A DNA stretch of 55,871 bases. Origin: Akkermansia muciniphila. Lineage in GTDB: Bacteria > Verrucomicrobiota > Verrucomicrobiia > Limisphaerales > BJHT01. Below are positions 1 to 55,871 of this stretch, in pieces. Made by a program: the position numbers and the translations under genes. Every line of letters begins with the position of its first letter. Positions within the stretch are counted from its first letter, which is position 1. The stretch is taken from contig CAMAUZ010000050.1 in the NCBI GenBank assembly GCA_945861535.1, positions 1 through 55,871 of the forward strand. The letters are read 5' to 3'. Below the pieces are notes generated by a model. The model ran no database searches and was not told the origin of the DNA. It saw only the letters and a list, made by a program, of their open reading frames with translations.

Positions 1-1300
1 GCACCCGCCCGATCAGGTCATCCACCAATTCCTTGCTCTCCGCCAAATCGGCCCGCACCGGCCCCGGCAGGCGGGGCAGCGCCAGTTCCAGGCCGAGCTT
101 CAACCCCGTCAGCAACTGCCCGAACTGATCGTGCAGCTCCAGCGCCAGCGCCCGGCGCTCGTCCTCCTGGACCTCCACCAGTCGCAGCGATAACGCCCGC
201 AGCCGTTCGCGCCCCAGATACACCTCCTCCAGCAACCGCGCGTGCTGGATGGTGATCGCCAGTTGCGACGCCAGTTCGTGCGCGATTTCCAGTTGTTCTT
301 CGGTGAACGCGTCCGGTGCATCGCTCGCCAGATTCAACGCCCCGATCAACTTTCCCTTCGCGATCAACGGCAGGTCCACGATTCCCTCCCACGTCTTGCC
401 GTGCAGATGGTGCTGCGGGTCGGGCACCTGAAACAAATTCCTGGTCCGCCGCACCCGGCGCGGCTGTCCCGACTGCAACGTCCGCGACAACCGCAACTGC
501 TCTTCCGTCAACGCCCAGCTCCCCCCTTCCGCCACGCCCTGATCATGCGTCGCCAGCACGATCGCACGCTCGTGACCCGACGTCAGTTCCACCACGCTGC
601 CCTGCCCGAACGGCAGCAGGCGGTGCAGGCCGGCCAGGGCCACCTCCGCGATCATCTTCGGCGTCTGCATTTCCAGAATCGCCTGGTCGATGCTCCGCAA
701 AATCTTCAGCCGCTCGGCATACCGCCGCTGCCGTGCCACTGCCGCCTGCAACGCCGCATTGGCCTGCGTCAATTCCTCGGTGCGCTCCCGCACCCGCCGC
801 TCCAGTTCCGCTTGCGCCCGCCGCAATCCCAGTTCGGCCTGCTGAATCCGCACCAACGACTGCACCCGCGCCACCAGTTCGCGGTTCTCGATGGGCCGCG
901 CGATGTAGCCGTCCGCGCCCGCATCCAGCCCCGTCGCCTGCTGCTCGGAAGCCGTCTGCACCGACGACAGCAGCACCACGAACGCCCCGCCCAACGCCGC
1001 GCTGGCCTTGATCCGCCGGCACAGCTCGACGCCGTTGCAGTCCGGCAGCACCACGTCCAGCAGGATCAAATCCGGCACCCGCTCGCCGGCCAGCCACAAC
1101 CCCTCCGCGCCCGTGCGCGCCTCGACGACCACGTAGCCCGCCGCTCGGAGCAGTTGGGACAATCCGAGCATCACCACCGGATTGTCTTCGACCAAAAGTA
1201 TCTGCACTGGATTATTCATGAGCTGGTTTACCCCTTCCCCTGCGCGGGGCGCTTTCGGCCCCGGCGTTTGCGCTGCCTCCCAATCGTTGCCTTGACTCAT
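1..1300 (-). CDS. Receiver-GAF-histidine kinase, 3' part beyond window
   Basis: Reading frame open to the left edge, so the C-terminus is missing. Numbered from the ATG at 1219 (MNNPVQILLVEDN), residues 1-120 are a receiver domain with phospho-acceptor Asp55 (LILLDVVLP). A coiled segment with RVRERTEEL and a GAF-like domain (about 180-320) follow. Next comes a NarL-type dimerisation box with VQEDERRALALELHDQFGQ, His363 being the expected phosphorylation site; the ATPase domain would lie beyond base 1. An in-frame ATG at 1300 adds 27 residues and sits only 4 bp after the upstream stop, so either start is possible; 1219 has a GGGGAAGGGG stretch upstream. It is the last visible gene of a minus-strand signalling operon with the next two genes. 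Cytoplasmic, since I see no membrane segment. Receiver-first kinases of this type usually take phosphate from a partner kinase and modulate their own output. Confidence 0.85.
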   Translation of the reverse strand, partial: MSQGNDWEAAQTPGPKAPRAGEGVNQLMNNPVQILLVEDNPVVMLGLSQLLRAAGYVVVEARTGAEGLWLAGERVPDLILLDVVLPDCNGVELCRRIKASAALGGAFVVLLSSVQTASEQQATGLDAGADGYIARPIENRELVARVQSLVRIQQAELGLRRAQAELERRVRERTEELTQANAALQAAVARQRRYAERLKILRSIDQAILEMQTPKMIAEVALAGLHRLLPFGQGSVVELTSGHERAIVLATHDQGVAEGGSWALTEEQLRLSRTLQSGQPRRVRRTRNLFQVPDPQHHLHGKTWEGIVDLPLIAKGKLIGALNLASDAPDAFTEEQLEIAHELASQLAITIQHARLLEEVYLGRERLRALSLRLVEVQEDERRALALELHDQFGQLLTGLKLGLELALPRLPGPVRADLAESKELVDDLIGRV

Positions 1301-1304
1301 AGCG

Positions 1305-1966
1305 TCACGCCGCCCCGCCGGTTTTGGGAGCGCCGGGCGGGGTGGCATCAGGCAATTCATCCTCGCGATCCAACAACTCCATCTGCTCCGCAAAACAGCC
1401 CGGGCAAATCCCATGGGTAAATTTGAGGTCCGAGTGGTTCCCGAGGTAGGACTCGACCTGGTGCCAGTAGTTCTGATCGTCGCGCACTTTTTTGCAGTAG
1501 CAGCAGATCGGCAGCAAACCCTGCAACTGCTTGATCTGAGCGAGTGCTTCCTCCAGTTCGCTGACCCGGTGGCGCAGCTCGGCCTGCAAGCCGAGCACGC
1601 GTTCGCCCACTTGCAGGCGGGCTTGGAGTTCGGCGGGATCGCAGGGTTTGTGCAGATAATCGTCCGCACCCGCATCCAGGCCGTGCACGAGATCGCCGCG
1701 GCTCACCATGGTGGCCGTGAGCAGGATGATGTACAGGCCGCGCTCGCGGAACTGGGCGCGTGCCTGGCGGCAGAATTCATCGCCGCTCATCCCTGGCATG
1801 ACCACGTCGGCGAGGATGAGTGTGGGCGCGTCCGCGCGCTGTAAGACCTCCCACGCCGCCACGCCATCGACCGCGCTCACCACCTCGTAGCCCCAGCGCC
1901 CGAGCTGGGCGGTGAGTTTCTCCCGCGTGACGGGTTCGTCTTCAGCGATCAGGATTCTCATGGGGT

Positions 1967-1970
<4 letters not shown>
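1305..1970 (-). CDS. Response regulator with four-cysteine C-terminal tail
   Basis: 221 residues. Residues 1-120 form a canonical receiver: acidic pair in ILIAEDEP, phospho-acceptor Asp55 in [10 protein letters not shown] and Lys in YLHKPCD. A helical linker ([19 protein letters not shown]) leads to a short tail with [16 protein letters not shown] and HGICPGCF, i.e. a C-x2-C pair near residue 155 and another about 35 residues later. There is no DNA-binding or GGDEF domain. This tail is a recurring C-terminal module of PVC and deltaproteobacterial regulators; the cysteines suggest a metal knuckle, but that is inference. The ATG overlaps the stop of the upstream hybrid kinase by 4 bp (ATGA), so the two are almost certainly translationally coupled and act in one phosphorelay. 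Confidence 0.92.
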
Positions 1971-5734
<3,764 letters not shown>

Positions 5735-5889
5735 GGTTGGGCGGCGAACGGCGGCATGCCATGCGGTGCGCTCGGGTATCGCAGCGACTTCACCGGCACA
5801 GAATTGGGCAACGGCATCATTCCAAAGGGTGTAAACGAGCGGCGGCGGAGTGGCGATTCATTTTGGTCCGGACCCCGGCAAATCCGTAG

Positions 5890-6416
5890 AAATACGCAGC
5901 CGCCACGCGGCCGGTGGTCCGGCTGGCCGAGGCGCTCATCCTCCACGTCGCGCGCTGGCTGCCGTGGCCGGCGGGCACTTCCTTCTACGTGGCCGCGCTG
6001 GTCTTGGGACCGCTGCTGGGTTCCCTCGTCACCGAGCCGGCGGCGATGACCTTGCTGGCGCTTGTGCTCAAGCGCCGGCACTTCGACCGAGGCATCACGC
6101 CCAAGCTGGCCTACGCCACGCTCGGCCTGCTCTTCGTCAACCGCACCATCGGCGGCACGCTTACCCATTTCGCCGCGCCGCCCGTGATCATGGTCGCGGC
6201 CAAGTGGAACTGGGACACGCCCTTCATGTTTGCGACCTTTGGCTGGCGCGCGGCGGCGAGCTGACCGTCGTCGCCAATGCTCCGAACCCGGCGGGCGTGG
6301 GGATTCTGCAGGACGCGAAGGCGTTTGGCGACGAGGGCATCAGCCCGCAGGGCCTGTTCCTCGGCGCGCTCCTGCCGACCGCGATGGCCGTGGTGTTTTT
6401 CTGGTTCCTGCGTTGA
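5890..6416 (+). pseudogene. Remnant of a putative Na+/H+ antiporter (PF07399-like)
   Basis: The frame open from 5890 encodes a membrane-protein fragment with TEPAAMTLLALVL, AYATLGLLFVNRTIGG and THFAAPPVIMVAAKWNWD, then stops at TGA near 6264. A second frame continues from about 6250 with ELTVVANAPNPAGVG and ends in a hydrophobic helix and stop at 6416. Both pieces match conserved blocks of the putative Na+/H+ antiporter family in the expected order. The N-terminal half of a normal protein is missing, there is no credible start, and the spacing between the two blocks is shorter than I expect for the family. So there is a 5' truncation, a frame change and probably an internal deletion. Assignment rests on remembered family motifs. 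Confidence 0.7.
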
Positions 6417-6636
6417 ACCGCACCCCGTGCCCGGCACCACCCGGCGCCGCGCGACCTTGGGTTCGCAGGCCAGCGGACGGCGGCTCGCGAAGGCCGCGCC
6501 AGCCGGCCGCGGCTTTGAACCCCCGGCGGCCTTCCGGGAACGAGGAGCGGCATCCCCTGCGAACTGAAGACCGACCCGGCCGCGGGCACAGACGAGGCTT
6601 CTGCCGCCCCGCAGAGTGCGCTATCAATTTTGCGAG
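6417..6636. other. Gap between antiporter remnant and mgtE-like gene
   Basis: About 220 bp of GC-rich DNA without a convincing gene. I looked for a magnesium M-box or other riboswitch ahead of the MgtE-type gene and saw none. Confidence 0.5.
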
Positions 6637-7620
6637 ATGACACACGAGACCGAGCACCTGCACCAACCGGTGTCGGACGTCGCCCGCAAAGACGTTGCGA
6701 CGCTGCCCCAGGATTTCACCATCCAGGAAGCGCTGGCCGCCATCCGGCAGCGCGGGGTCGGGGAGAAGATCGTCTATTTTTACGTGGTGGACCCGGAGCG
6801 CCGGCTGGCGGGAGTGCTGCCCACCCGCCGATTGTTGACCGCGCCCCTGGAGCAGCGGCTCGCTGACGTCATGGTGACGCGGGTGGTGGCCATTCCGCGG
6901 ACCGCGACGGTGCTGGAGGCCTGCGAGGCCTTCGTCTTGCACAAGTTTCTCGCGTTTCCCGTGGTGGACGAGGAGCGCCGAATTGTCGGGGTGGTGGATG
7001 TTGGCCTGCTGACGGAGGAGGCCTTCGATATTGCCGAGCGCGAGCAGACGGATGCGCTGTTTGGGTCCATCGGCTTTCGCGTGTCGCAGGTGCGCGATGC
7101 CTCGCCACTGCGGGCGTTTCGCTTCCGCTTTCCGTGGCTGATGGCGACGATTGGCAGCGGGACGCTCTGCGCGTTGCTCGCCAGCGCCTATGAAATAACG
7201 CTGGCCAAGAGCATCGTCCTGTCCTTTTTCCTGACGATGGTGCTGGGGTTGGCCGAGAGCGTGAGCATTCAGTCCATGACGGTCACGATCCAGGCCCTGC
7301 GCGCGACCCAACCGACCCTCGGCTGGTATGTGCGGACGTTCCGCCGGGAAGCCGGCACGGCGCTGCTGCTCGGCGCGGCGTGCGGCGTGGTGGTCGGGCT
7401 GATCGTGTGGTTTTGGCGTGGGGCCGGGGTCGCGGGCGTCGCCATTGGCGCCAGCATTCTCCTCGCGCTGTGCGCGGCCTGCTTCTTCGGCCTGACCGTT
7501 CCTACGCTGTTGCACGCGTGGAAACTCGATCCGAAGATTGCCGCCGGCCCGGTGACCCTGGCGTTCACCGACATTTTCACCCTGCTGTTTTACTTCAGCC
7601 TCGCGGCGCTACTGCTGTGA
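6637..7620 (+). CDS. Short MgtE-type Mg2+ transporter (CBS pair plus membrane domain)
   Basis: 327 residues from ATG 6637; an in-frame GTG at 6616 is less likely. Residues about 10-135 form a tandem CBS pair (DVATLPQDFTIQEALAAIR, then VVAIPRTATVLEACEAF and KFLAFPVVDEERRIVGVVD). Residues 160-327 form the five-helix MgtE membrane domain, with features such as LGLAESVSIQSMTV in the first pore region and PVTLAFTDIFTLLFYFSLA at the end; the latter resembles the conserved PxxTTxxD pore segment. The N-terminal MgtE_N superhelix of full-length MgtE (about 450 residues in total) is absent. Expected role is gated Mg2+ (or Co2+) uptake at the inner membrane with the CBS pair as sensor. No operon partner is evident. 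Confidence 0.88.
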   Translation: MTHETEHLHQPVSDVARKDVATLPQDFTIQEALAAIRQRGVGEKIVYFYVVDPERRLAGVLPTRRLLTAPLEQRLADVMVTRVVAIPRTATVLEACEAFVLHKFLAFPVVDEERRIVGVVDVGLLTEEAFDIAEREQTDALFGSIGFRVSQVRDASPLRAFRFRFPWLMATIGSGTLCALLASAYEITLAKSIVLSFFLTMVLGLAESVSIQSMTVTIQALRATQPTLGWYVRTFRREAGTALLLGAACGVVVGLIVWFWRGAGVAGVAIGASILLALCAACFFGLTVPTLLHAWKLDPKIAAGPVTLAFTDIFTLLFYFSLAALLL

Positions 7621-7707
7621 GTCAGACGCCTCAAGGGCGGTTCGGCAGCATCGCCGCCCGCATCCTGTCCCCCGGCCGAAACCCGCAAGCCCGCCACACC
7701 GTCCCCC

Positions 7708-7862
7708 GTACCGCAGGCGTCCCCGCCTGCGAGTTCCGGCGGCGTCTCGCCGCCAGGACCAGCCGGGAACGCGCAAAACGCGGCGGGGCACGATGCGGTA
7801 TCCACCCCCGCCTTCCCGCACCGAGACGGTGCGGGAACTCGCAGACGAACCGCCTGCGGTAC
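7708..7862. repeat. 155-bp composite inverted repeat
   Basis: GTACCGCAGGCG at 7708-7719 is the reverse complement of 7851-7862. Inside it CTGCGAGTTCC (about 7727) pairs with GGAACTCGCAG (7834-7844), and smaller hairpins (GGCGGCGTCTCGCCGCC; CCCGCACCGAGACGGTGCGGG) lie between. It has the form of a miniature palindromic element. Confidence 0.75.
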
Positions 7863-7879
7863 CCACCGCCACCCAGCCC

Positions 7880-7913
7880 ACAAAACTTTGTCGCATATGC
7901 AACAAAGTTTTGT
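7880..7913. repeat. 34-bp near-perfect palindrome
   Basis: Arms ACAAAACTTTGT (7880-7891) and ACAAAGTTTTGT (7902-7913) surround GCATATGC, itself palindromic, with a single mismatched pair (C7892/A7901). It is AT-rich in a GC-rich neighbourhood. It could be a binding site, a repeat end or a cruciform-forming element. Confidence 0.8.
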
Positions 7914-7983
7914 AACCGAGCAAGCGGGCACTCCCCCGAGCGAGCGCACCAAGACCCGCACCCGCGCTTTTCCCGTCTGGCCC

Positions 7984-8032
7984 TTGTCCCTTGCACCTTC
8001 CCTTGAGCTTTGAGCTTTATGCTTTGAGCTTT
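7984..8032 (+). repeat. Heptamer array H1
   Basis: Seven consecutive 7-bp units: TTGTCCC, TTGCACC, TTCCCTT, GAGCTTT, GAGCTTT, ATGCTTT, GAGCTTT. It lies just upstream of the TcdA-like gene and is the only array of this family in the window without an inverted partner. Confidence 0.85.
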
Positions 8033-8050
8033 CCCCCCGAACTTTTCGCC

Positions 8051-8842
8051 GTGACCGATCTGGAACAACGCTTCGGCGGCATCGCCCGCCTCTACGGCCG
8101 CGCGGCCCTCGACCGCCTGCGCGCCGCGCACGTCTGCGTCATCGGCCTTGGCGGCATCGGCTCGTGGAGTGTCGAGGCCCTCGCGCGCTCGGGCGTCGGC
8201 GCGCTCACACTCGTGGACCTCGACGACATTTGCATCACCAACATCAACCGCCAGAGCCACGCCCTGCCCGGCACCGTTGGCCGGCCCAAAGTCGAAGTCC
8301 TCGCCGAACGCCTCCGCGCCATCGCCCCGGACATCCGCGTCCACCCCGTGCTCGAATTTTTCACCGCCGCCAGCGCCGAAAGCATCTTCGCCCCGCGCTT
8401 CGATTACGTGATCGATGCCATCGACAGCCTGAGCAACAAGTGCCGCCTCATCGCTCTCTGCCGCGACCGCCAGATTCCGCTCATCACCTGCGGCGCGGCC
8501 GGTGGCCGCCGCGACCCCACCGCCGTCCGCATCACCGACCTCGCGCGCGCCAGCCACGACCGCCTGCTTGCCCAAGTCCGCAAACAACTCCGCGCCGAAC
8601 ACGGCTTCCCCCGCGACCCCGCGGCCCTCGACGTGGACTGCGTGTATTCCCCCGAGGCCCCCGTCTTCCCCCACGCAGACGGCTCCATCTGCGACACCAA
8701 AAAGGAAGCCCGCGCCAGCGCCGCCGCTGAAGATCCCCTCCGCCTCAACTGCAACTCCGGCCTCGGCTCCGCCACCTTTGTCACCGGCGCCTTTGGTTTC
8801 GCCGCCGCCGCCCATGTGGTCAGGAAGCTCGCAGGCGGCTGA
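8051..8842 (+). CDS. tcdA: TcdA/CsdL-like ThiF-family E1 enzyme
   Basis: 263 residues from GTG 8051; the frame runs further upstream, but there it would translate the heptamer array, so the GTG is preferred. ThiF/E1 fold: nucleotide-binding GLGGIGSWSVEALARSGVG, then LTLVDLDDICITNINRQ with the Asp and Asn-x-x-Arg-Gln that bind ATP, and DYVIDAIDS. The order RFGGIARLYGRAALDRL-x-CVIGLGGIGSWS is typical of tRNA threonylcarbamoyladenosine dehydratase, which converts t6A37 to cyclic ct6A by ATP activation. The conserved late block NCNSGLGSATFVTGAFGF supports that subfamily over MoeB or ThiF. Stand-alone gene; no partner csdE or sufE is nearby. Confidence 0.85.
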   Translation: MTDLEQRFGGIARLYGRAALDRLRAAHVCVIGLGGIGSWSVEALARSGVGALTLVDLDDICITNINRQSHALPGTVGRPKVEVLAERLRAIAPDIRVHPVLEFFTAASAESIFAPRFDYVIDAIDSLSNKCRLIALCRDRQIPLITCGAAGGRRDPTAVRITDLARASHDRLLAQVRKQLRAEHGFPRDPAALDVDCVYSPEAPVFPHADGSICDTKKEARASAAAEDPLRLNCNSGLGSATFVTGAFGFAAAAHVVRKLAGG

Positions 8843-8856
8843 ATCAGGGACGCGGA

Positions 8857-8944
8857 TTAATCAGGAAGGCAGGAAAGGAGGAACAGAAGAATGACACGCT
8901 TGCCCACCGCTTTTCCTTCCTGCCTTCCTGCCTTCCTGATTCCC
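8857..8944. repeat. Inverted pair of 8-bp purine/pyrimidine repeats
   Basis: AATCAGGAAGGCAGGAAAGG near 8860-8880 mirrors three tandem CCTTCCTG units followed by ATT at about 8918-8942. The arms can pair across about 40 bp. The second arm ends about 10 bp before the ATG of the following gene. Confidence 0.75.
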
Positions 8945-8953
8945 TTCGCCGCC

Positions 8954-9820
8954 ATGAACATTCTCCGGCCACTCACCGCCCTGCTACTGCTCGCCGCCCT
9001 CCCCTCCATCCACGCGGCTGGTCTCGCACTCCCGCCCATCCCCGGCCAGCGCGTGTTTGTCGCCGGCCACAGTTTCCACATCTTTGTCGCCGCGCCGCTC
9101 GCCGAGTTCGCCAAGGACGCGGGCATCACCGACCACCGCACCGCCGGCACGCAGATGATCGGCGGCTCGCGCACGCTCCAGCACTGGAATCTCCCCGACG
9201 ACAAGAACAAGGCCAAAGCCGCTCTGCGCGCGGGCGAAGTCGATGTCCTCACCCTCTCACCGCACCTCCTCATTCCCGACGAAGGCATCGACCATTTCAC
9301 GAAGCTCGGCCTCGAGAAAAACCCGAAGCTGCGCGTCCTCGTGCAAGGCTCCTGGCTCCCGTGGGATGGCTCGGCCAACCCGAAAGCCTTCACCACCGAG
9401 CAGCACAACCAGACCCCGCTCGCGCAACTCCGGGCCGACCAAAACGAGTGGGACAAAAAAATCTCCGCCCAAATCCGCGCGCTCAACCAGGCCATCGGTC
9501 GCGACGCCGTGTTCGTCGTGCCCGCGGGCACCGCCGTCCTCGCGCTGCGCGAACACATCGCCGCCGGCACCGCGCCCGGTCTCACGCGCCAGACCGATCT
9601 GTTCCGCGACCCCATCGGCCATGCCACGCCGCCGCTGCAAGCCATCGTCACCTATTGCAACTACGCCGCCATTTACCGCCGCAGCCCCGTCGGATTACCC
9701 GTGCCCACGTTTTTGAAAAATCTCCCCCACGCCGCCGCCCTCACCCCGCTCCTCCAGAAACTCGCCTGGGACGCCCTGACCGCGCATCCCCTGAGCGGCG
9801 TGTCCGGCAGTGCGAAATAG
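8954..9820 (+). CDS. Secreted SGNH-hydrolase-like protein
   Basis: 288 residues from ATG 8954, chosen because it gives a clean signal peptide (MNILRPLTALLLLAALPSIHA); an ATG at 8891 lies inside the repeat. After the signal, VAGHSFHIFVAAPLAEFAK resembles block I of SGNH hydrolases, with His in place of the usual Asp (GHS for GDS). Late DLFRDPIGHATPPLQAI could supply the catalytic Asp and His. The middle contains GTQMIGGSRTLQHW, comparable to block II. Proteins of this shape are frequent, mostly unannotated, in Verrucomicrobiota and Planctomycetes; substrate unknown. Periplasmic or extracellular. Confidence 0.65.
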   Translation: MNILRPLTALLLLAALPSIHAAGLALPPIPGQRVFVAGHSFHIFVAAPLAEFAKDAGITDHRTAGTQMIGGSRTLQHWNLPDDKNKAKAALRAGEVDVLTLSPHLLIPDEGIDHFTKLGLEKNPKLRVLVQGSWLPWDGSANPKAFTTEQHNQTPLAQLRADQNEWDKKISAQIRALNQAIGRDAVFVVPAGTAVLALREHIAAGTAPGLTRQTDLFRDPIGHATPPLQAIVTYCNYAAIYRRSPVGLPVPTFLKNLPHAAALTPLLQKLAWDALTAHPLSGVSGSAK

Positions 9821-9852
9821 CCCGCGCCACTGAGCGGTCAACTTCGGCACCC

Positions 9853-10122
9853 CTTCGTGCCGGAGGCACGCAAGATATTAGCCGGTGGTGAAGCGCAGCG
9901 GAACCACCGGGCTAATCGCCAGTAGAAGCCCCTCGCCCCGGCGGGGCGAGAGAAGCGTGAAGACGCGCGACTTCACACCGCCTCCCATAACCTCCCCACT
10001 CCGCTCGCGTTCCGCCTGCTCGCGTCCCTCCGGGACGCAATCACGGTTTGGGTGGGACCGATCTCCGGTGGTTCCGCTACGCTTCACCACCGGCTAATTT
10101 CTTGCGTGCCTCCGGCACGAAG
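9853..10122. repeat. 270-bp stem-loop element with ~58-bp arms
   Basis: The left arm 9853-9912 and the right arm 10065-10122 are nearly perfect inverted copies, centred on the motif CCGGTGGTTCCGCTACGCTT. The loop holds smaller hairpins (GCCCCGGCGGGGC; CGTCCCTCCGGGACG). Because of the symmetry, both strands show the same spurious peptide start. Probable non-autonomous palindromic element. Confidence 0.85.
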
Positions 10123-10157
10123 CGGAGACGACGAGGGACACGCACGACCGGTTGTCT

Positions 10158-10376
10158 GAGCCGTAACCATGCAATGAAAGCGACAGGAGCGCGGTCTTCA
10201 GGCCGCAGAAACGTGCGTTCTGTCGCAAGCGAGCGAATCTCCCGAACCGGTTTTTGGAAGCCACGAAATGCGGAGTGGGAGGACGCGGTCGCAAGGTATT
10301 ACGCGGTCGCTGCGAGCGGACGTTTCTGCGGCCTGAAGGCCGCGCTCCTGTCGCCCTCACTGAATCGTTACGGCTG
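10158..10376. repeat. MITE-like palindromic element, copy C
   Basis: Terminal GAGCCGTAAC (10158) and GTTACGGCTG (10368) are inverted; inside each, GGAGCGCGG and a GCGGCCTGAAGGCCGC hairpin recur (left hairpin has one change). Same family as the elements at 21698, 23341 and 42000, with a divergent centre. Confidence 0.85.
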
Positions 10377-10426
10377 AGGCAACGAACGTCCGCGGCGCGT
10401 CACCGCCGCGGCGCTCGAGTGCGGCT

Positions 10427-13400
10427 TCAAAAATCCAGCCGCACGACATCGCCATAGCCCAGCGCGGGGAGCGTGATGAGGAGCCGGTCGCCGTCGCGTT
10501 GCAGCGGCAGCGCGCCGTGCCAGGCGCTGCTGACCTTGCGAATCTGGCCGGTGACTTTCAGCGAGATCGTCGCCTTCTGGCCGACCTTCGGCTCGAAGTT
10601 GGCAATGGGGAGAATGTAGCCGCGGTTGGCGCGCAGCAGGCGGGTGTCGAGTTGCTGCGGCTCGCAGCGCACGAGCGGTTCGACCTTCGCGGCCTTGAGC
10701 ACGGTCTCGAGCACGGCGCGTGCGCCGGGGTCGAAACCGGTCGGGACGGTGTGCGTGCCGGGGCCGCGGTCGGGCACGGCGGGCGGCTGGAGGGCGGTCC
10801 ACAGATACGCGACGCCGGGCAGGGCCGCGCACCAGAAGGTCTGGCCTTTGCCGAGCTTGCGCGTGATGAACGCGGCGGAGTTGTCATCCTTGAATTTCGC
10901 GAGCACGTCCGTGCCGGTTGCGGGTTTGATGCGTTCTTTGGTGGCGAGCTGCGGCATTTCCCAGCCCGCGCCGACGACGGTCCCGTGCGGCTTGAGGAAG
11001 GGCAGTTCCTGGCGCGGACGGAAGAAGGTTTCGAGGTAGATGCTGTGGCGGGAGGCAAGGCCGCAGAGTTGGTCCCATCTTGTTTGAGGCCGATGATATT
11101 GGTCGTGGCTGCCAGTGCTGGCGACGGCGAGGAGCACACCGCCGTTTTTCACCCATTCCTCCGCGAGTTGCGCGGTGGCAGGCGGCAAACTGTCACCGAC
11201 CACGATGAGCACCTGATAATCGCGCAGCAGCGTGGGGTGGACATCGGTCTCGGTGATCAGGTCGGGCGTCGAGCCGAGGAACGTGAGCGCCTTCCAGATG
11301 CCGAGGCGTTCGAGGTGATGCACCATGCGGGTCTTGCGGAAGTCAGGTCCGAAATGCGCGTGGCCCGCCTGCGCCGCGGCGATGCCCGCCATGTCCCAGC
11401 GCTCGGTGCTTTCACTCACCAGCAGCGCCACGCGGCTCGGGACGACGGTCGATTGCGGCAGCAAATCCTCGACAAACCCGACGGCGTGGGTGACATCGCG
11501 CACGCTGCGGAAGCGCTCTTTGTCCCGGTGGTCGATGTAGTTTTCGGTGAACGTCTCGTTCATCCCGATGCCGAAGAAATCGAGCATCTTCGCGCCGTGG
11601 GCGAGGTGCGAGAACGCGGTGCGCAGGAAGCTCGCGTCGGTGTTGCCGGGCGAATGCGGCATCGTGTACTGGCGGATGACGCCCTTGGGATTGCCGCGCA
11701 GGCCGGCGGCGAAATGCTCGACGACGTAGCCGTTGATCATCGGCCCGAGCTGGCCGACCTGCCAAAAATATTCGCTGTGCCGCGCGAGGTCCGCCGCGCC
11801 CCCGCGGAACCATTTCATGTACATCACCGAGGACGGGTAATAAAACGGATGACAGGAGTAATTCGCGCCGCAGAGGACGTGGTCGCCGAGGGCCTTGCGG
11901 ACTTCAGCCGCGCCGCGCGCGACGTGCTCGATGGCGGTGTTCTCGAAGAAAATGCACGAGTCCACGTAGAGCACCGGCTTGTTGGCGGCGGGGTCGGCGG
12001 CGACGGCGGAGCTGTCGGGACGGAGCTTGGCGGGATCGAGCGGACCCCAGGCCGGCAGCCAGTAGTCGGCGGGGTTGAAGCCGGGGCGCTCGAGTTTCAG
12101 CCAGGTCTGCCAGAGGCGCGCGACGATTTCAGCAGGCGTGGTTTTCTGGCCGGCGGCCTTGGCTTTCGCGGCTTCGCTGCCGATGACGTGGCCCATCCAT
12201 TCGGAGAAGCCGATTTCGTCGCCGTAATCGTACCAGAGGAAATTTTTCTTGAGGCCGCTCTTGGCGAGGTCGGCGCTGACCTTGGCGATGTTCTCGGGCG
12301 TGGGCGGATTGCGATAGCTCATGGCCATCCAGGACTTCGTCGCGGGGACGCCGACCTTGGCGAGGTTCTCGATTTGCGCGGGGCCGCTGTTGGCGGGATG
12401 CAACGATCTCATGCCGAGGGCGGCGTAGAGTTCGGCGTATTTGCGGCCGAGTTCGTTGGTCTGGCCGAGGGGCATCCAGCCGCCGTAACAGAGCGGCTGC
12501 GTGGGCACTTTGCCGACGGCGGGATTCGCCTTGAGATGCGCGAGGACGGCGTCGAGCTGCGTGAGCTGCGTCGTGATCGCCTCGCCTTTGCCGGGATAAC
12601 TCGGGAGGTAAAAGGAGTAGGTAGTCTTACCTGTGGCGCTGGTTTCAACCGCGCCGCCGGTCGGGCGCAGTTCGAGGTTAAAGGGCTGGCCGCCGCCGGA
12701 GAACGTCGCGAGATGGAAATGCGCCGTGTCCTGCAACGCGATGCCCACCCACGCGCTCGCGGCCCCGGGCGCGATGTTGGTGGCGAGATTGGGTTCGTTC
12801 ACGTACCACGGCAGGCGGTTGTAGATGTGATTGATGCCGAAGCTGGCGGGCTTCGCGCCGCGGTTGGTGAAGCGCGCCTCGTAACGCGGCCCGCGCGAGT
12901 CGCGGAACGCCTCGAGGATCGGGTAGAGATTCACGCGCTTGTGATACTCGGGCAGCCACGCGTCCTGCGTGTCGCTGGTGAGGTAAATGAGATCAACATT
13001 GCGGCTGGCGGAGACACCGGGCACGGCGGGCTGCGGCTGGCCGCGCAGATGGATGCGCGCCGGGCCGGCCTGGAGACCGGGCACGGTGAAGGCTTCCTCG
13101 ACGAGACCTTCGGGTCCCCACGACGGATCGTATTGCGCCCTGGGCTTGGTCTCCCCGAAGGAGTAGCGCGGGTTGTCTTTCACGCCGACGAGCTTCTTCG
13201 CGACGCTGCGGCCGGCTTGAACGACTTCGACCTCGAAGCGCGTGTCGGTGAACGGCGGATATTCGTAGCGCACCCACAGGCGGAAATCGCCCGCGACGGG
13301 AACCTTGATGTCGAGCTGCGCCGCGCCGGCAGTGGTGGAATCGAGGCAGAGCAAGCGTTCGCCCGAGATGTGCTGGAAGCCGATGATATCGACCATGTAA

Positions 13401-13585
13401 TTGCCGCCGCCGCTTTTCACCACGCGCCAGCCGGACTCGACCGTGAAGTCCTCCGCCTCGACGGCGACCGCGGGAGCGGGGTGGAAGGCTTCCTTTTTCG
13501 CCGCCGGAGCGGCGGGAGCGAGGGAGGGTTGAGCGAGCAGACTGAGGCCAAAGGCCAGCGGAATGAGGAGGCGGCGTGGATTCAT
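10427..13585 (-). CDS. Large secreted protein, possible glycoside-hydrolase-like
   Basis: 1052 residues from ATG 13585, which gives a signal peptide (MNPRRLLIPLAFGLSLLAQ, then PAAPAA). Residues about 30-230 look like a beta-sandwich module (EAEDFTVESGWRVVKSGGG, RLWVRYEYPPFTDTRFE), in the style of carbohydrate-binding modules attached to PVC enzymes. The middle (about 390-720) has features reminiscent of a TIM-barrel glycosidase (NFLWYDYGDEIGFSEW with clustered acidic residues, VLYVDSCIFFENT). Residues about 790-900 look like a class-I glutamine-amidotransferase-like fold without a catalytic Cys (DYQVLIVVGDSLPPATAQ, EEWVKNGGVLLAVAS), as found after the barrel in GH42-type proteins. No specific family can be claimed. 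Reading the gene further upstream to 14059 would run through repeat DNA and is rejected. Confidence 0.8.
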   Translation of the reverse strand: MNPRRLLIPLAFGLSLLAQPSLAPAAPAAKKEAFHPAPAVAVEAEDFTVESGWRVVKSGGGNYMVDIIGFQHISGERLLCLDSTTAGAAQLDIKVPVAGDFRLWVRYEYPPFTDTRFEVEVVQAGRSVAKKLVGVKDNPRYSFGETKPRAQYDPSWGPEGLVEEAFTVPGLQAGPARIHLRGQPQPAVPGVSASRNVDLIYLTSDTQDAWLPEYHKRVNLYPILEAFRDSRGPRYEARFTNRGAKPASFGINHIYNRLPWYVNEPNLATNIAPGAASAWVGIALQDTAHFHLATFSGGGQPFNLELRPTGGAVETSATGKTTYSFYLPSYPGKGEAITTQLTQLDAVLAHLKANPAVGKVPTQPLCYGGWMPLGQTNELGRKYAELYAALGMRSLHPANSGPAQIENLAKVGVPATKSWMAMSYRNPPTPENIAKVSADLAKSGLKKNFLWYDYGDEIGFSEWMGHVIGSEAAKAKAAGQKTTPAEIVARLWQTWLKLERPGFNPADYWLPAWGPLDPAKLRPDSSAVAADPAANKPVLYVDSCIFFENTAIEHVARGAAEVRKALGDHVLCGANYSCHPFYYPSSVMYMKWFRGGAADLARHSEYFWQVGQLGPMINGYVVEHFAAGLRGNPKGVIRQYTMPHSPGNTDASFLRTAFSHLAHGAKMLDFFGIGMNETFTENYIDHRDKERFRSVRDVTHAVGFVEDLLPQSTVVPSRVALLVSESTERWDMAGIAAAQAGHAHFGPDFRKTRMVHHLERLGIWKALTFLGSTPDLITETDVHPTLLRDYQVLIVVGDSLPPATAQLAEEWVKNGGVLLAVASTGSHDQYHRPQTRWDQLCGLASRHSIYLETFFRPRQELPFLKPHGTVVGAGWEMPQLATKERIKPATGTDVLAKFKDDNSAAFITRKLGKGQTFWCAALPGVAYLWTALQPPAVPDRGPGTHTVPTGFDPGARAVLETVLKAAKVEPLVRCEPQQLDTRLLRANRGYILPIANFEPKVGQKATISLKVTGQIRKVSSAWHGALPLQRDGDRLLITLPALGYGDVVRLDF

Positions 13586-13653
13586 GCGCGGGACCGTAGC
13601 GAGCGCGTCGGAGCGCCTCAAGGACCATGTCGCGGCGGAGCGCGGCAGGTCGG

Positions 13654-13680
13654 AAGGAGCGCGGCATTCATGCCGCTTCA
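13654..13680. repeat. Half-copy of a GGAGCGCGG palindromic repeat
   Basis: GGAGCGCGGCATTCATGCCGC is one arm of the element type seen complete at 35408-35514 and 43199-43296; I see no matching right arm here. Confidence 0.6.
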
Positions 13681-13728
13681 GCGTTGAACGCCCGGGCTGG
13701 TGCGGATGCGGTGCGACGGGCGAACCGC

Positions 13729-13847
13729 GCATCGGAGTGCGGCCGTCCCCGGCCGCAGCGATGTCGGCCCGCACCCGCACTGTGAAATCAACGAACGGCA
13801 CTCTCCGCTCCACGATGCTGCGCCCGAGGACGGGCGCACTCCGATGC
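13729..13847. repeat. 119-bp palindromic element (GGAGTGCGGCCGTCCCC type)
   Basis: GCATCGGAGTGCG at 13729-13741 is inverted at 13835-13847. The interior has the short hairpin GGCCGTCCCCGGCCGC. A second copy lies at 45921-46028. Confidence 0.75.
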
Positions 13848-13900
13848 GGGTGCCAACTTCCCCGTGTGCAGCCGCGCTCGTTCCTGCCAGCGTGTGCGCC

Positions 13901-14030
13901 ATGAAATCCATCCGCGTCGTGGCTGCGTGCGTCGCCCTTTTCAGCGGTCTCGTCGCTTCCGGTTTCGCCGCGCCTGAGCCGCTCACACTGAAGCTCTGGC
14001 CCGCCGGGGTGGCAGGCATTGCGGGTGCCC
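13901..14030 (+). pseudogene. 5' fragment of a secreted lipase/esterase gene
   Basis: ATG 13901 opens a good signal peptide (MKSIRVVAACVALFSGLVAS) followed by PEPLTLKLWPAGVAGIAG. The phrase 'EPLTLKLWP-x-G' right after the signal peptide is the typical start of the alpha/beta-hydrolase lipases/esterases of PVC bacteria. The frame then enters a palindromic repeat (from about 14020) and no hydrolase core follows. I read it as a gene cut by a repeat insertion or deletion. Attribution to the family rests on this short motif only. Confidence 0.55.
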
Positions 14031-14032
14031 TT

Positions 14033-14081
14033 CCGGGGGTGCGCTCGTGCCTCGCGCACCCCCGGCTATTCAGGGATAGCC
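14033..14081. repeat. Tandem hairpins next to the lipase remnant
   Basis: CCGGGGGTGCGC (14033-14044) pairs with GCGCACCCCCGG (14054-14065). GGCTAT-TCAGGG-ATAGCC follows at 14064-14081, then CCCCTCCGGGG. Confidence 0.75.
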
Positions 14082-14161
14082 CCTCCGGGGTTGGGCGGGC
14101 GAATACCGCACAAAATTTCGCAACTACCAATCCGTGACGGTGCGGTTGAAACTGCCGAGAT

Positions 14162-14625
14162 GACCACAGAAATACGATGAACACGGCGCGGTCCAACCGC
14201 CACCAACCGAGCACGGCCGTCCCGGCCGCAGCGGCAACCTCGGAGCCGGGGCGTTGGAAATTTGTGGCGTCCGCGCGGGTACGTCGCTCCTGCGGGCGCG
14301 ACGCCCGCGCTCCGGAATCCTCGCGGCGCGCGAGGATTTTGCAGGGTTGTAGTACAGAGAAAACCAGCGCCGGCGTTGGGGGAATGGCTGGCACCTATCA
14401 GCGAACCAATCCTGAGCCACTTGGAAAACCCCTGCTTGTTTATCTTTTACCCACCATTTTTTTCCATCTGTATCCCGTCCACTCGTCCAAGGCCAAAGCA
14501 TCTGGTAAAAGATAAGGGGTAAAAGATGAAACGCCGGAACGGTGAAGCCGAGGTTTTGCAAGTGCCTCTCCTGACTGGCGAAATCCTGTTCTTCCGGGTG
14601 TGCATTGTGTCTCGGTGGTTCATCA
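14162..14625. repeat. Repeat island bracketed by octamer arrays
   Basis: An 8-bp-period array (ACCACAGA-AATACGAT-GAACACGG) at 14162-14187 is mirrored, imperfectly, at 14598-14625 (TGTGTCTCGGTGGTTCATC). Between them: AATCCTCGCGGCGCGCGAGG hairpin plus its tail (14316-14363), which recurs at 49041-49088, and an inverted TATCTTTTACCC / GGTAAAAGATA pair (about 14445-14525). No gene seen. Confidence 0.7.
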
Positions 14626-14656
14626 GCATCGGCTCGATCAAATAGTTACGCCTAAT

Positions 14657-15790
14657 ATGAAACGACTCCCGCTGTTTCTCCTGTTCCTCGGTCTGCTGGC
14701 CTCCGGCTTGCGCGCCGACACCCTCACGCTCACCGCGCCGGCGGACTATCAAGTCACCCAGCGCACCACGCGCGCCGGCGGCAAAATTCTGATCACCGGC
14801 AGACTCGCGTCCGACACACCCCCCACCGCCCTCGAGGCCCGGCTCACCGGCACCGGTACGAGCGGAGCCTGGCAACCGCTGCCCTTCAAGCCTGGCGCTG
14901 ATGAATTTCGCTCGGAACTGGAGGCCCCGGCGGGCGGGTGGTTCGGCCTCGAAGTCCGCGCGCTGATGAATGGTAAAATCTTGGCCGCAACCAACGTCGC
15001 GCACGTCGGCGTGGGCGAGGTGTTCGTCGTCGCCGGCCAGTCAAACTCGGCGAATCACGGCGAGGAAAAACAACGGCCCCGCTCGGGCAAAGTCGCGGCG
15101 TTCAACGGCAAAGCGTGGCAGCCCGCCAACGATCCCCAGCCCGGCGCGAGCGGCGGCGGCGGCAGTTTTCTCCCGCCGTTCGGTGACGCACTCGTCGAGC
15201 GTTTCCAGGTGCCCGTGGGCTTCGTCGCCACCGGCGTGGGCGCGACGAGCGTGCGCGAGTGGCTGCCCGCTGGCACGCGCTTCCCGAACCCGCCCACGAT
15301 CCTCGGCCACGTCACGCAGCTCCCCTCCGGCAAGTGGGAAAGCAAGGGCCGCATCTACTCAAACTTCGTCGCCCGTGCCCAGTCGCTCGGCCCGCGCGGC
15401 TTTCGCGCCGTGCTCTGGCATCAGGGCGAAAGCGATGCGAATCAGCGCGACGCCACGCGCACGCTGCCCGGCGCGCTCTACGCGCAGTTTCTCACGCAAC
15501 TCATCCGCGACTCCCGCCGTGCGATGGGCTGGGACACGCCGTGGTTCGTCGCGCAAGTCAGCTACCACGTCCCCGGCGACGAAGCCTCGCCCGACATCCG
15601 CGCCGCACAGGCGTCGCTGTGGAAAGACGGCCTCGCCCTCGCCGGCCCCGACAGTGACGCGCTCAAAGGCGTCCTCCGCGAGCGCGGCGGCAAGGGCGTG
15701 CATTTCAGCGGCCCCGGCCTGCGCGAACACGCCGCGCGCTGGGTGGAAAAAGTCGCGCCGTGGCTGGAGGCGCAGCTCGGCGCGCGCTGA
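14657..15790 (+). CDS. Secreted SASA-family acetylesterase
   Basis: 377 residues from ATG 14657 with signal peptide (MKRLPLFLLFLGLLASGLRA). After a short beta module comes an SGNH-fold SASA domain: block I VVAGQSNSANHGE with the catalytic Ser, VATGVGATSVREW (oxyanion Gly region) and LWHQGESDANQ (block III). The last block, near GVHFSGPGLREHA, supplies the His. The WHQGESD motif is diagnostic for sialate-O-acetylesterase / CE6-like acetylxylan esterases. Likely removes acetyl groups from polysaccharides in the periplasm or outside the cell. No adjacent partner; flanked by repeats on both sides. Confidence 0.88.
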   Translation: MKRLPLFLLFLGLLASGLRADTLTLTAPADYQVTQRTTRAGGKILITGRLASDTPPTALEARLTGTGTSGAWQPLPFKPGADEFRSELEAPAGGWFGLEVRALMNGKILAATNVAHVGVGEVFVVAGQSNSANHGEEKQRPRSGKVAAFNGKAWQPANDPQPGASGGGGSFLPPFGDALVERFQVPVGFVATGVGATSVREWLPAGTRFPNPPTILGHVTQLPSGKWESKGRIYSNFVARAQSLGPRGFRAVLWHQGESDANQRDATRTLPGALYAQFLTQLIRDSRRAMGWDTPWFVAQVSYHVPGDEASPDIRAAQASLWKDGLALAGPDSDALKGVLRERGGKGVHFSGPGLREHAARWVEKVAPWLEAQLGAR

Positions 15791-15852
15791 GGCGGCTTCC
15801 TGCCGCGATTGAAATTCTGCGCGGCCAAGCTTGAGCCAGCCGGGCGCGCCTG

Positions 15853-16026
15853 TGGAGTGCGGTGACTTGTCACCGCTTTTTCAAGGCGACTTTTCGCCGT
15901 CAAACTGCGGGACGCGTGAAGCTGGGCTGGGGCGTTCACGGCTCGCGCCAGCGTGATCGGAGCCGCACGGAAGTTCGACGGCGACAAATCGCCTGCGCAA
16001 AAGCGGTGACAAGTCACCGCACTCCA
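15853..16026. repeat. 174-bp element with perfect 28-bp inverted ends
   Basis: 15853-15880 (starting TGGAGTGCGGTGACTTGTCA) is an exact reverse complement of 15999-16026. The interior carries further short palindromes such as GGCGACTTTTCGCC. It ends 46 bp before the kinase gene. Confidence 0.9.
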
Positions 16027-16072
16027 AAATCCGCTCGCCTCCTTTTCCGGCGCTGGCAACAGTCCCTAGCTC

Positions 16073-19000
16073 ATGCCCAACTCGCCCGATACTACGCCCG
16101 GTTTCGGCGTCGCGGCGGCGGACGCCAACTACCGCCCCGGTCGCGAGATCGCGCGCGGCGGGATGGGCGCGGTGCTCAGCGCGCACGACCAGAAGCTCGG
16201 CCGGTCCGTCGCGATGAAGGTGATGCTGCGCGCCGACGCCAGCGTGGAGGAACGCCAGCGCTTCGAACTGGAGGCCCGCGTGCTCGGCCGCCTCGCGCAC
16301 CCGAACATCGTGCCCATCCACGATCTCGGCACCAATGCGCAGGGGCGGCACTTCTACACGATGAAACTCGTGCAGGGCGTCACGCTCCACGAGTTGCTCG
16401 GGCGCTTGCAGGCGGGGTATGCGGCGACCGTGAAGAAATATCCGCTCACCGAGCTGCTCACGATTTTTCAGAAAGTTTGCGACGCCGTCGCCTTCGCGCA
16501 TTCGCAGGGCATCATCCATCGCGACCTCAAGCCGCAGAACATCATGGTCGGCGAGTTCGGCGAAGTGCTGGTGATGGACTGGGGCCTGGCGAAAATCCTC
16601 CCGGGCAGCGTGGCGCAGGCGGCGGTCAACCCCGCGCCTGGCACGGGGCCGACGGGCACGCTGGTCTTGACACCCGTGACGGCCGGTCCCCCAAGCCCGC
16701 CCGTCGGCACCACGGCCGACGCCGACGCGCCGACGCTGAAGACCGCCGCCGAGCAAGCCACGGTCCGCTACGAGCCGCCGTCCGCCCCCGCCCCGCCGGT
16801 TGTTGCCGCAACGTCAGCCGCGCCGCTGACGCAACTCTCCGGCACGCAGCTCACGCTCGACGGCACGGTGATGGGCAGCCCGCATTACATGTCGCCCGAG
16901 CAGGCGGACGGGCGCGTCACCGACCTCGACGAGCGGTCGGATGTTTATTCCCTGGGCGGCGTGCTCTACGCGCTGCTCACGCTTCGTCCACCGGTCGAGG
17001 GGAGGGACGTGAACGAGCTGCTGCACAAAGTCCTGCAGGGCGACATTGATCCCCCAACGGTGGCGGCGCGGGGCCAGAAGCTCGCGCATCTGCGCGATGG
17101 CCTGGTGCCCGAGGCTTTGTCCGCCGTGTGCCTGAAGGCGCTGCGCGTCCGGTGCCGTGATCGTTACCAGAGCGTGGCGGAGTTCGCGCAGGACGTCGCG
17201 GCGTATCAGGGCGGGTTCGCCACGGCGGCGGAGCGGGCGGGGCCGCTCACGTTGCTGTGGCTGTTTCTCCGGCGGCACAAGACCTTGTCCGCCGCCGCCG
17301 CGCTCCTCGTGCTGCTGACCGCTGCGTTCATCGTCAGTTTGGCGCACGAGCGCGACCTGGCGAAACGCAGCGCCGAGCTGGCGGAGCGCCACGCCGCCGA
17401 GGCCGGGCGCAGCGAAGCCAAGGCCAGGGACCGCGAACAGGAGGCGCGGCAGAATGCCGAAAAGCTGCGCCGCGAGAACGCCCGCGCGAACATCAATCTC
17501 GCCGATGCCGCGCTGCTGGCGGGCGATCTGCCCGGCATGGTGGCCGCGCTGGAGCGGTGCCCGGAGGACTTGCGCGACCAGCCGTGGGGCTACCTCGATG
17601 CCAAGCGTGATGAGTCGCTCGGCGAACTGAAGGTGCCCGGCTTCGAGGTGCTCACGGGCATCGCGGCGGTGCCCGGACGGCCCGGCGAATTTGCCCTGCT
17701 GAACCCCACTGGCGACATCGGCATCGTCGCGCTGGGCAGCGGCAAGCTGCTGCGCCGGTTCGCCACCGGCCTGCGCGGCTACGCGCAACTGGGCTTCTCC
17801 GACGATGGCCGCGTGCTCGGGGTGATGGCCGGCAACCGGCCGAAGGTTGAGTTGTTCCACGCGGGTACCGGCGCACCGCAGGGCGCGGTGGAGCTGGTCG
17901 GCAACGGCATCCACTTCGCGCTGAATCGCAATGGGACGCGGCTGGTGGCGGTAACGCGCACCAGCATGCCCGCGCCGCGCAGCACGACCTGCCAGCTCCA
18001 TGACACGGCGACGGGCCGGCCGTTGTGGGAGAAGGCGATCGAAGGCGTGTTCACCTCGGCGCTCCTTCACCCGGACGACACGCGCGTGCTGCTCGCCGGT
18101 AGCGGACAGATTCGCTCATGGTTCCTGCTCAACGCCGCCGACGGCGCCGAGTTGGCGCAGGTGCCGGTGTATCCGGTCTGGCAAGCCCTCCGGCGGGACG
18201 GGCAGTTGCTGGCCATCGGTGCGATCAACGGCGAGGTGCTGTTGGTGAACCCTCGCTCCGGGGCCGTGCTGCAACGCGGGCGGCTGCACACCGGCCGGCT
18301 CATGGGCGTCGCCTGGCTCACGGGCAACCTGCTGCTCACCCTCGGCAGCGACGGCAATTTCTCCGAGCAGCGCTGGGTGTTCCGGCTGTGGGACGGGGCC
18401 TCGCTCACCCCGCGCGGCAGCTTCTTCGGCCTGAAGCAGGGCGTGGTCGCACCCGGCTGGAGCGCGGGTGAGAACGGCGAATTGCTCACCGCGGAGCACC
18501 CGCCGCAACGCTGGAGTTTCCCGGTGAACCGCGAGGCTGCGACGATGTTCAGCGCGGTTGCCGAGCAGGCGTGGGGGGGCGTGTTCCTCACGTCCAACGC
18601 TGTGGTGGCCCGCAAGGATTTCGGCCTGACGCGTTACACCGTGGACAATGGTCGGCTCACCGAAATGCCCGGTACGCCGGCGTGGAATACCTTTCAGCTT
18701 GCGGCCAGCCATCCGGCCTCGGGGCAGTTTGCCCTCGCCCGGAAAATCGGCGACGAACCGAGTCAGGTGAAAATCTATCGCGGCGCGGACGGTCCCTTGA
18801 CGGAACCGATCACGCTGACGCTGCCCGGTCGGGCGGGACACCTCGACTTCGACCGCGCGGGGGAGCGGCTCGCCGTGACGCAGCGCGATGGCACGCTGGA
18901 AGTCTTCGCCACGCGCGATGGGCAGAGCCAGTTCCGGCTCGCGGGCGGTTACAGCCAGGCTGTGTTTGGCGCGGGCACGAACCTTTTCGCCTTGGAAGTC

Positions 19001-19447
19001 CGTCCCGGCAGCAAACCGGCCGAGCACCGGATTGTGCGCCTTGATACCGTCGCCGGCGTGCCGCGCGGCCACTCGATTTCCGCCGTGCCGCTGACCTCGC
19101 TCGCCCTCGCGCCGGATGGGGGTCTGCTGGCCTGCGGCAGCACCGACCGGCGCGTGTATGTCCTGCGCGCGAATGATTTCAGCACCGGCTGGGTCTTCCG
19201 CGCGCACGAGGCGGATGTGGGCGCGGTGGCGTTCCATCCGAAGCTTCCCATCATCGCCACCGGCTCGGTGGACGGCTCGGTCAAGCTCTGGACCCTCCGC
19301 GACCTGCGCCGCCCGCTCGCGACGTTTCTCGGCCTCGGCGGCGCGCCGGTGACGCTGTCCTTCAACCCCGCCGGCACGCTGCTGTTCGTGGACGGCCAGG
19401 AGCGCACGACGCGCGTGTTCGATGTGAGCGGCGTGACGGTGAAGTAG
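16073..19447 (+). CDS. Transmembrane Ser/Thr protein kinase with WD40-like C-terminus
   Basis: 1124 residues. Kinase domain about 20-390: glycine loop GREIARGGMGAV, Lys49 in VAMKVM, HRDLKPQN with Asp151 and DWG with Asp169 in place of DFG (common in PVC kinases). SPHYMSPEQADG (around 270-280) and DVYSLGGVLYALLTLRPPV follow. Between DWG and the SPE motif lie about 107 residues instead of roughly 25, because a Pro/Ala/Thr-rich insert sits in the activation segment. A transmembrane helix (about 403-425, AAALLVLLTAAFIVSLAHE) is followed by a charged coiled coil (RSAELAERHAAEAGRSEAKA). The rest is WD40-like; its last repeats are clear (VGAVAFHPKLPIIATGSVDG, SVKLWTL). The beta-propeller probably lies on the other side of the membrane from the kinase. 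Confidence 0.9.
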   Translation: MPNSPDTTPGFGVAAADANYRPGREIARGGMGAVLSAHDQKLGRSVAMKVMLRADASVEERQRFELEARVLGRLAHPNIVPIHDLGTNAQGRHFYTMKLVQGVTLHELLGRLQAGYAATVKKYPLTELLTIFQKVCDAVAFAHSQGIIHRDLKPQNIMVGEFGEVLVMDWGLAKILPGSVAQAAVNPAPGTGPTGTLVLTPVTAGPPSPPVGTTADADAPTLKTAAEQATVRYEPPSAPAPPVVAATSAAPLTQLSGTQLTLDGTVMGSPHYMSPEQADGRVTDLDERSDVYSLGGVLYALLTLRPPVEGRDVNELLHKVLQGDIDPPTVAARGQKLAHLRDGLVPEALSAVCLKALRVRCRDRYQSVAEFAQDVAAYQGGFATAAERAGPLTLLWLFLRRHKTLSAAAALLVLLTAAFIVSLAHERDLAKRSAELAERHAAEAGRSEAKARDREQEARQNAEKLRRENARANINLADAALLAGDLPGMVAALERCPEDLRDQPWGYLDAKRDESLGELKVPGFEVLTGIAAVPGRPGEFALLNPTGDIGIVALGSGKLLRRFATGLRGYAQLGFSDDGRVLGVMAGNRPKVELFHAGTGAPQGAVELVGNGIHFALNRNGTRLVAVTRTSMPAPRSTTCQLHDTATGRPLWEKAIEGVFTSALLHPDDTRVLLAGSGQIRSWFLLNAADGAELAQVPVYPVWQALRRDGQLLAIGAINGEVLLVNPRSGAVLQRGRLHTGRLMGVAWLTGNLLLTLGSDGNFSEQRWVFRLWDGASLTPRGSFFGLKQGVVAPGWSAGENGELLTAEHPPQRWSFPVNREAATMFSAVAEQAWGGVFLTSNAVVARKDFGLTRYTVDNGRLTEMPGTPAWNTFQLAASHPASGQFALARKIGDEPSQVKIYRGADGPLTEPITLTLPGRAGHLDFDRAGERLAVTQRDGTLEVFATRDGQSQFRLAGGYSQAVFGAGTNLFALEVRPGSKPAEHRIVRLDTVAGVPRGHSISAVPLTSLALAPDGGLLACGSTDRRVYVLRANDFSTGWVFRAHEADVGAVAFHPKLPIIATGSVDGSVKLWTLRDLRRPLATFLGLGGAPVTLSFNPAGTLLFVDGQERTTRVFDVSGVTVK

Positions 19448-19497
19448 GAGTGCGGACGTTGGCGGGACGGCGAACGCATTCGCGCATGCCCCCGTCG

Positions 19498-19660
19498 AGC
19501 AGGTTTCCAAACATGCGGTGTCGCTGATTTCCGAATCAGCAGAGTTGCAGGGTTTCCGGCGCGTGCGGCAAGCCGAGACGTTGCGGTTGAACGGACGGCC
19601 CGCGGGTTTGGAAACCCGCGACACAGCAGACTTGGAAGTCTGTGCTACGCGCGGGCAGCG
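19498..19660. repeat. Cluster of short palindromes
   Basis: CTGATTTCCGAATCAG, GCGGGTTTGGAAACCCGC and AGACTTGGAAGTCT occur in succession in the 283-bp gap before the ThuA gene. No gene seen there. Confidence 0.65.
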
Positions 19661-19730
19661 CGCGGTTGCGCCCCGCCCATTCCACATTCCCCTCGCCAGC
19701 CACCCGTCGCGTTAGCAGCATCATCGGATC

Positions 19731-21434
19731 ATGAAACGATTGCTCTCCCTCTTTGCGTCCTTTTGCGTTCTTTGCGGCCAATCCCCTGCGGCCGATGCCC
19801 CGCCCATCCGCGTGCTCGTCTGGGACGAGCAGCAGCCGGCGCAGAAGCAGGCTTACGACGGCGGTTTCCTCGGCGACACCATCGCGGCGCATCTCGCGAA
19901 GCAGCCGGGCCTCAAGGTCACGTCCGTCAATTTCGCCATGCCGAGCCAGGGTCTCTCGGACGCCGAGCTGGACGCCGCGCAGGTCATCGTCTGGTGGGGC
20001 CATGTGAAGCACGCGTTCGTCGAGCAATCGCGCGTCGAGGCAGTCGTCCAGCGGGTGCGCGAGGGCCGGCTCGCACTGGTCGCGTTGCACTCGGCGCACT
20101 GGTCGCGGCCGTTCGTGCGGCTCATGCAGGAGCGGGCCAAGGATGATGCCCGCGCGCAAATCCCCGCCGCCGAGCGCGCCACGGCGAAGTTCGAGTATTT
20201 CAACGACAACCCGCTTGGCAAAGTGCCGCGCCGGGACGCGCCGCTGACGCCGGCGCTGCGTCACGAGAACGGCGTTTGGAAACTCACCCTGCCCGGCTGC
20301 ATCTTCCCCGCCTATCGCGGCGACGGCGCGCCGAGTCATGTCACCACGCTGCTGCCCGAGCATCCCATCGCCGCCGGTTTGCCGCTGAAGTGGGACATCA
20401 ACAAAACGGAAATGTACGACGAGCCGTTCCACGTGCCCACGCCGGACGCGGTGGTGTTCGGGGAGCGATGGGACAAGGGCGAGCACTTCCGCAGCGGCGC
20501 GCTGTGGCGCGTGGGCAAAGGCGGCGTCTTTTACTACCGGCCCGGTCACGAGACTTTTCCTGTGTTCAAGCAGGCGGAAAATCTGCGCGTCGTCGAGAAC
20601 GCCGCGCGCTTCCTCGCCGCGCAATTGCCCGCTGACGCGAAGCCCGCCGCGCCCGCGAAGCCCAAGGCTGCTGCGCCCTCGGGCCGACTCGCGCTGCCGC
20701 ACACGGAGAACCTCACGATCGCCGGCCGGCCGGCCTTCATTTATTTGCCCGCACCGGAGAAGCGCACCACGCCGCAGCCGTGGATTTTCTACGGCCCCAC
20801 GCTCGCGCCGTACCCCGACCAGGCCGAGCGCTGGATGCACGAGCAGTTCGTCGCCGCGGGCATCGCGGTGGCGGGCGTGGACGTGGGCGAGGCGTATGGC
20901 AGCCCGAAGAGCCACGTCGTGTTCGATGCGCTCTATCGCGAGCTGACGGAGCAGCGCGGTTTTGCTGCGAAGCCGTGTCTCTTCGGCCGCAGCCGCGGCG
21001 GCTTGTGGACGAGCAGTTGGGCAATCACGAATCCGACGCGCGTCGCGGGCCTCATCGGCATCTATCCGGTCTATGATTTCCGCACCTACCCGGGCATCGC
21101 CCGCGCCGCCGGTGCCTACGAGCTGACACCCGAACAACTCACCGCGCGCGCCGCCGAGTTCAATCCCATCGAGCGCATCGCCGTGCTGGCCAAGGCGAAG
21201 GTGCCCGTCGCGCTCATCCACGGCGACGTGGACAGGGTGGTTCCGCTGAAAGAGAACTCGGCGGAATTGTTGCGGCGCTATCGCGAAGCGGGCGCGGAGG
21301 ATTTGGTGAAGCTCATCGTGGTGGAGGGGCAGGGGCACAACATGTTCGAGGGCTTCTTCCGTTCGCAGGCGCTGGTGGATTTCGCCATCGCCCGCGCGCG
21401 GGTGGGGGCGGGGGCGAAGAAGCTCAAAGAATAA
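19731..21434 (+). CDS. Secreted ThuA-domain / alpha-beta hydrolase fusion
   Basis: 567 residues with signal peptide (MKRLLSLFASFCVLCGQSPA). Residues about 25-300 form a ThuA-like (trehalose-utilisation, class-I amidotransferase fold) domain: IRVLVWDEQQPAQKQAYDGG, AQVIVWWGHVKHAF, LALVALHSAHWSRPF and YRPGHETFPVF. After a Pro/Ala linker (about 305-325), residues 330-560 form an alpha/beta hydrolase. It has nucleophile elbow FGRSRGG, acid in HGDVDRVVP and His in GQGHNMF, a complete Ser-Asp-His set. Normally these are separate proteins; fusion implies that the two act on one substrate, plausibly a carbohydrate derivative. The last codons (KKLKE, stop 21432-21434) are read out of a heptamer repeat array, so the C-terminus has been remodelled by the repeat. 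Confidence 0.85.
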   Translation: MKRLLSLFASFCVLCGQSPAADAPPIRVLVWDEQQPAQKQAYDGGFLGDTIAAHLAKQPGLKVTSVNFAMPSQGLSDAELDAAQVIVWWGHVKHAFVEQSRVEAVVQRVREGRLALVALHSAHWSRPFVRLMQERAKDDARAQIPAAERATAKFEYFNDNPLGKVPRRDAPLTPALRHENGVWKLTLPGCIFPAYRGDGAPSHVTTLLPEHPIAAGLPLKWDINKTEMYDEPFHVPTPDAVVFGERWDKGEHFRSGALWRVGKGGVFYYRPGHETFPVFKQAENLRVVENAARFLAAQLPADAKPAAPAKPKAAAPSGRLALPHTENLTIAGRPAFIYLPAPEKRTTPQPWIFYGPTLAPYPDQAERWMHEQFVAAGIAVAGVDVGEAYGSPKSHVVFDALYRELTEQRGFAAKPCLFGRSRGGLWTSSWAITNPTRVAGLIGIYPVYDFRTYPGIARAAGAYELTPEQLTARAAEFNPIERIAVLAKAKVPVALIHGDVDRVVPLKENSAELLRRYREAGAEDLVKLIVVEGQGHNMFEGFFRSQALVDFAIARARVGAGAKKLKE

Positions 21435-21475
21435 AGCTCAAAGCTCAAGGGAAGGACCAAGCTCGAAGGATCAAA
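21420..21475 (-). repeat. Heptamer array H2, overlapping a gene end
   Basis: Eight 7-bp units (AAGCTCA, AAGAATA, AAGCTCA, AAGCTCA, AGGGAAG, GACCAAG, CTCGAAG, GATCAAA), the reverse complement order of H1. It supplies the stop codon of the ThuA fusion gene and pairs with H3 in inverted orientation. Confidence 0.88.
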
Positions 21476-21530
21476 TATTTTCCGTAGCGGTCGGTGACGG
21501 ACCGGGCAGGTGTGGAGGGCCTCGGCGCGA

Positions 21531-21630
21531 AGGGAGCGCGGCATTTCTGCCGCTTCAAGGTGGAACGCTCCGGGCGCGGACGGACGCGGTATGACGTGCG
21601 GACGGTGAAGCGGCGTAAACGCCGCGCCCC
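21531..21630. repeat. Palindromic element of the GGAGCGCGG family
   Basis: Left arm GGGAGCGCGGCATTTCTGCC (21531 on) and right arm GAAGCGGCGTAAACGCCGCG (21607 on) are imperfect inverted repeats. It lies between heptamer arrays H2 and H3. Confidence 0.75.
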
Positions 21631-21650
21631 CCAGCCCCGCCTTGGCCGGC

Positions 21651-21699
21651 TTGGTTCTTGTCCCTTCCCTTGAGCTTTAAACTTTATCCTTTGAGCTTA
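21651..21699 (+). repeat. Heptamer array H3
   Basis: Seven units: TTGGTTC, TTGTCCC, TTCCCTT, GAGCTTT, AAACTTT, ATCCTTT, GAGCTTA. Inverted partner of H2, abutting directly the palindromic element at 21698. Confidence 0.88.
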
Positions 21700-21876
21700 G
21701 CCGTGACTATGCAGCAGGAGCGCGGCCTTCAGGCCGCAGAGGCGTGGGAACTGTATGGGGCGAGCGATTTTCCAGACTCCTTTTCGGACTCACCATAGGG
21801 TGAGTGGAGGTCCGCGTTCGGGTTGTTTGGAACGTTCGCTGCGGATGAACGTTTCTGCGGCCTGAAGGCCGCGCTC
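21698..21876 (+). repeat. Palindromic element, copy A (right end lost at intron)
   Basis: 179 bp, starting TAGCCGTGACTATGCAGCAG and ending at ...CCGCGCTC where the group II intron begins. By hand alignment it matches the reverse complement of 23358-23536 over its whole length with about 8 differences. Both GCGGCCTTCAGGCCGC-type hairpins are intact. Confidence 0.9.
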
Positions 21877-22339
21877 GTGCGCCTGAGAAGGCGGGAAGAC
21901 AGAGCGGTGGAAGTCCGCTCCTGTGCGGTGAAGAACCGTGCGGTATCGAACCGTAACTGCGTCGTGGCAACACGGGGTGGAGAGCAACGGAACGAGAACG
22001 ACCAGTCCGTAATACAGGCTGTCCGGTGGACAGTCGTCGTGAACTCGATTCGGTCGGTGTGGACGGGCGAGCCTTCGAGCGAGTGGCGAAGCCTGTAAAC
22101 GGACGTGAGGCGCAGAGCCGAAACGTCGAGCAGCCGGGCGATCCCCGGTCGTCGCACCGATGGTTGGAGACGGAATGGCCGGAAGTCCTCCTGCGATAAT
22201 CAGGGAGGCCCGTCGGGGACAAGCGGTGTTCATGCCGCCCGCGAGGGTGCGAAGAGCCGCCCGGCGGGAGTCAGAGCGTCCGTAGTAGCTGCGAAGCGGG
22301 TAACGACCGTGGAGCCAAGGGACGCAGGAAAGTGGATGC
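21877..22339 (+). ncRNA. 5' part of a group II intron ribozyme
   Basis: Starts GTGCGCC, matching the GUGYG consensus of group II intron 5' ends, immediately after a palindromic hairpin. The 463 nt to the RT start are rich in pairing segments typical of domain I (GTGCGCCTGAGAAGGCG, GTGGAAGTCCGCTCC and others). No domain V/VI sequence is found downstream, so this half cannot splice on its own. Confidence 0.8.
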
Positions 22340-23527
22340 GTGAAAAGACAGAACGACGACGCACAACCGGCGTCAGTGGCGGCAACGCCTCAACAAGCCG
22401 GAGACGCCCAGCCGCCACGCGAACCGTGGGGGTGGGTGGAACGTACGGTCTGGACCGAGCGCATGTTGACGCGGCTCACGACGGGTGAGTCAGCAGGCCG
22501 GGTCTGGTTCCGACTGTGGGACAAGACTTACCTGCCTGCCAATCTGGCCAGTGCCTTTCACAAGGTCTGGAAGAACGGCGGGAGCGCGGGGGCGGACGAG
22601 CAAACCGTGGCGCACTTCGGGCGGAGTGCTGAAGCAGAACTTCAGCGGCTGCACGAACAACTGCGCGACGGGGCGTATCAACCGCAACCGGTACGGCGGG
22701 CTTGGATCGCCAAGCCCGGCAGCAAGGACAAGCGCCCGCTGGGCATTCCAGCGGTGCGTGATCGCATCGTGCAAGGCGCGTTGCGGCACGTTCTGGAACC
22801 GATCTTCGAGGCGGAATTTGCCGAGCATAGCTACGGCTTCCGACCGGGGCGCGGGTCCAAGGACGCGCTGCGGCGTGTGGACACGCTGCTGAAGGCGGGC
22901 CATGTCTGGGCGGTGGACGCCGATCTGAAAAGCTACTTCGACACGATCCCCCACGAACGCCTGCTCGCTCTGGTGACGGAGCGCGTGGCTGACGGCCGGG
23001 TGGTGGCGCTGGTGGAGCGATTCCTCCGGGCCGGGGTGTTGGAGGAGAATGAAGATTGGCGACCGACCGAGTGTGGCACGCCCCAAGGCGGCGTCATCAG
23101 CCCGCTGCTGGCGAACCTGTACCGCAATCCGTTGGACCACCAAATGGCGGCGGCGGGCTGGGAGCTGGTGCGCTACGCGGACGACTTCGTGATCGTGTGC
23201 CGGACGGAAGCTGAGGCCCGCAAGGCGTTGGCGGAAGTCAGTGCGTGGGTGAACGAGGCGGGGCTGACCCTGCATCCTGAAAAGACGCGCGTGGTGGACG
23301 CGAGTGCGCCCGGAGGCTTTGACTTTCTCGGGTATCACTTTGCAGTGAGGGCGACAGGAGCGCGGCCTTCAGGCCGCAGCAACGTTCATCCGCAGCGAAC
23401 GTTCCAAACCACCCGAACGCGGACCTCCACTCACCCTATAGTGAGTCAGAAAAGGAGTCTGGAAATTCGCTCGCCCCATACAGTATCCACGCTTCTGCGG
23501 CCTGAAGGCCGCGCTCCTGCTGCATAG
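22340..23527 (+). pseudogene. ltrA: Group II intron reverse transcriptase lacking maturase domain
   Basis: 395 codons from GTG 22340 (AGGAAAG 11 nt upstream; an overlapping ATG is out of frame). Residues about 60-330 are a complete reverse-transcriptase domain: RPLGIPAVRDRIVQGAL, SYGFRPGRGSKDAL, VDADLKSYFDTIPH, CGTPQGGVISPLLANLY and the catalytic YADD at 279-282. Thumb-like KTRVVDASAPGGFDFLGYHF follows. After residue 333 (base 23341) the frame runs into palindromic repeat copy B. The last 60 or so residues are therefore repeat-encoded, and domain X and any endonuclease domain are missing. The polymerase active site is intact, so activity as a polymerase cannot be excluded, but intron mobility and splicing should be lost. 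The QGG motif argues against a diversity-generating retroelement. Confidence 0.88.
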
Positions 23528-23536
23528 TCACGGCTA
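23341..23536 (-). repeat. Palindromic element, copy B, inverted relative to copy A
   Basis: 196 bp from TGCAGTGAGGGCGACAGG to TAGTCACGGCTA. Compared with the complete copy at 42000-42216, the outermost part of the left end is missing at the junction with the RT gene. Copies A and B form 179-bp inverted repeats around the intron remnant. Confidence 0.9.
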
Positions 23537-23559
23537 ATTACTTCCCCAAAAAACCCCTC

Positions 23560-24555
23560 TCACGGGTTCGGCAAACGGATGCGGTAGAACCGCGCGCGGT
23601 CGCCCGGCAGCGCGGTGGTGTCGCGGAAATCAAACGACGCGTCGGGCGAGCTGTAGGTCTGGAGGATACGCCATTGGCGGAGGTCATCGGAGGCTTCGAG
23701 GTTGTAGGGGACGAGGGGTTCGACGAAGGCGCTGAAGGTGAACGGGCCGGCGCGGTCGTAAGCCCCGGGCACGAGCACCGGACTGGTGTTGGCGATGGCT
23801 TCGGCGGTGACGGTGTAGCCGTCGAAGATCATGTAGTTGTCGCCGGGCGACGCGGGGTTGTGGACGAAATAGACGGCGTCGATGTCGCCGAGGGTGAGCG
23901 GGGTGTTCTGGGTGGTGATGGGTTGGAGGGTGACGATTTCCGTATCGCCCAGCAGCGCGCTCCAACGGTTGCGCTGGAAATTGAGGATGACTTCGAGGCG
24001 GTAGGTGGCGTTGGTGGTGAAAGCGTAGCCGGTGCTTATGAAGTTGGTGCCAGCCTCGAGCTGGTAGCAGATGGCACGCGTTTCGTTGTCGAAATCGAGG
24101 GTGAACAGCCGCGTGGCGTTGGTGTTGTAAACGCTCCAGCGAAAGGAGTCGCGGCCGCCGGTGGTCGAGTCGTTGACGTTCATGAGCACGGTGAAGCGCA
24201 CGACGGGCAGGCCGTTCTGGAGGGGCGTGAAATTCAGCGGGCGGAACAGCGCGACATAATCGTCGGGTGCGGTCGGCGCCGAGAAGCCGACGTAGGCCTG
24301 CTGGCCACGGCCCGGGAAGGCGTTGGTGAGGATGCCGCTGCCGCCGGAGCCGGCGGCGACCCAGTTGTTTTGTCCGGCGAGTTCAGCGCTCGTGCGGTAG
24401 CCCTCGGCGAATTCAAACTCGGTGCGATAGAGGATGACCGGCGTCGGGACCTGCGCGGCGGCGCGCGGCGCGATGAAGTTAGGTGCGAGCAGGAGCAGCC
24501 ACAGGAGCAGGCGGGCGGGCAGGGGCGTCGAGCGCGGGTGGGAGCGGAGTTTCAT
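23560..24555 (-). CDS. Secreted protein with jelly-roll-like fold, function unknown
   Basis: 331 residues. Signal peptide with RLLLWLLLLAPNFIAPRAAA. The body is beta-rich and aromatic (FEFAEGYRTSAELAGQNNW, YVALFRPLNFTPLQNGLP, DSFRWSVYNTNATRLFTLD, YLVHNP-like segment NYMIFDGYTVTAEA), comparable to LamG/concanavalin-like sandwiches, but I cannot name a family. The C-terminal 55 residues (YNLEASDDLRQWRILQ, ARFYRIRLP) are a small module seen at the C-termini of many secreted Verrucomicrobiota proteins. Its stop lies 23 bp from copy B of the palindromic element. No catalytic residues are evident; a structural or carbohydrate-binding role is possible. Confidence 0.7.
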   Translation of the reverse strand: MKLRSHPRSTPLPARLLLWLLLLAPNFIAPRAAAQVPTPVILYRTEFEFAEGYRTSAELAGQNNWVAAGSGGSGILTNAFPGRGQQAYVGFSAPTAPDDYVALFRPLNFTPLQNGLPVVRFTVLMNVNDSTTGGRDSFRWSVYNTNATRLFTLDFDNETRAICYQLEAGTNFISTGYAFTTNATYRLEVILNFQRNRWSALLGDTEIVTLQPITTQNTPLTLGDIDAVYFVHNPASPGDNYMIFDGYTVTAEAIANTSPVLVPGAYDRAGPFTFSAFVEPLVPYNLEASDDLRQWRILQTYSSPDASFDFRDTTALPGDRARFYRIRLPNP

Positions 24556-24574
24556 AAACTTGGAAACAGAAGTT

Positions 24575-24704
24575 GAACCACGGCTGGGAACGGATGGACA
24601 CGGATGGAAACGGGAATTGGGGGAGCTCGTGGTTCACTCGGCGGATGCGGTGGCTGCGGCCGTTTTGGCTCCGTGTTTATCGGTGTTCAGCCGTGGTGAA
24701 TCAG
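24575..24704. repeat. Inverted pair of ACACGGAT-type octamer arrays
   Basis: 24575-24613 reads GAACCACGG-CTGGGAACGG-ATGGACACGG-ATGGAAACGG with an 8-bp beat. 24671-24704 (CCGTGTTTAT-CGGTGTTCAG-CCGTGGTGAA) is its imperfect inverse. A single related array lies at 53588-53622. Confidence 0.75.
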
Positions 24705-24729
24705 TTCCCACCGGCTTTTTCAGAACCCG

Positions 24730-24774
24730 CAAAAAAGCGAATCCGGGAACGGAGCGCGTGGCTCGTTCCCGGAT
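24730..24774 (-). terminator. Rho-independent terminator of the DUF6600-like gene
   Basis: On the minus strand ATCCGGGAACG (24774-24764), a 12-nt loop and CGTTCCCGGAT (24751-24741) form a perfect 11-bp stem, followed by TCGC and six T. It begins 15 bp after the stop codon of the lipoprotein gene. It is the clearest intrinsic terminator in the window. Confidence 0.88.
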
Positions 24775-24788
24775 GGGTGGGGAGCGGA

Positions 24789-27038
24789 TTACTGCCGTTT
24801 GTTTGGATTGGCCGGGTCTTTGTCTGGTGCGGGTCGGGAGCGGTCCGTGCCCGGCGACACGCCGCTGGGGCGGCCGCTGGACGGCACGTCACTGGTCGGT
24901 GCCGGGCGGATGATGCGCGGCTGGGCTTCCACCTGTTTGGGTTGGAACGGCTGGCTCTCGCGCGCGGGCGGAACCGTGTAGGACGGAGCCGGGCGAGCCG
25001 GCGCGGGCGTCGGAACGCTCGGGGGCGGGGTGTAGGAAGTGCTGGGGCGGCCCGCCGGCGCGGGGGACGGCTGCGGGGTGATGACCGCGGGCCGCGGGGA
25101 CTCGGAGCGCGGAGTGGTCGGCGTCGGCGTTGGATTCGGCTGCGTCGGTTGCGGTGTGTAGATCGGAAGCCGCGGCGACTCGGAGCGCGGCGTGACGGGG
25201 TTGGAATGTTGCAGGCCGGGCGTGGGCGCGGCCCGCGGGGTGACAACCGGGCGAGGTCCCGCGGGTTGATCAAATGGCCGGACCGTGGTCGCGGCTCCGG
25301 TCGGGGCGGACGGCGTGGGATTCACGGTGACCGTCGGGGTGATGGGCTTGGCGACCGGGTGAGGCGACCCCGGAGCGGCGGGGGTCGCGGGCGTGACGAG
25401 CGGCCGCTGGGGCGTGGTGGTGATGCTCCCCGCCGGAGTGACGAGTCGTTGGCCGGTCGTGGTAATGCCCGAGGCCGGCGTGCCGAGGTGCTGGCCCGTG
25501 GGGGCGGCGCCAGCGGCCGGAGTGACGAGCGGGCGCTGGGGCGTGGTGGTGATGCTGCCAGCGGGAGTGCCGAGCCTTTGCCCAGTGGTGGTAATGCCGG
25601 AGGCCGGCGTGCCAAGACGCTGGCCGGTGGTGGTGATGCTGCTGGCCGGAATGGCGAGGGGTTGTTCCGTGGTGACGATCGCGCGTTTGGCCAGTTCGGT
25701 GTGGGCGCGCGAGCCGGGATTTTCCGCCGCCTGCGCCATGGCTTTCGGTGTCTGCGGGCGATAGATGACCGGGGTCGCGCCGCTCTGCTGGATGCGGTCG
25801 GGAGCGACGTGGGTCTGGGTGGCGGGGTTCCATTCTTGCACAGCAACCTTGCGTACTTCCCGACGCGCGACGGCGGGGATGTGGCTGGTGGGAATGCCGT
25901 TGTTGATCACCGTGTTGTTGATCGTGTTGTAGTTATTAATCACGGTGGTCTGCTGGTAAATGTTCTGGACGCGACTGGCCGGCAGGTAGTGCGAATACGG
26001 GCTGTTGTCCACGAAACGGTCCGAGGCGATGAAGGTGAAGTGATTCCAGCTCAACCCGAAGTCGAAGCCGATCGCCACGCTGCTGCCGCGGTACAACAAG
26101 CCGAGGCCGGAGCGATACTGGGCTTGATACGGGAGCGGCGCCCAGCCGCAGTAGCCGTCGTTGTAGCGCCAGGTCACCCACGCCGGACCCCATACGGAAC
26201 CGGGCGTCCATACCCAGCCGATGCGGTGATGCCGCGTCCAGCGGCCATAGTGGAACGGCGCCCAGCCCCACGAGTAGTCGGATTGCCAATACCAGCCAAC
26301 GTCGGAGTGCAACCACCGGCCGCGGTCACCGTAGGGCCGCCAGTCGCTGCGAAACGCCGCCACCTGCGGCTGCCAGCACCAGCCCATTTCGCTGTCATTC
26401 ATCCAGGTGCCGTAGGGCGCGAGCGACGAATAGAACTGGGTGGCCTCGGAGGTCGGCGGCGGTTGGACGACCACGGCGGGCGCCGCCGGTGCGGCGACGT
26501 ACTGGACCGTGGGCGCGGGCGGCACGACCGGAGCGTTGGAAATGGCCGGGGCCGCGGGAGCCGCCACGGCGGCGGGTGCGGGCGCGCTGCGGGCGGTCTG
26601 TTCGCGCACCTTGTTGCCCTGCTGCAGCATCGCGGTGATGACGGTGTTCGGCAGGCCAATGTCGGTGAGGAAGATGATTTCCTCCGCCGTTGGGTTGTAG
26701 GGGATGTTCGATTTCTCGATGAACGCTTTGATGACCGATTCGCTAACGCCGGCCTGGGCAAGGGTCATGATTTCCTGGATCCCGGTGGACAGTTTGACCG
26801 CTTCGGGATCGAATTTTTTGATCACGGCGACGCTGTTGGGTTGGGCTGCGCCGGGCGGCTGGGCCACCGCAGGATCGGCCGGGGGCGCGCCCGGATCAGC
26901 GGGCGGGGCGGCGAGGGGCGCGGTGATTTGTTTGCCGTCGGCGTTGTCGGTGTGGGCCTCGGGCACACACCCGGCCACCATGACGGCGGCGGCCAAGGTC
27001 GCCAGACACTGCGCGCGGAAGGAGAGTTTGGTTTTCAT
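24789..27038 (-). CDS. DUF6600-like Trp-rich lipoprotein with repeat tail
   Basis: 749 residues. Lipoprotein signal with lipobox VAGC (Cys23), so probably membrane-anchored. Residues about 70-140 form a small helical domain (STGIQEIMTLAQAGVSESVI, TDIGLPNTVITAMLQQG) that recurs in PVC proteins. Residues about 205-350 are Trp/Tyr-rich (YGTWMNDSEMGWCWQP, VGWYWQSDYSWGWAPFHYG, RIGWVWTPGSVWGPAWV) as in DUF6600 proteins. From about 470 a low-complexity tail begins. It has near-exact tandem copies of ITTTGQRLGTPA-G/S alternating with ITTTPQRPLVTPA, then Pro/Thr/Ser-rich sequence. The repeats are preserved at DNA level, suggesting recent expansion. Likely an envelope or surface protein; function unknown. 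Ends at a strong terminator. Confidence 0.85.
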   Translation of the reverse strand: MKTKLSFRAQCLATLAAAVMVAGCVPEAHTDNADGKQITAPLAAPPADPGAPPADPAVAQPPGAAQPNSVAVIKKFDPEAVKLSTGIQEIMTLAQAGVSESVIKAFIEKSNIPYNPTAEEIIFLTDIGLPNTVITAMLQQGNKVREQTARSAPAPAAVAAPAAPAISNAPVVPPAPTVQYVAAPAAPAVVVQPPPTSEATQFYSSLAPYGTWMNDSEMGWCWQPQVAAFRSDWRPYGDRGRWLHSDVGWYWQSDYSWGWAPFHYGRWTRHHRIGWVWTPGSVWGPAWVTWRYNDGYCGWAPLPYQAQYRSGLGLLYRGSSVAIGFDFGLSWNHFTFIASDRFVDNSPYSHYLPASRVQNIYQQTTVINNYNTINNTVINNGIPTSHIPAVARREVRKVAVQEWNPATQTHVAPDRIQQSGATPVIYRPQTPKAMAQAAENPGSRAHTELAKRAIVTTEQPLAIPASSITTTGQRLGTPASGITTTGQRLGTPAGSITTTPQRPLVTPAAGAAPTGQHLGTPASGITTTGQRLVTPAGSITTTPQRPLVTPATPAAPGSPHPVAKPITPTVTVNPTPSAPTGAATTVRPFDQPAGPRPVVTPRAAPTPGLQHSNPVTPRSESPRLPIYTPQPTQPNPTPTPTTPRSESPRPAVITPQPSPAPAGRPSTSYTPPPSVPTPAPARPAPSYTVPPARESQPFQPKQVEAQPRIIRPAPTSDVPSSGRPSGVSPGTDRSRPAPDKDPANPNKRQ

Positions 27039-27088
27039 TTTAAGTCCGCCGTGACGGCGGGTTCAGAGTTCAAGCTGTGGGAGACACC

Positions 27089-27119
27089 CCGGGCGTTCAG
27101 GGGTTGGCCGAACGCCCGG
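27089..27119. other. 10-bp-stem hairpin between lipoprotein and ATPase genes
   Basis: CCGGGCGTTC (27089-27098), 11-nt loop, GAACGCCCGG (27110-27119). It is about 100 bp beyond the stop of the minus-strand ATPase gene and upstream of the lipoprotein start. It may terminate ATPase transcripts or lie in the lipoprotein leader; there is no convincing T-run on the minus strand. The adjoining 27125-27219 is AT-richer and is the likely promoter region of the lipoprotein gene. Confidence 0.45.
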
Positions 27120-27219
27120 TTGTTTCATGCGCGTTAACTGACTGGATTAGAAATGCGCTATTCATAATGCGGAACTGGTTGCAAATCAGCGAGTTGATGT
27201 TTGTCCGCACACGTATTAA

Positions 27220-29583
27220 TCAGGTCGTGCCGGTCGGAGCGGGGCCGGGAGCGGGCGCGGACGGGCGCGGGGTGGCCGCCGGGGCTGAGGCGTTGAGGAG
27301 GAGCCGGAGGCTGTTCAGTACCACGATGACCGTGCTGCCTTCGTGGCCGACGACGCCGACGGTCAGCGGAATGCCGCCGAACAGCGCGAAGGTCACCAAG
27401 ACCACCACGGTGCCGAGCGAGATGACGAGGTTTTGGCGGATGATGCGGCGCGCACGCTGGCTGAGCAGGAAGGCGGTGAGAAAATTTTCGAGCCGGTCGT
27501 GCATGAGGACGACCTCGGCCTGCTCGAGCGCGGCGTCCGAACCGCGCGCGCCCATCGCCACCCCGACATGCGCGGCGGCGAGGCTGGGGGCGTCGTTGAC
27601 GCCGTCGCCGACCATCGCCACGCGGACGCCGTCGCGGGAGAGTTCCTGGATGGCGGCAACTTTTTGCTCGGGTTTCAGTTCGGCGCGGATTTCGTCCACC
27701 GTGACTTGCTCGCGCAAATGCTCGGCGGCGGAGTGGCGGTCGCCGGTCAACACGATGGAGCGCAGCCCCAATCGCCGCAGGCTGGCGATGACTTCGCGGG
27801 CTTGCGGGCGGACTTCGTCGCGCAACAGCAGCCTCCCGACCAGGCTCTCACCGGTCACCCAGACTTCCGAGCGCCCCGGCTCCGGCGCGGGCACCTGCGC
27901 GATCGCCGGGCGGTGCGGACCATCCGCGAGCCACTCGCGTCGTCCGAGGGCCACGGCACCGGTGCCGGTTTGCGCGCGCAGACCAAGGCCGGTGACGGAT
28001 TCGAAGTGTTCCAGCGGCAGCGGTTGCAGGCCGGCCTGTTTCCCGTGCCGCGTGATGGCGCGGGCGAGCGGATGGGTCGAGAGACGCTCGAGCGAAAACG
28101 CCAGCGCTGCGACTTCCGTCTCCCGCCCCGGCGGAAAACTCTCGACCCGCTCCACCTGCAATTCGCCCGTGGTCAGCGTGCCCGTTTTGTCGAGGGCGAC
28201 GACCGTGACTTCGGCCAATTTTTCCACCGCCGCACCGCCGCGAAAAAGAATGCCGCGGCGCGCGCCCCACGCGATCGCCGCGAGCACCGCCGACGGAATC
28301 GACAGCACCAGCGCGCACGGCGACGCCACGACCAGCAGCGTCATCGAGCGATAAAACGCACTCGGCCCGGCATCTCCCGACACGAACGGCGCCCGCCCCT
28401 GCACCAGCCACCAGAAGAAAAACATGCCGAGCGAAAGCCCGAGAATCAGGTACGTGTAGCCCGTGCTGAATTTGTCCGTGAACCGCTGGGCCGGGGCCTT
28501 GAGATGCTGCGCCTCTTTGATCAGATGAATGATCTTCTGCAACGCGCTCTGGCTCGCGGGCCGCGTCACGACCGCCTCGACGACGCCCCACAAATTGATC
28601 GTCCCCGCGAGCAAGCCGTCGCCCACGGCCTTGGCCACCGGGGTCGCCTCGCCCGTGAGGTTGGATTCGTCCGCGGCGGTGGTGCCGCGTGTGATCTCGG
28701 CATCCACCGGAAACTGTTCGCCGGGTTTGATCAGCAGCTTCATGCCGGCGGCCAGCGATTCGACCGGCACTGCGCGCTCGTGCCCGCCGGCGTCGAGCAG
28801 CGTCGCGACCTTGGGCGCGTTTTTGAACAGCGACCGAATCTCCCGCTGCGTGCGCCCCATGGCGTAGTGCTCGAGCGCGCCCGAGAGCGAGAAGAGAAAC
28901 AGCAACGTCGCACCTTCGGCCCACGCGCCCACGCTCGCGCTGCCGACCGCGACGGCGAGCATCAGGAAATGCACATCGAGAATTCGCTCGCGCAACCGCT
29001 CCCACACTTCCTCCGCCGTGAACCAGCCGCCGGCCAGGAACGACAGCGCATACGCGCCAATGGCCAGCGGCCCGGCGGGCAAATTGTACGCGAGCACGCC
29101 CAACGCCCCGCACAGCCCGGCGGCGACGAGCTGCTGCTTCCATTCGTGGATGTGCTTTTCCTCGTCCTCGATCTCGAGCGTGCGCGGAACGACCTTGGGC
29201 CACGGAATATCGCGCCAGCGCCAGAACCGCGGGGCCGTCGGGCACGTCACCCGCGCGATCGTCGTCACCTCGCCGGTGTGCTGGATGGTGATGTTCTTGC
29301 GCTCGCGCTCGGTGAGGCCGATCTCGCATTTCGCGCAATCCGTGCTGCCGTCCAGCAGGCCGCACCGGTGCTCCGCGCCCGCCGCCTCGGCCCGCGCGAC
29401 CGTCTCGCCGATGCGCGCCCGCAGCGACGCCTCATCGGTCCGCCCGAGACTCGCGACGGAGATGGTGTTCTTTTGTTTGTTGAGCGTCACCGCCTCCAGC
29501 GTGGGATCTTCGGTGAACGCCTCCGCGACCGACCGCGCCAGACAGGCGGGGGCGGCGGACTTGGTGTCGGCGGTTGGTTTCAT
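27220..29583 (-). CDS. P1B-4-type heavy-metal-transporting ATPase
   Basis: 787 residues. The membrane helix-6 motif is SPC (Cys423) rather than CPC, and the last helix has HEGST (His747) in GHEGSTVIVVLNSLRLL; together these indicate the P1B-4 (CoaT/CtpD/ZosA-like) group exporting Co2+, Fe2+ or Zn2+. Phosphorylation site Asp465 in DKTGTLTTGE, phosphatase loop NLTGEATPV, nucleotide-binding THPLARAI and MVGDGVNDAPSLA are all present. The N-terminal region (1-150) is an HMA-like fold without the usual CxxC but with a Cys-rich CGLLDGSTDCAKC (Cys74, 83, 86), a possible alternative metal site. The C-terminus is a Pro/Ala-rich tail. Single gene on the minus strand. Confidence 0.92.
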   Translation of the reverse strand: MKPTADTKSAAPACLARSVAEAFTEDPTLEAVTLNKQKNTISVASLGRTDEASLRARIGETVARAEAAGAEHRCGLLDGSTDCAKCEIGLTERERKNITIQHTGEVTTIARVTCPTAPRFWRWRDIPWPKVVPRTLEIEDEEKHIHEWKQQLVAAGLCGALGVLAYNLPAGPLAIGAYALSFLAGGWFTAEEVWERLRERILDVHFLMLAVAVGSASVGAWAEGATLLFLFSLSGALEHYAMGRTQREIRSLFKNAPKVATLLDAGGHERAVPVESLAAGMKLLIKPGEQFPVDAEITRGTTAADESNLTGEATPVAKAVGDGLLAGTINLWGVVEAVVTRPASQSALQKIIHLIKEAQHLKAPAQRFTDKFSTGYTYLILGLSLGMFFFWWLVQGRAPFVSGDAGPSAFYRSMTLLVVASPCALVLSIPSAVLAAIAWGARRGILFRGGAAVEKLAEVTVVALDKTGTLTTGELQVERVESFPPGRETEVAALAFSLERLSTHPLARAITRHGKQAGLQPLPLEHFESVTGLGLRAQTGTGAVALGRREWLADGPHRPAIAQVPAPEPGRSEVWVTGESLVGRLLLRDEVRPQAREVIASLRRLGLRSIVLTGDRHSAAEHLREQVTVDEIRAELKPEQKVAAIQELSRDGVRVAMVGDGVNDAPSLAAAHVGVAMGARGSDAALEQAEVVLMHDRLENFLTAFLLSQRARRIIRQNLVISLGTVVVLVTFALFGGIPLTVGVVGHEGSTVIVVLNSLRLLLNASAPAATPRPSAPAPGPAPTGTT

Positions 29584-29693
29584 CAGGGGGGCGTTGACCC
29601 GGCACGCACGCTAGGGGCAATCCACGGATTTGCCAAGAAACCCACCGCGCCGGGAATGGTGGGCAACGCGGGCGACGCGGCCGCCCGCGGGCG

Positions 29694-29749
29694 GAAGCTC
29701 CAAGGACAAAGCTCAAAGCTCAAGGGAAGCACCAAGTATCAAGCTTCAA
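29694..29749 (-). repeat. Heptamer array H4
   Basis: Eight units: GAAGCTC, CAAGGAC, AAAGCTC, AAAGCTC, AAGGGAA, GCACCAA, GTATCAA, GCTTCAA. Inverted partner of H5; they bracket 73 bp. Confidence 0.88.
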
Positions 29750-29822
29750 ACTGCGCTCGGCGATTGGCCCGGGCGGACCAGCGACACACACCATTACAAA
29801 GTTCCAAACTCACCCGGATGCG

Positions 29823-29878
29823 TTGGACCTTGCTGTTTGCTGCTTCCCTTGAGCTTTGAACTTTGAGCTTTGAGCTTC
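29823..29878 (+). repeat. Heptamer array H5
   Basis: Eight units: TTGGACC, TTGCTGT, TTGCTGC, TTCCCTT, GAGCTTT, GAACTTT, GAGCTTT, GAGCTTC. Ends 34 bp before the (convergent) stop of the CbiX-like gene. Confidence 0.88.
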
Positions 29879-29912
29879 CCGCAGAAAACTCGTTTCCCTC
29901 CGCAGCGTTGAT

Positions 29913-30758
29913 TCATCTCCCCGCCAGCTCCCGCACCCGCTCGAGGATCACCTCCGGCAGATGCGGCTCGCTCCCGATGCTTGGGGAATACCAGACACGT
30001 TTGCCGAGCTTCTCCGTCGGGTTGCGCCACGTCGGCTGGCCGCTCCGCAAACGCTCCTGCACCACCCGTTCGGGTTCGCCGAGCAGCACCGGGATGTCCT
30101 CGAACGAATGCAGCCCGTCGCTGATGAAAAACGGCACCACGACAATGTTCCGCGCCTGCGCGACCGCGTAGCATCCGCCGATGCGCGGCTCCTCTTCCAT
30201 GAACGCCGGATGCACCTCGCCGAACAGCCCGCGCGCGCGGATCAGCTCCACCTGGCGTTCGATGGCTTTGCGTGAGTTCTCGTTGTTGCCCGTGCCGTGG
30301 CCGGCGATGAACAGCGCAATGTCCGCCAACAGCGGCGCGCGCGGGAACGGATGCTGCGCGACCACTTCGCGCGCGCGCGCCACGATCACCTCCGTCATGC
30401 TGTCGTGCGTGCCGACCGGGCCGCAGTAGTGCAGCGTCTGCCCGCCGCGCTGCTGGACGCGTGGGAATTCCCGCTGCCCCTTGGCGCACAAGCCGAGTTC
30501 GCGCGGGATCACTTCCTCGGTGAAATAGCCCTCGCTGATAAACAGCGGCACCACAAAAACCCGCGGCGCAAACACCCCGCGCAACACGCCGGCAATCCCC
30601 GGCTCGAGCTTCCAGAAACCCTCGACCACCTGCGCAAAAATCCCGCGTCGCCGCAGTTCATCCGCATGCTGGTAGGTGGGCGCCGCGGACTCCGCGTTCA
30701 ACGTGGAGCCATGCCCGACCAAAACCAGCGCAGCATCAGAAAAATCTTCAACAAACAC
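29913..30758 (-). CDS. cbiX: Tandem CbiX-type sirohydrochlorin chelatase-like protein
   Basis: 281 residues from GTG 30758 (MFVEDFSDAALVLVGHGS); a TTG 36 bp upstream is unlikely. Two CbiX-like halves: residues about 8-140 with LVLVGHGSTLNAE and FVVPLFISEGYFT, and about 150-281 with ALFIAGHGTGNNENS and IVVVPFFISDGLHSFED. The His in each GHG and in DGLH are the expected metal ligands of class II chelatases, which insert Co2+, Ni2+ or Fe2+ into sirohydrochlorin. The C-terminal extension (PTWRNPTEKLGKRVWYSPSIG) is conserved in many PVC homologues. No other cobalamin or siroheme gene is nearby, so the metal and tetrapyrrole remain open. Confidence 0.85.
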   Translation of the reverse strand: MFVEDFSDAALVLVGHGSTLNAESAAPTYQHADELRRRGIFAQVVEGFWKLEPGIAGVLRGVFAPRVFVVPLFISEGYFTEEVIPRELGLCAKGQREFPRVQQRGGQTLHYCGPVGTHDSMTEVIVARAREVVAQHPFPRAPLLADIALFIAGHGTGNNENSRKAIERQVELIRARGLFGEVHPAFMEEEPRIGGCYAVAQARNIVVVPFFISDGLHSFEDIPVLLGEPERVVQERLRSGQPTWRNPTEKLGKRVWYSPSIGSEPHLPEVILERVRELAGR

Positions 30759-30794
30759 GTGGCCATCGGTAGCCCGCGCCCCGCCCCCGCGCAA

Positions 30795-31326
30795 GCGCCA
30801 AGCCGCCCCGCGCCCCGGAAGCGCGGGATTTGTTCCGCTTCACAATGCGTCGCTCCGAGCGGATGCCACCGCGCTGCGACGAGCGGAGGTTGCAGAACAG
30901 GCTCTCAGCCGCTTTGGCGTCCGGTGCCGCCCGCCACTCATGGGCACCTGGTTGCCCTCGGAGGTCCGGAGTCTGGAAATGCTGCGCCGGAACGCGTCGG
31001 CCCCACGAGCCACGGCGAAGGTCCCGCCCGGGCGCAGCTCAGTTTTTTGCAAGCGGCTTGGCGTCCGCGCCAGCCGTATGGGGCAGGCACCCGTGCCTGC
31101 CAGTTGGCGGGGCATCCCTGCCCCGGGTTCCCGGTTTCGCGGGGGTGCTCGGCCATGGAAACGGACGGCAGGGATGCCGCCCGAACTGGCAGGCAAGGAT
31201 GCCCGCCCCACCCCGCCCGCGCGCGTGCCTGCCGAAGGTTGCAGGAAACTGCGATGCGCCCGTCCCGCCCGCGCGCCGACGCTTGCCCTTGCCCCACGTC
31301 CCGCGCGCCGCCACACTCCACCCGCG
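30795..31326. other. Repeat-bearing divergent gap upstream of lpxK
   Basis: No gene seen. 31079-31213 is an inverted element: GGGGCAGGCACCCGTGCCTG and GGCGGGGCATCCCTGCCCC on the left, CAGGGATGCCGCCC and ACTGGCAGGCAAGGATGCCC on the right. A 22-bp stretch at 31030-31051 (GGGCGCAGCTCAGTT...) recurs at 37845-37866 with one change. Confidence 0.7.
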
Positions 31327-32499
31327 ATGCGCGAGACCATCCGTGGATGGATAGAAACCACCGAGACCTTCATCCTGGAGGTCATCTTTGAACAACGGCC
31401 CGGCAAACGGGCCGCGGTCGTCCGCTCGCTGCTCTGGGCGCTTTCCCAAGTCTTCGCGGTCATCGTCAAACTCCGCCGCTTCCTCTATAACGTCCGCATC
31501 CTCCGCGATTCCACGCTCGGCGTGCAGGTCATCGCCGTCGGCAATCTCACCGTCGGTGGCACGGGGAAAACTCCCGTCGTCGAAAAATTCGCCCGCGAAC
31601 TTCAAGACCAGGGCCGCAAGGTCGCCATCCTCTCCCGCGGCTATCGCTCCAAGCCGCCGCCCCTGCGCCACCGCCTCCTCGACAAGCTCCTGCTGCGCGA
31701 AGACCGCACGCCCCCGCGCATCGTCTCCGATGGCAAATCCCTCCTGCTCGATTCCGAAACCGCCGGCGACGAACCCTACATGCTCGCCTCCAACCTCAAG
31801 GACGTGATCGTCCTCGTGGACAAAGACCGCGTCCGCAGCGGGCGGTACGCCGTCGAGAAATTCGGCTGCGACATCCTCCTGCTCGACGACGGTTTTCAAT
31901 ATTGGAAACTCCGCGGCCGCCGGCGCGACATCGTCCTCATCGACTGCCAGCAGCCCTTCGGCAACGAGTACATGCTCCCCCGCGGCACCCTGCGCGAGCC
32001 GCCCCCGCACCTCGCCCGCGCCAGCACCATCTTCATCACCAAGAGCGACGGCAACACCGCCGCCCTCCGCCAGCGCATCGCCCAGCACAACTCCACCGCC
32101 GGCATCATCGAGTGCGTTCACCATCCGCTCTATTTCGAGGACGTCTTCACCGGCGAACGGAAGGGCTTGGAATTTCTCACCGGCAAACGCGTCGCCTCCC
32201 TCAGCGGCATCGCGCAGCCCGAGAGCTTCGAGCAAAGCCTCATCAAACAAGGGGCCGAACTGGTGTACTCCAAACGCTTCGCCGACCACCACCGCTTCAC
32301 GCAGCAGGAAATCTTGAACGTCATCAACCGCAGCAAAAAGCGGCAGGCCGAGATCATCATCACCACCCAGAAAGACTCCGTGCGCTTCCCCAAAATCGAC
32401 CGCCGCGACCTCCCGATGTACTTCATGCGCGTCGAAATCAAAATTCTCGCCGGCGCCAAAGACTTCCACGACTGCGTGCGGCAGATTTGCTTCCGCTAA
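31327..32499 (+). CDS. lpxK: Tetraacyldisaccharide 4'-kinase
   Basis: 390 residues from ATG 31327 (MRETIRGWIETTE), chosen because the open frame further upstream is repeat DNA. An N-terminal hydrophobic stretch (VVRSLLWALSQVFAVIVKL) anchors it at the inner membrane. The P-loop of this family is present (VGNLTVGGTGKTPVVEKFA), followed by LSRGYRSK, VDKDRVRSGR, LLDDGFQYWKL and LIDCQQPFGNEYMLPRG. The enzyme phosphorylates the 4' position of the lipid A disaccharide. At 390 residues it is slightly longer than E. coli LpxK. Together with the two LPS genes 700 bp downstream it shows an LPS-type outer membrane. Confidence 0.95.
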   Translation: MRETIRGWIETTETFILEVIFEQRPGKRAAVVRSLLWALSQVFAVIVKLRRFLYNVRILRDSTLGVQVIAVGNLTVGGTGKTPVVEKFARELQDQGRKVAILSRGYRSKPPPLRHRLLDKLLLREDRTPPRIVSDGKSLLLDSETAGDEPYMLASNLKDVIVLVDKDRVRSGRYAVEKFGCDILLLDDGFQYWKLRGRRRDIVLIDCQQPFGNEYMLPRGTLREPPPHLARASTIFITKSDGNTAALRQRIAQHNSTAGIIECVHHPLYFEDVFTGERKGLEFLTGKRVASLSGIAQPESFEQSLIKQGAELVYSKRFADHHRFTQQEILNVINRSKKRQAEIIITTQKDSVRFPKIDRRDLPMYFMRVEIKILAGAKDFHDCVRQICFR

Positions 32500-33173
32500 A
32501 CCGTGTTTATCTATGCAGGGGAAACCGCCGAGAAGAACACCGAACGACGAAGCCGCAGCCCAAGCGGAGCGCGATCGGTCTCCGGTCGCAGCGGCGAAAT
32601 CGGTGCCGGGGCGCGACGAGTATTCAGCACCGTCGTGCGGCCACGGCCGCACCTCCGCCGTCCCGGAGGGACGCCGGAGGAGATTAGCCGGGGGCAAGTC
32701 CGCCGCAGCGGACGCCGCCCCCGGAAACGGTCACGAGTGGCTCCATGCCCCAGCGGGGCATCGAAGAAATTATCCGCGATGTTGGGCGAGCACTGGCGGC
32801 TCGACCTGCCCGAGGCGACGGGCTGTGGCGGGGATGCTGGAGGAAGACAGCCCCGAAGAATTTCTCCGATGCCCCGCTGGGGCACGGCTCGTGCGGCGTG
32901 ACCACCGGGGGCCGCGCCCGCTCACGCGGGCTTGCCCCCGGCTAATTTCCTGCGGCGTCCCTCCGGGACGAAGGGGCGGTACGCCCTGTCACAACAACGC
33001 CGCAAACTCCTCACCGGTCGCGAGGATTTCACCGTTGCACGGGACGTCCCGCCCGGCCCGCCGCCAATTCCTCCCCTCCCATTCCTTTGCCCCAAATTCC
33101 CCTGGCAACTCGTCCCTGTTCGCCAACCGCGGTACTCCGCCCGCGCCCGCCCGATTGAATAGCCCCTGCTAAC
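32500..33173. repeat. Gap with 310-bp stem-loop element
   Basis: Element 32660-32969: left arm from GTCCCGGAGGGACGCCGGAG, with ATTAGCCGGGGGCAAG, is mirrored by CTTGCCCCCGGCTAATTTCC and GCGTCCCTCCGGGAC. Inside, CCCCAGCGGGGCATCGAAG (about 32750) is mirrored near 32865-32883. It is homologous to 48708-48981. The rest of the gap shows no gene. Confidence 0.85.
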
Positions 33174-34172
33174 ATGGCCGACCGCCTCCTCTACCTCTTT
33201 GCCCGCGCTGTCATCGCCGGCCTGCAAGCGCTGCCGCTGCCGCTGGTCGCGCGCCTCGGCCGCGGCATCGGCGCGCTCGTCCACCTGCTCGATGCGCGGC
33301 ACCGCAAAGTCGTCCTGAAAAATCTGCACCTCTGTTTCGGCAAAGAAAAAACCGCGGCGGAACTGCACGCCATCGCCAAAGAGAACTTCCGCCGCATCGG
33401 CGAAAACTTCGCCTGCGCAGTGAAAACCGCCGGCATGCCCTGGAGCGAACTGCGCCACCACTGCGAGTTCTCGAATCCCGAGAAGCTGATCCCCCCGCCC
33501 GACGAACCCGGCTCGCAGAGCCGCGTCGTCGCCATCGGTCACTTCGGCAATTTCGAACTCTACGCCCGCCTCGGCGAGATCGTGCCCGGTTTTGCGACCG
33601 CTACGACCTATCGCGGGCTGCGCCAGCCATCCCTCAACCGGCTCCTGCAAAATCTCCGGGAAAAATCCGGCTGCCGCTTCTTCGAACGCCGCACCGACGG
33701 CGCCGCCCTGCGCGCCGCGATGCAGCAATCCCGCCTGATCGTCGGTTTGCTCGTTGACCAGCACGCCGGCGACAACGGCCTGATGATTCCGTTTTTCGGC
33801 GTGCCCTGTTCCACCATCAATGCGCCCGCCGTTTTCGCCCTCCGCTACCACTGCCCCCTGTTTACGGGCTTCTGCTACCGCACCGGCCTCGGCCGCTGGC
33901 GGCTGGAGACCGGTGACCGCATCCCGACGCACAGTGACGGCAAGCCCCGCCCCATCGCCGACATCACCCTCGACATCAACCGCGCCTTCGAGGTCGCCAT
34001 CCGCCGCGATCCCGCCAACTGGTTCTGGGTCCACAACCGCTGGAAAGCCTGGCACAAACTCCAGGCGCAACCGCCCGCGCCGCCCGCGGCCTCGCCCGCT
34101 CCCGCGCCTGTCGCCGCCAGCACCGCACCCGCCTCCACACCTCCGGCCGCGGCAACCGAAACCCCCGGCTGA
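33174..34172 (+). CDS. LpxL/HtrB-like lipid A acyltransferase
   Basis: 332 residues. An N-terminal hydrophobic helix is followed by the LPLAT fold: catalytic His123 in IGHFGNFE (HxxxxE/D type), TTYRGLRQPSLNRLLQNLRE, GLLVDQHAGDNGLMIPFFG and APAVFALRYHCPLFTGF, the standard order of lysophospholipid/lipid A late acyltransferases. Ends in WFWVHNRWK followed by a Pro/Ala-rich tail of about 35 residues, which is not part of the enzyme fold. It would add the secondary acyl chain to lipid A at the inner membrane. Stop and the ATG of the next gene are separated by 2 bp, so the two form an operon. Confidence 0.9.
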   Translation: MADRLLYLFARAVIAGLQALPLPLVARLGRGIGALVHLLDARHRKVVLKNLHLCFGKEKTAAELHAIAKENFRRIGENFACAVKTAGMPWSELRHHCEFSNPEKLIPPPDEPGSQSRVVAIGHFGNFELYARLGEIVPGFATATTYRGLRQPSLNRLLQNLREKSGCRFFERRTDGAALRAAMQQSRLIVGLLVDQHAGDNGLMIPFFGVPCSTINAPAVFALRYHCPLFTGFCYRTGLGRWRLETGDRIPTHSDGKPRPIADITLDINRAFEVAIRRDPANWFWVHNRWKAWHKLQAQPPAPPAASPAPAPVAASTAPASTPPAAATETPG

Positions 34173-34174
34173 TT

Positions 34175-35383
34175 ATGGCGCCGGCCCCCTCCAGCCCCTC
34201 GCCTTCCCCCGCCGATCCGCCCGTGCCCGCCCACGGATCACGCATCACGCATCACGCATCACCCGCCCCCACGCGCCTCCTCGTGCGCGGCGTCAACTGG
34301 CTCGGCGACGCCGTCATGTCCACCCCCGCGCTGCTGCGCTTGCGCGAGGCCCTGCCGCAGACACACATCGCGCTGCTCACCCACGAAAAACTCGCCGGCC
34401 TCTGGGAACAACACCCCGCCCTCGACGAAGTCATCCCTTTCGCAAAAGGCGAAAACGTCTGGCAGATCGCGCGCCGCCTGCGCGCAGCAAATTTCGACAC
34501 CGCGCTCCTCCTTCCGAACTCGTTTCGCTCCGCACTCGAGGCGTGTCTGGCCCGCATCCCGCACCGCCACGGCTACGCCACGCACGGCCGCTCGCTCCTG
34601 TTGAACCACCACGTCCGGCCGCGTGCGGACGCCGTCGCGATGCACAAACGCTCCGCCGCCGAAGTGCGCGCCCTCACAGACGGCATGCGGGCGCCCGACG
34701 CTGATTTCACCCGCCGCATCGCGCACCCCACGGCGCATCATGTTCACCAATACCTGCACCTCGCCGCCGCGCTCGGGGCCAATCCCGCGGCCCAAGCCCC
34801 GCGCCTCAGCGTCATGGCCGGCGAGCAGGCGCGCGTCCGCACCGCGTTGTTTGGCAAAACCGAAGCCCAAGCCGGCCGCCCGCTGACGTGGTTCGGCCTC
34901 AACCCCGGCGCGGAATACGGCCCCGCCAAACGCTGGCCCGTCGAAAACTTCATCGCCGCCGCCCGCGAACTTCACACGCGAACCGGTTGCGCCTGGGTCA
35001 TCTTCGGCGGCCCCGCCGATCAAGCGCTGGCCGAGCAAATCCGCGCCGCTGTACCCTCCGCCCTCAGCGTCGCCGGCCGCACGACGCTGCGCGAACTCGT
35101 CGTCGCCCTCTCGCTCTGTCGCGTCGTCCTCACCAACGACACCGGCCCGATGCACGTCGCCGCCGCCGTCGGCACGCCCGTGGTCGTCCCCTTCGGCAGC
35201 ACCTCGCCCGAGCTCACCGGCCCCGGCCTGCCCGGCGATCCGCGCCATCGCCTGTTGCAGTCCGCGGTCCCGTGCGCGCCCTGTTTCCTCCGCGAATGCC
35301 CGATTGATTTCCGGTGCATGAAAACGATCACAGTCGAGCGCGTGTTGAGGGACGTGATCGGGGCAGCGCAATGGCGGACGTAG
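34175..35383 (+). CDS. waaF: ADP-heptose:LPS heptosyltransferase
   Basis: 402 residues. Glycosyltransferase family 9: LLVRGVNWLGDAVMSTPALL at the N-lobe, LTWFGLNPGAEYGPAKRWP and the donor-binding NDTGPMHVAAAVGTPVVVPFG-S. PCFLRECPIDFRCM is typical of WaaF. It transfers heptose to the inner LPS core. The first 35 residues are unusual: low-complexity Pro/Ser followed by ITHHAS read from a 7-bp tandem repeat at 34237-34264. The natural enzyme would start close to RLLVRG, so the leader is probably an accretion of repeat DNA or the start is a non-ATG codon further in. Confidence 0.9.
   Translation: MAPAPSSPSPSPADPPVPAHGSRITHHASPAPTRLLVRGVNWLGDAVMSTPALLRLREALPQTHIALLTHEKLAGLWEQHPALDEVIPFAKGENVWQIARRLRAANFDTALLLPNSFRSALEACLARIPHRHGYATHGRSLLLNHHVRPRADAVAMHKRSAAEVRALTDGMRAPDADFTRRIAHPTAHHVHQYLHLAAALGANPAAQAPRLSVMAGEQARVRTALFGKTEAQAGRPLTWFGLNPGAEYGPAKRWPVENFIAAARELHTRTGCAWVIFGGPADQALAEQIRAAVPSALSVAGRTTLRELVVALSLCRVVLTNDTGPMHVAAAVGTPVVVPFGSTSPELTGPGLPGDPRHRLLQSAVPCAPCFLRECPIDFRCMKTITVERVLRDVIGAAQWRT
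34237..34264 (+). repeat. ATCACGC heptamer array inside the waaF leader
   Basis: ATCACGC x3 plus ATCACCC, four 7-bp units in frame within the coding sequence. Confidence 0.85.
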
Positions 35384-35407
35384 GGCGTGATTCGGAACTA
35401 CCTCGCC

Positions 35408-35514
35408 GGAGCGCGGCGTTCACGCCGCAGCAGCGTGGAAAATCACGGGAGCGCTGGAACTACCTGCGCTGAAGTTTCCATTCGGACGTTTCTGCGGCGT
35501 GAACGCCGCGCTCC
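35408..35514. repeat. Palindromic element with perfect 23-bp arms
   Basis: 35408-35430 (GGAGCGCGGCGTTCACGCCG...) is an exact inverse of 35492-35514. Sits in the gap between waaF and the HEAT protein gene. Confidence 0.88.
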
Positions 35515-35594
35515 CGAAGCCGTGCGCGGTGGCTTCCATCTTCGCGGCAAAGGATCGCTTTGCGCGGCGTGGACCTGTATGAGTTCTGAAAATC

Positions 35595-36311
35595 ATGCGG
35601 TGGAAAACACTTAAAGGCATCGTGTTGGTTGCCACAGGATTGGTCCTGCTGTTTGGGTGCCTTAACATTGTCTTCCGTCCCTTCGAGCCGCATTACGATG
35701 GCATGCCTTTGCGCTACTGGGTGTATCGAACCGGCGAGCTAGGAGGGTTTTATTTCCAAGGGAAGACTGAAGATGCATTCAAGGCGATGGCACCCGAGGC
35801 GATGCCGTATTTGATTCGCTGGCTTGAGGCCGCCGATGTTCCAGTAATTGATCCACTGATGGAGGCCGGTCGGCGTAGGTTTAACCTCGATCTTTGGTAT
35901 TTCGCGGTTCCAGGCAGCCACCGCCGTTGCTCGGCTCTATTGTCGCTCGAAATCATCGGCGAGCCGATGACAAATGCCGTTCCGCATATCATTGCGCGGC
36001 TGAAAGATCGTGATTCGAGGGTTCGTGTAGTTGCAGCGGCAGCCTTGAAAGCCTTTCCTTCGCAGTACGTATCAGCGGTCCCGGCGCTCATCAAAGCAAC
36101 GACTGATCCGGATGCGATGGTGGTGTGGAGTGCGGCTGATTCTCTGAGTGGGTTTGGCACGAACGCCCGACCAGCTTTGCCCACGCTAGCGTCGTTGACC
36201 ATGCATCCCGAACCCACTGTTCGGCAGACTGCAACGAGGGTTCTTGGGTATTTGAAAACAAACATTCCGCCTGTTTCCAAGACCGCGCCCGTGGCGGCAC
36301 CTATCAGATAA
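35595..36311 (+). CDS. Membrane-anchored HEAT-repeat protein
   Basis: 238 residues. An N-terminal hydrophobic segment with GCL (LVATGLVLLFGCLNI) could be a membrane anchor or lipobox. Residues about 110-225 contain HEAT/PBS-lyase-like repeats (SALLSLEIIGEPMTNAVPHI, RLKDRDSRVRVVAAAALKAF, ALIKATTDPDAMVVWSAADS, TVRQTATRVLGYLK). Base composition is visibly lower in GC than in the neighbouring genes, with more mixed third positions, consistent with a different history. The stop overlaps the ATG of the aldehyde dehydrogenase gene by 1 bp (TAATG), so it is co-translated with it despite having no obvious functional link. Confidence 0.8.
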   Translation: MRWKTLKGIVLVATGLVLLFGCLNIVFRPFEPHYDGMPLRYWVYRTGELGGFYFQGKTEDAFKAMAPEAMPYLIRWLEAADVPVIDPLMEAGRRRFNLDLWYFAVPGSHRRCSALLSLEIIGEPMTNAVPHIIARLKDRDSRVRVVAAAALKAFPSQYVSAVPALIKATTDPDAMVVWSAADSLSGFGTNARPALPTLASLTMHPEPTVRQTATRVLGYLKTNIPPVSKTAPVAAPIR

Positions 36312-37747
36312 TGAATCCCCATCCCCTCTACCTCCACGGCCAGTTCGTCATCACGGACCAAACCATCCCCGTCCGCAATCCCGCCACCGGCGAGATTTTC
36401 GCGCAGATGAGCGTGTGCGGGCGCACGCAGGTCGCGCAGGCGCTGGCCGATGCGCACGCGGCATTTCAGTCGTGGCGCGGTGTGGCTGGTCGAACCCGCG
36501 GCGATTTTCTGCTGCGCATCGCCGCCGAGATCGAGCGTCGCAAAGACGAACTCGCCCGCACCATCACGCTCGAAAACGGCAAGCCGCTGGCGCAGAGCGC
36601 GGGCGAGGTCGCCATGACCCTCGACCATTTGCGCTGGTTCGCCGAGGAGGCGCGGCGCGGCTATGGACGCGTGATTCCGCCGCAGGCCGAGGGCAAGCGG
36701 CATCTCGTGATCAAGTCGCCCGTCGGCGTGGTCGCGGCGATCAGCCCGTGGAATTTCCCGCTGGTGCTCGCGGTGCGGAAAATCGCGGCGGCGCTGGCCG
36801 CCGGTTGCACGGCGGTGCTCAAGCCCGCGAGCGCCACGCCGTTGTGCGCCGTGCAGTTCGCCGAGTGCGTTCACGCGGCGGGCCTGCCGCCGGGCGTGTT
36901 CCAGCTCGTCGCGGGTGCCGCCACCGAGATCGCACAGGAGTTTCTGGACAACCCGCTCTGCCGGAAAATCACCTTCACCGGCTCGACCGAAGTGGGCCGC
37001 AAACTCATCGCGGGCGCGGCGACCGGTGTGAAGCCGTTGTCGCTCGAACTCGGCGGGCATTCCCCGGCGCTGGTCTTCGACGACGCGGATTTCGACACCG
37101 CGCTCGGGGGCGTGATGATCGCGAAGTTTCGCAACACCGGGCAGTCGTGCATCGCGGCCAACCGCATCTACGTGCAGCGCGGCGTGTGGGAGCGGTTCGT
37201 CCCCGCACTCGTCGCGCGCGTGCAGGCGCTCAAGGTCGGTAACGGCCTCGATGCCGGAGTGGACATCGGGCCGCTCATCAATCCCGCCGCCGTGGACACC
37301 GCGCTGCGCCACATCGCCGACGCGCAATCCCGCGGCGCGCAGCTCCTCTGCGGCGGCCGGCGCGGCGCGGACACCCGCGGCAGTTTCCTCGAACCGACAG
37401 TGCTCACCGGCGTGCCCGGCGCGGCGCTCGGCATGTGCGACGAAACCTTCGGTCCCGTCGCCTACGTGAACGCCTTCGACACCGAAGCCGAGGCCGTCGC
37501 GCGCGCGAACGACTCGACCTACGGCCTCGCCGCCTACGTTTTCACGCGCGATCTGAACCGCGCCTTCCGCCTCCTCGAGTCGCTCGAAGCCGGCATGATC
37601 GGCATCAACGACGGCGTGCCCACCACGAGCAACGCTCCTTTCGGCGGCGTGAAACAAAGCGGCTGGGGCCGCGAACTGGGCACCGAAGGCATGGAGGCGT
37701 TTCTCGAAACGAAGCACGCTTCATTCGTCGTGGCGCGCGAGTCGTAG
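36311..37747 (+). CDS. gabD: Succinate-semialdehyde dehydrogenase-like ALDH
   Basis: 478 residues, full length. ALDH superfamily: cofactor-binding SPWNFPLVLAVRKIAAALAA and KPASATPLCA, FTGSTEVGRKL, general base Glu246 in LELGGHSPALV, catalytic Cys280 in NTGQSCIAANRIYV and late ETFGPVAYV with PFGGVKQSGWGRE. The SCIAANR context is that of NADP-dependent succinate-semialdehyde dehydrogenases (GabD), which oxidise succinate semialdehyde to succinate; glutarate semialdehyde is an alternative substrate. No GABA transaminase is adjacent. Start overlaps the upstream gene by 1 bp. Confidence 0.88.
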   Translation: MNPHPLYLHGQFVITDQTIPVRNPATGEIFAQMSVCGRTQVAQALADAHAAFQSWRGVAGRTRGDFLLRIAAEIERRKDELARTITLENGKPLAQSAGEVAMTLDHLRWFAEEARRGYGRVIPPQAEGKRHLVIKSPVGVVAAISPWNFPLVLAVRKIAAALAAGCTAVLKPASATPLCAVQFAECVHAAGLPPGVFQLVAGAATEIAQEFLDNPLCRKITFTGSTEVGRKLIAGAATGVKPLSLELGGHSPALVFDDADFDTALGGVMIAKFRNTGQSCIAANRIYVQRGVWERFVPALVARVQALKVGNGLDAGVDIGPLINPAAVDTALRHIADAQSRGAQLLCGGRRGADTRGSFLEPTVLTGVPGAALGMCDETFGPVAYVNAFDTEAEAVARANDSTYGLAAYVFTRDLNRAFRLLESLEAGMIGINDGVPTTSNAPFGGVKQSGWGRELGTEGMEAFLETKHASFVVARES

Positions 37748-37756
37748 GGCGCGGGG

Positions 37757-37819
37757 AAAGCTCAAAGAATAAAGCTCAAAGCTCAAGGGAAGGTCCAAGG
37801 GACAAGCGGGTCCAAGGAC
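37757..37819 (-). repeat. Heptamer array H6
   Basis: Nine units: AAAGCTC, AAAGAAT, AAAGCTC, AAAGCTC, AAGGGAA, GGTCCAA, GGGACAA, GCGGGTC, CAAGGAC. Starts 9 bp after the ALDH stop; inverted partner of H7, bracketing about 300 bp. Confidence 0.88.
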
Positions 37820-37887
37820 CAACCCGAGCGGTCAGGCGGATTGCGGGCGCAGCTCAGTTCTTTGCACCGATTGATCTGCGGTGGCGC

Positions 37888-38078
37888 AGTCCCGCAGGGA
37901 CGACCGAAAATAGCCCAGCACTTCAGTGCTGGGTCTGCGGCCGGTGAACCGGCAAGTCCCGGCAGGGACGACAGCGGCGGCACAGCGCGCGGTTTCTTTC
38001 GTCCCTACCGGGACTCGGTTCGGTCCGCTGCGAACCCCGCGCTAAAGTGCCGGGCTATTGTCTTTCGCCCTCCGGGCT
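37888..38078. repeat. Stem-loop element between H6 and H7
   Basis: AGTCCCGCAGGGACGACCGA with AATAGCCCAGCACTTCAGTG on the left is mirrored by GCGCTAAAGTGCCGGGCTAT on the right. Internal hairpins AGCACTTCAGTGCT and GTCCCTACCGGGAC. This type is nested inside the heptamer pair. No gene in 37748-38232. Confidence 0.75.
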
Positions 38079-38122
38079 GGGGCTGGGAACCCGACCCCGT
38101 GAAAAAAATGAGATGCGCGTTT

Positions 38123-38171
38123 TTGGCGCTTGGCCCTTCCCTTGAGCTTTGAGCTTTAATCTTCGAGCTTT
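38123..38171 (+). repeat. Heptamer array H7
   Basis: Seven units: TTGGCGC, TTGGCCC, TTCCCTT, GAGCTTT, GAGCTTT, AATCTTC, GAGCTTT. Ends about 60 bp before the first thymidylate-kinase-like gene. Confidence 0.88.
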
Positions 38172-38232
38172 TTCCGTCCCGCCTCCCGCAAAAAGGATTG
38201 TCACCCCCCTCCCGCTTCCGCACCTTGACCGC

Positions 38233-38922
38233 GTGTTGAAGACATTTTCAGAACTCGGTTTTCCCGGGCGCCTGATCGCCGTCGAGGGGCTGGATGGTTC
38301 CGGCAAATCCACGCAAATCTATCTCCTCAAACGCTGGCTCGAGCAGCAGGGGCTGAAGGTTTTTTTCAGCGAATGGAATTCCTCCGAGCTGGTGAAAAGC
38401 GCGACCAGCAAGGGTAAAAAGACCCAGCTCCTCACGCCGACCACCTTCAGCCTGATCCACGCCACGGACTTCGCCGACCGCTACGAACGCCAGCTCGTCC
38501 CGCTCCTGCGCGCCGGTTATCTCGTGCTGTGCGACCGCTACGTGTTCACCGCCTACGCCCGCGACATTGTCCTCGGCTGTCCCCGCGACTGGGTCCGCGG
38601 CCTCTACGATTTCGCGGCGCTGCCCGACCTCACGTTTTTCTTCAAGGCCCGCCTCGAGGTCTCGCTCCAGCGCATTCTCGACGGCCGGCCCGAGCTGAAA
38701 TATTTCGAGGCCGGCATGGACCTCGGCCTGTCGAGCGATCCCTACGAAAGCTTCCGCATCTTCCAGGGCCGGATGCTCGAGCAATACCTCGCCATGAGCA
38801 CCGAGTTCAAATTTCTCGGCATGGATGCCAACCAACCCGTCGAGCCGCAGCAGGCCGTCGTCCGCCAGTTGGTCGCGGCGCGGATCGACCTCGGCGCGTT
38901 CGCCATGGGAAAAAAAGCCTGA
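38233..38922 (+). CDS. Thymidylate-kinase-like P-loop kinase, paralogue 1
   Basis: 229 residues from GTG 38233 (TTG 38236 alternative); longer starts would read through heptamer array H7. P-loop IAVEGLDGSGKSTQ, base-binding region CDRYVFTAYARDI (the DRY-x-x-x-x-AY signature of dTMP kinases, with Ala for Ser/Tyr) and TFFFKARLEVSLQRIL. Unusual for dTMP kinase: the LID region (RPELKYFEAGMDLGLSSDPY) lacks the usual arginine cluster. Expected reaction is ATP-dependent phosphorylation of dTMP or a related nucleotide. It lies 28 bp upstream of a second, divergent paralogue; see findings. Confidence 0.85.
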   Translation: MLKTFSELGFPGRLIAVEGLDGSGKSTQIYLLKRWLEQQGLKVFFSEWNSSELVKSATSKGKKTQLLTPTTFSLIHATDFADRYERQLVPLLRAGYLVLCDRYVFTAYARDIVLGCPRDWVRGLYDFAALPDLTFFFKARLEVSLQRILDGRPELKYFEAGMDLGLSSDPYESFRIFQGRMLEQYLAMSTEFKFLGMDANQPVEPQQAVVRQLVAARIDLGAFAMGKKA

Positions 38923-38950
38923 CCGCCAACCTCCGCCGTATTTTTCTCCG

Positions 38951-39775
38951 ATGAAACGCCCCGCCCGCCCCGCAAAAATTTCCGCCGTGGTACCTGCGCC
39001 ATCCGCGCCGTCCGCCCGTCCCGCAGCATCCGCACCCGCGCCCGCGCCCGTCCCGCCGCAAGTCTTCCTGCCCAAGCCCACGCTCAAGCGCTTCTACGGC
39101 CACGGCATCACCGGCGTGGACCTCGAGAAACTCGCCGGCAAACTCGTCGTCATCGAGGGCGCCGACGGCTCCGGCCGCTCGACGCAAATCGCCAAGCTCG
39201 TCGATTGGCTCGAGGTCAGCGGTCACGCGACCGTGCAGGTCGGTCTCAAGCGCTCGACGCTCGTCAGCGAGGAGCTCGACCAGGCGCAGAAGGGCAACAT
39301 TCTCAGCCACACGACCATGGCGCTCTTCTACGCCACCGACTTTGCCGATCAGCTCGAGAACATCATCCTTCCCTCCCTGCGCGCCGGTTTCATCGTGCTG
39401 GCCGACCGCTACATCTACACGCTCATGGCCCGCGCGATGGTCCGCGAATTGGATGAAGCCTGGCTGCGCAATCTCTATGGCATCGCCCTGGTGCCCGACG
39501 CCGTCATCTACCTCAACCTCTCCCCCGAACATCTCGTCCAGCGCAACTTCGCCAAGACCCACTCCCTCGACTACTGGGAGAGCGGCATGGACCTCGGCTT
39601 CTCTCGCGATCTGTTCGACAGCTTCCTGAAGTACCAGGACCTCGTTGCCCAACGCTTCAACCGCCTCCAGGCCATCTACGGATTCGAGATCATCAACGGC
39701 AACCGCAGCCCCGAGGAAATCCATCTCGAACTCCGGCAGAAAGTCGCCGCCGTTCTCGCCGGCCGCCCCGGCTGA
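38951..39775 (+). CDS. Thymidylate-kinase-like P-loop kinase, paralogue 2
   Basis: 274 residues from ATG 38951. A Pro/Ala-rich leader of about 60 residues precedes the kinase core: P-loop LVVIEGADGSGRSTQIAKLV, ADRYIYTLMARAMVRELD and VIYLNLSPEHLVQRNFA. The LID region (LDYWESGMDLGFSRDLFDSF) shares ESGMDLG/EAGMDLG with paralogue 1, which shows that the two descend from one gene and form a distinct subfamily rather than a housekeeping tmk pair. Same operon as paralogue 1, ROK kinase and Ppx (gaps 28, 39 and 159 bp). Confidence 0.85.
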   Translation: MKRPARPAKISAVVPAPSAPSARPAASAPAPAPVPPQVFLPKPTLKRFYGHGITGVDLEKLAGKLVVIEGADGSGRSTQIAKLVDWLEVSGHATVQVGLKRSTLVSEELDQAQKGNILSHTTMALFYATDFADQLENIILPSLRAGFIVLADRYIYTLMARAMVRELDEAWLRNLYGIALVPDAVIYLNLSPEHLVQRNFAKTHSLDYWESGMDLGFSRDLFDSFLKYQDLVAQRFNRLQAIYGFEIINGNRSPEEIHLELRQKVAAVLAGRPG

Positions 39776-39814
39776 AACCAACGTGGACGGTGAACCACGG
39801 ATCAACCTGTCGCC

Positions 39815-40798
39815 ATGACTGAATCCTCCAGCAAAACGGAATACCTCGTCGGCGTGGATTTCGGCGGCACCAAAATCCTCGCCGGCGTTTTCACCAACTC
39901 CCTCCGCTGCCTCGGCACCGCCAAATCCAGCACCAAGGCCGAGCGCGGCCCCGAGGCGGTCGTCGAGCGCATCGCCCGCTGCGTGCAGGACGCCGTGGAT
40001 GAGTGCGACCTGAGCCTCAAACAAATCAAGGGCATCGGCCTCGGCGCGCCCGGCGCGGTCGATCCCGAGACCGGCACCGTCATTTTCGCTCCCAATCTGC
40101 GCTGGGAAGATGTGCCGCTGGCCAAGGAATTGCAGAAGCGGCTCGACCTCCCCGTCTTCCTCGAAAACGACTGCAACATCTGCACCCTCGGCGTGTACGA
40201 GGCCGAGCTGGATTCCAAGCCCCGCCACGTTTTCGGCATCTTCATCGGCACCGGGATCGGCGGCGGCCTGATCCTCGATGGCAAACTGTACTCGGGCTTC
40301 AACCGCACCGCCGGCGAGGTCGGCCACATGGTCCTGCAAGTCGGCGGACCCAAATGCGGTTGCGGCAACAAAGGCTGCTTCGAGGCCCTCGCCAGCCGCA
40401 GCGCGCTCTTCCGCCGCGTGCAATCCGCGGTCAAGGACGGCCAGAAAACCATCCTCACCGAAATGCTCGGCGACGACCTTAACGACCTCCGCAGCGGCGA
40501 CCTCCGCAAGGCCATCCGGCGCGGCGACAAATTTGTCGAAAAGATTGTCGAAGAAGCCGCCGAGTACATCGGCATCGCCGTCGCCAACGTGGTCAACCTC
40601 CTCAGTCCCGAAGTCGTCATCCTCGGCGGCGGCGTCATTGACGCCCTCGAGGACGAGATGATGGCGATCATCGTCGAGACGTTTCAGGATTACGTCCTCC
40701 CCGGCACTGGCAAAGGGATTGAAATCCGCGCCTCCAAGCTCGGTGACCAGGCCGGCATCGTCGGCGCCGCCGTCCTCGCCCGCCGTCGCACACGGTAG
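39815..40798 (+). CDS. glk: ROK-family glucokinase
   Basis: 327 residues. ATP-binding VGVDFGGTKILAGVF, GIGLGAPGAVDPETG, catalytic Asp in ENDCNICTLG, IFIGTGIGGGLI, and the ROK zinc site GEVGHM with CGCGNKGCFEALAS. Phosphorylates glucose or another hexose with ATP in the cytoplasm; ROK repressors are excluded because there is no helix-turn-helix N-terminus. Third gene of the plus-strand run that starts with the two thymidylate-kinase-like genes. Confidence 0.9.
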   Translation: MTESSSKTEYLVGVDFGGTKILAGVFTNSLRCLGTAKSSTKAERGPEAVVERIARCVQDAVDECDLSLKQIKGIGLGAPGAVDPETGTVIFAPNLRWEDVPLAKELQKRLDLPVFLENDCNICTLGVYEAELDSKPRHVFGIFIGTGIGGGLILDGKLYSGFNRTAGEVGHMVLQVGGPKCGCGNKGCFEALASRSALFRRVQSAVKDGQKTILTEMLGDDLNDLRSGDLRKAIRRGDKFVEKIVEEAAEYIGIAVANVVNLLSPEVVILGGGVIDALEDEMMAIIVETFQDYVLPGTGKGIEIRASKLGDQAGIVGAAVLARRRTR

Positions 40799-40957
40799 CC
40801 GCCCGCGCCGATCGATGAACACAGGCGTGACGATCCCACCGCGCAGCGGGGAGCGCAGGCCGCTGGCCTGCACGGTTCGGCGGCCCGCCGAACCGCTCGT
40901 TCCCCGTTCTCACTCTGCATCTGTGGACCGACCGTGGTTACAACGGAGCTTTCCCGC

Positions 40958-41956
40958 ATGAACCCCGCCGAGCCTGACTCCCGCCATCCGCCCCTGGCCC
41001 CGTCGCCACCACCCGCCGGCACCCGCCGCCGTGCCGTCATCGACGTTGGCACCAACTCCGTGAAACTCCTCGTCGTCGATCTCCACGGCGACGTCCTCCA
41101 CCCCGTCCTCGAACAAAGCGAACAAACCCGCCTCGGCGCTGGCTTCTACGGAACCCACCAACTCCAGCGCGGTCCCATCGCGCAGACCGCCGCGGCCGTC
41201 GCCACCTTCGTCCGCGCCGCCCGGGCCAGCGGAGCTGCGCCCATCCGCATCATCGGCACCAGCGCCGCGCGCGATGCCCACAACGCCGCCGAACTCTGCG
41301 CCGCCATCCAGCACGCGGCCGGCCTCCCGCTCGAAATCATCTCCGGCGAACAGGAAGCCGACTGGGCCTTCCACGGCGTCGCCACCGATCCGCACCTCGC
41401 CGGCCATCCCCTGCTCATCCTCGATGTCGGCGGCGGCAGCACCGAGTTCATCCTCGGCACCGGCCAGCACCAGCAATTCCGCGAAAGCTTCCCGCTCGGC
41501 AGCGTGCGCCTCCTCGAAAAATTTCCCGTTGCCGATCCCCCATCCGCCGCCGACTGGCAACGCTGCCACGACGAACTCGAACAAACCCTGACGCGCCAGA
41601 TTCTCCCCCGCCTCCAGCCCGCCCTCGCCCGCGTGGACCGCGCGAACCTCCTCCTCGTCGGCACCGGTGGCGCGACCACCATCCTCGCGTGTATCCACGC
41701 CGGCATGACCGACTTCGACCGCCACCGCATCGAAGCCGTCCGCCTCACCCGTGCCGACGTCCAGCATCACCGCGAGCACCTCTGGCGCCTCCCCCTCGCG
41801 CAACGCCGCACCATCACCGGCCTCCCGCCCAACCGCGCCGATGTCATCCTCTACGGCGTCGCCATCTACGAAGCCATCCTGCAGCACCTCGACCTCCCCG
41901 AACTGCGCGTCAGCACCCGCGGCCTCCGTTTTGCCGCCGTCCTCGACGCCGCGTAA
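40958..41956 (+). CDS. ppx: Exopolyphosphatase / pppGpp phosphatase (Ppx/GppA)
   Basis: 332 residues from ATG 40958 (another ATG at 40934 is possible). Ppx/GppA fold of the ASKHA superfamily: AVIDVGTNSVKLLVVD, IIGTSAARDAHN, IISGEQEADWAF, LILDVGGGSTEFILG and LLVGTGGATTILA, all in order. Only the two catalytic domains are present (E. coli Ppx is about 510 residues), the short form common outside gamma-proteobacteria. It hydrolyses terminal phosphate of polyphosphate or of pppGpp. Confidence 0.9.
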   Translation: MNPAEPDSRHPPLAPSPPPAGTRRRAVIDVGTNSVKLLVVDLHGDVLHPVLEQSEQTRLGAGFYGTHQLQRGPIAQTAAAVATFVRAARASGAAPIRIIGTSAARDAHNAAELCAAIQHAAGLPLEIISGEQEADWAFHGVATDPHLAGHPLLILDVGGGSTEFILGTGQHQQFRESFPLGSVRLLEKFPVADPPSAADWQRCHDELEQTLTRQILPRLQPALARVDRANLLLVGTGGATTILACIHAGMTDFDRHRIEAVRLTRADVQHHREHLWRLPLAQRRTITGLPPNRADVILYGVAIYEAILQHLDLPELRVSTRGLRFAAVLDAA

Positions 41957-41999
41957 GTCACTCGCGCACCCTGGCGGTACCCGAATTGAAGGCACCTAA

Positions 42000-42216
42000 C
42001 CCGTAACTATGCAGTCAGCGCGGCAGGAGCGCGGCCTTCAGGCCGCGGAAACGTCCGCCCGCAGCGACCGTTTCAATCCACCTGAGCGCGTATCAGCACC
42101 CACTATTTGGTGAGTCTCAAAAAGGTGGCTTGAAAACTCGCCCGCCCCAGACAAGACGCACGCTTCTGCGGCCTGAAGGCCGCGCTCCTGTTGCCCTCAG
42201 TGCATAGTTACGGCTA
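42000..42216. repeat. MITE-like palindromic element, copy D (complete)
   Basis: 217 bp from CCGTAACTATGCA to TGCATAGTTACGG, with both GGAGCGCGGCCTTCAGGCC hairpins and a central part related to copies A/B (CACTATTTGGTGAG versus CACCCTATAGTGAG). Good reference for the intact structure. Gap 41957-42287 has no gene. Confidence 0.9.
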
Positions 42217-42287
42217 AGTGGCCTCCGCCTCGTCACCTCGGCGGCTACTCTTCACACCAGTTCTGCCGGCCGCACGCCGCTCCTCTC

Positions 42288-43088
42288 TCAGAACGCCACC
42301 ATCGTCCGCACCCGTTGCGTGAACTGGCAGGCGTGCGTGTAGCCGCTGTCGCGCGCGAGCTGGATCGCCGCCGCAAAATCCATCCCCACCTCGCCCGGCG
42401 CGTGCGCGTCCGAGCCGAACGTGATCGGCACGCCCGCCGCGTGCGCCAGCCGCACGATGACCGGGCTGGGATAAATCTCGCGGCACTCCTTGCGCAGCCC
42501 CGCCGTGTTCAACTCGATGGCCACGTCGCTCCGTTTCGCCGCGCGCAGGAACTGCGTGAACAGCGGCGTACAGTCGCGGTCCGGGTAGAACTTGAACTTC
42601 TTCGGCAAATCCGCGTGCCCGATGATCTCGAACAGCCGCGATTCCGCCGCCATCGTCAGCCGCTCGAAATACACCGACCACACCTCGAAGGCGTCGCGCT
42701 TTTTCCATTCCGAAAGCTTGGCCGGATTGTCGAGGTCGAAGGCGTCCGAAACGTAGTGAACCGAGCCGATGAGGTAATCCCACGGATGCCGCGCCGCCAG
42801 CTCGCGAATCCAGTCCTCGTGTCCCGGCAGATAATCAACCTCGAGCGAGAGCCGGATCGTGAGCTGCGGGTGATCGCGCCGCGCCTGCTGGACCTTCGCG
42901 ACGTATTCGTCGAGCTGGTCGGCGCGCATCCGCCAGTCATCGAAATCATCCCGCCGCATCGGCGAATGATCCGTGAACCCAATCTCGCGCAAACCCACGC
43001 GCAGCGCGTGCGCGGCGTACTCGGTCGGTTCGCCCACCGCATGGCGGCAGAGCGGCGTGTGCATGTGATAATCAGCGGGCAACAGCAT
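42288..43088 (-). CDS. hisK: Histidinol-phosphatase of the PHP family
   Basis: 266 residues. PHP motifs: ADYHMHTPLCRHA (His8, His10), IGFTDHSPM, SLEVDYLPGHEDW, IGSVHYV, IIGHADLPKKF, IELNTAGLRK and ITFGSDAHAPGEVG; the set of His/Asp/Glu metal ligands is complete. Proteins of this length with HxH-CRHA and GSVHYVSDAF are HisJ/HisK-type histidinol-phosphate phosphatases, which dephosphorylate L-histidinol phosphate. No other his gene is adjacent. Stand-alone minus-strand gene. Confidence 0.88.
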   Translation of the reverse strand: MLLPADYHMHTPLCRHAVGEPTEYAAHALRVGLREIGFTDHSPMRRDDFDDWRMRADQLDEYVAKVQQARRDHPQLTIRLSLEVDYLPGHEDWIRELAARHPWDYLIGSVHYVSDAFDLDNPAKLSEWKKRDAFEVWSVYFERLTMAAESRLFEIIGHADLPKKFKFYPDRDCTPLFTQFLRAAKRSDVAIELNTAGLRKECREIYPSPVIVRLAHAAGVPITFGSDAHAPGEVGMDFAAAIQLARDSGYTHACQFTQRVRTMVAF

Positions 43089-43198
43089 GACGGCAGTCTG
43101 GCGGAGAGGCGTTCGCGAGCGAGCGAATTCCCGGCGGCGCCGTGGTCGAGCCGCACGAGTCGCCGCGCTCCAAATTCGGAATGTCGGTCTCCACCCCG

Positions 43199-43296
43199 GG
43201 AGCGCGGCGTTTACGCCGCTTCACCGGCCAAACGTCGCGGCGCGCTCGAATCCGCACGAGCGCTCGCACGCTGAAGCGGCGTAAACGCCGCGCTCC
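43199..43296. repeat. Palindromic element with perfect 25-bp arms
   Basis: 43199-43223 (GGAGCGCGGCGTTTACGCCG...) equals the inverse of 43272-43296. It abuts the stop side of the CehA-like gene. Confidence 0.88.
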
Positions 43297-43313
43297 GCCA
43301 ACGCTCCGGCCGC

Positions 43314-45836
43314 TCAATCCTGCCCCAGTATCTTTCGCGCCTCGGGCACGGTGATTTTCTTCGCGGGCAGCGCGAACCCCAGCGTGTCGCCGTTGGGTTT
43401 GAAGCCGCCGCCATCCACATCCACGAAGATCGGATTGTTATACGCGCACGGCCGTTGCTTGGCCTGCGGGCTGGTGCCGTAGCCGGTCTTGAGATCGAAG
43501 TTTTCCCCGCACGCCACCACGATCAGATGCGCGTCCTCGCTCAACGGCACGTTGATCAGGCGGTCGAACTTCGCCACGCCGTCTGCGAAAAACTGCGGAT
43601 GCGATTTCCGCGTGAAGTTCACATCCGCGCGCGGCCGGCCGTTCACCAGCACCTGCACGCGGTCGATGTCGATCCAGTCGGTGCATTGGACTTTCACCTT
43701 CAGATCGATCGAACCGCTCGCGCGCGTCGTGGCGCCGGGCAGGATGCCGTCCTCGGTTTGCACCTGTAAAAACGGCCCGCTCGTGAGGATGATCCGGCCG
43801 GCCTTGGCGTGGCGGATGTTTTCCTGCCAGTCGATTTCCGCCGGCTCGTCGCTCGCGCTCGGCGTGTACATACGCCAACCGCCGACGCCGTTGCCATAGA
43901 CCGAATGCGCGTCGCACACGGCCACCGCGCTGTAGCGATGCCCGCGATTGAGAAGCTGGAGCCAGATGAACTCGCGGACGTATTGCACCGCCTCGCGGCC
44001 GGTCTTGGCGTCGCGGCCGACCTTGAACGGCACGCCCTCCAGAATTCCCGACGCGCTGTAGTTCGCCGTCTCGAGACCGTCGATCAACTGCCCCAGCCCG
44101 AGATAGCCGCCGTCCACGCGTCCGTCGCCGTCGCGGTCGATGAAGTTCTCGACCATGTCGGGATGGTTGATCTGCACCCAGCGCGAGGGATTCGGGCCTT
44201 GGAAATCGCGGAGGATCACCGCGTTGAGCCGCGGGTCTTTCACCCACGGCGGCGCGCCGTTGTCCTGCGTGAAGGGCACCGGGACAAAGGGAAACGCGTT
44301 GAAATGCGGGCCGTCGCCGGACAGCTCGACGCCGGGGATGGTGGTGATTTCGTCGTGCAAGCCGAGCCGCTCGATATGCGGCCGCCAGTCGTAGAAGCGC
44401 GCGTGCTCGGTGGTCGGCGCGAACTCGATGTGCTCGGCGGCGAGGTTGATCACGCGGTCGTCGGTGCCGCAGACGTTGTCGCCGCTGGGCGTCGAGTGAT
44501 TGTGATAATCGGCGCTGACCCAGCCGCGCGTGTCCACCAGGCGCTTGAGCACGCCCTTGAATTCCCGCGTCGCGCCGGGCGAGAGCTGAATGGTCTGGTC
44601 GAGATGGCTGAACTCGATGCCGCGCGTGACGATGATCCGGTAATCGCCCGGCGGCAGTGGCACGCGGAAGTCACCGCGCTCCGAGTGATACTGGTCCACG
44701 CAGCCATGGGCGCGATCCTGCGGGCCGAGATTCGGATTCTTCGTGCCGTTGACGCCGATGAACTGCGCCTTGCACGGAATGCTCTTTCCCGTCTCGCCAC
44801 GCACATCGAACACCACCACCGACGCCGTGCTGAGCTGCGCGTCCAGCCGCGCCGTCGCGTCGGCTTTCACCGACAGCGTGCGCTTGATCGGCTCGCGGCC
44901 GAGGTCGGAAATCTCGATTTCATAATCAGCCACCGGCAGCCGCACGCTGAAGCCGCCGGTCGCGTCAGGATACGCCGGGATGCGGTTCGTGCCGAAGAGC
45001 GTCTCGACTTTCGCCGTGAGCACCGGCGCGCCGTTCGCATCCGTGAGCCGGCCCGCAACCACGCCCGTCGGCCCGCGCTCGGCGGCGAGAATGCCGAACG
45101 CCTCGAGCGGCGAGCGACCGACCGCGAGGAAACGCGCGACGGTCAGTTCTTCGCCGGGCGCGAGTGAAATCTCCTTTGGCGGCGCGGTGAATCCGTCGCG
45201 CTCGCGCCACGCGTAGGCATAGCCCGCCTTGTCCGCCGGATCGTTCGCGTCGCCCCACGCGATGTCGCGCGCCTTGCCGGATTTGGCGAAGCGCATCCAA
45301 CGGTCGTCCACGCTGCCGGTGCGGTTGGTTTTGCCCTCGTTGCGATAGGTGGTGACGATGAACAAGCCCTGCCAGTCGTCGCGCAGGCGGTACTCGTGCC
45401 GCTTGAACAGCCCGCCGTTGTTCGCCGCCGTCACCACGGTCTCGACCACCGCTTCGCCGTCGCGTCCGTCTTTCGCCACGCGCACATACGACACCGGCCC
45501 CTGCTGCGCCGACGGGGTGAAAATGACGAGCTGATCGTTGTTCGCGCCGCGCAACGTGAGGTCGTAGAGGCAGCCGGGCGTGACGCCGTTGGTGCCGTAG
45601 AACGTGCTCATGTTCGCGCGCCGCAGCGGCAGATTCACCGACACCACCGCCTCGATGCGATTATTGCGCAGCACAAAATCGCCGATGATGCCGTCCGCCT
45701 CCTTGCCGCCCGGCAGCAACTGCCGCGTGTCCGGCCCGATCTCGAAGGCCTCGGGCGCGGCGGGTGCCAAGGAGGCGCAGGCGAGCGCGATGAAAACGAG
45801 GGCAGAGAGGAAGCCGGCGCGCGGAAGTGATTTCAT
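43314..45836 (-). CDS. Secreted CehA/McbA-like PHP metallohydrolase
   Basis: 840 residues from ATG 45836 (an ATG three codons earlier is equally possible). Signal peptide (MKSLPRAGFLSALVFIALAC). The N-terminal half has beta-sandwich character, with a carboxypeptidase-regulatory-like segment (about 270-350, VVAGRLTDANGAPVLTAKVE). From about 440 comes the PHP domain: VSADYHNHSTPSGDN, DRVINLAAEHIEFAPTTEHA, IPGVELSGDGPHFNAF, VQINHPD and late VAVCDAHSVYGNG with ILTSGPFL. This order is that of CehA/McbA family hydrolases, which cleave esters or carbamates; the natural substrate in PVC bacteria is unknown. Exported enzyme. Confidence 0.88.
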   Translation of the reverse strand: MKSLPRAGFLSALVFIALACASLAPAAPEAFEIGPDTRQLLPGGKEADGIIGDFVLRNNRIEAVVSVNLPLRRANMSTFYGTNGVTPGCLYDLTLRGANNDQLVIFTPSAQQGPVSYVRVAKDGRDGEAVVETVVTAANNGGLFKRHEYRLRDDWQGLFIVTTYRNEGKTNRTGSVDDRWMRFAKSGKARDIAWGDANDPADKAGYAYAWRERDGFTAPPKEISLAPGEELTVARFLAVGRSPLEAFGILAAERGPTGVVAGRLTDANGAPVLTAKVETLFGTNRIPAYPDATGGFSVRLPVADYEIEISDLGREPIKRTLSVKADATARLDAQLSTASVVVFDVRGETGKSIPCKAQFIGVNGTKNPNLGPQDRAHGCVDQYHSERGDFRVPLPPGDYRIIVTRGIEFSHLDQTIQLSPGATREFKGVLKRLVDTRGWVSADYHNHSTPSGDNVCGTDDRVINLAAEHIEFAPTTEHARFYDWRPHIERLGLHDEITTIPGVELSGDGPHFNAFPFVPVPFTQDNGAPPWVKDPRLNAVILRDFQGPNPSRWVQINHPDMVENFIDRDGDGRVDGGYLGLGQLIDGLETANYSASGILEGVPFKVGRDAKTGREAVQYVREFIWLQLLNRGHRYSAVAVCDAHSVYGNGVGGWRMYTPSASDEPAEIDWQENIRHAKAGRIILTSGPFLQVQTEDGILPGATTRASGSIDLKVKVQCTDWIDIDRVQVLVNGRPRADVNFTRKSHPQFFADGVAKFDRLINVPLSEDAHLIVVACGENFDLKTGYGTSPQAKQRPCAYNNPIFVDVDGGGFKPNGDTLGFALPAKKITVPEARKILGQD

Positions 45837-45920
45837 TGGAGTCATTGCGTAAGCGGTGGCGGAGGGGTGTTACCACCGGCGCGGACAAAGACAAGGAAGC
45901 GATGGCGAGCGGCAGCCGCG

Positions 45921-46028
45921 TAGTGCAGCCGTCCCCGGCCGCAGCGACGCCAGCACGCACGGGGTGTGGTATGAGGCTGCGTTCCGCTGCGCTCCACCGC
46001 GCTGCGCCTGGGGACGGGCGCACTCCGG
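45921..46028. repeat. Palindromic element, GTGCAGCCGTCCCCGG type
   Basis: AGTGCAGCCGTCCCCGGCCG on the left is mirrored by GGGGACGGGCGCACTCC on the right; same family as 13729-13847. It occupies the divergent intergenic region between the CehA-like and amidohydrolase genes. Confidence 0.7.
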
Positions 46029-46137
46029 ACGGTGCCGGCAGGTTCCACCCCGCCGTCCCGACAAATTCGGACGGCACGGCTGCGGACGCGGGAAAAAGCG
46101 TTGCCGCGGGGCGGTCACCAGAGATGCTCAAACACCG

Positions 46138-47046
46138 ATGCAGCCCATGCCAACGCCGCCTCCACCGCGCGGAGAAACGAAGCCAGCACCTTCCCGCCTG
46201 CGCCTCGCCGCCGTGCAGATGAAGTTCGCGCCGACCCTCGGGGGCAATCTGACGAAGATCGAAACGGCCATCCGCCACGCGGTCCGCCGACGCGCCGACG
46301 TGGTGCTGTTTCCCGAATGCGCGACCACGGGTTACGCCTGCGACTTTTCCAAATTGCAACCGGCGGACGTGCGGACAGCGCTGGCGCGCGTGCGCGAACT
46401 GGCGGCAGAACATCGCGTGAACGTGCTCGTCGGCTCGCCGGTGTTTCGTGGCGGCCGTCTCGAAAACTGCCTCGTCGTCTTCGACCGGCGCGGCGAGATC
46501 ATCCACTGCTATGCGAAGTGCCAGCTCACGCCGGGCGACCGCCGCTTTTTTCATCCCGGAAATGCCATCGCGCTGTTCGAGCTCGATGGCGTGCCCGCGA
46601 CCGCGATCATCTGCCACGAGCGCCGCTATCCTGAGTTGGTGCGTCTCGCAGTCATGGCGGGAGCGAAGATTCTGTTTCATCCCAACGCGGGTCTCGACGA
46701 TCTCGCCGTCTCGCGCCGGAAACGCGGCGGCCGCGATGGCATCGCGGTGCGCGCGTTCGAAAACGCGATCTACTACGTGTTCGCCAACTCCGTCGGTCCG
46801 CAAGGCGGCGGCAAATGGTCCGCCGGCGATTCGAAAATCGTCGCGCCCGACAGCCGCGTCCTGCGCCTGGCCGACAACCAGAACGAGGCGGTCATCGTGG
46901 CGGACATCAACCTCTCCCAAGCGACGCGGAAATATGCCGAGGAAAGCCTGCACTCACCCGCCTTCCTCGCGCCGGCGTGGCGGAAAATGGTCCGCCTCGT
47001 GCGCCAACAGGCGGACCGGAATGATCGCAGAGTGAACCGCCGCTGA
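46138..47046 (+). CDS. Nitrilase-superfamily carbon-nitrogen hydrolase
   Basis: 302 residues from ATG 46138 (MQPMPTPPPPRGE); the frame upstream is repeat DNA. Catalytic triad Glu60 (VVLFPECATTGY), Lys127 (CYAKCQLTPGD) and Cys159 (AIICHERRYPE) is complete. The middle motif GDRRFFHPGNAIALFE and SRVLRLADNQNEAVIVADIN fit the omega-amidase/N-carbamoyl amidohydrolase branches. It hydrolyses an amide or carbamoyl compound in the cytoplasm; the substrate cannot be assigned. Confidence 0.87.
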   Translation: MQPMPTPPPPRGETKPAPSRLRLAAVQMKFAPTLGGNLTKIETAIRHAVRRRADVVLFPECATTGYACDFSKLQPADVRTALARVRELAAEHRVNVLVGSPVFRGGRLENCLVVFDRRGEIIHCYAKCQLTPGDRRFFHPGNAIALFELDGVPATAIICHERRYPELVRLAVMAGAKILFHPNAGLDDLAVSRRKRGGRDGIAVRAFENAIYYVFANSVGPQGGGKWSAGDSKIVAPDSRVLRLADNQNEAVIVADINLSQATRKYAEESLHSPAFLAPAWRKMVRLVRQQADRNDRRVNRR

Positions 47047-47069
47047 AGCCAAGCGCAGCCGGCAGGCAA

Positions 47070-47395
47070 ATGGGGAGGCAGGAAGATGTTTCGGCAAAAG
47101 GTTTCCTCAGTTCTCATTCCTTTGCCTCCATTCCTTTGCCTCCTCCGGTTCCCCATTCGTCTGCCAAATCCGGTTGGAGGTTTGCCCACCTACGAGCGCG
47201 GGGAATAGGCAAAGGAATGGGGACGGAAAGATATTGGCAGACGAAAGGAGCAGGCGAATGGGGAGGCGGGGAAGGTGTTTCGGCTCAAGATTCCCCGGCC
47301 CTCACTCCTTTGCCCCCATTCCTTTGCCTTCTACCCTTCCCGATTCGTCTGCCCCCATTCGTCTGCCAAAATCCGGGCCGTGTTTTGCCCTCGCG
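47070..47395. repeat. Inverted 7-bp/14-bp repeat arrays
   Basis: Units such as CATTCCTTTGCCTC (twice near 47118), CATTCGTCTGCC, and their inverses AGGCAAAGGAATGG (about 47207) and GGCGAATGGGGAGG. Two successive inverted pairs fill the 360-bp gap between two convergent genes. No gene seen. Confidence 0.75.
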
Positions 47396-47407
47396 CTCGC
47401 CTGCGAC

Positions 47408-48574
47408 TCACCGCCGGGTCTGCCATTCCTGAAAAGTCGCGTCGCTATGGAGTTGCTTCGCGAGGACGCGGTAGCCTTCGGTGAGCGGGTGGCTGGCGTC
47501 GGCGTAGAGGGGGCTGGCGAGGGGTTCGGGGACGAGGACGGGGACTTGGTTTTCCTTGAGCCACGCGGCGACGCCGTCGCGGAGCGCGCGGTAGGGGGCG
47601 CGGTTTTCGGCGGCCATCAGGTGTTCGTTGAAGGGGCCGACGACGACGAGGACGTCGTTGCCCCGCGCGCGCAGGAGGCGGGTCAGGCGCTGGAAGGCGG
47701 CCCATTGCAGCGAGGAGTCGAGCGTGACCCATTCGAAACGCGTGGTGCCTTCGCCGGTGGTGGACCACGGCTTGTGGCGCGCGCTGGCGGGGCCGCGCTC
47801 AGGGTCGTTCGCGGGCGCGGTGGGGACGCGGAGGGTAAGTTGCGCGAGCGGATTTTTGTACGTGTTGGGGCGGCCGGGTGGTTCGGCAGTGCCGGCTTCG
47901 AGGGTCCAGTCGGGGATGCTCTTCTGGTTAAACGAGACATTCTGCAGATGATTGACCCACGACAGGACGGGCAGGTTGCGCTCGACGAGTACGCCGAGAC
48001 GTTCGCTCGCGTCGGCGCGGTAGCAGGGGATGCGCGGGGAGAATTGTGGGACCAGGCGCGAGTGGTTGAAGCGCTCCTCCTTCTTGGTTTGCAGGTCGGC
48101 CTTGGGGCTGCTCAGCCAGAGCAGATTGCAGTTCAGGATGATTTTCCGGTGGTGCAACGCGCCGCCGTAGTGCTGCACGAGGCCCTCGAGCGCGAGCGGG
48201 AAGAGGCCGTTCACACCGGCGTTGACGAAGGCATCGGGCTGGCCGGCGGCCTGGTTTAGAAAGTGCGAGAGCGTGCCGTCGGGGAGGACGTATTCGCCCC
48301 AGATCACGGAGTCGCCGAGGAGCACGGCGTTGGTCGCGGGCAGTTCCTGAAGGCGGCGTTCGTAGAGCCAGTAGTCTTTGCTGAGCGTGTAGGGGATGCG
48401 GTAGTCGGGGCCGGTGTCGAACCGCTCGGCCTTTTTCCACACCCACGGAGCCGCCGCGAGGAGGACGAGGACGATGCCCGCGACGAGCCGCCACTGGCGC
48501 GCGTTGAGCCGCATCTCGTTGACGAACGGCGTGTCGGTCGCGGGCGGTTTGGGTGGTTTGGGTGCGTGGCTCAT
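47408..48574 (-). CDS. SGNH-fold partner of an MBOAT acyltransferase
   Basis: 388 residues from ATG 48574 (MSHAPKPPKPPATD). One N-terminal transmembrane helix (WRLVAGIVLVLLAAAPWVW) places the rest in the periplasm. VLLGDSVIWGEYVLPDGTLS carries the GDS nucleophile; VVVGPFNEHLM and PLYADASHPLTEGYRVLA contain the expected late Asp-x-x-His. This resembles DltD/AlgJ/AlgX-type proteins, which finish O-acetylation or acyl transfer on an exported polymer. The MBOAT gene 640 bp upstream on the same strand is the natural partner, now separated from it by a repeat island. Confidence 0.82.
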   Translation of the reverse strand: MSHAPKPPKPPATDTPFVNEMRLNARQWRLVAGIVLVLLAAAPWVWKKAERFDTGPDYRIPYTLSKDYWLYERRLQELPATNAVLLGDSVIWGEYVLPDGTLSHFLNQAAGQPDAFVNAGVNGLFPLALEGLVQHYGGALHHRKIILNCNLLWLSSPKADLQTKKEERFNHSRLVPQFSPRIPCYRADASERLGVLVERNLPVLSWVNHLQNVSFNQKSIPDWTLEAGTAEPPGRPNTYKNPLAQLTLRVPTAPANDPERGPASARHKPWSTTGEGTTRFEWVTLDSSLQWAAFQRLTRLLRARGNDVLVVVGPFNEHLMAAENRAPYRALRDGVAAWLKENQVPVLVPEPLASPLYADASHPLTEGYRVLAKQLHSDATFQEWQTRR

Positions 48575-48609
48575 CGCAGGAGCGTGCGTGGAATGGAAAC
48601 GGGAATTTT

Positions 48610-49190
48610 GACCACAGAGACACGATGAACACAGAGGAAGACGGGAGGCTGCGCTTGCAGCGAGCAGCCGCCGAGTTCCTGTTTCAGAGTATCGCCGCGC
48701 GGTTCCCGTCCCGGAGGGACGCCGGAGGAGATTAGCCGGGGGCAAGTTCGCGTCAGCGGACGCAGCCCCCGGAAACCGTGCCGCGTGGCTCCGTGCCCCA
48801 ACGGGGCATCGAAGAAAATGGCCCGGGGCGACGAGGGGCGGCGGAAATGCTGCGGCGAGGATGCCGCCAAGAAATTCTTCGATACCCCGCTGGGGCATGG
48901 TCCGTTCGGCGACGCAACCGGGGGCCGCGCCCGCTGCGCGGACTTGCCCCCGGCTAATTTCCTCCGGCGTCCCTCCGGGACAAAGAGCAAAGCGTTGGCG
49001 ACAATTTTTGGGGCTGACGGCCAGCAGCCAGGCCAGGGGAAAAATCCTCGCGGCACACGAGGATTTTGCAGAGTGGTAGTAGAGAAAAAAACGAGAGGCT
49101 GCGCCCGCAGCGAGCAGCCCCCAATCAGAGACCAAAAGCCGCCCGCCCCATTCTTTGTCTTCTCTGTGTTCATCGTGTCTCTGTGGTTAA
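48610..49190. repeat. Repeat island splitting the SGNH/MBOAT pair
   Basis: Outer brackets: octamer array 48610-48640 (ACCACAGAGACACGATGAAC...) and its inverse 49158-49190. Next layer: GGGAGGCTGCG and GAGAGGCTGCG copies. Core: stem-loop 48708-48981 (GTCCCGGAGGGAC arms with ATTAGCCGGGGGCAAG), homologous to 32660-32969. A third unit at 49041-49088 is shared with 14316-14363. No gene is visible in these 580 bp. Confidence 0.85.
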
Positions 49191-49215
49191 AAAACATGTC
49201 CATCTGATCGGTGAC

Positions 49216-50817
49216 TCAGAATTGGAAGTAGATGAACGCCCCGCCGCCCGATGAGCAGAGGAACAGGTAGAGGATCATCAGCACCGCCCCGCCCACGCGG
49301 ACGAAGCTCGTCTGCAACACCGGCCGCCACTTGGATTCCAAGCACATCTGGTAGAGCCAGATCACCGCGATGATGCCGAGCATGAGCAGGGGCATCTCGG
49401 GGTCCGACCAGCCGGTGGTGAAGACGCGCTGCACGATGAGGAGCGCGTCGGGGAGCGAGCTGGCGCGGAAGAAAATCCACGCGAAGCAGACGAACGCGAA
49501 CACACCGAGCTGCTTGAGCAAACGCGGCACGCGGTCGCGGTAGAAGGCCGAGTTTTCCAGCTCGCGCGTCACCATCACGCCGAACGCATGGAGCAGGCCC
49601 CAGATCACAAACGTCCACGCCGCGCCGTGCCAGATGCCGGAGATGAAGAAGGTGATGAACAGGTTGCGATACATCTTGAACGTCCCCTCCTTGTTGCCGC
49701 CGAGCGGGATGTAGAGGTAGTCGCGGAACCACGTCGAGAGGCTGATGTGCCAGCGGCCCCAGAATTCGCCGAGGCCGGTCGCGAGGTAGGGGTTGTTGAA
49801 GTTCAACATGAGGTTGAAACCCATCACCTTCGCGATGCCGCGCGCCATGTCGGTGTAGCCGCTGAAGTCGAAGAAAATCTGCCACGCGAAGGCGACGGTG
49901 CCGAGGACCAGCGCGGGCGCGCCGCAGGCCTTGGGGTTGTCGTACACGCGCTCGACGTAATAGGAGAGGTAGTTGGCCAGCGCGAGTTTCTTGAAGAGTC
50001 CCACGAGAAAAAGCGAGAGGCCGTCGGTAACATCGCGCGTGGTGATTTTCGGAAACTCGTAGAACTGCGGCAGCAGATGCGACGCGCGTTCGATAGGTCC
50101 GGCCATGAGCTGCGGGAAGAAACTCACGAACGCGGCGAAACGGACGAAGTTCCGCTCGCGATGCACGCGACCGCGGTAGAAGTCGATGCTGTAGCTCATC
50201 GACTGAAAGGTGAAAAACGAGATACCCACGGGCAGGACGTAGGCTGCGCCGAAAGGCATGAGCGTCGCGGGATCGGGCAGCGTGGCGGCGACGTGCAGGC
50301 GGGCGAGCAGGGCGTTGCAATTTTCGACGAGGAACTGCGCGTATTTGAAAAACAGCAGGATCGCGAGGTTGTTCACGATGCTCACGCCGAGCCACACCAG
50401 GCGGCTCGCGAAGAACGCGCCCACCGCCATGAGCGCGAAGATCAGCGTGAGCACGGCCATCGTCGGCCGCAGCGTGGGCAGGCCCGCGACGGACATCGCG
50501 AGGAAGCCCAGCGCGCCGAGACTCGAGGCGATGAACGCGTACTTCAGCACCTTGTCGTGGGTGTGGAGATGCGCCAACCGCGCGCGCAGGCTGGCCCGAG
50601 GCTGATCGCGCGGGCAGTGATCCATCAAGGCGACGAGGATGAAATCCAGCGCCGTCGAGTAGCCGACCAGAAGGAGGTAGTAGGGATTCCACCAGCCGTA
50701 GAAAACATAGGAGGCAAGCAGCAGCCACGGAATCCACAGCCGGGTTTTGCGCAGCAGGACAAAGCCTGGCACCACGACCAGCAGGAAGAGGAAGAAAGGC
50801 CAGGTGTGGAAGAGCAT
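49216..50817 (-). CDS. MBOAT-family O-acyltransferase (AlgI-like)
   Basis: 533 residues with about ten hydrophobic helices. Typical start MLFHTWPFFLFLLVVVPGF, then FFTFQSMSYSIDFYRG, FFPQLMAGPIERASHLLPQF, FDFSGYTDMARGIAKVMGF and NPYLATGLGEFWGRWHISLS. WFRDYLYIPLGGNKEG and catalytic His397 in ISGIWHGAAWTFVIWG follow. This is the AlgI/PatA-like branch that carries acetyl groups across the inner membrane for O-acetylation of an exopolysaccharide or cell-wall polymer. The partner SGNH protein is encoded downstream. Confidence 0.93.
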   Translation of the reverse strand: MLFHTWPFFLFLLVVVPGFVLLRKTRLWIPWLLLASYVFYGWWNPYYLLLVGYSTALDFILVALMDHCPRDQPRASLRARLAHLHTHDKVLKYAFIASSLGALGFLAMSVAGLPTLRPTMAVLTLIFALMAVGAFFASRLVWLGVSIVNNLAILLFFKYAQFLVENCNALLARLHVAATLPDPATLMPFGAAYVLPVGISFFTFQSMSYSIDFYRGRVHRERNFVRFAAFVSFFPQLMAGPIERASHLLPQFYEFPKITTRDVTDGLSLFLVGLFKKLALANYLSYYVERVYDNPKACGAPALVLGTVAFAWQIFFDFSGYTDMARGIAKVMGFNLMLNFNNPYLATGLGEFWGRWHISLSTWFRDYLYIPLGGNKEGTFKMYRNLFITFFISGIWHGAAWTFVIWGLLHAFGVMVTRELENSAFYRDRVPRLLKQLGVFAFVCFAWIFFRASSLPDALLIVQRVFTTGWSDPEMPLLMLGIIAVIWLYQMCLESKWRPVLQTSFVRVGGAVLMILYLFLCSSGGGAFIYFQF

Positions 50818-50838
50818 GGTGGGCGGGCGGTCAGGTGG

Positions 50839-50964
50839 TCAGCTCGTCGCGGCCGTCAACCGCACCAGCACGATCTGCCCGCCGTTGGTCTCAGGATCGG
50901 AAAGGATCAGGCAGCGGTGATGCGGCGGTTCCTTGCTCTTGAGCGCGGTGCCCAGGCGGATCAT
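50839..50964 (-). CDS. 41-residue ORF overlapping the Panacea gene, possible truncated toxin
   Basis: MIRLGTALKSKEPPHHRCLI...LTAATS, 41 codons. The ATG overlaps the stop of the Panacea-domain gene as ATGA, a strong sign of coupled translation. Genes in this position next to Panacea/SocA-like antitoxins usually encode larger proteins that begin in a similar way (short beta-rich start, then a segment like CLILSDPETN followed by VLVRLT). Here a stop occurs after 41 residues and the MBOAT gene begins 22 bp later. So the ORF is either a truncated toxin or a genuinely small one. Frame support comes only from position and motif resemblance. Confidence 0.5.
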   Translation of the reverse strand: MIRLGTALKSKEPPHHRCLILSDPETNGGQIVLVRLTAATS

Positions 50965-51521
50965 GCGGGCATGAAGATTTCGTCGAGCTGGTTCAACTCC
51001 ACCGCCTCCTGGGTCAAGCGGTGGATTTGTTCGGGGGTCTTGGCCAGGACCATGCCGATGCGCTCGACCGCAATCGGCGCGCATCCGCGGGCGATGGGCG
51101 TCCACTCGGCGCAGTGCGCGTGACACCAGTCCACGAGTTCCCACTGGTCCTTGCCGCCGTGTTCCGCCCAGATCTCGTCCAGCAGCGCCACCTCGGCATC
51201 GGCCAGGTGTTCCCGCTCGGGCATTCGCTCCAACTGAATGTCGTGATTCCGCCGGTCGCTCACGCATTGCTCCCACCGGGTGTCGCTCTCGCCGACCAGG
51301 CGTCCCGCGTTAATGAGGTCGAGGAGCTCGCTCGTCACCGGCCCGTTGCGCATGGAGAGGTAGTCACCGCCGGCCACGGGGATTCCGCGCCGGTCCAGCG
51401 ACAGGCGATCGAGCAGATACACGAGCTTCACCAGTTTCATGATGTTCATGCGTCCACCGCCGTGCTGCAGGAGCAGGCACGCGACCTCCGTCGCCTTCCT
51501 GAGGTTGAATCGAAAGTTCAT
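50961..51521 (-). CDS. Panacea/SocA-domain (DUF4065-like) antitoxin-type protein
   Basis: 186 residues from ATG 51521 (MNFRFNLRKATEVA). Motifs of the Panacea/SocA-like domain: LLLQHGGGRMNIMKLVKLVYLLDR (the typical 'kLvYl.d' helix), GDYLSMRNGPVTSELLDLIN (Y..M..GPV signature), then LLDEIWAEHGGKDQWELVDW. The family occurs as the constant antitoxin partner of many unrelated toxins and as a proteolytic adaptor. Next gene downstream overlaps by 4 bp. Confidence 0.82.
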   Translation of the reverse strand: MNFRFNLRKATEVACLLLQHGGGRMNIMKLVKLVYLLDRLSLDRRGIPVAGGDYLSMRNGPVTSELLDLINAGRLVGESDTRWEQCVSDRRNHDIQLERMPEREHLADAEVALLDEIWAEHGGKDQWELVDWCHAHCAEWTPIARGCAPIAVERIGMVLAKTPEQIHRLTQEAVELNQLDEIFMPA

Positions 51522-51679
51522 TCTTCCAGAAAGCTTGCACCGTGCTCGGCGGGCCTTCAATCAATGAAAACTTAGCAGAGCGAACGCGGGTTCATCCCGA
51601 AATGGTAGGCTGGTATCCTGGAACGAAAGAGTTGCGCAGCGGGCTTCCCCCTTTTTTTCCGGCTGCTACCTTTGACCGC
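51522..51679. other. Divergent control region of two TA-like modules
   Basis: 158 bp between the Panacea gene (minus) and the MNT gene (plus). It is AT-richer than its surroundings (for example CAATCAATGAAAACTTAG), as expected for divergent promoters; no operator could be defined by eye. Confidence 0.4.
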
Positions 51680-52000
51680 ATGAAAACACTCAGCCCGGAA
51701 CTGCTCGCCGAAGTGACGCGGCGGTTGTCCGAGGAACTGCAGCCCGAGGGCATCTGGTTGTTTGGCTCGCACGCTTGGGGCACTCCGGATGAAGAAAGCG
51801 ATCTCGATCTGCTGGTGGTCGTGCCGGAAAGCGATGAGCCGCCCATTCAGCGCATGCGGCGGGCGCATCGCTGCCTGCGGGGGCTGGGGCTGGCCAAGGA
51901 TGTGCTGGTGAAGACCCGCGCGGAATTCGACCGCCTCCGCGCCCTGCCTTCGACGCTCGATCACCTCGTGTTTCAGCGGGGCCGCAAACTCTATGGATGA
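51680..52000 (+). CDS. MNT-type nucleotidyltransferase (HEPN/MNT module)
   Basis: 106 residues from ATG 51680 (MKTLSPELLAEVTRRL); an upstream start at 51542 would add an implausible leader. Minimal nucleotidyltransferase signature GSHAWGTPDEESDLDLLVVV with the GS and D-x-D. Members modify or neutralise HEPN partners. Its stop overlaps the HEPN ATG by 8 bp, so the pair is translationally coupled in the order MNT-HEPN. Confidence 0.9.
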   Translation: MKTLSPELLAEVTRRLSEELQPEGIWLFGSHAWGTPDEESDLDLLVVVPESDEPPIQRMRRAHRCLRGLGLAKDVLVKTRAEFDRLRALPSTLDHLVFQRGRKLYG

Positions 52001-52406
52001 CACCAAACGCCAGTGGGTGCGGTCCTGGCTCGTCAAAGCCGAAAGCGACCTGCGCTCCGCCCGCGCCTTGGCGGGGTTGGCCGAACCGGCCACGGACACG
52101 GCGGTGTACCACTGCCAGCAAGCCGCCGAGAAGGCGCTCAAAGGCTACCTTGCCTTTCGCGATCAACCCTTGGCGCGCACCCACGATCTGGAGCGCCTCG
52201 TCGAGTTGGCCACGGAACTCGACTCCGCGTTTGCGCCGCTCGAAGTCCAGGCCGACACCTTGAACCCATACGCCACCGCCTTTCGTTATCCCGATACCTT
52301 GGGAGTGCTCTTCCCGTCGGACTTGGAAGTGGCGACGGCAATCGAGCACGCCCAGACGATTTGCAATTTCGTCTTGGGCCGGCTCCCGGCCGAAGTCCGG
52401 CCCTGA
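51993..52406 (+). CDS. HEPN-domain protein, partner of MNT
   Basis: 137 residues. Motifs of the COG2250-like HEPN group: WLVKAESDLRSARALAG, YHCQQAAEKALKGYLAFRD, ARTHDLERLVELA, YATAFRYPD. I do not find a clear R-x4-6-H ribonuclease motif in the usual C-terminal position; the RTHDL segment is the only Arg/His pairing. So it may be a non-catalytic HEPN partner, or the ribonuclease site differs. Overlaps the MNT gene by 8 bp. Confidence 0.88.
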   Translation: MDDTKRQWVRSWLVKAESDLRSARALAGLAEPATDTAVYHCQQAAEKALKGYLAFRDQPLARTHDLERLVELATELDSAFAPLEVQADTLNPYATAFRYPDTLGVLFPSDLEVATAIEHAQTICNFVLGRLPAEVRP

Positions 52407-52627
52407 AGCCCGCAGCGCTAAAAGGATCGCCAGCCGGCTCGAAGGTCATCCTCAGCGAAGCATAGGCCGGTGCCGTCAGGATAATGCGGGCGCGGTCGGC
52501 GGAAGGGAGCGGAGCGCGGCAACGATGCGGCTTCGGTGTGCCGCGTCCGGGCGGGTGCCAACGGGGGGCGACGTTTGGACGGTGAAGCGGCGTGAACGCC
52601 GCGCGCCGGGCGCGAACTGGAGCGCGC
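52407..52627. repeat. Imperfect palindromic element
   Basis: 52509-52610: GGAGCGCGGCAACGATGCGG on the left against GAAGCGGCGTGAACGCCGCG on the right; degenerate member of the GGAGCGCGG family. No gene in the gap. Confidence 0.6.
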
Positions 52628-53557
52628 TCACTTCCCTGCGGCCGCCGCCGTGGCGCGGCGGACGCAGCGGAAGCCGTAGATGTCGTAGCCGAAGCAGGTG
52701 TCGGCGGAGCCGGGGCTTTCGTTGTAGCGATAGCCGGAGCGGCAGTTGTCGGCGCTGAAACGCCACGCGCCGCCGCGCAGGACTTTGTTTTTTCCATCGG
52801 CGGGACCGGGGGGATCGTGCTTCGGCGCGGTGGTGTAGTAATCCACGGCGTAGAAGTCGTGGCACCAGTGCCAGACGTTGCCAACGATGTCGTAGAGGCC
52901 CCAGGGGTTGGGCTGTTTCTGGCCGACGGGATGCGGCTTGCCGCCGGCGTTTTTGTCGAGCCAGGCGTAGTCGCCGGCCTTGGCGGGAGACGTGCCGAAG
53001 AAGTAGGGCGTGGTGGTGCCGGCGCGGCAGGCGTATTCCCATTCGGCTTCGGTGGGCAGGCGGTAGCCGTCGGCGGTGAAGTCGCACTTGAGGGTCGCGA
53101 GGTCGTAGCAGGGTTTGAGGCCCTCGGCTTCGGAGCGCTTGTTGCAGAACTTGGCGGCGTCGGACCAGCGGAGTTGTTCGACGGGATTTTGTCCGCCTTT
53201 CCAGCGCGAGGGATTGGTGCCCATCAGCTTTTGAAACTGGTCCTGGGTGACGAGGTGCTTGTCCATCAGGAAGGCGCTCACGGAGACTTCGTGCGGCGGG
53301 GCGTCCACTTCGTCCTTATCGCCCATCAAAAATTTGCCGGCGGGGATGGGGACGAGGGCGGCGGATGCGGCGGGCGCGTTGGGCGTGGCGGGCGCGGCGG
53401 CAGCCGGCGCGGCGGACAGTGCCGGGTTGGCAGGTTTCGCGGCCGTGACGGGTGGCGTGGGCGTGCCGGAGTCAGCGGGTTTTTCGCCGCACGCCGAGAG
53501 CACGATCGCGGCCGCGAGCGGGGCCAGCCAACGCAAGGAGAGGAGTTGTTTAGTCAT
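52628..53557 (-). CDS. FGE/SUMF1-family lipoprotein
   Basis: 309 residues from ATG 53557 (MTKQLLSLRWLAPLAAAIVL); lipobox LSAC, followed by a Pro/Ala-rich linker of about 50 residues. Formylglycine-generating-enzyme-like fold: LVPIPAGKFLMGDKDEVDAP, MDKHLVTQDQFQKLMG, NPVEQLRWSDAAKFCNKRSE, YRLPTEAEWEYACRAGTTTP, WGLYDIVGNVWHWCHDFY, LRGGAWRFSADNCRSGYRYN and YGFRCVRR. The active-site Cys pair of true FGE is not clearly conserved, so it may be a binding variant. Such proteins are often activators or substrates of PVC sulfatase systems; no sulfatase is in the window. Confidence 0.88.
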   Translation of the reverse strand: MTKQLLSLRWLAPLAAAIVLSACGEKPADSGTPTPPVTAAKPANPALSAAPAAAAPATPNAPAASAALVPIPAGKFLMGDKDEVDAPPHEVSVSAFLMDKHLVTQDQFQKLMGTNPSRWKGGQNPVEQLRWSDAAKFCNKRSEAEGLKPCYDLATLKCDFTADGYRLPTEAEWEYACRAGTTTPYFFGTSPAKAGDYAWLDKNAGGKPHPVGQKQPNPWGLYDIVGNVWHWCHDFYAVDYYTTAPKHDPPGPADGKNKVLRGGAWRFSADNCRSGYRYNESPGSADTCFGYDIYGFRCVRRATAAAAGK

Positions 53558-53587
53558 GGAGCGAGTCAGTTTCACCAGCGCGGGCAT

Positions 53588-53622
53588 TTCGTCCGTGTCC
53601 ATCCGTGTTAATCCGTGGTTTC
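53588..53622 (-). repeat. ACACGGAT octamer array, single
   Basis: Minus strand: ACCACGGATTAACACGGATG followed by GACACGGAC with an 8-bp beat. Related to the pair at 24575-24704. It lies between the FGE-like gene and the next gene. Confidence 0.75.
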
Positions 53623-53646
53623 AAATTTCCGTCCGAGCATTCCGCG

Positions 53647-55581
53647 TCAGTAATCGGCCCAGATTTCGTAGCCGTCGGCGTGGCGCAGCACCTGGCGGCA
53701 GCGGGCGCGGATGTCCTCGGCGGCGGCGACCGCCTTGGGCAGTTCGGCGCAAGTGTAGCCGGCTTCCTGATAGAGCTTGCGCGTGACGGTGTGGCATTGC
53801 GCGAGCACGTAATCCTGCGCGCCGCCCATGCCGCGCCACGCCTTCAGGAGCGCCGCGTAGGTTTTCAAATTGTCGGGGTCGGCCTTGCTCGCGAGGGCCA
53901 TGGTCTGTTTCGCGAGGTCGGCGGCGTGGTCGAGCGACTTCATGTTTTCCTTCTGCACCTCGTACTCCTGCGGGATCACCTGCACGATCGCTTCGAGGTT
54001 CTCGAGGAACGGCTTCAAGTCCGGCGCGGCCTGGCTTTTCGCCCGGAGATGCTGGGTGAGGTCGGCGGCGAAACGCTGATACTCGGCGATGCGGTCAAGG
54101 TGACAGCGCACGAAGAAGATCATGTCCTCGATGGCATCGGCGATGAAGGCCTGCTTCCCGGTTTCTTCCTTCGCCTTGAAGATCGCCTCGATCGCCTCGG
54201 TGTAGCCGCAGGTGCAGGCGCGATGCACGCTCTCCCCGCCGCGGCGATGATGCGTGCGCAGCTTGCGTCCGGCGGGATCGAGGATCGCCTCGCTCATCGG
54301 GCGGCCGAGCGTGGCTTTGAGAATGTCCACCGGGGTCGTGACGGTCGCGGGCGTCTCGCGGGCTTCGAGGAAATAAACCAGCGCGTCGCCCTTCGGCGGC
54401 ACCTTCTTGCCAAGGCGCAGGAACGCCGTCTCGCCCTCGAACCACGCCGGAAAATCATAGTTGCCGGCAACCCCGCGCCAGACCGTGCCCTTGGCCTGTC
54501 GGAACGCATACGTGGTCCGCGTGCCCGCCTCGAACAACTGCGTTTTCCACTTCGCCGGGAACGGCCGCTGCCACGCGAGCGCGACATCTTTCTCGAGGAA
54601 AATGGCCTTCAACGGTTCGCGATGCCACAGCGCGGGCGCGGACAGCAAGGCGAGGAAAAAACTCTGACCGTCGCCCTGCAACTCGAGCGATTCGATGCGC
54701 CGCCGGCCGTCGGCCTCGGCGAGGCCGAGGCGCACCTGCTGCTGTCCCTTCGGCCACGTCACGACCAGCATCCGGTCGCCGCCGGGTTGGAGGCCCACGA
54801 ACATATTTTCCGCGGGAACGGCGAGGGACTTCGCCTCGGGAAACGCCGCCGGATCGTAAATGAGATCGTCGCCGATGAAGCTGGGCAGCACGCCGTACTC
54901 GAGGGCACTCAGCACCCGCAGGCCCTTCGACGCGCCCGTCGGTTTCAGTTCGACGATCTCGTTCCGGCCAAACGAAAACAGCGCGGTTTCGCCCGGCGCG
55001 CCTGTCCCCGCACCCGCGCCCGCCCCGGCGTTTGCGCCCGCGCCGCCATAGGTGACCTCGAGCACGATTTCGTCCCCGGCATTGCGAATGGTGGTGACGC
55101 GGCTCCTGCCTGCGGGCGCACCGGCGGCGGTCGCGAGCGGGAGGATCTCGGCGATTTTGCGACCGCGCGCAGTCACTGCGGCGGTGGCGGCGTTGGTGGT
55201 CGCGGGCAGCTCGGCACCGGCTTTCGCGTAAATCGTCACCGTGCCGCGTGTGGACGAAAACACCGCGAGCAGGCTGGGATTCTCGACCACCGCATCGCCT
55301 GTGAACGCGTGCTCGCGCCCCCAGTAGCCGGGATCGGAAATCGCCTTGGCCGGGCTGGCTTCAAACGCGAACAACTCCGTCGGCACGGCCTTCCAGCCGG
55401 TGCGATTCGCGGGCGCGGTGGCGTCGGCCAGCGGCGCGTCCGTGTCCCACAGGACGACCCCCGGCGCGCTGAACGCCGGCAGATTGCCGCCCAGAACTAT
55501 CGCGCCGACGAGCGCCGCGAACCGCGCCGCGCGGCGCCACGAGACCTGATTCCACTGCCCGAAAGTTTGTTTCGCATTCAT
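53647..55581 (-). CDS. Large secreted protein, function unknown
   Basis: 644 residues from ATG 55581 (MNAKQTFGQWNQVSWRRAAR then a hydrophobic signal, ALVGAIVLGGNLPAFSAPG). I recognise no family. Residues 30-330 are beta-rich with an Ala/Gly-rich tract near 185-200. Residues 420-640 are helical (MSEAILDPAGRKLRTHHRRG, YTEAIEAIFKAKEETGKQA, IAEYQRFAADLTQHLRAKS), with cysteines in CTCGY and C-x-L pairs. A lone gene, same strand as the FGE-like gene 89 bp downstream of it, so they may be co-transcribed. Confidence 0.75.
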   Translation of the reverse strand: MNAKQTFGQWNQVSWRRAARFAALVGAIVLGGNLPAFSAPGVVLWDTDAPLADATAPANRTGWKAVPTELFAFEASPAKAISDPGYWGREHAFTGDAVVENPSLLAVFSSTRGTVTIYAKAGAELPATTNAATAAVTARGRKIAEILPLATAAGAPAGRSRVTTIRNAGDEIVLEVTYGGAGANAGAGAGAGTGAPGETALFSFGRNEIVELKPTGASKGLRVLSALEYGVLPSFIGDDLIYDPAAFPEAKSLAVPAENMFVGLQPGGDRMLVVTWPKGQQQVRLGLAEADGRRRIESLELQGDGQSFFLALLSAPALWHREPLKAIFLEKDVALAWQRPFPAKWKTQLFEAGTRTTYAFRQAKGTVWRGVAGNYDFPAWFEGETAFLRLGKKVPPKGDALVYFLEARETPATVTTPVDILKATLGRPMSEAILDPAGRKLRTHHRRGGESVHRACTCGYTEAIEAIFKAKEETGKQAFIADAIEDMIFFVRCHLDRIAEYQRFAADLTQHLRAKSQAAPDLKPFLENLEAIVQVIPQEYEVQKENMKSLDHAADLAKQTMALASKADPDNLKTYAALLKAWRGMGGAQDYVLAQCHTVTRKLYQEAGYTCAELPKAVAAAEDIRARCRQVLRHADGYEIWADY

Positions 55582-55871
55582 AAGCCGTTTCCCGATCGCC
55601 GCCAGTTTCCGCCGCACTGGACGATCCGATGGCCGACGCCAGCCGCGGCGTGGCCAGGTGACGAACCGGGGAGTGCACCGACAGTACCAGCCGATCCGTC
55701 CGACACAAGCGGCCAGACAACCCCTAAATCCCCGCGTAAGGAACTGCGAAATGCAGTTCTGATCAATAAATACAGGGCTGCCGCACGTTTTTATGTTGCA
55801 GACAACCGGTATTGCATGTCGAAGCGCCTGAAACCCTTGTCAACAAGGGCGAGGACCGGGTTTTCCATTCC
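55582..55871. other. AT-richer upstream region with two small hairpins
   Basis: 290 bp ahead of the secreted-protein gene, to the right edge. GAACTGC-GAAAT-GCAGTTC (55741-55759) is a perfect 7-bp inverted repeat in an AT-richer stretch, CCCTTG-TCAA-CAAGGG (55834-55849) a 6-bp stem. They may be operator-like sites of the minus-strand promoter; this is inference. No gene seen. Confidence 0.5.

Follow-up and report, generated by a model that had tools for sequence, protein, structure and literature searches.

Is a reverse transcriptase (RT) gene that lies between two inverted repeats a mobile unit, or the remainder of a broken intron? The question is raised by a locus in the window, as we call the whole stretch of 55,871 nucleotides that was analysed; here the initial annotation had seen a group II intron without its 3' end between two copies of a palindromic element, and had offered both decay and the capture of an RT by the element family as explanations. 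At this locus a class C-like group II intron, inserted in one copy of a MITE-like repeat, has lost its 3' end and is joined to a second copy of the repeat; most likely this is a case of ordinary decay and not a new mobile element. Its features, with the evidence for each in brackets, are as follows.

21696..21700, (+): CTTAG, target-site duplication on the left of element A, right partner lost (placed and formed like the 5-bp duplications around other copies)
21701..21876, (+): element A, one copy of the palindromic repeat, interrupted by the intron at its right terminal hairpin (arm alignment, family copies)
21857..21876, (+): terminal hairpin GCGGCCTGAAGGCCGCGCTC, 5' exon target of the intron (exact genome copies, control count, folding)
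21877..23340, (+): 5' part of the group II intron, 1464 nt (alignment with L083)
22340..23341, (+): RT/maturase frame, fingers and palm, 334 codons; thumb (domain X) lost (RVT_1, TIGR04416 and PDB matches)
23341..23533, (-): element B, second copy, inverted; outer end intact, terminal inverted repeat of the inner end shortened by about its first 9 nt (5-9) (arm alignment, family copies, duplication survey, sequence of the joint)
23534..23538, (+): CTAAT, target-site duplication at the outer end of element B, without its inner partner (duplication survey; the flank beyond matches G001)

The intron and its reverse transcriptase

The intron part, class C-like and on the (+) strand, begins with GTGCGCC at 21877, directly 3' of the hairpin GCGGCCTGAAGGCCGCGCTC, and ends at 23340; its 3' part is absent. 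L083, a full-length relative from a Verrucomicrobiia MAG (TGS_VER2) with a 452-aa RT and a D5 match of 52.3 bits, aligns from intron base 1 at 82% identity over 1473 columns. At gathering score, Rfam recognised no group II intron in the window, and below it gave a weak D1-D4 match within the intron (20.9 bits, E 0.75); the identification of the intron therefore rests on its RT and on L083. Domains V and VI, for which Rfam found no match in the window, are absent because this copy is truncated. L083 and L082 are intact relatives with a common 3' end, and in the relatives full-length introns, about 1.9 kb in size, follow other hairpins.

The RT domain itself is whole through block 7: RVT_1 is covered from position 1 to 205 of 205 (E 3e-41), the YADD lies at 23174-23185, and a TIGR04416 score of 336.6 bits against a cut-off of 300 places the protein in the group II RT/maturase family. 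What is missing is the maturase domain X (thumb), the window RT having 334 codons versus 452 aa in L083, while the open frame of the RT continues through element B to 23527. The best PDB matches were 5hhj (190.6 bits), 5hhl (190.4), 7uim (188.7) and 6ar1 (169.3), with LtrA (5g2x, 160 bits) below all four. 5hhj and 7uim are described as retron-type RT/group II maturase and 6ar1 as the GsI-IIC RT; the former two we take to be class C proteins of E. rectale/Roseburia. An antiviral RT was also considered and rejected, the DRT and retron models scoring far below their cut-offs. A TIGR04416 search of the genome found its only RT match in the window, and a protein search with the RT added two further fragments, both on C28.

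The RT has evolved under constraint, as far as relatives can tell: in seven comparisons dN/dS ranged from 0.21 to 0.30 (0.29 against L082 and L083, which are identical in the compared stretch; 0.21 against L084). These ratios fit purifying selection in the lineage, as judged from sequence comparison, and neither date nor judge the truncated copy. The low values would reflect the lineage before truncation; a recent use of the RT frame is compatible with them.

The site of insertion is in keeping with the class. The 45 nt 5' of the intron fold with a terminal hairpin that ends 3 nt before the junction (-12 kcal/mol when folded as DNA, z -2.56), and thus the window intron sits just after a stem-loop. 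PMC4424553 names terminators and attC sites as the places of IIC insertion, and a passage of PMC7923331 describes the stem-loop upstream of the IIC insertion site. The window copy is like these introns in its 5' junction after a hairpin and perhaps in its RT, to judge from the best solved-structure matches (5hhj, 7uim, 6ar1), but differs from them in being cut after RT block 7 and in having its target hairpin within a dispersed MITE-like repeat. Several claims of the initial annotation are borne out here: the start with GTGCGCC right after the hairpin of element A (position 21877, alignment with L083 from base 1), the RT domain with intact YADD, and the class C-type insertion after a hairpin, for which the junction hairpin, the class C-type maturases among the structures and the relatives behind other hairpins all speak. 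Two checks that it had proposed, a dN/dS analysis of the RT and a search for full-length copies with domain V, gave the ratios above and the D5 of L083.

A dispersed palindromic repeat on both sides of the RT

Over 183 nt, the two inverted arms (21697-21879 and 23355-23537) show 95% complementarity; the inverted repeat reported earlier was real, and its extent, given as 179 nt with about 8 differences, is to be replaced by these values. The arms belong to a family that is spread over the genome. With element A as the query, at least 40 long matches were found in its own 7.94-Mb genome (40 of 229 candidates were scored). The 20-nt terminal hairpin is present in 129 exact copies (65 + 64; 0 + 0 for the reversed-letter control) and the end motif CCGTAACNATNCAGT 66 times (34 + 32; control 0 + 0). 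Members of the family measure about 190-210 nt and end in terminal inverted repeats. Outside these lie target duplications of 5 bp (CTAAA, CTGAG, TTTAG and CTAAT, among others), which were exact in 9 of 16 scorable copies, compared to 9 of 240 cross-copy comparisons. For this test, 28 of 30 fetched copies were entered, giving 27 rows (L004 fell out, its right hairpin being different), and 16 were left after setting aside A, B and copies with >3 mismatches at an end. Among those set aside, L014 and L026 also have exact duplications and others (e.g., L017, L018 and L020) have none.

Hence, A and B are copies of a dispersed, MITE-like palindromic repeat: like bacterial MITEs, the family is short, non-coding and of high copy number, with terminal inverted repeats and target-site duplications. 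Palindromic repeats in a verrucomicrobium are also the subject of PMC3733652, as far as its available text goes. In a search for an autonomous parent, one longer interval on C3 was viewed by eye, and no transposase was recognised in it. Among the matches scored, A is 94% like a copy on C8 and 95% like B; A and B are therefore no special pair, and a fold-back duplication of A into B was rejected.

Could A and B nevertheless be the ends of a composite element that moves the RT gene between them? The 183-nt arms around the RT frame and the continuation of the frame through B are what such an element, or one that had captured an RT, might look like. However, a block that moved as one unit is expected to have one matching pair of duplications, and here the outer duplications differ, CTTAG at A and CTAAT at B; the inner end of B is broken as well. 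Furthermore, two other inverted copies of the repeat that lie close together (G000, C31:52306-54111) surround an unrelated, ordinary 258-aa frame without RT. Close inverted pairs (<=1.7 kb) are in mild excess, with two among 40 copies versus 0.33 expected (P about 0.045).

The arrangement was also sought elsewhere. A scan of named genomes found 152 relatives, of which 80 were kept, and an RT match was present in 15 of 57 related genomes, the window's own not counted. Inverted arms spanning the RT were seen in the window alone among 95 RT loci screened, itself included; the 94 others had no comparable arms, with at least 600 nt available on both sides in only 77 of the 95. (Eight short or own-genome fragments of L053-L081 and seven partial loci of L082-L161 at contig edges were left out of the screen.) The nearest were the arms of L150 and L153, two loci that share one sequence (86 nt at 76%), followed by short arms in L082 (39 and 23 nt) and L102 (29 nt). 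Within the own genome, a single-copy intron query returned only fragments beyond the window and no second block of A, intron and B. With neither a matching pair of duplications nor a second block, and with arms that are dispersed and have their own duplications, the capture of the RT into a composite element, as envisaged in the initial annotation, is very improbable; the search for the arrangement elsewhere that it had called for found the window only, and a single occurrence is one half of the finding that it had named as a sign of simple degradation.

The window also holds other repeats and an RNA. A second inverted repeat family, AAGCTCAAAGCTCAAGGGAAG, occurs at 21420-21698, 7983-8037, 29689-29880 and 37750-38186, and a third, GTCCCGGAGGGACGCCGGAGGA, has two copies at 32658-32973 and 48706-48985. 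An Acido-Lenti-1 RNA is found at 37888-37933 on the minus strand (60 bits, gathering 37), and a coding stretch is tandemly repeated at 38505-38770 and 39376-39641 (about 75% identical).

The joint between intron and element B

Intron and element B meet at 23340/23341, where the gene enters B in opposite orientation and loses domain X together with domains V and VI; the earlier reading of this boundary, given as 23341, holds, and the frame has 334 codons in place of the 452 aa of L083. The inner end of B begins with TGCAGTGAGGG, where whole copies of the repeat read CCGTAACTATGCAGTGAGGG, and the intron side of the joint reads TATCACTT, as in L082, L083 and L084. Missing at the joint are roughly 0.4 kb of the intron 3' part, together with the right end of A and some 9 nt of B; the loss from B is given as 5-9 nt because ACT is common to the intron side and B. 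Since the inner end of B is broken and the outer end and CTAAT are kept, the damage is located at the joint.

That B abuts the intron might also be explained if B had been inserted straight into the intron and the sequence to the right of B had been lost later. The outer end of B and its duplication, however, are intact and are followed by DNA homologous to G001, and the broken end is the inner one; we regard such a course of events as quite improbable. Improbable, too, is an artefact of assembly at repeated sequence. The genome is a draft of 169 contigs, and repeat matches begin at base 1 of C89 and at base 24 of C139, a pattern that arises when assemblies break in repeats. Against this speaks the divergence of A and B, about 5% of positions; nor is the joint itself an exact repeat of the intron and another copy.

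No DNA match to the lost domain-X stretch turned up in the rest of the genome: the query L083:3960-4440 matched only 3' pieces on C28, C44 and C66, at query positions 306-480. A transfer of the 3' half to another place was therefore rejected, the domain-X stretch being unmatched and the piece on C44 comprising only the last ~80 nt, with no adjoining repeat end. This piece (G000:C44:29113-29192; L050, L190), 93% identical to L083, is an isolated 3' end from a closely related intron and lies upstream of a gene.

In G001, the sole same-genus genome compared, the left flank of the locus matches C278 up to window position 21698 and the right flank matches C215 from 23554. The two flanks are not adjacent there, each contig runs on into another gene, and A, the intron and B are absent from both places. 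G001 has no match to the window RT protein; it contains copies of the repeat at 73-77% and, at C32:34972-35104, a 133-nt piece that is 84% like the 5' end of the intron. Since the flanks lie apart in G001, the joint may have arisen by a local deletion or may mark the place where a larger rearrangement broke the DNA. For the latter speaks that the genes adjoining the flanks in G001 are located on C62 and C42 in the window's genome and that a repeat copy adjoins the gene on C62. On the other hand, the duplication beside B differs from that beside the C62 copy, and either genome may have kept the older gene order, the comparison covering one same-genus genome. A larger rearrangement in place of a local deletion is thus a serious possibility that we put at somewhat less than an even chance.

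In sum, the locus is very probably the product of decay, in which an intron beside A, a separately inserted B and an illegitimate joint that fused both came together. We infer the following order of events. A class C group II intron would have retrotransposed beside the right terminal hairpin of repeat copy A, and B would have inserted independently, with its own CTAAT duplication, into the DNA now found on the right. An illegitimate joint, formed by a deletion or where a larger rearrangement had its break, may then have fused intron position 1464 to the inner terminal repeat of B. Lost with it would be the thumb (domain X) and, of the ribozyme, the 3' part of domain IV and all of domains V and VI, as well as the right end of A and ~9 nt of B. 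Lacking the catalytic domain V and the RT thumb, the remnant can presumably neither splice nor move. An RT frame that has stayed open and conserved as far as the joint and the mild excess of close inverted repeat pairs speak against decay; the dispersed arms with their own duplications, the broken inner end of B and full-length relatives without such arms speak for it, and with it for the first of the two explanations in the initial annotation. Most copies of bacterial group II introns are truncated (PMC4424553, in the part accessible to us). As a broken intron copy, the locus is ordinary, and inverted repeats around an RT gene need not be a mobile unit.

Repeat hairpins as sites of intron insertion

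The same repeat family has received another intron. At G000:C17:82293-83165 (L030, 1501-2375), an ORF-less group II intron of 685 nt lies precisely after the terminal hairpin, GGCCGCGCTC, of another repeat copy. It was recognised by Rfam (RF02001, 80.3 bits; RF01998, 38.2; RF00029, 44, the D5 match). With the intron removed in a script, the site is identical at 207 of 214 positions to an uninterrupted copy on C100. The two introns are not closely related, with a best match of 44 columns (E 0.17). The repeat copy on C17 is oriented opposite to A, and since both ends of the element carry an identical outward hairpin, the introns use the equivalent base at opposite element ends. That an unrelated intron sits at the equivalent nucleotide indicates that the repeat family supplies landing sites for hairpin-targeting introns.

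The hairpin of the repeat is one target among several. Two of the four intron 5' junctions in the genome, those on C66 and C72, follow other hairpins, also ending in GCGCTC, and of the seven matches to GGCCGCGCTCGTG, all of which were read, only those on C17 and C50 are preceded by the hairpin of the repeat. A junction hairpin was found in 5 of 6 folded 5' flanks; the C17 flank folds otherwise despite the same 20-nt hairpin. In a survey of 5' flanks, 25 of 80 loci were examined, 13 had a recognisable start, and the sequences preceding them differ. It is imaginable that in this lineage the repeat is a standing landing pad for class C introns that at least two unrelated introns have used, that its spread opens new sites and that loaded copies turn into rearrangement or deletion junctions. 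Occupation of only 2 of the 129 exact hairpins counts against a special landing pad, as do the junctions on C66 and C72 behind other hairpins, and we put this proposal forward tentatively and consider it rather doubtful.

Related precedents for this by-product of the analysis are already in print. In Pseudomonas putida KT2440, a table row of PMC1525189 gives group II introns at REPs as 2/9; the introns are alike in having a repeat as the target. There it is a REP, whereas the element targeted here measures about 190-210 nt and has terminal repeats and duplications of 5 bp. The Thiomargarita MITEtron, in the section of PMC4853749 that describes it, likewise combines an intron with a MITE, but there a group I intron carries the MITE inside. 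The literature searched, which covered few subscription papers and some sources in part, gave no report of a MITE whose terminal hairpin had taken up a group II intron. A single repeat family in which two unrelated introns sit at the equivalent base is a concrete case in which to ask how far the sites open to hairpin-targeting introns depend on dispersed repeats.
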